From: Bacteroidales bacterium
GTDB taxonomy: Bacteria; Bacteroidota; Bacteroidia; Bacteroidales; VadinHA17
DNA: 37,555 nucleotides
Assembly: GCA_019429325.1 (NCBI GenBank)
Contig: JAHYJA010000011.1
Coordinates: 1-37,555, forward strand
Reading direction: 5' to 3'
Each line of letters starts with the position of its first letter. Within the stretch, counting starts at the first letter, position 1. A model generated the notes under the pieces. It saw nothing but the letters and a program-made list of their open reading frames with translations. It searched no databases and was not told the origin of the DNA. Both the position numbers and the translations under genes were made by a program. Shown here piece after piece: positions 1 through 37,555 of this stretch.

Positions 1-312
1 CCTGATGAACTTCTTGAGATTAATATCTTTTTCGATTTCAGGTTCTGTTACGGCGATCAGCACCTTTCAGATGAACTGCGTGAATACATCAGGAATGATC
101 TGCTGTCCGGTTCAATGAGGGCATGGAAAGACCTTACAACAATCCGTCTTAATCATCAGGTCAATTGCATTAATGAGGGTAAAGAACCCGACAATATCGT
201 GGATTTCAATGTTGCGGATGCCGATATGCTCTATTTTGCTGAAAAGGCTGTATCCACGCTCAATGGCCTGATGCTTAAAGCCGGGAGTGATTTCCACACC
301 GAAACGATCTAG
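1..312 (+). CDS. DUF294-type nucleotidyltransferase-like protein, C-terminal part (5' end outside window)
   Basis: The reading frame is open from base 1, so the N-terminus lies outside the window. The first codons give INIFFDFRFCYGD followed by LSDELREYI, which resembles the DUF294 nucleotidyltransferase-like domain found beside CBS or cyclic-nucleotide domains in putative signalling proteins. The end, LTTIRLNHQVNCINEGKEPDN, resembles the tail of the DUF294_C domain. In family members these two blocks are normally separated by roughly 80-100 residues; here they are only about ten residues apart, which suggests an in-frame internal deletion. DUF294 proteins often neighbour acetate/solute sodium symporters, which fits the minus-strand symporter remnant next door. 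The ATG at 115 in the ORF track is internal, not the true start. The family assignment is fairly firm; function is unknown. Confidence 0.6.
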   Translation, partial: PDELLEINIFFDFRFCYGDQHLSDELREYIRNDLLSGSMRAWKDLTTIRLNHQVNCINEGKEPDNIVDFNVADADMLYFAEKAVSTLNGLMLKAGSDFHTETI

Positions 313-624
313 AACCGGTAAATGGTGCTCAGCAGTATTCTCATGTTGCAGACATTGTTAGTATAGTCAACTCTTCCATTGTCCTGCATCGTGCCATAGG
401 CTGCCCGGTGTGAAGGGAGCCCCGGTGTTGAAACTGACAGTTCCCGGAAAACTTTCCGCGATGAACATGGGGTGCCACGACTGACCCAGTGTAAGAGAGG
501 TCTTCGTCCAGTCAAGCTTAACCAGCGCATGGCGGAGCCTGAACCCGTTGATGTCGCTCTCCCCGGTCCCAAAGAACTCTGCTTCAATAACGCCGGAAGT
601 CTTTGCGAAAAAATCTTACGGAAA
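309..624 (-). pseudogene. outer-membrane porin remnant with internal deletion
   Basis: Read on the minus strand, one frame gives FFAKTSGVIEAEFFGTGE, INGFRLRHALVKLDW, LGQSWHPMF and FPGTVSFNTGAPF. These match the conserved N-terminal part of a Bacteroidota porin family as I recall it. This frame stops soon after, at LWHDAGQWKS. A second frame then ends DYTNNVCNMRILLSTIYRF, which looks like a terminal beta strand with the C-terminal Phe typical of outer-membrane proteins. The several hundred residues expected between these parts are absent, and no start codon or signal peptide is present. The fragment lies downstream of the symporter on the same strand, a pairing I regard as usual for this porin. 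It is either a pseudogene or an assembly artefact. Confidence 0.55.
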
Positions 625-1208
625 TTCAATCCCTCAAATGCCGGATCCTCCTCCTTCATGAATGGATCCAGCTTTCCGGCAATTTCTTCAGCGGTAAGAG
701 TCTCCCACTCATCCATCCATCTCTTGTATTGCATGATACTGGATCTGCATGTTTTTGGTGGCGCCTATCATACCTGAGATCAATGTGTAAAGCAGCACCA
801 CGGAAGCGCCAATGATAACCGCCCATGTATAACTGAGCCCCATGATCCATTTGAACATAAGTCCAATACCACCGAACTGACCCACGCAATAGGCAAATGA
901 TATCAATATTGTAAAAATGGCGCTGACGATCCTGAGGTCGCGGGAATAATAACGGTCGCCAATAAAATCAGGAGCTGTGTATTTACCGTACTTGCGTATC
1001 TGAGCGGCCATAAGAATGAGGAGAAGAACATAACCGCCGGATCCTTTGCCCGGAAAAATATCCCGACAAGAACAAATATAATCAGGATGGCAATCAGAAT
1101 AATGGCAGGACCGGTTTTAAAACTTCCCTCAAGCTGGGTAAGACTCTCCGCATTCAATGATAAAATCCCTGTAAATGTCAGGAGTATTGATAGATATATT
1201 TTTTTCAT
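625..1208 (-). pseudogene. sodium:solute symporter (SSF) remnant, frameshifted and deleted
   Basis: The minus-strand ORF from 1208 starts with a hydrophobic, signal-like N-terminus and reaches GIFFRAKD. In SSF symporters of the acetate-permease type this is followed by an FYVAGR-like block and about 50 more residues. Here the sequence jumps, in another frame, to SGGYVLLLILMAAQIRKYGKYT and PDFIGDRYYSRD, which is the standard next conserved block. That frame continues through two membrane segments to LISGMIGATKNMQIQY and then stops. A third frame carries WMDEWETLTAEEIAGKLDPF, which I cannot place. Most of a roughly 500-residue transporter is therefore missing. The next gene upstream in transcription (the DUF4212-like gene) is intact and encodes the presumed small partner subunit. 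Confidence 0.6.
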
Positions 1209-1225
1209 TCCTTAATGATTTAATT

Positions 1226-1852
1226 TTATTCAGTAACTCCTTCTTTTTTCAACCTCCATTCAACCAGTATGTTATAGACTATACACAGGACAATGAAGAG
1301 TATCAGGAGAAATACTGCGGTGTAGAAATAGTGGAACGGAAAACCCAGAAAAACAGTATCGGTAAGCGCCGACTGGTTATGCGTAAGCTCCTTCAATCTT
1401 GTTTGTATCTTCGTTTTTATCTTAAGAAACTCATTATCCTTCGACACGCCGAGCTGAACCTTAAGAGCCTTGACTTCGGAGATGCCATCCAGAAGAAGGG
1501 TTTCAGTGCTGTCGGGCATTATCCTGAAAGCGGCGGTGCTGATAATATCCTTGAGCGTTTCCTGATCAGCAGCACTTACCATATTCTTTCCTTTCACCTG
1601 CACGAGTGAATTAAGAAATGTCCTGTAATCGGCTGAATTAATGTCGTCAGAAAGAACCTTTGGCCAGGTCGATTCAAACAGTGTGAGAGCCTTCTCGGGG
1701 GTTGGTTTCTGTATGCTCCTGAGCAGTATCTGAAAACCAAACACGGCTACAGCCCATATCAGAAGCATTGTGAAAATAACATTCCTGTTTTTCCTGCCAT
1801 GAAGATTACGTGGCCTGAAAATGCTGAAATCGTATTGGTCTGATGGTTCCAT
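1226..1852 (-). CDS. DUF4212-like symporter small subunit with long extracytoplasmic insert
   Basis: 208 residues. An N-terminal cytoplasmic stretch leads into one membrane helix at about residues 27-46 (VIFTMLLIWAVAVFGFQILL). A soluble segment of about 115 residues follows, then a second helix at about 168-195 preceded by GFPFHYFYT, and a short charged tail. The two-helix topology and the aromatic PFHYFY entry into helix 2 resemble DUF4212, the small subunit encoded beside SSF sodium symporters. Classical DUF4212 proteins are only about 80-100 residues, so the large loop is unusual. The gene ends 17 bases before the symporter remnant on the same strand, which fits a shared operon. With the large subunit broken it may now lack a partner. 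The assignment rests on topology and context rather than strong sequence identity. Confidence 0.5.
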   Translation of the reverse strand: MEPSDQYDFSIFRPRNLHGRKNRNVIFTMLLIWAVAVFGFQILLRSIQKPTPEKALTLFESTWPKVLSDDINSADYRTFLNSLVQVKGKNMVSAADQETLKDIISTAAFRIMPDSTETLLLDGISEVKALKVQLGVSKDNEFLKIKTKIQTRLKELTHNQSALTDTVFLGFPFHYFYTAVFLLILFIVLCIVYNILVEWRLKKEGVTE

Positions 1853-1924
1853 AATCTGATTAGGATTTAAATTACAATGCCAACTATCTAAGTTTAAAAG
1901 ATTGCAATGTAAATAAAAATCCGG

Positions 1925-1955
1925 GGAAAAAAATCCTGATTCCGGGCAGAATCAG
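1925..1955 (-). terminator. intrinsic terminator after the TerB-like gene
   Basis: On the minus strand a perfect 7-bp stem (CTGATTC/GAATCAG, bases 1936-1955, 6-base loop) is followed by a run of seven T (complement of the A-run 1927-1933). It lies 21 bases past the TerB-like stop, the classic position for a rho-independent terminator. Confidence 0.7.
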
Positions 1956-1976
1956 TTATGGAGATCAGGCCGGTAT

Positions 1977-2408
1977 TCAGAAATATTTCTTCTTAAACTC
2001 TTTAAACAATTTCTCTTCGGGCACTCCGTTTGAAATTCCTTCAAAAAGCATTTCAAGAAGACCGTCAATGACTTGATCGCTGAAACCTGCTTCAATGGCG
2101 AACTTCCTGATTACTTTTCTTTCACCCTCAGCAATAATCTCATCGTCAAGTATAATATCAGCTATGTTGTAAAGGTGAACGAACTTACCCCTGAGACTAT
2201 AGGGAGGGTTATATGAATGTCCTCCTTCCAATTGAATGAATTTATCGATCTCCGGGTCGGTCAGTCCGAACTTTCTCCCTTTCTTATGCAGGATTCTCAT
2301 CTGATCATCACTGATCTTCCCGTCAGATCTTGCAACCTGCACAAGGTTAACAAAGTGATCCTTGCATATTCTCTTGCCGCCACTCGTTACAAAATCGGAA
2401 AAGCTCAT
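1977..2408 (-). CDS. TerB-like domain protein
   Basis: 143 residues, helical, no signal peptide or membrane segment. It resembles the TerB/DjlA-N fold: a helix with HFVNLVQVARSDGKISDDQM, then a second acidic turn ADIILDDEIIAEGERKVIRKFA, the two-fold repeated acidic motif that binds metal in TerB-like proteins. The C-terminal half is FSDQVIDGLLEMLFEG. TerB-family proteins were named for tellurite resistance, but single-domain copies in Bacteroidota are of unknown role, perhaps stress or envelope sensing. It is monocistronic: a TAnnTTTG box lies upstream at 2453 and an intrinsic terminator downstream at 1925-1955. Family placement is good; function is open. Confidence 0.65.
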   Translation of the reverse strand: MSFSDFVTSGGKRICKDHFVNLVQVARSDGKISDDQMRILHKKGRKFGLTDPEIDKFIQLEGGHSYNPPYSLRGKFVHLYNIADIILDDEIIAEGERKVIRKFAIEAGFSDQVIDGLLEMLFEGISNGVPEEKLFKEFKKKYF

Positions 2409-2876
2409 TTTACTCCAGAATTATATTGTTATTCCTTATAAAAAATAAAATCCAAATATATGGAGTAAAATTCAAATTACCCCTTTTAGATATGAACAAT
2501 CAATTACCTTACTTGTTTGATCCTTTCACTCCAGAAAGCGTTAAAGCTTACAGAAGGCTCTTCGCAGAGGTAAACCGCGGTTCCATATTCCCTGGCATGA
2601 GGATCTGAGATATATCCCATGTTGACAGCGGTTTTCAGGCATGCCGGAAAGATTAATAAAATATCTGTGCTGCCGGCAAATGTTTTTTTGGATTCTGCAA
2701 CTGAAAGGTTCATAGAATGAATTATTCCCGGAAAGTTAAAAAAAGTGTCTGATAATTGTATCCCGATGTTTTTTAAAAGAAGGGGAATAAATTAATCCCT
2801 GCCTGTGTCAAATAAAAAGCTACCGGTATTTTGTTCCGGGTTAACAGATTTAAAATGTTCTTTTATCTTTAAGGCC
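2409..2876. other. 468-base stretch without a confident gene
   Basis: Two overlapping short ORFs occur: 2426-2608 plus and 2504-2713 minus. The minus one ends GYISDPHAREYGTAVYLCEE then FNAFWSERIKQV; it reads like the C-terminus of a larger protein but lacks a plausible beginning (stop codons appear within about 35 codons upstream of its ATG). It could be a relic, possibly of a membrane glycosyltransferase, but I do not recognise it firmly. The TerB-gene promoter box is at 2453-2460. Nothing else was supported. Confidence 0.3.
2453..2460 (-). promoter_or_regulatory. TAnnTTTG -7 box for the TerB-like gene
   Basis: The minus strand reads TATATTTG, an exact match to the Bacteroidota -7 consensus, 44 bases before the ATG. 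No convincing -33 TTTG was found at the right distance. Confidence 0.4.
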
Positions 2877-3551
2877 ATGAAAAATGTAAAAATTTCATTA
2901 TCCATCATCTGTTTTCTGACGTTAAGTGCTTTCATATTTCTGCAGGCAGGCGCACAGTCGTTAAAGTCTGACCCTGCACTGGATGAGAAGGTCAGGAATT
3001 TCCTGAATTCCCAGAACCGTCGATGGTACGACATGAATGTACCGGCAAGCGACGGCCGCTTGCTTCATGACATTATTGTGAAAAACAATTACAAAAGCGC
3101 TCTTGAGATAGGTACTTCCACCGGTCATTCAGGGATATGGATCGCCTGGGCTCTGAGTAAAACCGGAGGCAAACTTATTACGATTGAAATCGATCCCGGC
3201 AGGCACAGGGCCGCCGTGGAGAATTTCCGGCAGGCTGGTTTGTCAGACTATATTGACGCGCGCCTGGCCGACGCCCATCAGCTGGTTAAAGAACTTAAAG
3301 GACCTTTTGATTTTGTTTTCAGTGATGCTGATAAGGAATGGTATAAGAATTATTTCATCGATATAGATCCGAAACTTAAAGTCGGCGGTTGCTTTTCTGC
3401 TCATAACGTATATGAAAGGGGTCGTGGTTATGGAGGCTATGGAGGACAGGCTGAGTTCCTGGCCTATGTCAGAAGTCTTCCCAACTACGAAACAACAGTA
3501 AACAGTAGCGGAGGAGGTGTTTCAATAAGTTATAAGAAAGCTGATAAGTAA
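2877..3551 (+). CDS. exported SAM-dependent O-methyltransferase-like protein
   Basis: 224 residues from the ATG at 2877. The ORF track starts 24 codons earlier, but starting here puts a clean signal peptide first: positive MKNVK, a hydrophobic core to about residue 20, then an AGAQS cleavage site. The body is a class I methyltransferase of the COG4122 (catechol/caffeoyl-CoA) type: motif I ALEIGTSTGHSG binds S-adenosylmethionine, KLITIEID follows, and DFVFSDADKEWY is the metal-binding/catalytic block. The C-terminus is Gly/Tyr-rich (RGRGYGGYGGQ). Such enzymes methylate small hydroxylated aromatics using divalent metal. A signal peptide is odd because the cofactor is cytoplasmic. Monocistronic; the substrate cannot be predicted. 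Confidence 0.75.
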   Translation: MKNVKISLSIICFLTLSAFIFLQAGAQSLKSDPALDEKVRNFLNSQNRRWYDMNVPASDGRLLHDIIVKNNYKSALEIGTSTGHSGIWIAWALSKTGGKLITIEIDPGRHRAAVENFRQAGLSDYIDARLADAHQLVKELKGPFDFVFSDADKEWYKNYFIDIDPKLKVGGCFSAHNVYERGRGYGGYGGQAEFLAYVRSLPNYETTVNSSGGGVSISYKKADK

Positions 3552-3650
3552 TAATTCAACATAAATCAAAATAATACTTTCTCCTTAATTAAGTAATATG
3601 ATGATTCATTTTGTTTATTACATTTATCCCTTTCATAAAAATAATATATC

Positions 3651-4967
3651 TTGAACAAAGGAAAACTAATTAGTCCCGTCCGTGCTACAGCTATAGTTGT
3701 CTCAAACATGATAGGTACTGGTGTCTATACCAGCCTTGGGTTACAGGCCGCGGGAGTACATTCAGTTCTGGCACTGGTATTTATCTGGATAACCGGAGGA
3801 CTTGTCGCCTTCTGTGGTGCTCTTACATATGGCGAGCTGGCTGTCAGGTATCCAAAATCAGGAGGTGAATACATATTCCTGACCAAAATCTTCCATCCAT
3901 CTTTAGGATTTATGTCGGGTTTTATTTCGATGACAATTGGATTTGCAGCACCAATGGCAATTTCAGCCATTGCACTCGGAACATATGCCGGAAACCTGAT
4001 CCCGGTCGCTCCTGTGATTATTGCTATAGTAGTAATTGTCAGCCTTACTGTGCTCAATACCACAAGTTTCAGAACCGGGACAAATTTTAACTTCATTACA
4101 GCCGCCATAAATGTATCATTGATACTCACATTATGCATAATAGGGTTTGTTAAAGGTCACCATCCAGATTTTGAACTTAGCTTCAGACAGTCAGATTTTA
4201 AAGAAATTATTAATCCGGCTTTTGCAGTATCTCTGGTTTATGTATCCTTTGCTTATTCAGGATGGAATTCGGCTGCCTACATAACCCACCAGGTAAAAGA
4301 TCCTGTAAAGAACCTTCCTTCTATTCTGATCTCCGGAACACTTATAGTACTGTTCTTATATACTCTTCTTAATTTTATCTTCCTTTACACTGTCCCAATG
4401 CAGGAACTGGAAGGACAAATAGATATAGCCTTCCTTGCTGCTAAAAACATATTCGGACAATCAGGAGGAAAATTTGTCGCCCTCCTTATTTCTATTGGTT
4501 TGATTGCTTCAATAAACTCTCTGCTGATCATTGGCCCCAGGGTTACTCAGGCTATTGCTGAGGATTATAAACTGCTCCGATTTCTTGGGACTGAAAACAA
4601 GAGCGGTTCACCTTTTTTTGCCACCATCCTTCTTACAATCGTTGCCCTCTTACTTATTGGAACATCAACCTTCGAGCAAATAATGACTCTTATAGGCTTT
4701 ACTCTCAGCATATTCACAATACTTTCGGTAACCGGTGTATTTGTGATCAGATATAGAATGAAAAATAATAATAAAGAATTGTACCATACCTTCGGATATC
4801 CCTTAATCCCTGTATTCTTCATCCTGGTGGAGGGTTGTATGATGTTATATGTATTTGCCAACAGACCAGTACAGTCTTTAATAGGAATAGGGATCACTCT
4901 TATCGGATTAGTGGTGTACTTTATGTTACTGAGAGCCGGGAAAAATGATGCAAAACAGAATCAATGA
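3651..4967 (+). CDS. APC-family amino-acid permease
   Basis: 438 residues, about 12 hydrophobic helices, no signal peptide. The N-terminus AIVVSNMIGTGVYTSLGLQA is the conserved first helix of APC transporters, with the glycine-rich unwound GTG segment that holds the amino-acid backbone. Helix 2-3 carries GALTYGELAVRYPKSGGEY, the signature of the LAT/YfnA-like branch. FAYSGWNSAAYITHQVKDP in helix 6 and its following loop is also typical. It should exchange or import amino acids at the inner membrane; the substrate is unknown. The TTG start at 3651 is preferred because the next ATG (3708) falls inside helix 1. The coding sequence is visibly more AT-rich than tdh, kbl or gltX. The gene stands alone, convergent with tcdA. 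Confidence 0.8.
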   Translation: MNKGKLISPVRATAIVVSNMIGTGVYTSLGLQAAGVHSVLALVFIWITGGLVAFCGALTYGELAVRYPKSGGEYIFLTKIFHPSLGFMSGFISMTIGFAAPMAISAIALGTYAGNLIPVAPVIIAIVVIVSLTVLNTTSFRTGTNFNFITAAINVSLILTLCIIGFVKGHHPDFELSFRQSDFKEIINPAFAVSLVYVSFAYSGWNSAAYITHQVKDPVKNLPSILISGTLIVLFLYTLLNFIFLYTVPMQELEGQIDIAFLAAKNIFGQSGGKFVALLISIGLIASINSLLIIGPRVTQAIAEDYKLLRFLGTENKSGSPFFATILLTIVALLLIGTSTFEQIMTLIGFTLSIFTILSVTGVFVIRYRMKNNNKELYHTFGYPLIPVFFILVEGCMMLYVFANRPVQSLIGIGITLIGLVVYFMLLRAGKNDAKQNQ

Positions 4968-5057
4968 TTATCCCGGGAACAGATCATGCTATTTGATTTT
5001 GGGTATCTTTCGTACGGAACAGGAATTCCCCCGGATGCACAGAGAAGCACGGAGCTA

Positions 5058-5780
5058 TTAATGGCTGATCCCTGCCAGATCCCGTATTACTACCGAGGCA
5101 CAGGCAATACCGAATGCAGCAGGCATGTAAGAGATTGTGCCGACAAGGGAGGCTTTATTCCTTTCTCCCCCTGCAGGGATAATCCTGGTTTTATCGATCG
5201 GTTCCGGCGACCATACCGCAGTAACACCTTCCCGAATACCGAGCCGGTGCAGTCGTTTCCTCAGGATCCGGGCGAGCGTGCAGCCGGTGGTTTCTGAGAT
5301 ATCTGAAACGGCTATCCTTGTGGGATCAAACTTCCCTCCCGCGCCCATGGAGCTTACGACGGGTATTTTTTTGACCAGGCTGTGATATATCAGGAATACT
5401 TTCGGGGAAAGGGTATCAATCGCATCGATTACATAATCAAAACCCTGATCCAGAAGCTCAACCATCCGTTCGTCACGTATATATTCCTGAACCATTGTCA
5501 GTTGAAGGTCCGGATTAATGTCCATCAACCGTCTTCCCATCACTTCAGTCTTGGGTATCCCCACGGTGCTTTTAAGAGCAACAAGCTGCCTGTTCAGGTT
5601 CGTCGGATTAACCGTGTCTCCGTCAGCAATGGTCATCGATCCCACACCTGCCCTGCAGATCATTTCGGCGGCAAAGGAGCCAACTCCCCCAAGGCCGGTA
5701 ACAAGCACCCTTGAATCCGCGAGCTTCAGCAGTTTCTCATCTCCCAGAAGCATGCCGGTGCGCGACAGCCATTCATTCAT
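5058..5780 (-). CDS. tcdA: tRNA threonylcarbamoyladenosine dehydratase
   Basis: 240 residues, E1/ThiF/MoeB superfamily. The Rossmann motif VLVTGLGGVGSFAAEMICRA lies at about residues 26-45, followed by ADGDTVNPTNLNRQ, the ATP-contacting block, and YVIDAIDTLSPK. The C-terminal half, including GCTLARILRKRLHRLGI and VVWSPEP-like AVWSPEPID, is typical of TcdA (CsdL/YgdL) rather than MoeB, and the MoeB zinc cysteines are absent. The enzyme uses ATP to cyclise t6A37 of ANN-decoding tRNAs to ct6A. It is the last gene of gltX-tatD-tcdA and overlaps the 3' end of tatD by 8 bases, so translation is probably coupled. tsaE, which acts in t6A synthesis, lies elsewhere in the window. Confidence 0.9.
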   Translation of the reverse strand: MNEWLSRTGMLLGDEKLLKLADSRVLVTGLGGVGSFAAEMICRAGVGSMTIADGDTVNPTNLNRQLVALKSTVGIPKTEVMGRRLMDINPDLQLTMVQEYIRDERMVELLDQGFDYVIDAIDTLSPKVFLIYHSLVKKIPVVSSMGAGGKFDPTRIAVSDISETTGCTLARILRKRLHRLGIREGVTAVWSPEPIDKTRIIPAGGERNKASLVGTISYMPAAFGIACASVVIRDLAGISH

Positions 5781-6477
5781 GATCCTGCACTATTACCTCT
5801 GATCCGCGGAAGAAGGTCATGAAGTTTGCATGTAACCTTTCCTTCAGCGCCGCAACAGTCAGTGAGAGATCGTTTGCGACCTTGCCGTAAATGGTTCTGA
5901 TGTCGGTGTCTGATCCGTCGGTCTCAAGAAACAGTTTTTCAGGCGGCAGTGATCGTATCAATTCCACTGATTCTTTCCTGAGAACGAAATCAAACCATAA
6001 AGAGATATACATACCTCTTGAAATGAGTTGACCGGCCAGTTCCTTCTTACCCCGGAAACCATGGACCAGCCAGGGCATCTCCGGCTTCAGTCTCCTGTGT
6101 GCATTAAGCAGCTCATCCCATGCCCTGACACAATGTACAACAACAGGCTTGCCGCTCTTTTCCGCGATCACCGCCTGACTTTCGAATATACTCCTCTGAA
6201 GCTCCGGCGACGGGCCCCTTAGCCTGTCGAACCCTGCTTCCCCCACGGCTATCAGGTTCTTCTGCCCGGCGGCCTCCTTCACGAGATCAAGCAGGTGGAG
6301 ATGATTCTCCCTGGTCAGGTACCACGGATGTATCCCGAAGGTACAGCTCATTGAAGGAAGGTCAGATGGCAGTCTATCCTCATGGGCCATCAGGCTCTCA
6401 ACGCTGAAGATCCCCGCGGCGGAGTTCGCCCCGTGTGTATGAACATCTATATAATCGCCCGGTTGTGGAATGATCAT
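5773..6477 (-). CDS. TatD-family metal-dependent hydrolase
   Basis: 234 residues, a TIM-barrel metallohydrolase of the TatD/YcfH family. The metal ligands are visible in order: DVHTHG (HxH) near residue 11, AVGEAGFDRL (Glu), VVVHCVRAWDEL (His), WLVHGFRGKKE (His) and FLETDGSD (Asp). Family members are 3'-5' DNA/RNA exonucleases or D-aminoacyl-tRNA deacylase-like enzymes. At 234 residues it is shorter than the usual 255-265, the form commonly seen in Bacteroidota. Its ATG begins directly after the gltX stop codon with no gap, and it overlaps tcdA by 8 bases. The genomic neighbourhood is tRNA metabolism, but the substrate is not determined. Confidence 0.85.
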   Translation of the reverse strand: MIIPQPGDYIDVHTHGANSAAGIFSVESLMAHEDRLPSDLPSMSCTFGIHPWYLTRENHLHLLDLVKEAAGQKNLIAVGEAGFDRLRGPSPELQRSIFESQAVIAEKSGKPVVVHCVRAWDELLNAHRRLKPEMPWLVHGFRGKKELAGQLISRGMYISLWFDFVLRKESVELIRSLPPEKLFLETDGSDTDIRTIYGKVANDLSLTVAALKERLHANFMTFFRGSEVIVQDHE

Positions 6478-7989
6478 CTATTGCCCGGTAATTGCAGCGA
6501 CACCTGCATTTATTCTTTTTATGGTCTCCTCCCTGCCTATCCAGCCTATGATGTCAAAAATATGGGGACCCCTCATCGCCCCGACAATCAACAGCCTGAA
6601 CACATTCATAATCTCTCCTGTATCATATCCTTTCTCACCGATCCATCCTTTAACGGCCTCCTCCGTCAGGGCAGGAGAAAAATTCTGCACTTTCTCAAGC
6701 ACGGCTATGAGTTCATTCATCATACCTGCACTATTCTGTTTCCATCTTTTCCTGACTGCCACCTCATCATATAATACCGGGGCTTTGAAGAAAAAATCTG
6801 ACTCATCCCATATCTCCCTTACAAAGCTTACTCTCTCCTTCACCATGTCAACAAGAACCTCAAGACGCACAATATCATGTTGATATCCCTTAGCCCTCAG
6901 CACCTCCCTGAACTCGAGGGCCAGCTGATTATTGGTCCGTTCCCTGAGGTAGTGGTGGTTGAACCACCTGGCTTTGTCAGGATCGAAACGGGAGCCCGAT
7001 TTGCCGACCCGCTCCATCGAAAAGGCTTCGATCAGCTCATCCATTGTGAAGATCTCCTTTTCAGTGCCGGGGTTCCAGCCGAGAAGGGCAAGCATGTTGA
7101 CGAAGGCTTCGGGATAATATCCCTCTTCCCTGTATCCATTCGCCGTTTCGCCATAAGGCCAGAAGAGTGGAAAGACCGGAAAACCCATCCTGTCTCCGTC
7201 GCGCTTGCTCAGTTTGCCTTTTCCGTCAGGCTTCAGCAGAAGCGGGAGATGGGCAAAGAGTGGCGGATCCCACCCAAATGAACGGTAAAGCATGACGTGC
7301 AGGGGTACTGAAGGCAGCCACTCCTCGCCTCTTATAACATGGCTGATCTCCATCAGGTGATCATCAACAATATTAGCGAGGTGATAAGTTGGCATCCCGT
7401 CCGATTTGAAAAGTACCTTATCGTCGAGCGCGGAGCTGTTCACAACAACGTGGCCGCGTATGATGTCATCAAAATGAATATCCTCGTCTGCCGGCATCCT
7501 GTAGCGAATCACATACGGTTCACCCTCATCGAGCCATGATTTCCATTCAGCCTCCGGAAGTGACAATGAATTCCGTAAGCTCCCCCTTGAAGAGGCATTG
7601 TAAATAAAAGCGGAACCTTTACTTTCATACTCCCTGCGCAGCTCCTCAAGTGCTTCCGGAGTGTCAAATGCGTAATAGGCATGGCCGGTCTCAACCAGCC
7701 GGTTGGCGTACTGCCTGTAGAGCTCCTGCCTGTCGGTCTGCCTGTAAGGCCCGAAGGGGCCTCCTTCCCTTATTCCTTCATCTGGTCTGATTCCGCACCA
7801 TTCAAGGGCTTCCATGATATACTCCTCCGCTCCTTCAACAAACCTTGCCCTGTCGGTATCCTCGATCCTTAAAATTAATACTCCGTTATTCTTCCGCGCA
7901 AAAAGGTAGTTATAGAGGGCAGTCCTCACTCCTCCTATATGCAGCGGTCCCGTGGGACTCGGCGCGAAACGTACTCTTACTGATGTCAT
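6478..7989 (-). CDS. gltX: glutamate--tRNA ligase
   Basis: 503 residues, class I aminoacyl-tRNA synthetase. The N-terminus RFAPSPTGPLHIGGVRTALY carries the HIGH motif as HIGG. The LSKRDGD block near residue 260 is the KMSKS equivalent, and GEEWLPSVPLHVMLYRSFGW is the typical catalytic-core segment. Length and the C-terminal helical anticodon-binding domain are normal for a bacterial discriminating-type GluRS. The enzyme charges tRNA-Glu in the cytoplasm. It is the first gene of gltX-tatD-tcdA; a TAnnTTTG box lies 27 bases upstream at 8017-8024. It is divergent from tdh across a 181-base spacer. Confidence 0.95.
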   Translation of the reverse strand: MTSVRVRFAPSPTGPLHIGGVRTALYNYLFARKNNGVLILRIEDTDRARFVEGAEEYIMEALEWCGIRPDEGIREGGPFGPYRQTDRQELYRQYANRLVETGHAYYAFDTPEALEELRREYESKGSAFIYNASSRGSLRNSLSLPEAEWKSWLDEGEPYVIRYRMPADEDIHFDDIIRGHVVVNSSALDDKVLFKSDGMPTYHLANIVDDHLMEISHVIRGEEWLPSVPLHVMLYRSFGWDPPLFAHLPLLLKPDGKGKLSKRDGDRMGFPVFPLFWPYGETANGYREEGYYPEAFVNMLALLGWNPGTEKEIFTMDELIEAFSMERVGKSGSRFDPDKARWFNHHYLRERTNNQLALEFREVLRAKGYQHDIVRLEVLVDMVKERVSFVREIWDESDFFFKAPVLYDEVAVRKRWKQNSAGMMNELIAVLEKVQNFSPALTEEAVKGWIGEKGYDTGEIMNVFRLLIVGAMRGPHIFDIIGWIGREETIKRINAGVAAITGQ

Positions 7990-8016
7990 GAACTCTTATT
8001 GTTTTTAAACCTCATA

Positions 8017-8024
8017 CAAAGATA
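8017..8024 (-). promoter_or_regulatory. TAnnTTTG -7 box for gltX
   Basis: The minus strand reads TATCTTTG, an exact match to the Bacteroidota -7 consensus, 27 bases before the gltX ATG. Confidence 0.5.
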
Positions 8025-8051
8025 GACAAACAGTATGATATTATTGGCTCC

Positions 8052-8063
8052 CGCCGGCCGGCG
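8052..8063. repeat. 12-bp GC-only perfect palindrome in the gltX/tdh divergent spacer
   Basis: CGCCGGCCGGCG is self-complementary and lies inside an otherwise AT-rich spacer, between the gltX -7 box and tdh. It might be an operator or the tip of a hairpin; no factor is known. Confidence 0.35.
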
Positions 8064-8170
8064 AATTGACCTGCCTGCTGACAAGGATCTCATAAATCAG
8101 GTTTTCCGGCCTTAACGGGGATGCTAATAATACATATTTGTATTAATTTAGCACTTTATACTCATTCCCT

Positions 8171-9205
8171 ATGAAGAAGATGAAAGCGCTTGTGAAGGCG
8201 AGGCCGGAGCGGGGTCTCTGGATGGAGGAGGTTCCCGTTCCACGGCCCGGGCTTAATGATGTGATAATAAAGGTCGCAAAATCAGCTATCTGCGGCACGG
8301 ATCTTCACATCTTCAGGTGGGATGAATGGTCGCGGAAAACAATAAAGACACCTATGGTTATCGGTCACGAGTACATGGGATATATTGAAGAGATGGGTGC
8401 CGGCGTAACGAACCTCAAGCCAGGAGACAGGGTGACCGGAGAAGGGCACCTTGCATGCGGATATTGCAGGAACTGCCGCCGCGGCAAAGAGCATGTGTGC
8501 GAGAACAGTGTCGGCATAGGTGTCAATATCGACGGCTCATTTGCTGAATATGTAAGGATACCCGCCACCAATGTGGTCCCTCTCGACCCCAGGATACCAG
8601 ACGAATGGGCAGCAATAATGGACCCCTTCGGGAACGCCACCCATACGGCTCTGTCGTTCCCCCTTCTCGGAGAGGATGTCCTTGTCACCGGGGCGGGACT
8701 GATAGGCAGTATGGCAATTGCCATTGCCAGATATGCCGGTGCCAGATTCATCGTCGCAAGCGACCTCAGCGATTACCGGCTCGGGATTGCCAGGAAGATG
8801 GGAGCCACCCTTACTGTTAATCCATCAAAAGGCGAAAAAATCTCAGATACAGTTAAAAAGCTGGGAATGAGAGGTTTTGATATCGGACTGGAGATGTCGG
8901 GCTCTCCCGCCGCCTTCACGGAGATGATAAGCAATATGTACAACGGGTCAAGCATCTCCCTGCTTGGGATATTGCCCTCAGACTTCGCAGTGCCGTGGAG
9001 CGATATCATATTCAAGGCAATAACACTTAAGGGAATCTATGGCAGGGAGATGTGGGAGACATGGTATAAGATGGAAATGATGATAATAGGAGGTATCGAT
9101 CTTAACCCGGTTATTACTCACAGGTTCGGCATTGACGACTTTATGCTGGGATTTGAAATAATGGAGCAGGGGAACTGCGGGAAGGTTATACTGAACTGGG
9201 AATGA
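8171..9205 (+). CDS. tdh: L-threonine 3-dehydrogenase
   Basis: 344 residues, zinc-dependent medium-chain dehydrogenase. The catalytic zinc site is CGTDLHIF with GHEYMGYIEEMG; the structural zinc lobe shows ACGYCRNCRRGKEHVC. The nucleotide-binding fold carries VLVTGAGLIGSMAIAIA. IFRWDEWSRKTI and the 344-residue length distinguish TDH from sorbitol/alcohol dehydrogenases. It oxidises L-threonine with NAD+ to 2-amino-3-ketobutyrate, which Kbl splits. kbl lies downstream, but the two are separated by a 502-base gap holding a four-helix-bundle gene and repeats, so the operon appears interrupted. Confidence 0.92.
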   Translation: MKKMKALVKARPERGLWMEEVPVPRPGLNDVIIKVAKSAICGTDLHIFRWDEWSRKTIKTPMVIGHEYMGYIEEMGAGVTNLKPGDRVTGEGHLACGYCRNCRRGKEHVCENSVGIGVNIDGSFAEYVRIPATNVVPLDPRIPDEWAAIMDPFGNATHTALSFPLLGEDVLVTGAGLIGSMAIAIARYAGARFIVASDLSDYRLGIARKMGATLTVNPSKGEKISDTVKKLGMRGFDIGLEMSGSPAAFTEMISNMYNGSSISLLGILPSDFAVPWSDIIFKAITLKGIYGREMWETWYKMEMMIIGGIDLNPVITHRFGIDDFMLGFEIMEQGNCGKVILNWE

Positions 9206-9213
9206 TAATAGTA

Positions 9214-9245
9214 GAAAGTTTGTAAAGTGGAAAGTTTGTAAAGTT
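9214..9245 (+). repeat. left arm of complementary repeats flanking the four-helix-bundle gene
   Basis: Two tandem 16-base units, GAAAGTTTGTAAAGTG then GAAAGTTTGTAAAGTT, lie between tdh and the small gene. Their reverse complement matches the repeat tract downstream of that gene at 9635-9649 and 9668-9682 (14 of 15 bases; the mismatch becomes a G.U pair in RNA). Confidence 0.7.
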
Positions 9246-9253
9246 ATTCTAAT

Positions 9254-9598
9254 ATGAAGGTTGACAGATTTGAGGATTTACTTGTCTGGAAGAAATCAAA
9301 AGAACTGGCTGTTATTATTTATAAGCATTTCGAAAGTATTAAAGACTATGGCTTCAGAGAGCAGATTCTTCGCGCTTCGGTTTCGGTAATGAATAATATA
9401 GCTGAAGGATTCGAAAGAAAAACAAATAATGAGTTTAAACAATTTCTATTTATCGCAAAAGGATCCAGCGGTGAATTAAGATCTATGCTTTATCTTGCTC
9501 TGGAAACGAACAAAATATCTGAATCAGAATTCAAATCACTCTGCAATTCATCCCTGGAAATTTCCAAAATGTTATCCGGATTAATCAAAAAACTCTGA
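9254..9598 (+). CDS. four-helix-bundle protein (23S rRNA intervening-sequence protein, S23/IVP type)
   Basis: 114 residues, all helical. The family marks are clear: FEDLLVWKKSKELAV at the start, YGFREQILRASVSVMNNIAEG in the middle (family consensus: QxxRAxxSixxNIAEG) and FKQFLFIAKGSSGELRSML. Relatives are encoded inside intervening sequences of 23S rRNA and as stand-alone genes in many Bacteroidota; a related fold (Avd) serves diversity-generating retroelements. They form oligomers and are thought to bind nucleic acid, but the function is unsettled. The gene is AT-rich compared with tdh and kbl and sits between them. Complementary short repeats flank it at 9214-9245 and 9632-9702. No reverse transcriptase or variable repeat lies nearby, so this is not an Avd of a retroelement here. 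Confidence 0.85.
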   Translation: MKVDRFEDLLVWKKSKELAVIIYKHFESIKDYGFREQILRASVSVMNNIAEGFERKTNNEFKQFLFIAKGSSGELRSMLYLALETNKISESEFKSLCNSSLEISKMLSGLIKKL

Positions 9599-9631
9599 TG
9601 AGCCACACTAATAATTTAAAACGCTGATCAT

Positions 9632-9702
9632 TATAACTTTATAAACTTTATAACTTTATAACTTTATAACTTTATAAACTTTTTAACTTTTTAACTTTAA
9701 AC
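9632..9702 (+). repeat. right arm: tandem AACTTTATA-type repeats upstream of kbl
   Basis: About eight degenerate 8-9-base units of the form TAACTTTA/TAAACTTT run almost to the kbl ATG. Two exact copies of AACTTTATAAACTTT occur at 9635-9649 and 9668-9682. In RNA each could pair over 15 bases with the left-arm unit at 9231-9245, looping out the four-helix-bundle gene. Confidence 0.7.
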
Positions 9703-9707
9703 TACAT

Positions 9708-10898
9708 ATGTACAAGGAATATAAAAGTCACCTGGAAAGTATCTTAATCGAGATCCGGGAGGCCGGTCTCTTTAAAAATGAACGTATCATAGTCTCTCCC
9801 CAAGGCGCGGAAATTGAACTGGAGACAGGACAGAGGGTACTGAATTTCTGTGCCAACAATTACCTCGGCCTGTCAAATAACCACAAGCTCATCGAAGCTG
9901 CAAAAAACGCGCTCGATACACACGGTTACGGTATGTCATCCGTCCGCTTCATCTGCGGCACAACCGATCTGCATAAAGAACTGGAGAAGAAGATAGCGGA
10001 ATTCTTCGGCACTGAAGATACCATACTGTACGCAGCCTGTTTCGATGCCAACGGCGGGGTTTTTGAACCGCTTCTGACAGAAGGGGATGCCATTATCTCC
10101 GACTCTCTGAATCACGCATCGATCATCGACGGTGTAAGACTTTGCAAGGCTGTCCGCTACAGGTACAGAAATGCCGATATGGAAGACCTGGAGTCGCAGC
10201 TTCAGGCGGCCGGAGCACAGAGGTTCCGCCTGATCGTCACCGACGGGGTCTTCTCGATGGATGGCAATGTAGCGCCTCTCGACGCTATCGTGAAGCTTGC
10301 GGAAAAATATGATGCGATGGTGATGGTCGACGAATCCCATTCAGCCGGTGTAGTCGGAAAAACCGGGAGAGGCGTCACCGAGCTCTACGGCCTGACGGGG
10401 AAAGTTGAAATTATTACAGGCACTCTCGGGAAAGCTTTCGGGGGAGCGATCGGAGGCTTTACCACGGGCAGGAGAGAGATCATCGAACTTCTGCGGCAGA
10501 GATCCCGCCCATACCTCTTTTCCAACTCAATACCCCCGCTGGTTGCCGCTGCCGGAATAAAAATGGTCGAAATGATGACCGACACCAATGAACTGCAGGA
10601 TAAACTGCACAATAATTCGGAGTATTTCATCAGCAGGATGAAAGGCCTCGGGTTTGATATTAAACCCACCATGTCGGCAATATGCGCGGTGATGCTGTAC
10701 GATGCGAAGCTGTCGCAGGAGTTTGCCGCGAGACTGCTCAGCGAGGGAATCTATGTTATCGGATTCTATTACCCTGTTGTACCAAAAGGTGAGGCAAGAA
10801 TAAGGGTGCAGCTCTCGGCTGCCCATGAGAAAGATCACCTCGATAAGGCAATATCAGCTTTCGAAAAGACCGGGAGAGAGCTGGGAGTAATAAAATAG
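9708..10898 (+). CDS. kbl: glycine C-acetyltransferase (2-amino-3-ketobutyrate CoA ligase)
   Basis: 396 residues, PLP-dependent alpha-oxoamine synthase. Visible marks are NFCANNYLGLSNN, YGMSSVRFICGTTDLHKELE, the aspartate-containing VMVDESHSAGVVG, and the PLP lysine in TGTLGKAFGGAIGGF. Length and NNYLGL/SSVRFICGT fit Kbl rather than BioF or HemA. It cleaves 2-amino-3-ketobutyrate with CoA to glycine and acetyl-CoA, completing threonine breakdown started by Tdh. Its ATG follows only five bases after the A/T repeat tract, so its translation start may be influenced by that structure. It converges with nrdJ with only five bases between stop codons. Confidence 0.93.
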   Translation: MYKEYKSHLESILIEIREAGLFKNERIIVSPQGAEIELETGQRVLNFCANNYLGLSNNHKLIEAAKNALDTHGYGMSSVRFICGTTDLHKELEKKIAEFFGTEDTILYAACFDANGGVFEPLLTEGDAIISDSLNHASIIDGVRLCKAVRYRYRNADMEDLESQLQAAGAQRFRLIVTDGVFSMDGNVAPLDAIVKLAEKYDAMVMVDESHSAGVVGKTGRGVTELYGLTGKVEIITGTLGKAFGGAIGGFTTGRREIIELLRQRSRPYLFSNSIPPLVAAAGIKMVEMMTDTNELQDKLHNNSEYFISRMKGLGFDIKPTMSAICAVMLYDAKLSQEFAARLLSEGIYVIGFYYPVVPKGEARIRVQLSAAHEKDHLDKAISAFEKTGRELGVIK

Positions 10899-10903
10899 CT
10901 CTC

Positions 10904-13540
10904 TCAGCCGCACTTTGACGATCCGCAATCCTTGCATATCAGGCATCCCTCCTCATATACAAGATTCCCGGAACCGCATTCAATGCATTTCCCCTTGGCC
11001 CTGGTACCATTGGGGATATACTTCTTCAGTGCTCTCTCAACTCCGTTTTTCCAGTTATTGATCGACTCGCTGTCGAGCTTGAGGGACGATACCAGGTTTA
11101 CGACATCTGCAATTGGCATTCCGTGCCTCAACACTCCTGAGATCAGCTTGGCATAGTTCCAGAACTCGGGTTTGAACATATGAGAGAGGCCTTCGATAGT
11201 CTTCTTGTAACCATATTTGTCGGTATACTGAAAATCGTACCTCGTTTTCCTATCCTCGTTCTTAACCTTTATTATCCTGCCCTTGATGATCGTTTTCGGG
11301 ATCGGGAAGATCTCCTCGTCGGCAATACCTGTGAATATCTCATACGGCTTGCCCTCTTTCAGTCCGACAAATGCCACCCATTTTTCCTCGTTGATATTAA
11401 ATCTGATGATATCGCAGTCGAGGGACTTCGGGCGCTTTGGCCTTTCTGCCATGGGCTCGTTTTTGCCCGACGCTATCAGGACGCCGTTTCTTGAACCGTC
11501 GCGGTAGACTGTAGCGCCTTTGCATCCCGACTTCCATGCCGTGAGGTAGAGTTCGCTTACCAGCTCTTCCTTTGCCTCCGCCGGGAGGTTTATCGTAACA
11601 CTGATTGAGTGATCAACCCATTTCTGAATTGCCCCCTGCATTTTTACCTTTGCCACCCAGTCAACATCGTTTGCTGAGGCCTTATTATAAGGCGACTTAG
11701 CTATGATTGCTTCAATATCGTTGTCGCTCATTCTTGTCACCTCGTTGGGATCATACCCGTTCAGGTTAAGCCAGTCGACAAACTTATGGTGAAACACGTT
11801 GAACTCCTCCCAGCAGTCACCGACCTCATCGGTGAATGTGACCCTGACGTCCTTATCGTTGGGATTGACTTTTCTTCGGCGCTTGTAGAATGCGGAGAAA
11901 ATCGGTTCGATACCTGAAGTGGTCTGGGTCATCAGGCTTGTGGTGCCTGTAGGGGCGATAGTAAGAAGCGCAATATTTCTGCGGCCGTATTTGACCATAT
12001 TACTGTACATCACAGGATCCGCCTCTTTCATTCTGAGAATAAAGGGATTATTCTTCTCTCTTTCAGGATCGTAAATAGCGAACGGCCCTCTCTCCCTTGC
12101 CAGGTATGTGGATGATTTATAAGCTTCAAGGGCGAGGGTTTTATGTACCTCAACTGAAAATGATGTTGCTTCGTCGCTTCCGTACCTGAGGCCAAGGGCT
12201 GCCAGCATATCGCCCTCAGCGGTTATCCCTATGCCTGTCCTTCTTCCCTCTTCCGACTTCTTCCGGATATTGCACCACATTGTCCTTTCAACATGTTTCA
12301 GTTCTTCCTTTTCCGGGTCAGCTTGAATTTTCGACAGTATCGAATCTATTTTCTCCAGTTCCAGGTCAATTATGTCATCCATTATCCGCTGTGCGAGTCC
12401 TACATGCTCTTTAAACTGGTCAAAGTCAAATTTTGCCTCAGGTGTAAAAGGATCGGTGACATAACTGAACAGATTGATTGCCAGCAATCTGCAACTGTCG
12501 TAGGGGCAGAGTGGTATTTCACCGCACGGGTTGGTGGAGACTGTGGCATAACCCTTATCCGCATAGCAATCAGGAATGCTCTCCCTTATAATTGTATCCC
12601 AGAAAAGAACCCCCGGTTCGGCCGATTTCCATGCATTATGGATTATCTTGTTCCAGAGCTGAACGGGATCAACGTCCTTTACAAATTTCGGATCATCTGA
12701 AACTATTGGGTATTGCTGTCTGAAAAGTGTCTTGTCCCGGACTGCTTCCATGAATTCGTCCGTCAGCTTCACCGAGACATTTGCACCGGTGACTTTTCCG
12801 CATTCCAGTTTAGCATCGATGAATTTCCCCGAGTCGGGGTGTTTGATCGAGATTGAGAGCATCAGCGCGCCTCTTCGGCCATCCTGAGCCACCTCCCTTG
12901 TCGAGTTGGAATATCTCTCCATAAATGGCACCACTCCTGTCGAAGTCAGGGCACTGTTCAGTACAGGAGTACCTTTCGGCCTGATATGAGAGAGGTCGTG
13001 ACCTACTCCACCACGCCGTTTCATCAGCTGCACCTGTTCCTGATCGATCTTCATGATTCCGCCATAAGAGTCGGATGTTCCGTCATTGCCAATTACAAAG
13101 CAGTTCGATAATGACGCTATCTGGTAGTCGTTGCCGATCCCGGTCATGGGTCCGCCCTGCGGTACGATATACCTGAAATCTTTGAGAACGTTGTAGATCA
13201 GCTTCTCGGGAAGCGGATTTTTATATTTCAACTCCACCCGTCTTATTTCACCTGCGAGCCTCCGGTGCATATCATCCGGTGTTTTCTCGTAGAGATTTCC
13301 GAATGAGTCTTTAAGCGCATATTTATTTGCCCAGACTCTTGCTGCCAGTTCATCACCCCTGAAATATTCAATGCTTGCCTCCACTGCCTCATCATGTGAA
13401 TAGATGGCTCTTCCTGCCTGGAGAGTCTGATGGTCAGGTTTAGTTTTACCCGCTGGTTTATTGTATGCAACTGAAGTCATCTCTTTTTCTGATTCTTTTT
13501 CCTCTGCAACGGCAGTCTCACGGACAAATAATTCTTCCAT
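10904..13540 (-). CDS. nrdJ: adenosylcobalamin-dependent (class II) ribonucleotide reductase
   Basis: 878 residues. The catalytic barrel shows SNCFVIGNDG, MKRRGGVGHDLSHIRPKGTP, GRRGALMLSISIKHPD, the central NPCGEIPLCPYDSCRL containing active-site residues, and TIAPTGTTSLM. The C-terminal tail ends with CIECGSGN..CLICKDCGSSKCG, a zinc-ribbon-like cysteine cluster typical of NrdJ of this length, likely shuttling electrons to the active site. No N-terminal ATP-cone is obvious. It converts ribonucleotides to deoxyribonucleotides using a B12-generated thiyl radical and needs neither oxygen nor a NrdB subunit, which suits an anaerobe. Monocistronic. I looked for a cobalamin riboswitch upstream and saw none. 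Confidence 0.92.
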   Translation of the reverse strand: MEELFVRETAVAEEKESEKEMTSVAYNKPAGKTKPDHQTLQAGRAIYSHDEAVEASIEYFRGDELAARVWANKYALKDSFGNLYEKTPDDMHRRLAGEIRRVELKYKNPLPEKLIYNVLKDFRYIVPQGGPMTGIGNDYQIASLSNCFVIGNDGTSDSYGGIMKIDQEQVQLMKRRGGVGHDLSHIRPKGTPVLNSALTSTGVVPFMERYSNSTREVAQDGRRGALMLSISIKHPDSGKFIDAKLECGKVTGANVSVKLTDEFMEAVRDKTLFRQQYPIVSDDPKFVKDVDPVQLWNKIIHNAWKSAEPGVLFWDTIIRESIPDCYADKGYATVSTNPCGEIPLCPYDSCRLLAINLFSYVTDPFTPEAKFDFDQFKEHVGLAQRIMDDIIDLELEKIDSILSKIQADPEKEELKHVERTMWCNIRKKSEEGRRTGIGITAEGDMLAALGLRYGSDEATSFSVEVHKTLALEAYKSSTYLARERGPFAIYDPEREKNNPFILRMKEADPVMYSNMVKYGRRNIALLTIAPTGTTSLMTQTTSGIEPIFSAFYKRRRKVNPNDKDVRVTFTDEVGDCWEEFNVFHHKFVDWLNLNGYDPNEVTRMSDNDIEAIIAKSPYNKASANDVDWVAKVKMQGAIQKWVDHSISVTINLPAEAKEELVSELYLTAWKSGCKGATVYRDGSRNGVLIASGKNEPMAERPKRPKSLDCDIIRFNINEEKWVAFVGLKEGKPYEIFTGIADEEIFPIPKTIIKGRIIKVKNEDRKTRYDFQYTDKYGYKKTIEGLSHMFKPEFWNYAKLISGVLRHGMPIADVVNLVSSLKLDSESINNWKNGVERALKKYIPNGTRAKGKCIECGSGNLVYEEGCLICKDCGSSKCG

Positions 13541-13856
13541 ACGATGAAATATAATTCTGTTACTCTCTGATTATTACGAGGTTAAACGACCACTGGTGTG
13601 TTAAGCGGGTATTTGCTAATTTATACAAGGACATTACCCGATGCAAGACAAAATTTTTAAGTTTATTAACATTTACCGGAAGAGTTATTAACCTAAATCT
13701 AACATGCTGATTATCTTGCTGTTATCTCGCAACCTGATCCAATATCCTTCATTATATGGGGTTTAGATACTGTACTATTTCCCGCAATCCGTTATAATAA
13801 TTGTAAGGGCGTTGCATGCAACGCCCTTACCACGATATTATACTGTGAGCTGCCTG
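13541..13856. other. 316-base intergenic stretch between nrdJ and the TonB-dependent receptor gene
   Basis: It holds the nrdJ leader, AT-rich sequence without a convincing ORF, and near its right end a 28-base perfect palindrome (13803-13830). No TAnnTTTG box was found close to nrdJ. Confidence 0.5.
13803..13830. repeat. 28-bp perfect palindrome
   Basis: The half-site GTAAGGGCGTTGCA is followed immediately by its exact reverse complement. It lies 26 bases past the TonB-receptor stop, so it could act as an mRNA 3'-end hairpin, but no T-run follows on the minus strand. It also looks like a dispersed extragenic palindrome or a short inverted-repeat element. Confidence 0.6.
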
Positions 13857-16800
13857 CTAAAAGATGAGGCGGATGCCGAGAAGACAGCCCCATGTGCTTG
13901 CAGTGCTGATATCCTTACTGAGGGTTGTTTTATTGGCAAAATCTGTCAGCGATGTTGCATTCAGCCTGTAAACAGGTGCTGTTGTTGCGTTGCCTCTTGT
14001 GACAACGGTAAGGGGACGGACATTCTGGTAGCTTGTCAGGGGATTGTAGGTGTAGGTGCCCCACTGGTCGTTGATCAGGTTACCGACATTAAGGAAATCG
14101 ATACTAAGCTGAAGGGTGTATTTCCGTGCTGTTCCGAAATTCGTGAAAATATCCTGCAGGACCTTGGCATCGAACCGGTGCAGCCATGGCTGGACATGTC
14201 CGAAACGTTCCGCATACATTCCCTTGCGGCTGCTCAGGTATTCATTCCCGTTCACATAATTCCAGAAGGCATTCCTCTGCTCCTCAGCAGTCATTCCGCT
14301 TGCCAGGCCGAAGTTAATCTCATCGGCACTCTTTGGTATATACATCAGGTCAGATGATATTCCGTCGCCGTTAAGATCGTTGGAATATGTGTAAGACCAT
14401 CGTCCTGTCTGAAACCCCTGGTAAACCAGCGAAAATGTTGTGGCAAAGAACTTTGCGTACTCAATTCTGTAAGAGACATTCCCGATCAGTTTATGGGGAG
14501 TGGCGAAACCGGAGTAGCTGAGTTCAGGATCATTCAGGCTTCGGTATGAAGTATTTGACGAATATGCCGAATAGGCCGCGGAACCCGGGTTTGAGGTAAC
14601 ATCCTTTGCAACTGTATAGGTATAGGCGAACATACCGGCAAAACCGTTTCTGAAGTTCTTGGTCAGCTGTGCTGTAAGGGAGTACTGATATCCTTTGTCT
14701 GAATTGGTCAGCTCCATGGCATTGCTTATTGATGGTACTACCTTTGCGGCCGTGGTGGATGTCCAGAACACTCTGTTGTCAGGTCCGGCCATTGTGCCTG
14801 TCGGATCCGCCAGGTTGAGGTTCTTCTGCATGATGCCGTTTATGTCTTTTGAGAAGATCGCTTCACCTGTAAAGATCATACCCCATGGCAGTTCGACATC
14901 GACTCCGATATTGGAGCGCCAGATCTGCGGGAATTTAAAGTCTTTCCCGACATGGGCGAGAGAGGCGTTGCTGGGGAGTGTGCCCGGGCTCTGCGGGAAG
15001 AGGTCGGGGTTGTTTACAATAAAAGTCTTATAGTCGGGATTAAATCCGAGACCTTCCAGTTTCGGGTCCCTGACAGCCGGGGCTTCCGGATCAGACGGTA
15101 CGATAAGGCCCCAGCCGATCTCAGGAACCTGAATGAGTCCCGAGTTTGTCGGCTGGTTGGTAAACCAGACAAAAGGCAACAAGCCGGTGAAGAGTCCCGT
15201 ACCTCCGCGGACCTGCAGTGAGCGGTTGCCCTTTACGTCCCAGTTAAAGCCCAGGCGGGGTGAAACCAGGATCTGGCTCTTCGGCCAGTTGCTTACGTCA
15301 ATCTTCTTGTTGTCTATGAATGTAAGGGCGGAGACAGCCGGATTGTCATCCATTTCATCGAAGTAGAGCGGCAGTTCCAGGCGGATGCCATAGGTCAGCT
15401 TGAACTTAGGATCGACATTCCACTCATCCTGGGCATAAACGGCTCCGAAGCCGAATGTGCCTATTGCACCAGGAGCATCAACCCCGTTATACCCATAGGT
15501 TACACCGAAACCTATCGGATCTGCACCGCTTATGAAATCACCCACTGAGGCGTAACGATAATAGGAGGTCCCTTCCCTGATGTATGAGTTCCGGAAGAAG
15601 AGCCTGTCAAAAGAGACACCGGCAGTGACGGTGTGCCTGTTGAAATTGATTGTCAGGTTATCAGTTATGCTAAGGGTCTTGTTGGTAACGTCGTTATTGA
15701 AGCTGAAGAGTTCATAACCGAAAGACATATACTGGTCGCCGCCCCTTAAATTTTCATCAAATCCTTCCCAGATATCTACAAACGGGAACAGGTCGGAGTT
15801 GCTTGTACGCGTATCCTGGATGAACGTATAACTGGCAAGGAACTTATTGGAGATCTTCGTTCCGAAAGTACTGTTGAGTTCGCCGGTAAATGACCGGACC
15901 GTATTCCTGAATCCGTAGAAGGAGTTGGAGAAGGCCATTGACTGGCTCGATATACGGTTCGAGTTGCGCGCGTTGGCCGGAGGTCCGCTGTTGCGATTGG
16001 TCTGCTGGTCGGATGTACCGACAACGTCGTTGTAGCGCAGCGTCAGCTTGTGCTGATCGGTGATGTTCCAGTCGAGACGCGCAAGGATCTTGGTGTTCTT
16101 GTTCTGAAAAGGATCAAAATCCTTGTATTTGCCGGGATCATAGTTATATACCGATAAAAGATGATTCCTGACGGTGATCATATCTGATTCAAGGGTACGG
16201 GATATCTTAAGATCGGGGTTTGCAACCCCGTCAGTGCTTGGCCTCCAGGTCACACCGGGGATATCCTCCTTTTCATATTCACCGCTCACGAAGAAGAAGA
16301 GTTTGTTCTTTATTATCGGTCCGCCGACGCGGAAACCGTAATTTTGTGAATTTCTGTCATTCGCTCCCGCCACTTCATTACCGTCAACGGTGTTTCCGGT
16401 AAATGATTTGGGGCGCAAATAAGTATAGACTGATGCCTTGAATGTGTTATCTCCGCTGCGGGTGACTGCATTGATACTGGCACCCGTAAACTGGGACATC
16501 CTCACATCGTAGGGTGCAACGTTAACGGATATCTCCTCTATGGCATCCAGCGAAATCGGCTGGGCGTTGCCTCCCGGAAGGGGGTTGCTGCTTAATCCGA
16601 AATTATTGTTGAAGGCTGCTCCGTCAACCGTAATGGTATTGTACCGTCCGTCACGGCCCCCGAAGGAATTGCCCTGCGCCTGAGGAGAATATTTGGTGAA
16701 GTCCGTTATGCTCCTGCTTATCGTCGGAAGAGTGCTGATATCCCTGCCGCTTACATTGGACTGGGTACCGGCCCTCTGTGAGCTCAGGATAGTATTCCGC

Positions 16801-17180
16801 AATCCGGCCGTTACCACCACCTCGCTGAGGGTTGTAGTCGTTTCAGTCAGCTGACCATTCTGCACATAAGTCTCCCCAAGCCTAAGATTGACTTCCGTAT
16901 AACTTACGGATGAGTATCCGATAAATGAGACATTTACGGTGTAGGGCCCTCCCACCCTCATGTTCTGGATACGGTAAGTGCCTGCAATATCCGTCACGGC
17001 AGCATACCTGGTCCCCGAAGGAAGGTGAGTTGCAACAATACTGGCTCCTGCCAAAGGCTCTCCCCTGTTGTCGGTAATGGTTCCGCTCATAGATGATGTT
17101 GTGGCTCCCTGGCCAAACATCATCAGACCGATGAACAAAAAGCTGAGTGTTGCAAAAATTCGTTTAAAATGTTTTATCAT
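13857..17180 (-). CDS. TonB-dependent receptor with carboxypeptidase-regulatory-like domain
   Basis: 1107 residues. A signal peptide (residues 1 to about 24, hydrophobic core LSFLFIGLMMFGQ) is followed by a CarboxypepD_reg-like beta domain at about 30-115 (GTITDNRGEPLAGASIV, TYRIQNMRVGGPY). A plug domain (SEVVVTAGLRNTIL, ITVDGAAFNNNFG, SLDAIEEISVNVAPYDVR) leads into a long outer-membrane beta barrel ending IRLIF with the expected C-terminal Phe. It resembles Oar-like receptors rather than SusC, and no SusD partner is adjacent. It should import a large or scarce substrate across the outer membrane using TonB; the ligand is unknown. A TAnnTTTG box lies 33 bases upstream. Probably monocistronic. 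Confidence 0.88.
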   Translation of the reverse strand: MIKHFKRIFATLSFLFIGLMMFGQGATTSSMSGTITDNRGEPLAGASIVATHLPSGTRYAAVTDIAGTYRIQNMRVGGPYTVNVSFIGYSSVSYTEVNLRLGETYVQNGQLTETTTTLSEVVVTAGLRNTILSSQRAGTQSNVSGRDISTLPTISRSITDFTKYSPQAQGNSFGGRDGRYNTITVDGAAFNNNFGLSSNPLPGGNAQPISLDAIEEISVNVAPYDVRMSQFTGASINAVTRSGDNTFKASVYTYLRPKSFTGNTVDGNEVAGANDRNSQNYGFRVGGPIIKNKLFFFVSGEYEKEDIPGVTWRPSTDGVANPDLKISRTLESDMITVRNHLLSVYNYDPGKYKDFDPFQNKNTKILARLDWNITDQHKLTLRYNDVVGTSDQQTNRNSGPPANARNSNRISSQSMAFSNSFYGFRNTVRSFTGELNSTFGTKISNKFLASYTFIQDTRTSNSDLFPFVDIWEGFDENLRGGDQYMSFGYELFSFNNDVTNKTLSITDNLTINFNRHTVTAGVSFDRLFFRNSYIREGTSYYRYASVGDFISGADPIGFGVTYGYNGVDAPGAIGTFGFGAVYAQDEWNVDPKFKLTYGIRLELPLYFDEMDDNPAVSALTFIDNKKIDVSNWPKSQILVSPRLGFNWDVKGNRSLQVRGGTGLFTGLLPFVWFTNQPTNSGLIQVPEIGWGLIVPSDPEAPAVRDPKLEGLGFNPDYKTFIVNNPDLFPQSPGTLPSNASLAHVGKDFKFPQIWRSNIGVDVELPWGMIFTGEAIFSKDINGIMQKNLNLADPTGTMAGPDNRVFWTSTTAAKVVPSISNAMELTNSDKGYQYSLTAQLTKNFRNGFAGMFAYTYTVAKDVTSNPGSAAYSAYSSNTSYRSLNDPELSYSGFATPHKLIGNVSYRIEYAKFFATTFSLVYQGFQTGRWSYTYSNDLNGDGISSDLMYIPKSADEINFGLASGMTAEEQRNAFWNYVNGNEYLSSRKGMYAERFGHVQPWLHRFDAKVLQDIFTNFGTARKYTLQLSIDFLNVGNLINDQWGTYTYNPLTSYQNVRPLTVVTRGNATTAPVYRLNATSLTDFANKTTLSKDISTASTWGCLLGIRLIF

Positions 17181-17213
17181 AAAACTCAGGATTAAAGGTT
17201 ATTAATCAATTTG

Positions 17214-17221
17214 CAAATCTA
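17214..17221 (-). promoter_or_regulatory. TAnnTTTG -7 box for the TonB-dependent receptor gene
   Basis: The minus strand reads TAGATTTG, an exact consensus match, 33 bases before the ATG. Confidence 0.45.
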
Positions 17222-17340
17222 AAGTATTGCGCTGATTCAGTTGAAAAAAAGGTATTAATTTTTCGTTAAATCCAGCGTCGCAATTTACATCTCTTTGGAT
17301 GATCCCCCGTTATCAGAAAAAATTAGTTTTAAACAACTTT

Positions 17341-18588
17341 TTAGTGGTTCGTGTTAATATCTCCGGGTGTAATCAAAGCCATTATCCTGCGGGTTGCTCC
17401 GGTATTTTCCTTAACATATTTTCCAGCCTCTTCTGCCGCATTTCTGTAAAGATTTTCATCACCGGTCCACATCTCAAGGATGTTTTCAAAACCGCTGTGG
17501 TCCCTGAAGGTCATTGCCCCTCCAAGCTTCAAAAGATCAACTGCTTCGCGGAACCTCTCATGGTTCGGGCCAAAGAGCACGGGAATGCCCCAGGCTGCCG
17601 CCTCAAGTACATTATGGATACCCTTGCCAAACCCGCCCCCAATGGCTGCGACATACGCATACCGGTATGCCGACGACAGCATCCCTATGCCGTCTATGAT
17701 CAATACCCTCGAATCGGCAGAAGCATCCGTAAACTCAGAGAACCTGACGGTCCTCACCTTAATTAGCTTCTCAAGCCTGCTTATATTTGCCCTGTCGGTT
17801 TCGTGGGGAGCAAACACCCATTTCATCCTTCCGGGATATCTGTTTATATATTCAGTGATGATCGCTTCATCATCCGCCCAGCTGCTTCCTGCAAGAAAGA
17901 GCATCTCATCACCCCTGAATTTTACGATCTCCGGTATATCCTTCGCGGCTGCGGCAATCTGAACAACCCTGTCGAACCTTGTATCCCCGGCAAGGGTGAC
18001 GTTCTTCAGTCCAAGACTTCCCAGGAGCTCAACGGATTGCTTATCCTGCACAAAAAAATGGGTGAACTTCGCAAGAAGACGCCTGGAAAACGAACCGTAG
18101 CACCTGAAAAAATGTTGCCCGGGACGAAAGATCCCTGAGACCAGATAGAGCGGGATCCCCTTTCGGTGAAGCACTGACAAATAATTGTACCAGAACTCAT
18201 ACTTGACAAATACCGCGAATTCGGGATTCAGCATTGCAATAAACTTCCCGGCGTTGGAAGGAGTATCTGCAGGCAGGTAACAGATGCAGTCGGCATTCCG
18301 GTAATTCTTCCTCACCTCATATCCTGAAGGTGAAAAGAACGAAAGCACGATCTTACGATCCGGCAACTTTTCCCTGATTGCTTCAATTACCGGCCGCCCC
18401 TGTTCAAACTCACCAAGCGAAGCACAATGGATCCAGACGTGTTTTTCTTCAGGACGGATCTTTTTTCCGAGCGTTTCCGGCCAGTTTTTTCGTCCCCTGA
18501 TCCATTGCCCTGCTTTCGGATTGAAGGGAGAAACGATGTAGACCAGGATATTAAATATGTGTATTCCAATATTATAGAGAATCTTCAT
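17341..18588 (-). CDS. waaA: 3-deoxy-D-manno-octulosonic acid (Kdo) transferase
   Basis: 415 residues, GT30 family. An N-terminal membrane anchor (about residues 5-22) is followed by KAGQWIRGRKNWPETL, and WIHCASLGEFEQGRPVIEAI, which contains the conserved catalytic Glu region. VFVKYEFWYNYL and YLVSGIFRPGQHFFR are also typical. The C-terminal Rossmann domain shows FLAGSSWADDE, AAIGGGFGKGIHNVLEAA and PVLFGPNHERF, the sugar-nucleotide (CMP-Kdo) binding signature. It transfers Kdo onto lipid A precursors on the cytoplasmic face of the inner membrane. No other LPS genes are adjacent. It is divergent from the histidine kinase gene across about 100 bases. Confidence 0.92.
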   Translation of the reverse strand: MKILYNIGIHIFNILVYIVSPFNPKAGQWIRGRKNWPETLGKKIRPEEKHVWIHCASLGEFEQGRPVIEAIREKLPDRKIVLSFFSPSGYEVRKNYRNADCICYLPADTPSNAGKFIAMLNPEFAVFVKYEFWYNYLSVLHRKGIPLYLVSGIFRPGQHFFRCYGSFSRRLLAKFTHFFVQDKQSVELLGSLGLKNVTLAGDTRFDRVVQIAAAAKDIPEIVKFRGDEMLFLAGSSWADDEAIITEYINRYPGRMKWVFAPHETDRANISRLEKLIKVRTVRFSEFTDASADSRVLIIDGIGMLSSAYRYAYVAAIGGGFGKGIHNVLEAAAWGIPVLFGPNHERFREAVDLLKLGGAMTFRDHSGFENILEMWTGDENLYRNAAEEAGKYVKENTGATRRIMALITPGDINTNH

Positions 18589-18608
18589 CGGATATGGTTA
18601 AGCCGATC

Positions 18609-18616
18609 CAAAGTTA
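18609..18616 (-). promoter_or_regulatory. TAnnTTTG -7 box for waaA
   Basis: The minus strand reads TAACTTTG, an exact consensus match, 20 bases before the waaA ATG. A TTG lies upstream, but about 24 bases away, longer than usual for -33. Confidence 0.4.
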
Positions 18617-18689
18617 ACACATAAACTGATCTTTGCCGGACAATGCATTAAATTAACACCTATTTTTACAGGAAATATTTTTCATCAAA

Positions 18690-19637
18690 ATGGTACGACT
18701 GATCGCCCTTATAATCTCAATTGTCCTGCAGATAATTGCAGCCGTTATCGCTCTCAGATTCATCAAACTGACAAAATACCGGATCTCCTGGATCCTGCTT
18801 TCCCTGTCATTTGCATTTATGGCTATCCGGAAAATCATCCAGCTTAATGAGTTTTTCCGCGGAACGCCTTCGTACACATGGCAGATGATTGACGAATGGA
18901 TGGGTGTTTTCATCTCAATTATGATAATTGTCGGCGTTGTCCTTATCAGGGAACTCTTTTACTCTCTCAAGCGTGCCGAGGTTGACAGGCTGAGGACCGA
19001 GCGCAGGGTCCTTAATGCGATCATTACAACCGAGGAAAATGAAAAAAAGAGGTTTGCCAAAGATATTCACGACGGGCTCGGTCCAATCCTTTCAACAGTC
19101 AAAATGTCGCTTTCGGCACTTAACGAAAGAATAAAGGATCCGTCGGGAACAGTAATACTCAATAATACCAACCACCTTGTAAATGAAGCCATTGCCACTA
19201 TAAAGGACATATCGGACAACCTCAGCCCTCATGTCCTGCAGAATTTCGGGCTCTCCAGTGCCATTGGCGCCTTTACTTCAAAAATCAACCAGACCAAAGC
19301 CATCAGGGTGGATTTCAAGTCAAACATGGAGAATGAACGCCTCGAGAGCGACAAGGAGGTCGTCCTCTACCGCTCGGCCTGTGAGCTTATTACAAATTCA
19401 ATCAGGCACTCGGGTGCTTCAAGGATCGAAATAGAGTTAAATAAACACGAAAAATTCATTACCTTGCAATTCTATGATAACGGGCGTGGTTTTGACATCT
19501 CATTGCTCGGCGCGGAAGACAACAGAGGCATGGGATTGTCCAATATCGAGACACGTGTCAGGTCGGTCGGGGGTGTATTTATTATTGAAAGCACTCCGGG
19601 AAAAGGAACAAGCGCCCTTATCAAGGTAATTGAGTAA
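18690..19637 (+). CDS. sensor histidine kinase, NarL-partner (HisKA_3) type
   Basis: 315 residues. Three hydrophobic helices fill roughly residues 1-95 (MVRLIALIISIVLQIIAAVI, ISWILLSLSFAFMAI, FISIMIIVGVVLI), with no large extracytoplasmic sensor domain. A short coiled segment leads to HisKA_3 with the phospho-acceptor in FAKDIHDGLGPILSTVKMSL. The HATPase domain has ACELITNSIRHSGAS (N box), GRGFD and NRGMGLSNIETRV (G boxes) and GKGTSALI. With so little outside the membrane it probably senses a membrane-embedded or cytoplasmic cue. The response regulator starts 22 bases downstream and is its obvious partner. The signal is unknown. Confidence 0.88.
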   Translation: MVRLIALIISIVLQIIAAVIALRFIKLTKYRISWILLSLSFAFMAIRKIIQLNEFFRGTPSYTWQMIDEWMGVFISIMIIVGVVLIRELFYSLKRAEVDRLRTERRVLNAIITTEENEKKRFAKDIHDGLGPILSTVKMSLSALNERIKDPSGTVILNNTNHLVNEAIATIKDISDNLSPHVLQNFGLSSAIGAFTSKINQTKAIRVDFKSNMENERLESDKEVVLYRSACELITNSIRHSGASRIEIELNKHEKFITLQFYDNGRGFDISLLGAEDNRGMGLSNIETRVRSVGGVFIIESTPGKGTSALIKVIE

Positions 19638-19659
19638 ACTTCTGACAGGAGCTCACAGG

Positions 19660-20301
19660 ATGGAAAAGATAAGAATAATTATTGCGGACGATCATCAGCT
19701 CTTCCGCAACGGACTGAAAATACTCCTCGACGCGTTCCCTGAATTCGAGGTGGTGGGAGAAGCCTCCAACGGGAAGGAATTCCTGAAGCTTCTTGACCAT
19801 ACAAAAGCCGAAATAGCGCTTATGGACATCAATATGCCCGAGATGGACGGGATCGAAGCAACCCGCAACGCTGTGAAAACTGATCCCGGAATAAACATTA
19901 TCGCCCTCTCGATGTATGGAGAGGAGGAGTATTATTACAAGATGGTTGACGCCGGGGCAAAAGGATTTCTCCTCAAGGACTCGGATATTGCTGAAGTAAA
20001 GGAAGCCATTCTTACAATAAGAAAGGGCGGCAGCTATTTCTCGCAGGAACTGCTCTATTACGTTATCCAGAAGATCAAGCACCGCGAAACAGAAAAGAAA
20101 TCTGCCAACCTTTCAAAAAGGGAAAAAGAGATCCTGATAAAAATTTGCGAGGGACTCTCGAACCAGGAGATAGCAGAGTCGCTGTTCATAAGCAAACGAA
20201 CGGTCGACAAACACCGCGCCAACCTTCTTGGGAAAACCAACTCAAAGAATACTGCCAGCCTGATCCTGTTTGCTTTAAGAAACAAGCTTATTGAACTTTA
20301 G
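19660..20301 (+). CDS. NarL/FixJ-family response regulator
   Basis: 213 residues from the ATG at 19660, preferred over the TTG at 19630 because MEKIRIIIADDHQLFRNGL is the standard receiver start and a purine-rich CACAGGA precedes it. The receiver domain (about 1-120) has the DD acid pair, the phosphorylated Asp in ALMDINMPEMDG, and the Lys in KGFLLKDSD. A LuxR-type helix-turn-helix (about 150-210) shows LSKREKEILIKICEGLSNQE and SKRTVDKHRANLL. It is a transcription factor activated by the kinase encoded just upstream. Target genes cannot be read from the sequence; yraN follows 31 bases downstream and may be co-transcribed. Confidence 0.9.
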   Translation: MEKIRIIIADDHQLFRNGLKILLDAFPEFEVVGEASNGKEFLKLLDHTKAEIALMDINMPEMDGIEATRNAVKTDPGINIIALSMYGEEEYYYKMVDAGAKGFLLKDSDIAEVKEAILTIRKGGSYFSQELLYYVIQKIKHRETEKKSANLSKREKEILIKICEGLSNQEIAESLFISKRTVDKHRANLLGKTNSKNTASLILFALRNKLIEL

Positions 20302-20332
20302 AACTCTATATATCGCTGATAATATATCACTT

Positions 20333-20701
20333 ATGGCCGAATCTCATATCCTGGGACAGAAAGGGGAGTCGCTTGCCGCCACTTACCTTGAGGAAGCCGG
20401 GTATAAAATCCGCCACAAAAACTGGAAATCCGGAAGGAAGGAGCTGGATATCGTTGCGGAAAACAAGGATTTTATTGTCTTCGCCGAAGTAAAGACACGG
20501 ACCGGGAATTTCCCGGACCAGCATCCCGGCGAGCTGGTTTCCAGGGAAAAACAGAGATTGATCCAGTTCGCGGCCGAAGATTATATAAGAAAATATGAGA
20601 TAACCAAGGAGAATCGCTTCGATGTAATAGTCATTAAATCTTACGGCCGGTCGATGGAGATAGAACATATCCCTTATGCATTTTATCCCTCTCTCCGGTA
20701 A
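20333..20701 (+). CDS. YraN family (UPF0102) nuclease-fold protein
   Basis: 122 residues from the ATG at 20333; the ORF track begins 14 codons upstream, overlapping the regulator, with no family similarity there. MAESHILGQKGESLAATYL and GYKIRHKNWKSGRKELDIVA match UPF0102. The PD-(D/E)xK-like core is ELDIVAENKDFIVFAEVKTR. The fold is that of Holliday-junction-resolvase-like endonucleases, but the cellular role of YraN is not established. Length is normal. It lies just after the two-component pair and 62 bases before the exported peptidase gene. Confidence 0.85.
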   Translation: MAESHILGQKGESLAATYLEEAGYKIRHKNWKSGRKELDIVAENKDFIVFAEVKTRTGNFPDQHPGELVSREKQRLIQFAAEDYIRKYEITKENRFDVIVIKSYGRSMEIEHIPYAFYPSLR

Positions 20702-20763
20702 CTCCTAATAAATCATTCAGAATCAGGATTGAAATCACATCAATAAATTAATAAACAACAATC

Positions 20764-21975
20764 ATGAAAATCAAATTTTTAATACTTTTCGCGGCGGCAT
20801 GTCTGACCCTGAGCACCAATGCACAAAGGAAAACAGCTGCCTCTGCCGCGGGGGGACCCGACGAGGGCTTCAGATTCACTACCCTGGTTGAACTTAAAGC
20901 CACACCCGTAAAGAATCAGGCAAGTACCGGAACCTGCTGGTGTTTTGCCACCACATCGTTCATCGAGTCGGAATTGCTTAGGAAAGGCAAGGGAGAATAC
21001 GACCTGTCGGAGATGTTCATCGTCAGGTATAATTATATCGACCGGCTTAAGGATAATTACCTGAGGCAGGGAAAAGGCAATCTTGGGCCGGGCAGCCTCT
21101 CACACGATTTCATGAGGGTATTCAGTAATACCGGCATTGTTCCCGATGAAGTCTACGCGGGGCTGAACTACGGATCACCGACACATAATCACGGAGAACT
21201 ACAGGCATTTATAAACAGCATTGCCTCCGTTCCCGTTCAGAGAAAAAGGGAGAGCGACCAATACCGGATGATTGCGAATGCCGTCCTTGATACTTATCTG
21301 GGAAAGGTGCCAGAATACTTCACCTACCGGGGAGTAACCCATACACCCGAATCCTTTGCCAAAAGCCTTGAGATCGACCCGGATGATTATGTGCAGATAA
21401 CCTCATTCACACATTTCCCGTTCTACACGAAGGGAGTGCTCGAGGTTCCGGACAACTGGTCGATGGAACGTTTTTACAATGTCCCGCTTGACGAGCTGAT
21501 CGAAATAATGGATTATTCGTTCAATAACGGGTACACTGTCAACTGGGATGGTGATGTAAGTGAAAGGGGATTCTCTCACGCAAACGGTGTGGCAATAAAT
21601 CCTGTGATCTCCACCGGACCGGATCTTTCGACGACCGACAGGGCAAGGTTTGAAAGAACACCATCGCCGGCAGGCGCCGTCGATCCATTCAGCTTTGCAC
21701 GGCCTGTTCCGGAGATCAATGTCACCCAGCAGATCCGCCAGGCCGGGTATGAGAACTTCACCACTACCGACGATCATCTTATGCACATGACCGGGGTAGT
21801 AAAGGACCAGAACGGCACGAAATACTATATAACCAAGAACTCATGGGGAACTGAAAGAAACAAATCCGGAGGTTACCTGAATATCTCTGAAAGCTTCGTA
21901 CGGGCAAAGACAATCTTCATCATGGTCCATAAAGATGGCGTTCCCCCGGCCATAAGGACAAAACTGGGATTTTAG
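20764..21975 (+). CDS. exported C1B (bleomycin hydrolase/aminopeptidase C-like) cysteine peptidase
   Basis: 403 residues. A signal peptide (MKIKFLILFAAACLTLSTNAQ) precedes the papain-fold enzyme. The active-site Gln and Cys are in PVKNQASTGTCWCFA, His in DDHLMHMTGVVKD and Asn in YITKNSWGTE, so the full catalytic set is present. ELDLSEM-like YDLSEMFIVRYNYIDR is typical of C1B peptidases. Cytosolic PepC forms hexamers that trim peptides; this exported Bacteroidota version probably degrades peptides in the periplasm or at the outer membrane. No type IX sorting domain is visible at the C-terminus. Its stop codon overlaps the convergent luxE-like stop by four bases. Confidence 0.85.
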   Translation: MKIKFLILFAAACLTLSTNAQRKTAASAAGGPDEGFRFTTLVELKATPVKNQASTGTCWCFATTSFIESELLRKGKGEYDLSEMFIVRYNYIDRLKDNYLRQGKGNLGPGSLSHDFMRVFSNTGIVPDEVYAGLNYGSPTHNHGELQAFINSIASVPVQRKRESDQYRMIANAVLDTYLGKVPEYFTYRGVTHTPESFAKSLEIDPDDYVQITSFTHFPFYTKGVLEVPDNWSMERFYNVPLDELIEIMDYSFNNGYTVNWDGDVSERGFSHANGVAINPVISTGPDLSTTDRARFERTPSPAGAVDPFSFARPVPEINVTQQIRQAGYENFTTTDDHLMHMTGVVKDQNGTKYYITKNSWGTERNKSGGYLNISESFVRAKTIFIMVHKDGVPPAIRTKLGF

Positions 21976-22961
21976 CCGAACAACAGGTTGCAGCCGCGTA
22001 TATCGCTGTTGTCAAACCTTCCGAGGACCTCGAACGTACCGTCCTCATTCAGTCTGCCAATGTCGCTGGTAGCGATGAAGGAGCACGAATAGAGATTGGC
22101 AAGGTCGATGACATTTATCCCGCCTGTTCTCCCCGGCTTTTCAAATATCGTGAGGGGGTCCTGCGGGTCCCTTATCACGATCTTCATCCAGGGCGGGCAT
22201 CTGAAGATCCCGTTCCCTGCCGACCAGGCCTGGCTGAGAAGCTCCGTCATCCCATATTCGGAATGGATGACTTCAACATTTAATTTACTCTTAAGTATTT
22301 CATGAAGTTCGCCTCTTGTGATCTCCTTTCGTCTTCCCTTCATACCGCCGGTCTCAGTTACGATAACCCCGGAAAGGTCGGGAGAGTACTTTTCTGCAAG
22401 GTCGAGCAGTGCAAAGCTTACGCCGGCCAGGATGATCTTTTCCTGTCTCTTCTTCGCCTCAGAAAGGTTTTTCACAAGCTCCGGGAGCCTGCCGTCGTAA
22501 AACCCGCTGCCCTCCCCTGAGCTTCTTCCGGTCAGGCTGTTCATCATATAAACCAGGGATGAGTTCCCCCGTTGGGTATAGGAAGGGAGCAGTGCGGCAA
22601 TGACATAATCCGACGGATCTCCGTAGAACAGTTCAAAACATTTTGAAAAGCTCCGCTCATAAAGAGCCGCGCTGTGGACAAAATGCCGGGCAGGCATCAT
22701 TCCTTCTGTTCCGCTGCTTTCGAAGACCAGTCCGGCAGGAAGATCTTCCGTAATTACTTTATGGTTCCTGAAAAACTCAGCAGGAAGAAAAGGGATCTCG
22801 TTGGCAGTGGCAGGCCTTATGCCTGACCTGCCAAGGGCATCAAGATAGGCGGAGTATACCGGATTGTTTCCGGCCTGGTATCTGAAGATGGCGAGGGCGC
22901 TGGTCTGAAAATCTTCGGGACGGCTGACAGTAAAAATTTTTCCTGGCAGATCTTCGGTCAT
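21972..22961 (-). CDS. LuxE-like acyl-protein synthetase
   Basis: 329 residues from the ATG at 22961 (MTEDLPGKIF), which begins two bases after the upstream lipoprotein stop; the ORF track's longer form overlaps that gene. The protein resembles the LuxE/acyl-adenylate domain: PFLPAEFFRNHKVI, VFESSGTEG as the adenylate-forming P-loop-like motif, VIVTETGGMKGRRKEI, IHSEYGMTELLSQAW and a C-terminal TSDIGRLNEDG. Enzymes of this family activate a fatty acid or aryl acid with ATP and load it onto a protein or CoA. No luciferase, reductase (LuxC) or acyl-carrier gene is nearby, so bioluminescence is not implied. Substrate unknown. Confidence 0.75.
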   Translation of the reverse strand: MTEDLPGKIFTVSRPEDFQTSALAIFRYQAGNNPVYSAYLDALGRSGIRPATANEIPFLPAEFFRNHKVITEDLPAGLVFESSGTEGMMPARHFVHSAALYERSFSKCFELFYGDPSDYVIAALLPSYTQRGNSSLVYMMNSLTGRSSGEGSGFYDGRLPELVKNLSEAKKRQEKIILAGVSFALLDLAEKYSPDLSGVIVTETGGMKGRRKEITRGELHEILKSKLNVEVIHSEYGMTELLSQAWSAGNGIFRCPPWMKIVIRDPQDPLTIFEKPGRTGGINVIDLANLYSCSFIATSDIGRLNEDGTFEVLGRFDNSDIRGCNLLFG

Positions 22962-22963
22962 TA

Positions 22964-23491
22964 TCAGGGGAATGTCAGGGTCCCGTCGGGCTGGTACGCC
23001 CATTCGAATGTGCATTCGGCGTATGGCCAGACATCCCGTTCCTCGGAAAAGGCAGCAGTGATCAGGAATTTGGCGTACTTCTCAGTAGCTGTTCTGAAGA
23101 TCCATATCTGGCCGGCCTCTATCGCATCGGCATCCTCCTCCCATTGTGAGACGGTTGCGGAATTCAGGTTGTCATAAGCCAGTTTGGCATCGGTGGCGCT
23201 TGCATACTGACCGGCCTTATAAAATGAACTTTTGAAATTTGTGGTCTGCAGGTTCAGCTTGAGAATGCTGCCGTATATGTCTGTAACCGCTATCAGTGTT
23301 ATGTCAGGCGGGGGATTGTCAAGTGTCGAGGTCTTTTTCGCTCCCGAGAATGAGAAACCCATGGCGTAGTATGGTCCCTCCCCGTATAGGTTATTATCAA
23401 TGGTAATAGTCCCTGCTACCGCGGGATCCTTTTCCTTTTTGCATCCTGCAACAAGGAGTATCACCAGAACCAATACCAGATATCTTCTCAT
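22964..23491 (-). CDS. hypothetical lipoprotein
   Basis: 175 residues, not recognised. The N-terminus MRRYLVLVLVILLVAGCKKEKD is a textbook lipoprotein signal with lipobox LVAGC, so the mature protein should be lipid-anchored in the envelope. The +2 to +5 residues are KKEK, charged, as often seen in Bacteroidota. The rest is soluble and mostly beta (GTITIDNNLYGEGPYYAMGF, GQIWIFRTATEKYAKFLI), with no known motif. It is the first gene of a two-gene operon with the luxE-like gene (two-base gap). An exact TAnnTTTG box lies nine bases before the ATG, implying a very short leader. Confidence 0.7.
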   Translation of the reverse strand: MRRYLVLVLVILLVAGCKKEKDPAVAGTITIDNNLYGEGPYYAMGFSFSGAKKTSTLDNPPPDITLIAVTDIYGSILKLNLQTTNFKSSFYKAGQYASATDAKLAYDNLNSATVSQWEEDADAIEAGQIWIFRTATEKYAKFLITAAFSEERDVWPYAECTFEWAYQPDGTLTFP

Positions 23492-23500
23492 AACTACTCA

Positions 23501-23508
23501 CAAAGATA
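23501..23508 (-). promoter_or_regulatory. TAnnTTTG -7 box for the lipoprotein/luxE-like operon
   Basis: The minus strand reads TATCTTTG, an exact match, nine bases before the lipoprotein ATG; the transcript would be almost leaderless. Confidence 0.4.
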
Positions 23509-23529
23509 ACAAATTTTCCCACGCTCTGT

Positions 23530-23553
23530 CTCTACGCTCTACGCTCTACGCTC
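23530..23553 (+). repeat. heptamer tandem repeat CTCTACG x3
   Basis: Three exact CTCTACG copies plus CTC lie in the 63-base gap between the lipoprotein gene and the pgk stop codon. Too short for a CRISPR; a member of the short-period intergenic repeats seen in this window. Confidence 0.6.
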
Positions 23554-23554
23554 A

Positions 23555-24817
23555 CTACTCCCCTCTCACCGCCACAATCCCCGGCAGTTTCTTCCCTTCC
23601 ATATACTCGAGCATGGCGCCGCCGCCGGTCGAGACATAGCTTACCCTGTCGGTCAGACCGTTCTTACTTAAAGCCGCTACGGAATCGCCGCCGCCGATAA
23701 GGCTGAAGGCCCCTTTGGCAGTGGCCTCAGCAATTGCATGAGCTATCGCCGTGGTACCCTTCGAAAACTTTTCCATTTCAAAGACTCCCATCGGGCCGTT
23801 CCAGAGTATCGTTTTAGAATTCTCAATGACAGAAGTAAAGAGTTTTACAGATTCCCCTCCGATGTCGAGGCCCATCCATCCGTCTTCGACTGCATCGACA
23901 GATGTAAGGGAGGTATTGGCATTATTGTCGAAGGCATCGCCGTTCAGGCTGTCAACGGGAAGATACAGGTTAACGTTCTTTTCCTTTGCCTTTTCGATGA
24001 TCGACAGGGCAAGATCAAGCTTGTCCTCCTCGCATAATGATTTGCCAATCTTCCCTCCCTTTGCCTTTATGAAAGTATATGTCATTCCGCCGCCAATTAT
24101 CAGGTTATCGACCCTGTTAAGAAGGTTTTCGATAAGAAGAATTTTGTCCGACACCTTTGCTCCTCCCATAATGGCTGTGAAGGGACGCTGCGAGCCATGA
24201 AGCACCTTGTCCATTGCAGCCAGTTCGCTGTTGATCAGAAAGCCGAACATGATCTTGTCCTTCGGGAAGAACTCTGCCATAACGGCTGTGGTGGCATGTG
24301 CCCTGTGGGCGGTCCCGAAAGCATCATTCACATACACCCCGGCATAAGCAGACAGCTTTCCCGCCATCTCCTTCTGTCTGGCCTTCATTTCGGCCTTCGC
24401 GTTCTTCTTTTCTTCGTCTGATGCAGTGTCAGGCAGTTTGGGTTTGCCTTCCTCCTCGGGATAGAACCTGACATTCTCCAGAAGGAGAACCTCTCCCGGC
24501 TGAAGGGCGGCAGACATTTTCTCAGCAGCCTCGCCCAGACAATCATCTGCAAACTTTACTTTTTTCCCGAGATGCTTTTCCAGGACGGGAAGAACGGGTT
24601 TCAGTGAATATTTCTCCATCGGGCCGTCAGGCCTGCCCAGGTGTGATATCAGTATGACACATCCGCCATCTTCCGTGATCTTGTTTATTGTCGGAAGGGC
24701 TCCCCTGATGCGGGTATCGTCCGTTACGGTAAATGTCTGCTTGTCAAGAGGCACATTGAAGTCCACCCTTACAATGGCTTTCCTGCCTTTGAAACTGAAG
24801 TCCTGTATCATTTTCAT
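23555..24817 (-). CDS. pgk: phosphoglycerate kinase
   Basis: 420 residues. Signature blocks are [78 protein letters not shown], and [11 protein letters not shown] with the phosphate-binding glycines. Length is slightly above the usual 390-400 because of a charged insert near residues 130-150 ([17 protein letters not shown]), which I take to be common in Bacteroidota. It interconverts 1,3-bisphosphoglycerate and 3-phosphoglycerate, making ATP in glycolysis. It appears monocistronic, with a TAnnTTTG box 40 bases upstream, and is divergent from holB. Confidence 0.96.
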
Positions 24818-24857
24818 AGATCGGTGTTTTTGTTTTTTACTGAGAAACTTTACCCTG

Positions 24858-24865
24858 CAAACCTA
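24858..24865 (-). promoter_or_regulatory. TAnnTTTG -7 box for pgk
   Basis: The minus strand reads TAGGTTTG, an exact consensus match, 40 bases before the pgk ATG. Confidence 0.5.
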
Positions 24866-24925
24866 CTGATTTTTTATAAATCTTCAGCTTCAAAAAACAA
24901 CTTACCGCGACAATTAAAATATTGC

Positions 24926-24933
24926 TAATTTTG
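24926..24933 (+). promoter_or_regulatory. TAnnTTTG -7 box for holB (possibly leaderless)
   Basis: TAATTTTG ends six bases before the holB ATG at 24940. If it is the true -7 element, transcription would begin at or next to the start codon. The GAGGGGA just before the ATG could alternatively be a ribosome-binding site served by a more distant promoter. Confidence 0.35.
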
Positions 24934-24939
24934 AGGGGA

Positions 24940-26067
24940 ATGAAATTCTCACAGATACCGGGGCAAAAGGAGATCATTGCGAAACTTCTCATGTCGGTCA
25001 GCCAGGAGAGGGTGAGCCATGCCCAGCTATTCTCGGGTCCCGAAGGCTGCGGCAGCCTGGCACTTGCGCTTGCGTATGCCCAGTATATAAGCTGTGAGAA
25101 CAGGAAACCGGATGATTCCTGCGGGGTATGCAAATCGTGCGTGAAGTATGAAAAAATGATACATCCCGATCAGCATTTCGTCTTTCCGGTAATAAAGGAC
25201 AAGAAGAATTCCGACCCTGTAAGCGATACTTTTATTGAACACTGGCGTGAGTTTGTAATACACTCACCTTTTTTTACGATCAACAACTGGTTCGATTCAA
25301 TAGAGGTTGGCAATGCCCAGGGCCTTATTTTCGCATCGGAAGCTTCTGAAATCATTAAGAAACTGAGTCTCAAGCCCTTCGAATCGGATTTCAAGATTAT
25401 GATAATATGGTTGCCCGAGAAAATGCACCAGACCACTGCCAATAAGCTGCTTAAGCTTATCGAGGAGCCGCCCGAAAAAACACTCTTCCTCCTTGTTTCG
25501 GAAGAGTCGGACAAGATCATTCCCACGATGCTCTCGAGATGCCAGCTTGTAAAGATCCCGGCCTTCAGAAGGGAGGAAATCGAAAAATACCTGACCGGGA
25601 GGTTTGGCATTGATGCAAAGAACGCGTCGGACCTGGCCGCTGTTGCCAACGGCAATATTGTCAGGGCAATCGGGCTTTGCGAGAACAGCGATACCTACGT
25701 AATGAATCTCGAGCGCTTCAGGAACCTCATGCGCAATGCCTGGAAACGCGATATCATCTCTGTCATCGGATGGAGCGAGGGTATGGCTGTAACGGGAAGG
25801 GAGGCCCAGAAGAATTTCCTGTCCTTCGCTCTCAGACTGCTCAGGGAGAACCTGATGCTTTCGCTCTGCCAGGTAAACGATAATTTAATTTTCCTTACCG
25901 GCGAAGAGGCTGAGTTCTCGAAAAAGTTCCACCCGTTCATTAATCAGACAAATGTTTATCCTCTTGCCGAAGAGCTTAACCTCGCTTTTTCCCATATCGA
26001 AGCCAACGGAAATCCCAAGATCATTTTCCTCGATCTGGCGCTTAAGGTTACCAGGCTGATCCGCTGA
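24940..26067 (+). CDS. holB: DNA polymerase III subunit delta'
   Basis: 375 residues from the ATG at 24940; the ORF track's TTG at 24922 overlaps a promoter-like word. The AAA+ clamp-loader fold shows MKFSQIPGQKEIIAKLLMSV, HAQLFSGPEGCGSLALALAY (a degenerate P loop without the lysine, normal for delta'), and the zinc module CENRKPDDSCGVCKSC. IWLPEKMHQTTANKLLKLIEEPPEKT and LSRCQL are the conserved sensor and arginine-finger region (SRC). Delta' is the non-ATP-binding stator that helps load the beta clamp. It heads the long plus-strand run holB-ricT-gldH; the ricT start lies 72 bases downstream and has its own promoter word. Confidence 0.9.
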   Translation: MKFSQIPGQKEIIAKLLMSVSQERVSHAQLFSGPEGCGSLALALAYAQYISCENRKPDDSCGVCKSCVKYEKMIHPDQHFVFPVIKDKKNSDPVSDTFIEHWREFVIHSPFFTINNWFDSIEVGNAQGLIFASEASEIIKKLSLKPFESDFKIMIIWLPEKMHQTTANKLLKLIEEPPEKTLFLLVSEESDKIIPTMLSRCQLVKIPAFRREEIEKYLTGRFGIDAKNASDLAAVANGNIVRAIGLCENSDTYVMNLERFRNLMRNAWKRDIISVIGWSEGMAVTGREAQKNFLSFALRLLRENLMLSLCQVNDNLIFLTGEEAEFSKKFHPFINQTNVYPLAEELNLAFSHIEANGNPKIIFLDLALKVTRLIR

Positions 26068-26082
26068 CCATTAAGGTGTTTA

Positions 26083-26112
26083 TTGAATTTATACAATTAT
26101 TCGCTATTTTTG
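26083..26112 (+). promoter_or_regulatory. Bacteroidota-type promoter (-33 TTG / -7 TAttTTTG) for ricT-gldH
   Basis: TTG at 26083-26085 and TATTTTTG at 26105-26112 are separated by 19 bases, matching the family consensus spacing. The ricT ATG is 27 bases downstream. The ORF track's TTG start for ricT is this -33 element. Confidence 0.6.
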
Positions 26113-26139
26113 CAGTGTTTTACAATAGCAGAATGTCGT

Positions 26140-27288
26140 ATGACAGATCATGATGAATTGCACGGGCCGACGGGGGAAGAGATCCGGACGCCTGATTTAA
26201 AATATAGACCCGGCTGTAACAAACTCGATTGCTTCAACTGGCTTAAGGATCTCCCGGATTTCCCCGGGGGAATCGACATTGTAGAGATCCGTTTCAAGAA
26301 CACCCGCAAGGGATTCTACAGGAATGTGAACGATCTGAGGCTTGAGACGGGAGATATTGTAGCGGTCGAGGCCTCTCCCGGCCATGATATCGGCAGGGTG
26401 TCGATGACGGGCCCGCTTGTCGCCGAACAAATGAAAAGGCTAAAGATCAGACCCTCGGTCGAAGACATGAAAAAGGTCTATCGCAAAGCCAAGGCGGTTG
26501 ATATTGAGAAGTGGGAGGAGGCAAAGAAGCTTGAGAATCCGACGATGCTCAGGTCGCGGAAGATCTCCGAGGAGCTGAAGCTCAATATGAAGATAGGGGA
26601 TGTCGAATATCAGGGCGACAAGACAAAAGCAATCTTCTACTACATTGCCGACGAGAGAGTTGACTTCCGCCAGCTTATAAGGGTCCTGGCCGATGAGTTC
26701 CGGGTAAGGATCGAGATGAGGCAGATTGGCGCCCGACAGGAAGCAGGAAGAATAGGTGGAATAGGGCCGTGCGGCAGAGAACTCTGCTGTTGTACGCACA
26801 TTACCAACTTCATTTCCGTTTCGACCGTCCATGCCAAATATCAGGAGCTGTCGCTGAACCCGCAGAAACTGGCCGGACAATGCGGGAAGCTGAAATGCTG
26901 TCTCTGCTTCGAACTCGACTGCTATGTCGATGCACAGAGGGGCTTCCCGCCGAAAGAGATACCTCTTGAGCTTGAGGATGCAACCCTCTATTTTCACAAG
27001 GTGGAAGTCCACAAGGGAATCTACTGGTATACAACCGACCCCCGGTCGGCGGTAAACCTGACAGCTGTTCCGGTGGAAAGGGTAAGGGAGATTCAGACCA
27101 TGAACCGCAAAGGAATCAAAACGGATAAGCTTCTGGCGATTGACAAGTCATGGGAGACTGCTCCCGTATCCGAAGATCTTCTCATTAATAACAGCCTTTC
27201 ACGGTTCGATGCTCCGTCTCCGCCCCGCCGGCCAAAGAATCAGCATAAAAGGAAAAACAGGAAGTTTAATGACAAAAGGAACAAATAG
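26140..27288 (+). CDS. ricT: PSP1-domain protein, RicT/YaaT-like
   Basis: 382 residues from the ATG at 26140. The PSP1 core contains GDIVAVEASPGHDIGRV, IFYYIADERVDFRQLIRVLADEF and EMRQIGARQEAGRIGGIGPCG. The cysteine clusters CGRELCCC and CGKLKCCLCFELDC resemble those that bind Fe-S in the RicAFT complex. Bacillus RicT (YaaT) acts with RicA and RicF in RNA processing and developmental control; in Bacteroidota the partners are not evident and the role is uncertain. An N-terminal extension adds CNKLDCFNW. The C-terminal tail is very basic (KNQHKRKNRKFNDKRNK), suggesting nucleic-acid contact. Its end overlaps gldH by 20 bases. Confidence 0.8.
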   Translation: MTDHDELHGPTGEEIRTPDLKYRPGCNKLDCFNWLKDLPDFPGGIDIVEIRFKNTRKGFYRNVNDLRLETGDIVAVEASPGHDIGRVSMTGPLVAEQMKRLKIRPSVEDMKKVYRKAKAVDIEKWEEAKKLENPTMLRSRKISEELKLNMKIGDVEYQGDKTKAIFYYIADERVDFRQLIRVLADEFRVRIEMRQIGARQEAGRIGGIGPCGRELCCCTHITNFISVSTVHAKYQELSLNPQKLAGQCGKLKCCLCFELDCYVDAQRGFPPKEIPLELEDATLYFHKVEVHKGIYWYTTDPRSAVNLTAVPVERVREIQTMNRKGIKTDKLLAIDKSWETAPVSEDLLINNSLSRFDAPSPPRRPKNQHKRKNRKFNDKRNK

Positions 27289-27751
27289 ATCATCCCTGTA
27301 TCCGCTCTTTGCTACCCTCCTTATGATGCTGTCGTGCAACAGCAATGTTATTTTCACCGATTCGGTAAGGATGGAAGAAAACACCTGGAAACTGCATGAT
27401 GTCCCGGTGTACCGGGTGGCCATATCAGACACGGCTGCCGCAGCCGATATTTTATTTTCGATCCGTACAGGCCCGGCCTATCCCTTCCGGAACATTTTCC
27501 TTTTTGTAACAACCACATCTCCTGACGGTAAAAGCATTACAGACACCCTCAGCTATGACCTTGCCGACGAAAAAGGCAAATGGTACGGTAAGGGGCTGGG
27601 CGACATCAATGAACTCAGACTGCCTTATAAATCAAATGTCTTCTTCCCTGTACCGGGCACCTACCAGTTCAGGGTACAGCATGGCATGAGGGCAGAGAAC
27701 CTTAAGGGCGTTTACGATTTCGGAATGAGGGTTGAAAAGAGAAGCAGGTAA
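27269..27751 (+). CDS. gldH: gliding motility / type IX secretion lipoprotein GldH
   Basis: 160 residues from the ATG at 27269, which lies inside the end of ricT; GGAAG precedes it. The signal reads SSLYPLFATLLMMLSCNSNV with lipobox MLSC, so the product is a membrane-anchored lipoprotein. The body matches GldH: VIFTDSVRMEENTWKLHDVP, FSIRTGPAYPFRNIFLFV, DTLSYDLADEKGKWYGKGLGD and PYKSNVFFPVPGTYQF. In Flavobacterium GldH is needed for gliding; homologues also occur in non-gliding Bacteroidota that carry type IX secretion genes. The exact role is not known. It is followed by trmB eight bases downstream. Confidence 0.88.
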   Translation: MTKGTNRSSLYPLFATLLMMLSCNSNVIFTDSVRMEENTWKLHDVPVYRVAISDTAAAADILFSIRTGPAYPFRNIFLFVTTTSPDGKSITDTLSYDLADEKGKWYGKGLGDINELRLPYKSNVFFPVPGTYQFRVQHGMRAENLKGVYDFGMRVEKRSR

Positions 27752-27759
27752 AGGGAGAA

Positions 27760-28473
27760 GTGGGCAAGAATAAACTTTTAAGATGGGCCGAGATGGAAAC
27801 ATTCCGGAATGTTATCCAGCCCGGCAACATTGAAGATTTCGGAGTGTCACATCCGTTGAAGGGCAACTGGAACAAGGAGGTTTTCTGTAATTCCAATCCC
27901 CTGGTACTTGAACTGGCGTGCGGCAGGGGTGAGTACACCACCGGCCTTGCATCAAGGTTCCCTTTAAACAACTATGTCGGTATTGACATCAAGGGGGCAA
28001 GGATGTGGAGGGGCGCGAAAACAGCCATTGAAAACAAGCTCGGCAACGTGGCCTTCCTGAGAATACGAATTGAGTTCATCAGTTCATTCTTTGCCGAAGA
28101 TGAGGTTGATGAGATATGGATCATCTTCCCCGATCCACAACCCGGTAAAAAGAACTCCAATAAAAGGCTTACCAGCCCATGGTTCCTTAATAATTACAGA
28201 AACTTCCTGAAAAACAATGGCATAATACACCTGAAAACGGATAACATCGAACTGTTTGACTATACCGCGGCGCTCGTCGCAGGAAATGATCTGGAAATTA
28301 TCCGGCGTACCAGTGATCTCTATTCAGATAATCCTGAAAATGAAATTCTGTCGATCCGGACGCATTATGAGAAGAGCTTCCTGAGCAAGGGTCTTAAGAT
28401 CAATTATATATCGTTCAGGCTAAACAAAGAGAAGGTTATCACCGATGGTACAACGGAAAAACAGCCCCAATGA
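27760..28473 (+). CDS. trmB: tRNA (guanine-N7-)-methyltransferase
   Basis: 237 residues, GTG start at 27760 eight bases after gldH. The class I methyltransferase core shows LVLELACGRGEYTTGLA (SAM motif I), YVGIDIKGARMWRGAK, and the TrmB signature IIFPDPQPGKKNSNKRLTS, followed by IHLKTDNIELFDY and the C-terminal HYEKSFLSKG. It makes m7G46 in tRNA variable loops. The region before motif I (about 45 residues) is typical for the family. It overlaps the next gene (ATL) by 29 bases, consistent with translational coupling in the ricT-gldH-trmB-ATL run. Confidence 0.9.
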   Translation: MGKNKLLRWAEMETFRNVIQPGNIEDFGVSHPLKGNWNKEVFCNSNPLVLELACGRGEYTTGLASRFPLNNYVGIDIKGARMWRGAKTAIENKLGNVAFLRIRIEFISSFFAEDEVDEIWIIFPDPQPGKKNSNKRLTSPWFLNNYRNFLKNNGIIHLKTDNIELFDYTAALVAGNDLEIIRRTSDLYSDNPENEILSIRTHYEKSFLSKGLKINYISFRLNKEKVITDGTTEKQPQ

Positions 28474-28795
28474 TGATTTTTTCTCAAGGGTTTATGAAGT
28501 TACCAAACTGATCCCCTGCGGCAGGATCACATCATACGGAGCCATTGCCCGATACCTCGGATCAGGGAGGTCAGCCCGCATGGTTGGCTGGGCACTCAAC
28601 GCCTGCCACACACGGAAAGATTTCATACCGGCTCACAGGGTCGTTAACCGGAACGGACTCCTTACCGGGAAACGCCACTTCGGCAACTCAACCACAATGG
28701 AGCAGCTGCTTGCCAACGAAGGCCTTGTGGTTGAGAATGACCGGATTGTCTGTTTCAGGGAGAAATTCTGGGATCCTCTGACCGAACTGCAATGA
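28445..28795 (+). CDS. alkyltransferase-like (ATL) MGMT-family protein
   Basis: 116 residues. It is the C-terminal DNA-binding fold of O6-alkylguanine-DNA alkyltransferase: VYEVTKLIPCGRITSYGAIA and SARMVGWALNACH are the helix-turn-helix and arginine-finger segments. The active site reads IPAHRVVNRNG, where the alkyl-accepting Cys of PCHR is replaced by Ala. Such alkyltransferase-like proteins bind alkylated guanines without repairing them and hand the lesion to nucleotide excision repair. It is expressed from the trmB transcript (29-base overlap). A small hairpin follows the stop codon. Confidence 0.85.
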   Translation: MVQRKNSPNDDFFSRVYEVTKLIPCGRITSYGAIARYLGSGRSARMVGWALNACHTRKDFIPAHRVVNRNGLLTGKRHFGNSTTMEQLLANEGLVVENDRIVCFREKFWDPLTELQ

Positions 28796-28858
28796 ATATT
28801 TTGCCGTGAGGAAAAATTTATTTAACATTGCAGCCTCTTAAAGGCAATATAAAAATAA

Positions 28859-28879
28859 GGGAATAACCGTTTTATTCCC
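28859..28879. other. hairpin between the ATL gene and nfu
   Basis: An 8-bp perfect stem (GGGAATAA/TTATTCCC, five-base loop) lies 63 bases after the ATL stop and 25 bases before the nfu ATG. No strong T-run follows, so it is only a weak terminator or processing-site candidate. Confidence 0.4.
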
Positions 28880-28904
28880 CTGATAATGTTCAAATCCACA
28901 ATAA

Positions 28905-29144
28905 ATGAAAGATACAGCCAGCATCAGAGAACGAGTAATAAATGCACTCGAAAAAGTGAGACCCTACCTGCAGTCGGACGGCGGTGATATTGATCTGATA
29001 GATATAACTGACGATCTTGTCGTCAAGGTAAGGCTGAAGGGAGCTTGCCACGGATGCCCTTTCAGCTTGCAGACACTCAAGGCAGGCGTCGAACAGGCAA
29101 TCATGAAGGAAGTCCCTGAGATTAAGGGAGTGATCTCCGCCTGA
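28905..29144 (+). CDS. NifU/Nfu-type iron-sulfur scaffold domain protein
   Basis: 79 residues, a single Nfu domain. RVINALEKVRPYLQSDGGDIDLIDI leads to the CxxC ligand motif in KGACHGCPFSLQTLKAGVE, which assembles a [4Fe-4S] cluster between two monomers, and the end EVPEIKGVISA is typical. It would deliver clusters to client enzymes in the cytoplasm. It stands after a hairpin and before the sprE-type gene. Length is the usual one for stand-alone Nfu in Bacteroidota. Confidence 0.9.
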   Translation: MKDTASIRERVINALEKVRPYLQSDGGDIDLIDITDDLVVKVRLKGACHGCPFSLQTLKAGVEQAIMKEVPEIKGVISA

Positions 29145-29223
29145 AAGAATATCAGCCCGATTTTATTTGACAATTGAATACTATACTCATATTAAGTTAG
29201 TTTATAGTATTAAAAGAGATTTT

Positions 29224-31893
29224 TTGGTTCCGGTCAAAACATCATTCAGATTGCTGATGTTTCTGGGGCTGATCCTGTTCCTGACCGATTGCTCGGTCGA
29301 AAAAAACACGGGAAGCACCAGATTCTACCATGGAATTACTTCCAGGTACAATATCTATTTTAATGGTTATGAGAGTTTTAAGGCAGGCCTGAACAGGTTA
29401 TACACGGGGTATACCGACGATTATTCAGAACTGCTCAAGGTGTTCGAGCACAGCGATCCCTCAACAGTATCGCTATGCTACTCCAATATGGAAAGAGCCA
29501 TTCAGAAGGCTTCCCTGATCATCTCGCAGAAATCGATAACGGCCAGGCCTGATATACGTACCGGTGGCACACCCTCAGCCAAGGAAAGGGCAATGCTGGA
29601 AAGGAAAGAGTATAACGACTGGGTCGACGACAGTTACCTCCTTGTCGGAAAAGCCCGCTTTTACCTGCATGAGTTCACCGAAGCCTCATCGGTCTTCAAT
29701 TACTGCATAACCGAAGCCAACGATCCGGACATAAAAACTGAGGCATCAATCTGGCTCGCCAGGATCGGTAATGAAACAGGCCAGTATAACGAATCGCTCA
29801 GGATACTCACTGAAACAGATATGGCGGCTCTCACGGGAAAGTCGCTGAAAGCCATGTATTACACCACAATGGCCGACCTGCTCATCAAACAGAAAAGATA
29901 TTCCGAAGCTCTTGACCCACTTAACGAATCGCTAAGATATGTCGCGGGCAAAAGGCCCCGGTACAGACTTACATACCTCCTTGCACAACTGCATGAACAG
30001 GCTGGTAACTCCGCGAATGCCATCTCTCTTTACCGTCGTGTGGCAAGAATGAATGTCCCCTACGAGGTGGAGTTCAATGCCAGAATCAATATTGCCGGCG
30101 TATTTGACGTCAATTCGGGCAATCCGCGCGAGATGAGGAAGGAGCTGATGAAAATGCTGAGGGATTCGAAGAACAACGATTATCAGGATCAGATCCTCTA
30201 CGCGCTCGGCAACCTTTCGATGAAGGAGGGGAATGTGGCGGAAGCCCTCGAATCGTACAGGAAATCGGCTTCAGTGCCATCGCGGAACCAGAACCAGAAA
30301 GGCAGATCATATTTAGCTCTTGCACAGCACTACTACAATGTGCCCGACTGGCTCAGGGCAGGGAAATATTACGACAGCGCTGCCTATTTTCTCGACCAGA
30401 AATATCCGGAATACCAGTTGATAAGAACAAAATCACAGGACCTGCATGAGCTCACAACACATCTGAATATGATCATCAGGGAAGACAGCCTTCAAAGGGT
30501 GGCATCCATGAGCCCGGCCGAAAGGAACACACACATAGCCGGTATAATTGACAAAATAATAAGCGACGAGAGAGCCGGAACAACTTCCCAGAACACCGAC
30601 AGGTATAACCTGGGACAATATTACGAGAACGAAAGACGGTTTCAGGGAAATATTGAACAGGAGGGGAAATGGTATTTCTACAACCAGGCGGCTCTCACCT
30701 TCGGACGAACTGAATTCCGTAGAAGATATGGGGAACGAAGGCTCGAGGATAACTGGAGAAGGGCAAACAAGGCCCGGGTGACATTCCAGACCGCCTCAGC
30801 CCAGGGTGATGCAGCTTCGAACGGCAAAGACAGTACCATTTCGGTTGCAGATTATAAAACACCCCAGTTTTATCTCAGCAACCTGCCACTGAATGATTCC
30901 CTTCTTTCCCTTTCAAACGGGAGAATTGCCTCGGCCTGGCTCAGCACAGGGAAAACGTTCTCCGAGAGGATTGAAAATCAACCATATGCTGTGGAGTCAT
31001 TCGAAAAGTTGATAACCAGATTCCCTTCAAACGAGCTTGTTCCCGAAGCACTCTACAATATTTACAAAGTGTATCGTGATAAAGAGAATGACAATCAGAA
31101 ATCTGAAATCTACCGGCAGAGACTGATTATCAATTATCCCGAAAGTGAATTTGCCATGATCCTGTCGGATCCGGATTATTTCACGAAAAAACTGGCCGCC
31201 GGAAGAAGGGTTGAGCAGCTCTATCAGGAGGCTTACAACCAATATGTCGGTGAAAATTTCACTACAGTGATTAACCTGGCCAACAATGCATTAATGGAGT
31301 TCAGCGAGGATGAGCTTGCACCGAAATTCCATCTGCTCAGGGCTTTCTCAACCGGAAGGATAAGCGATGAAAGAACCTTCAGGGAAGAACTGAGCGCAAT
31401 AATCAAAAAATACCCGGGAACCGAGGAGACAGAAAGAGCTCAGGAGATAATGGCATCCATCGATCAGCAGATCCCGGAGCTGAAGGTTGAGGAAGAAAAA
31501 GAGATCGCCGCAGAACTCTACACCACCGGTTCCGGCTCGCGGTTCTTCTTCACGATAATCATTATGGATCCCACTTTCAACATCAACCAGGCATCGTTCG
31601 ATGTAATCAGTTATAACATAGACAACTACACCGACAGAAACTACCGTACGGAAGGCACCCTCACCGATAACAGGTATTACCTTATTACCGTGTCGGGCTT
31701 CCGTGATAACGACGCAGCCTGGGAGTATTACAGGGCTTCATCTTCTGTCCCCTTCCTCAGAAACCCTTCGGGGGCAAGGGTGCTGACCTTCCTCATAAAT
31801 GATGAGAATCTTAAAGTACTGGAAACAGACAGGAATCCTGAACGCTACTTTATTTTCTTCAACGAGAATTATCTCAGCAGCCAAACCAAATAA
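29224..31893 (+). CDS. sprE: SprE/PorW-type TPR lipoprotein of type IX secretion and gliding
   Basis: 889 residues from the TTG at 29224, chosen because MVPVKTSFRLLMFLGLILFLTDC then forms a lipoprotein signal; the ORF track's TTG at 29167 adds 19 residues that do not fit one. The cysteine is preceded by Asp (LTDC), an unusual lipobox. The N-terminal block STRFYHGITSRYNIYFNGYE is the conserved start of this family. TPR-like helical repeats cover about 120-400 (YYTTMADLLIKQKRYSEALD, QILYALGNLSMKEGNVAEAL) and again about 590-770. The C-terminus ends FIFFNENYLSSQTK. PorW/SprE is needed for type IX secretion. porX follows directly, supporting the call. Confidence 0.8.
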   Translation: MVPVKTSFRLLMFLGLILFLTDCSVEKNTGSTRFYHGITSRYNIYFNGYESFKAGLNRLYTGYTDDYSELLKVFEHSDPSTVSLCYSNMERAIQKASLIISQKSITARPDIRTGGTPSAKERAMLERKEYNDWVDDSYLLVGKARFYLHEFTEASSVFNYCITEANDPDIKTEASIWLARIGNETGQYNESLRILTETDMAALTGKSLKAMYYTTMADLLIKQKRYSEALDPLNESLRYVAGKRPRYRLTYLLAQLHEQAGNSANAISLYRRVARMNVPYEVEFNARINIAGVFDVNSGNPREMRKELMKMLRDSKNNDYQDQILYALGNLSMKEGNVAEALESYRKSASVPSRNQNQKGRSYLALAQHYYNVPDWLRAGKYYDSAAYFLDQKYPEYQLIRTKSQDLHELTTHLNMIIREDSLQRVASMSPAERNTHIAGIIDKIISDERAGTTSQNTDRYNLGQYYENERRFQGNIEQEGKWYFYNQAALTFGRTEFRRRYGERRLEDNWRRANKARVTFQTASAQGDAASNGKDSTISVADYKTPQFYLSNLPLNDSLLSLSNGRIASAWLSTGKTFSERIENQPYAVESFEKLITRFPSNELVPEALYNIYKVYRDKENDNQKSEIYRQRLIINYPESEFAMILSDPDYFTKKLAAGRRVEQLYQEAYNQYVGENFTTVINLANNALMEFSEDELAPKFHLLRAFSTGRISDERTFREELSAIIKKYPGTEETERAQEIMASIDQQIPELKVEEEKEIAAELYTTGSGSRFFFTIIIMDPTFNINQASFDVISYNIDNYTDRNYRTEGTLTDNRYYLITVSGFRDNDAAWEYYRASSSVPFLRNPSGARVLTFLINDENLKVLETDRNPERYFIFFNENYLSSQTK

Positions 31894-31899
31894 TTGCTT

Positions 31900-31907
31900 T
31901 ACTTTTG
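31900..31907 (+). promoter_or_regulatory. TAnnTTTG -7 box for porX
   Basis: TACTTTTG is an exact match 21 bases before the porX ATG. The ORF track's TTG start overlaps this box, arguing that the true start is the downstream ATG at 31929. Confidence 0.5.
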
Positions 31908-31928
31908 CAGGAAAACCCACTGCCTGCG

Positions 31929-33485
31929 ATGAGAAGGATAAGAATACTGTGGACCGACGACGAGGTTGAGGCACTGAAACCCCATATCTTTTTCCTGAGG
32001 GAGAAAGGGTACGAGATCGAAACCTGTTCAAACGGCAATGATACGATTGATCTTGTCAGGCAAAATGTCTACGACCTTATTTTTCTCGATGAGCACATGC
32101 CCGGGCTTAGCGGTATCGAGACGCTGAGGCTCATCAGGGAGATCCGCCCCGACATCCCGGTGGTGATGATAACAAAAAGTGAAGAGGAAGGGATAATGGA
32201 GGCAGCTATCGGATCGGAGATCGCTGATTATCTTATTAAGCCTGTCAAGCCCAACCAGATACTCCTGGCACTGAAAAGGATACTCGATCAGCGCCGGCTG
32301 GTGACAGAGAAAACAACAACCGATTACAGGCAGGAATTCAGCAGGATTGGCAATATGATCGATCTGGCCATGGATCACGATGACTGGATATCGCTCTACA
32401 GAAAGATCGTTTTCTGGGAGACTGAACTTGAAAAATCGACCGATACCGGCATGAGTGAGATACTCAGAATGCAGGAGACTGAAGCTAACAAAGCCTTTGG
32501 GAAGTTTGTGATGAACAATTATCTCAAATGGGTCACTCCGGGTACCGAAAACAAACCTCTGCTGTCTCCGTCTCTTTTCGAAAAAAAAGTATTTCCTCAT
32601 CTTAGCAGAGGGAAGCCCCTTTTTTTCATTCTTATCGATAATCTGAGGTTTGACCAGTGGAAAACCATATCTGCAGAACTGCAGGGACTCTACCGCATCA
32701 CCGGCGAAGATCTTTATTTCAGTATTCTTCCCACCGCTACACAATACAGCCGCAACTCGATCTTTGCCGGCCTCATGCCGTCGGCAATCTCAGGCATCAT
32801 GCCCGGTTTGTGGATCAGCGACGACGAAGAGGATGGCAAGAACCTTCAGGAGGAGGAGCTTTTCAGGCATCAGCTTGCACGCAGGGGACAGAATATCAAA
32901 TGGTCATATAACAAAATAACAAGCAGTCAGGGCGGCAGGAAGATAAATGAACGGATCAGGCAGATGCTCGACAATGACCTGAATATTCTCGTTTATAATT
33001 TTGTAGATATGCTCTCGCACGCCCGGACCGAAATGGAAATTATCCGCGACCTGGCAGGTGATGAGAAAGCCTACAGGAGTCTAACCAGATCATGGTTCCT
33101 TCATTCGCCTCTCTATGAGATGCTGAACGTACTCTCAGCGTACCCGGTCAGGATAATCCTCAGCACAGATCATGGCACCATAAGAGTTCAGAATCCGGTC
33201 AAAATAATCGGTGACAGGAAAACATCCTCCAACCTCAGGTATAAGCTGGGCAGAAACCTCGATTACGATCCCGCAAAGGTATTCGAGCTGACAAACCCCG
33301 AGAAGGCCGGATTGCCAAAAACAAATATCACATCAAGATACATCTTCGCGCTGGGCAACGACTTCCTGATATATCAGAACAACTTCAACCATTACGCAAA
33401 TTATTACAGGGACACTTTCCAGCATGGCGGCATATCCTTGCAGGAAATGATACTGCCGGTAGTCAGTCTCGAGTCTGTTTCCTGA
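31929..33485 (+). CDS. porX: PorX: response regulator with PglZ/alkaline-phosphatase-like effector
   Basis: 518 residues from the ATG at 31929. The receiver domain (about 3-120) begins IRILWTDDEVEAL and carries the phospho-acceptor in LIFLDEHMPGLSG and the Lys in YLIKPVKPN. A helical linker leads to a PglZ-type phosphodiesterase domain (about 210-510) with metal and catalytic positions in FILIDNLRFDQW, ATQYSRNSIFAG (Thr), STDHGTIRV (Asp-His) and FQHGGISLQEM (His). PorX controls type IX secretion in Porphyromonas together with PorY and a sigma factor, and hydrolyses cyclic oligonucleotides in vitro. All expected catalytic residues appear present. No PorY-type kinase is in the window. tsaE follows 17 bases later. 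Confidence 0.93.
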   Translation: MRRIRILWTDDEVEALKPHIFFLREKGYEIETCSNGNDTIDLVRQNVYDLIFLDEHMPGLSGIETLRLIREIRPDIPVVMITKSEEEGIMEAAIGSEIADYLIKPVKPNQILLALKRILDQRRLVTEKTTTDYRQEFSRIGNMIDLAMDHDDWISLYRKIVFWETELEKSTDTGMSEILRMQETEANKAFGKFVMNNYLKWVTPGTENKPLLSPSLFEKKVFPHLSRGKPLFFILIDNLRFDQWKTISAELQGLYRITGEDLYFSILPTATQYSRNSIFAGLMPSAISGIMPGLWISDDEEDGKNLQEEELFRHQLARRGQNIKWSYNKITSSQGGRKINERIRQMLDNDLNILVYNFVDMLSHARTEMEIIRDLAGDEKAYRSLTRSWFLHSPLYEMLNVLSAYPVRIILSTDHGTIRVQNPVKIIGDRKTSSNLRYKLGRNLDYDPAKVFELTNPEKAGLPKTNITSRYIFALGNDFLIYQNNFNHYANYYRDTFQHGGISLQEMILPVVSLESVS

Positions 33486-33502
33486 TTCTGTGAGCAAGCT
33501 GA

Positions 33503-33916
33503 ATGAAAATAATCATAAAAGATAAAAGGTACCTTGCCTCTGCCTCAAAAAAAATAGTGAAGCATGCAGGAGACAGAAGGATAATCGCTTTCTACGGTTC
33601 AATGGGTGCAGGGAAGACCACCATCATCAAAAGCATCTGCAAGGTGCTGGGGGCGGCCGATATCACAAGCAGTCCCACTTTCACAATTGTAAACGAATAC
33701 CGCACAGTCAGCAACGAATCTCTTTACCATATTGATTTCTACAGGATAACCAAAAGTGAGGAGATATTTGATACAGGTATCGGAGAGTATTTGTCGGGTG
33801 GCTTCTGGTGTTTTCTCGAGTGGCCCGAACTGGCTGAGGAAATATTGCCGCCTGAAACCGTAAAGGTCAGGATCACTGTCGGTTCGGGTGAACAACGCAT
33901 CCTTCACCTGGCATAA
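33503..33916 (+). CDS. tsaE: tRNA threonylcarbamoyladenosine biosynthesis ATPase TsaE
   Basis: 137 residues. The P loop is IAFYGSMGAGKTTIIKSIC, followed by ITSSPTFTIVNEY and LYHIDFYRI, then FLEWPELAEEILP, all characteristic of TsaE (YjeE). It is an ATPase that works with TsaB and TsaD to add threonylcarbamoyl to A37 of ANN-decoding tRNAs. tcdA in this window acts on the product. The porX-tsaE order is, to my knowledge, common in Bacteroidota. A repeat-rich 138-base spacer separates it from ald. Confidence 0.92.
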   Translation: MKIIIKDKRYLASASKKIVKHAGDRRIIAFYGSMGAGKTTIIKSICKVLGAADITSSPTFTIVNEYRTVSNESLYHIDFYRITKSEEIFDTGIGEYLSGGFWCFLEWPELAEEILPPETVKVRITVGSGEQRILHLA

Positions 33917-33924
33917 ATACCTCT

Positions 33925-33985
33925 GGTTGCAGGGTGCTGGTTCCTCAATCAACTAGCAACCGGCAACCAGTAACTGGCAACTTAG
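33925..33985. repeat. degenerate 7-base repeats with hairpin potential (GCAACCR/GTAACTG)
   Basis: Units GCAACCG, GCAACCA, GTAACTG, GCAAC lie in tandem at about 33956-33981, and GGTTGC (33925-33930) plus CTGGTT (33937-33942) are complementary to GCAACC (33963-33968) and AACCAG (33965-33970). It lies just after tsaE and could form its 3' hairpin. Confidence 0.5.
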
Positions 33986-34025
33986 ATAAATACGTTTATT
34001 AATACTGCTCAGTCTCAATTTTTTT

Positions 34026-34033
34026 TACCTTTG
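34026..34033 (+). promoter_or_regulatory. TAnnTTTG -7 box for ald
   Basis: TACCTTTG is an exact match 21 bases before the ald ATG. Confidence 0.5.
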
Positions 34034-34054
34034 AAGAAATAACCCATCCCTTCC

Positions 34055-35275
34055 ATGAATGAAAAAGCCAAGAGCGGAAAAGTGAGTTTTGCCAATACAG
34101 GCTTCATGCCTCAGGAAGAACAGCTGGAGACTGCAGTCAGACACAGGAAAATCTCGATAGGTGTACCATCCGATATAAAGAATGATGAGAAAAGAGTTGC
34201 CCTGACACCCGAGTCGGTAAACCTTCTTGTGGAGAATGATCACGAGGTGATCGTGCAGAAGAGCGCGGGTGCGGGAGCCAATTATTCCGACAAGGACTAC
34301 AGCGAGCATGGTGCCATCATCACCGATTCTCAGGCGAGAGTCTTCAGTGCCGATGCAGTGATCAAGGTCGCTCCCTTTACCGTACAGGAGAGCGATTACC
34401 TGAGGGGCAACCAGGTTATTTTATCATACCTCAATGTGCTTAGGCTGAGCGAAGAAACACTTATGCGGCTCATCCGGAAAAAGGTAACGGCACTGGCTTT
34501 CGAAAAGATACGCGACATTAACGGTGACATGCCTGTTGTTGAATCGATGAGTGAGATAAGCGGTGTGACCGCTATCCTGATTGCCAGCGATTATCTGAGC
34601 AATCATCACGGGGGTAAGGGTGTAATGCTTGGAGGTATTACCGGCGTTACGCCGACGGAAGTGGTGATAATAGGAGCCAACACCGCCGGTGAATCTGCCG
34701 CACGGGCAGCTTTAGGGCTTGGAGCCGTGGTGAAGGTGTTCGACAACTCACTCCACAGGCTGAGGAAGTTCCAGAACCTGGTCGGACAGCGCCTGCAGAC
34801 CTCCGTCTTCCATCCCCAGGTGCTTAAGAAGGCTCTCCGTTCGGCTGACGTGCTTATAGGCGCCATTGAGCTTGAAGATCTCCGGCCCTGGTACTTCATT
34901 ACCGAGGAGATGGTAAAGACCATGAAAAAGGGATCTGTGGTGATAGACCTGAGCATCGACCGCGGGGGATGCATCGAAACGACCGAATGCCGGGCCCTCA
35001 ACGACCCTGCCTATGAGAAGCACGGAGTGATGCATTATTCTGCCTGGAACCTGCCCTCGCGCGTGGCCCGGACAGCCTCGATAGCTCTCAGTAATATTTT
35101 CTCGCCGCTGCTTCAGAGCATGGCCGAAGCAGGGGGCATGACACAGCTTCTTAAGATGGACCGCAACCTGCGCGACGGGGTATACCTTCTGAACGGGATG
35201 CTGACCAATGAGACGCTGGGACAGAAATTCGGTATAATATCGAAGGATCTCGATCTGCTTATCTCTGCCTTTTAG
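34055..35275 (+). CDS. ald: alanine dehydrogenase
   Basis: 406 residues, AlaDH/PNT family. After a 30-residue N-terminal extension (FANTGFMPQEEQLETA), the catalytic half shows IGVPSDIKNDEKRVALTPESV with the conserved substrate-binding Arg and Lys region, and VSEMSEISG-like ESMSEISGVTA. The NAD-binding half has VVIIGANTAGESAARAALGLGA with VKVFDN, and VVIDLSIDRGGCIETTE. AlaDH interconverts L-alanine and pyruvate plus ammonia with NAD. The canonical ProGMG-like H96 region is less similar than in Bacillus Ald, matching the Bacteroidota subgroup, so the exact substrate is slightly uncertain. It ends three bases from the convergent LD-carboxypeptidase stop codon. Confidence 0.85.
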   Translation: MNEKAKSGKVSFANTGFMPQEEQLETAVRHRKISIGVPSDIKNDEKRVALTPESVNLLVENDHEVIVQKSAGAGANYSDKDYSEHGAIITDSQARVFSADAVIKVAPFTVQESDYLRGNQVILSYLNVLRLSEETLMRLIRKKVTALAFEKIRDINGDMPVVESMSEISGVTAILIASDYLSNHHGGKGVMLGGITGVTPTEVVIIGANTAGESAARAALGLGAVVKVFDNSLHRLRKFQNLVGQRLQTSVFHPQVLKKALRSADVLIGAIELEDLRPWYFITEEMVKTMKKGSVVIDLSIDRGGCIETTECRALNDPAYEKHGVMHYSAWNLPSRVARTASIALSNIFSPLLQSMAEAGGMTQLLKMDRNLRDGVYLLNGMLTNETLGQKFGIISKDLDLLISAF

Positions 35276-35278
35276 GCT

Positions 35279-36193
35279 TCAGGCAAAATTGAGCGAGAAA
35301 CTGCCGTTCACGGCCTCGACAGTGGCTTCCCTGCCTATGTAGAGTGCCCGGTTGTCAGATATGTGTCCCGCAGGGTAATTGAAAAAAACCGGAAAATCAT
35401 AGTCGCGCACACTATCTGCAATAGTCTCCTCCGCACTCTTCCCCCAGGGTATTGAAGTGTTCTTCATCCTGGTCAGTCCGCCCACGATAAGAGCAGAGAC
35501 TCCTTCAAGCCTGCCCGCGAGCTTCAGGGTCATCATCATGCGGTCGAGATGGTAGTAATACTCCCTTACCTCTTCAATAAACAGTATCTTTCCACGGGTC
35601 TGAGGCTCCGCAGGAGTTCCGCACATCCCGCATAAAAGCGACAGGTTGCCTCCTGTTAACTGACCCCTGGCACCGGCCGGCCTGAGTGAAGATCCCTTCC
35701 ACTCAACAGGCTTGTAGCCTCCGAAAAGCAGACTGTGCAAGGTGTCAAATGTCTCTTTCTTCTTTCTCCTGTTCCTGTAATTAAGGGGCATCTCCCCATG
35801 AATGGAGACCAGCCCGCAAACCTCGCTGAGCCAGAGATGCAGCACAGTTATATCGCTGAAACCCACATACCATTTCGGATTCTCCTTCAATGACGAGAAG
35901 TCTGCCTTCGCTATGATCCTGCTGATGCCATACCCGCCGCGTGAACAGAATACTGCTTTGATCTCCCTGTCGTCAGTAACCTCCTGGAGATCAGACAGAC
36001 GCTCTTCGTCGGTCCCGGCGAAAAGCCCTGAACGTCTGAGAACGTTCCGTCCCAACACAACACGCAGACCCCACCCTTCAAGGAATTCAGCTGCTTCACT
36101 TACCTTCTCGCCCGAAATGGCAAACGAGGGAGAGATTATTGCAACCTTATCTCCCGGGGTGAGAAACCGCGGCACCGTTTTTTCTGAAGACAT
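35279..36193 (-). CDS. LD-carboxypeptidase (S66 family)
   Basis: 304 residues, muramoyltetrapeptide carboxypeptidase family. LTPGDKVAIISPSFAISGEKV opens the N-terminal domain; AVFCSRGGYGISRII and the nucleophile Ser in WYVGFSDITVLH follow. The C-terminal domain supplies the Glu in GKILFIEEVREYYYHLDRM and the His in FNYPAGHISDNRA, completing the Ser-Glu-His set. These enzymes remove the terminal D-alanine from murein tetrapeptides in cell-wall recycling. No signal peptide, so a cytoplasmic recycling role is likely. It is divergent from metG and has a three-base gap to the convergent ald. Confidence 0.88.
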   Translation of the reverse strand: MSSEKTVPRFLTPGDKVAIISPSFAISGEKVSEAAEFLEGWGLRVVLGRNVLRRSGLFAGTDEERLSDLQEVTDDREIKAVFCSRGGYGISRIIAKADFSSLKENPKWYVGFSDITVLHLWLSEVCGLVSIHGEMPLNYRNRRKKKETFDTLHSLLFGGYKPVEWKGSSLRPAGARGQLTGGNLSLLCGMCGTPAEPQTRGKILFIEEVREYYYHLDRMMMTLKLAGRLEGVSALIVGGLTRMKNTSIPWGKSAEETIADSVRDYDFPVFFNYPAGHISDNRALYIGREATVEAVNGSFSLNFA

Positions 36194-36278
36194 CTCTTGA
36201 ATAATATTACGTAAAAATAATCCCTTTTGTCCCGATAAACAAGAGAAACAGGGGTCCTGCCCTGAAAACTAAATTTAT

Positions 36279-36286
36279 TATCTTTG
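36279..36286 (+). promoter_or_regulatory. TAnnTTTG -7 box for metG
   Basis: TATCTTTG is an exact match in the divergent spacer, 59 bases before the metG ATG. Confidence 0.45.
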
Positions 36287-36345
36287 TCCGGCTTCCGGAA
36301 AATCCGGCAGGCAGCAAACAGGATGAACCATTCATTGCCATAATC

Positions 36346-37555
36346 ATGAAGAACTTTAAGAGATACCTTGTTACGTCAGCACTCCCGTACGCCAACGGTC
36401 CGATCCATATCGGGCACCTTGCCGGAGTATATGTTCCGTCGGATATTTACACGAGGTATCTGAGGATGAAAGGGGCAGACGTAATATCAATATGCGGCTC
36501 GGATGAACACGGTGTGCCCATAACCCTGAAGGCACGCAACGAGGGCATTACGCCGCAGGAGGTGGTTGACAGGTATCACGCCATAAATAAAAAAGCATTT
36601 GAGGAGTTCGGGATCAGCTTCGACATCTATTCACGTACCTCTGGCAGGATCCACCATGAGACAGCATCTGATTTTTTCCTGACCCTCTACAATAAAGGCG
36701 AGTTTATTGAGAAATCATCCGAACAATATTATGATGAGGAAGCCGGCTGTTTTCTTGCTGACAGGTATATCACCGGCACTTGTCCCCACTGCGAAAATGA
36801 GAATGCCTACGGAGACCAGTGTGAAAAGTGCGGCACAAGCCTCTCGCCCGATGATCTCATTAACCCCCGCTCGGCCATCAGCGGCAGCAAGCCGGTCCTG
36901 CGCGAGACGCTTCACTGGTATCTGCCCCTCGACCGGCACGAGGAGTGGCTCAGGAAATGGATACTGGAGGAGCATAAGGAATGGAAACCAAATGTCTACG
37001 GACAGTGCAAATCGTGGCTCGACCAGGGACTTCAGCCCAGGGCGGTGAGCCGCGACCTCGACTGGGGTGTTCCCCTGCCGGTTGAGGGCGCTGAGGGCAA
37101 AGTGCTTTATGTGTGGTTCGACGCCCCCATAGGATATATATCGGCAACAAGGGAGCTTACTCCCGACTGGGAGAAATACTGGAAGGATGAGGAAACAAAA
37201 ATGGTGCATTTCATCGGGAAGGATAATATAGTCTTTCATTGTATAATATTCCCGGTGATGCTGAAGACCGAAGGCAGTTTTATCCTGCCCCAGAACGTTC
37301 CGGCCAATGAGTTCCTTAACCTCGAAAATGACAAGATATCTACTTCGCGCAACTGGGCAGTATGGCTGCATGAATACCTTCTCGATTTTCCGGGCAAACA
37401 GGATGTGCTGAGGTACACCCTGTGCGCCAATGCACCGGAGACCAAGGATAACGACTTCACCTGGAAGGATTTTCAGGCCCGCAATAACAGCGAGCTTGTT
37501 GCCATCCTCGGCAACTTCGTCAACCGCACACTTGTACTGACAGGCAATTATTACG
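36346..37555 (+). CDS. metG: methionine--tRNA ligase (3' end outside window)
   Basis: 403 codons are visible and the frame is open to the window end, which is why it is absent from the ORF track. The catalytic core begins [20 protein letters not shown] with the HIGH motif, then [16 protein letters not shown]. The zinc knuckle is [18 protein letters not shown], giving four cysteines (MetG1 type). [14 protein letters not shown] and [16 protein letters not shown] follow. The KMSKS equivalent reads [13 protein letters not shown], a variant of the motif that retains the second lysine-serine character only partly. The anticodon-binding domain begins at the edge. It charges initiator and elongator tRNA-Met. 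Divergent from the LD-carboxypeptidase. Confidence 0.95.

Follow-up and report, generated by a model that had tools for sequence, protein, structure and literature searches.

The intervening sequences (IVSs) found in the 23S rRNA of Leptospira and Coxiella carry an ORF of the S23 family between complementary ends that are able to pair in a stem. In the Coxiella IVS, tandem heptamers (GACAGAT) were observed in variable number just upstream of the ORF, and an origin from a mobile element was suggested (PMC4990558). In Bacteroidota and Cyanobacteriota, few small genes without known function are as common as S23 genes, which are also annotated as 'four helix bundle' genes. Short tandem repeats of the same unit length as the Coxiella heptamers were described separately. 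Heptameric intergenic repeats include GGGAATC of Xanthomonas, which is enriched and often inversely paired (inverted convergent), GGGGA(C/T)T of Nostoc (PMC4692102), and TAACTGA of Beggiatoaceae, Microcystis and Bacteroidetes (PMC4679880). They were reported to be unassociated with mobile elements and of unknown origin (PMC4692102, PMC4679880), and such intergenic tandem heptamers of bacteria have been without explanation for decades. Here we describe an S23 gene with complementary ends that is located between two protein-coding genes, and we compare it with these systems.

The window, a stretch of 37,555 nucleotides from a Bacteroidales genome, was analyzed at its full length, and all features given here are on the forward strand. 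The gene for L-threonine 3-dehydrogenase, tdh (8171..9205; NCBIfam NF003808, E 6e-155), is followed by an S23 gene of the 23S rRNA-IVP four-helix-bundle type coding 114 amino acids (9254..9598; PF05635, E 7e-34, and TIGR02436), and then by kbl, the gene for glycine C-acetyltransferase (9708..10898; TIGR01822, E 9e-200). These profile matches bear out the gene assignments of the initial annotation, which was made from the sequence alone. The initial annotation had also found AAAGTTTGTAAAGTT at 9231-9245 to be complementary to AACTTTATAAACTTT at 9635-9649 and 9668-9682, with a single mismatch of G against T that becomes a G.U pair in the sense RNA. Both the coordinates and the mismatch were reproduced. 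The 15-base arms are, however, only part of longer tandem arrays, and what had been overlooked is that each arm is an array of a lineage-specific unit. The 5' arm (9210..9245) consists of AGTAGAAAGTTTGTAA AGTGGAAAGTTTGTAA AGTT with a period of 16, detected by TRF together with its inverted partner, and the 3' arm (9631..9703) consists of 9 copies of TTATAACT with a period of 8, also detected by TRF. The unit TTATAACT is the reverse complement of the unit in the 5' arm, and it was found at no other locus of the 3.4-Mb host genome. The whole inserted element extends over 9206..9707; these limits are approximate.

The arms are complementary over about 43 nt (9205-9247 against 9633-9675). Their alignment score was 35; dinucleotide shuffles averaged 20.7, and 35 was reached by 3 of 2000. 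Arms of this geometry placed at 3595 other positions in the window never reached this score (maximum 30), and no second inverted pair at most 600 nt apart scored 34 or more anywhere in the 37.5 kb. In the predicted fold of the sense RNA the arms pair around the entire S23 gene (z -2.5), as expected from the earlier proposal of a stem that loops out the whole gene. The element therefore resembles an rRNA IVS in having an ORF of the S23 family and of equal size enclosed by complementary ends. It lies, however, between protein genes and not in an rRNA helix, no Rfam match was found in 9100-9800, and its ends are long inverted tandem arrays of a lineage-specific unit. Because it is outside rRNA, it is not an rRNA IVS, though alike in architecture. 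Elsewhere in the window, a perfect tandem heptamer, (CTCTACG)3.4, was observed at 23530-23553 just past the end of pgk with no inverted partner, and it is possibly a solo array.

The S23 protein matched the whole PF05635 domain with 116.7 bits against a cut-off of 33.8, with no other match in this search; no transposase, recombinase or nuclease domain was found. Residues Q37, R39/R40, N48, E51, R55, S71 and E74 are invariant. Its AF2 model (pLDDT 97.6) superimposed on the S23 homologs XCC0516 and BT_0352 (PDB 2gsc and 2rld) with TM-scores of 0.90 and 0.86, and on Avd (4dwl) with 0.79. The pentameric Avd belongs to diversity-generating retroelements and binds their reverse transcriptase and RNA. 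The fold match extended to Avd in the reverse transcriptase-RNA complexes 8ub7 and 8ube. The S23 protein thus has the same pentameric four-helix-bundle fold as Avd, but the two share 17% identity, and no reverse transcriptase, template or variable repeat was found beside the S23 gene at tdh-kbl. No partner gene was found to travel with S23. Reverse transcriptase genes were present in 14 of 40 genomes of the genus and S23 genes in 37, so that the majority of S23-bearing genomes had none, and the only reverse transcriptase match of the host genome was on a different contig (C43). Dependence on reverse transcriptase was therefore rejected. Dependence on a Y1/RAYT transposase was also rejected, as copy numbers did not correlate and the repeats were different. 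A single-protein scan of viral contigs gave no sign of viral carriage.

As the initial annotation had stated, tdh and kbl are usually adjacent: this was the case in 25 of 29 informative loci of the same genus, with gaps down to 14 nt. The comparison with relatives yielded element-free junctions of 14 nt (L018, L019) or 23 nt (L033, L036). Other members of the genus showed remains of the element downstream of tdh. In L025 the interior was deleted and both arms were kept, L011 is likewise a relic retaining arms, and in L021 the left arm alone was left. In four loci (L010, L011, L012 and L020) an acyl-CoA ligase-like gene follows tdh in place of kbl, and in L010 and L011 the S23 element is located between tdh and this gene. 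The element at tdh-kbl is best explained as an old insertion that was inherited in a subclade and is decaying in some of its members. In about ten relatives the tdh-kbl junction contained a gene-less palindrome of about 100 nt with CTTTGTG/CACAAAG arrays (L013, L016, L017, L023, L024, L026, L027, L028, L031, L034 and L035), which are arranged inside-out in L031. We do not claim these palindromes as derivatives of S23 elements, since no S23 gene with a CTTTGTG unit was seen in the genus.

Association of S23 genes with inverted arrays proved to be general. The host genome has six more S23 genes besides the tdh-kbl copy, and each of the first five that were fetched was located between mutually inverted short-period arrays with its own unit. 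Flanks were tested in fixed windows, by aligning the 250 nt upstream of each gene with the reverse-complemented 250 nt that follow it. For 103 S23 genes of the genus, taken from about 38 genomes, the score was at least 24 in 87% with the own flanks and in 8.4% when flanks were swapped between loci, and at least 36 in 61% and 1.8%, respectively; control windows of equal geometry that were not at S23 genes scored 36 or more in 0.3%. Y1/RAYT genes of the genus (L235-L264), with inverted REP hairpins such as ACCGCGGAGCGGTT on both sides, were the positive control in this test. A scan of named genomes from many phyla gave 80 loci, 79 of them testable, and 73% of these scored at least 24, compared with 6.6% after swapping. 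Loci with a score of at least 30 came from Planctomycetota, Desulfobacterota, Neomarinimicrobiota, Gemmatimonadota, Acidobacteriota, Bacillota, Verrucomicrobiota, Chloroflexota, Pseudomonadota, Nitrospirota, KSB1, CPR bacteria and a Methanophagales archaeon, among others, and the range of the elements comes to about fifteen phyla. Cyanobacterial plasmids also have them, with classical heptamers such as TAGGGAG. The IVS-like architecture noticed at tdh-kbl, in which an S23 gene outside rRNA is enclosed by complementary ends, is thus widespread. Neither of the two sequence patterns that the initial annotation had named as counter-evidence was found, namely that all relatives carry the gene here without arms, or that arms occur widely without a link to such genes. 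The flank test detected no arms in 13% of S23 genes in the genus and in 27% across phyla, and none of 20 loci with weak arms was located in rRNA.

The units of the arms were mostly 7, 8 or 9 nt long and differed between lineages, while the two arms of one locus had equal periods or multiples of the same unit. The G-rich arm was the 5' arm in 67 of 77 cases. Mirroring of unit order between arms reached p<=0.05 in 13 of 84 loci; the pooled p-value of this permutation test was discarded as biased, because the arm limits had been chosen on the observed order. S23 genes also split other known operons, namely accB|accC, carA|carB, iscA|sufB and nrdB|nrdA, and were found upstream of dnaJ (L155, L269, L214, L271, L130, L275 and L134). 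The tdh-kbl junction is not special as a site for these elements.

We then compared the arm units of loci without a common neighbor gene. In this as in the other comparisons, most data came from metagenome assemblies, and neighbor genes were called by ORF length only. Arm units were interchangeable in 0% of pairs below 40% S23 protein identity, in 23% at 60-70%, in 56% at 70-80%, and in 7 of 7 pairs above 80%, and none of 500 permutations in a Mantel test of arm unit against protein lineage matched the observed association. Since the unit is the same on both sides and tracks the S23 lineage at unrelated sites, the gene and its arms travel together. Drift of the unit was visible downstream of tdh, where it changed in both arms, being AAAGTTTAT-like in the window and AAAGTCTGT-like in L011 and L025. 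The S23 genes are under strong purifying selection (median dN/dS about 0.08) with saturated synonymous sites, which indicates that arm units are kept in common over long times. The synonymous saturation between family members also indicates that most copies are old, and no recent jump was seen in the genus.

Presence and absence of the element were also compared outside the genus. Plasmids of Nostoc provided both occupied and element-free loci, with about 94-97% identity of the flanks. The insert was bounded by the arrays, and the element-free sites carried no array. At one Nostoc site TTCTA flanks the element on both sides, which is ambiguous, and duplication was not clear at the other Nostoc sites; a clear target-site duplication was found at none of the compared sites. 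The nrdB-nrdA loci (L134 and L142) were too diverged for their junctions to be compared. Presence and absence alone are compatible with deletion too, and orthologous inheritance and transposition are not always distinguishable in these data, except in one nested case. In L151, a gene-less element of about 180 nt with the same heptamer arms interrupts an S23 gene that is uninterrupted in L147 and L148. Because the gene is intact in these two loci, the polarity in L151 is that of insertion, not deletion.

Gene-less copies were found in several genomes. The host genome contained three gene-less inverted arrays with AGTGCCTAAAGTT/AAAGTGCCT arms and no S23 match (C22:12441, C65:581 and C153:6087; L294-L296). 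Their arms are identical in unit to those of an S23 locus in a relative (L077), also AGTGCCTAAAGTT/AAAGTGCCT, and have the same periods of 16 in the left arm and 9 in the right arm. Luteimonas possesses a single S23 gene, located between accB and accC, with GGGAATC arms. About 300 matches of GGGAATCGGGAATC were found in this genome, compared with 0 for the reversed-pattern control, and at least 10 close inverted GGGAATC pairs without a gene had the G-rich arm first in all cases. The gene-less pairs that were fetched had the unit, its orientation and an inner AAAGC-like motif in common with the S23 copy. The heptamer known from Xanthomonas, GGGAATC, forms the arms of the one S23 gene in Luteimonas, and heptamers of the TAGGGAG type, of the same length as the cyanobacterial STRRs, are arms in Nostoc.

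We propose that the insert at tdh-kbl belongs to a widespread family of small mobile elements, which we call S23 elements, and we assign to this reading a probability of roughly 0.7. At the level of sequence it is carried by the architecture and its generality, the matching units of the two arms, the co-inheritance of unit and protein, the presence and absence at corresponding sites, and the gene-less copies. The possibility of a mobile element, which the initial annotation had raised, gains from the element-free sites, the gene-less copies and the finding that gene and arms are inherited together at unrelated sites. Like DNA transposons and MITEs, S23 elements have terminal inverted repeats and are missing at matching sites (in tdh-kbl relatives and Nostoc plasmids), and their gene-less copies are short, inverted-ended and intergenic as MITEs are; unlike them, their ends are tandem arrays and they carry no DDE or other known transposase. 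The closest working analogy is with RAYT/REPIN systems, in which one small protein gene is flanked by inverted repeats and gene-less copies carry the same repeats, although S23 elements have no Y1/HUH transposase and their tandem arrays differ from the REP hairpins at Y1 genes of the genus.

By this analogy, we infer a possible mechanism of movement. The S23 protein would recognize the arms of its own element when these form a hairpin of repeated units, an idea based on the structure of S23 homologs, which are toroidal pentamers related in fold to Avd, a protein bound to nucleic acid. Host enzymes might then copy the element, and in trans its gene-less derivatives, to new sites, much as RAYTs act on REPINs. 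Hairpin-templated repair or copying could keep the arrays on the two sides similar as their unit drifts. The family probably includes the IVSs of Coxiella and Leptospira, as members that landed in 23S rRNA; the S23 elements outside rRNA differ from these IVSs in their long inverted tandem arrays and gene-less derivatives.

Another explanation is RNA processing like that of IVSs, in which the two arms pair into a double-stranded stem within the host mRNA and cleavage by RNase III releases the S23 mRNA and separates the expression of tdh and kbl. The Coxiella IVS is cut by RNase III in the stem of its terminal inverted repeats (PMC4990558), the arms at tdh-kbl pair in the predicted fold with the z-score of -2.5 given above, and S23 genes among co-directional neighbors are mostly in sense (43 versus 10 in the genus, 36 versus 5 across phyla). 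However, G.U pairs were not in excess over A.C among arm mismatches (143 versus 178 in the genus, 110 versus 134 across phyla), and the arms were equally strong outside sense operons. Dispersed gene-less copies with the same arms would also be left unexplained. The sense bias would be explained either by selection against antisense insertion or by a need for read-through transcription. We therefore consider this explanation improbable, and the suggestion of an mRNA-processing device uncoupling tdh from kbl was not upheld, though processing of the arms by RNase III may occur as a side effect.

Slightly less probable again is that S23 is a non-mobile chromosomal host gene for an autoregulated RNA- or DNA-binding protein, with arms that are its own operator or mRNA-binding site and co-evolve with it. 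Strong purifying selection, the association of arms with protein lineage and the sense bias are all consistent with this, as are similar split-operon positions in related species (accB-accC in both Luteimonas and Dokdonella), but related S23 genes at unrelated sites, element-free sites at about 95% identity and the existence of gene-less copies argue against it. Homing of S23 genes as passengers into pre-existing, independent inverted arrays, for which the variation of units between loci and the frequent gene-less arrays of some genomes (also at the tdh-kbl junction of relatives) might speak, is largely refuted and very improbable, because the unit tracks the protein lineage at unrelated sites, the empty sites of Nostoc have no array, and inverted arrays at such spacing are rare away from S23 genes.

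Under the mobile-element reading, S23 elements may explain the seven-base repeats of cyanobacteria and Xanthomonas. More tentatively, at somewhat below even odds in our judgment, they would form a separate class of mobile elements across Bacteria and an archaeon. Such elements would code for one factor only, a very small pentameric protein that resembles Avd and has no known nuclease, and would end in inverted arrays whose short unit drifts freely. Their gene-less derivatives would spread in trans, and the class would be the source of the cyanobacterial STRRs, the Xanthomonas GGGAATC and the rRNA IVSs. The family is apparently undescribed so far. The open-access full-text literature, to which our search was limited, contained no link of S23 or 'four helix bundle' genes to inverted tandem arrays or heptamer repeats. 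If S23 is the coded part of a mobile element that ends in such repeats, there would be one answer for the S23 genes, the heptamers and the origin of rRNA IVSs, and a transposition-like process would run on an Avd-related protein without a recognized catalytic domain.

Several S23 genes were found within 10-16 kb on two contigs (G001:C71 and G030:C4), each with its own arms or relics. On plasmid pANA02 of Anabaena sp. 90 (L131), an S23 element with long AGGTGACAGG arrays is located between cas6 and cas4 of a type I-D CRISPR locus. Its right array extends into the start of cas4 and is translated, and a plasmid 99% identical to pANA02 (L141) is without the S23 element.
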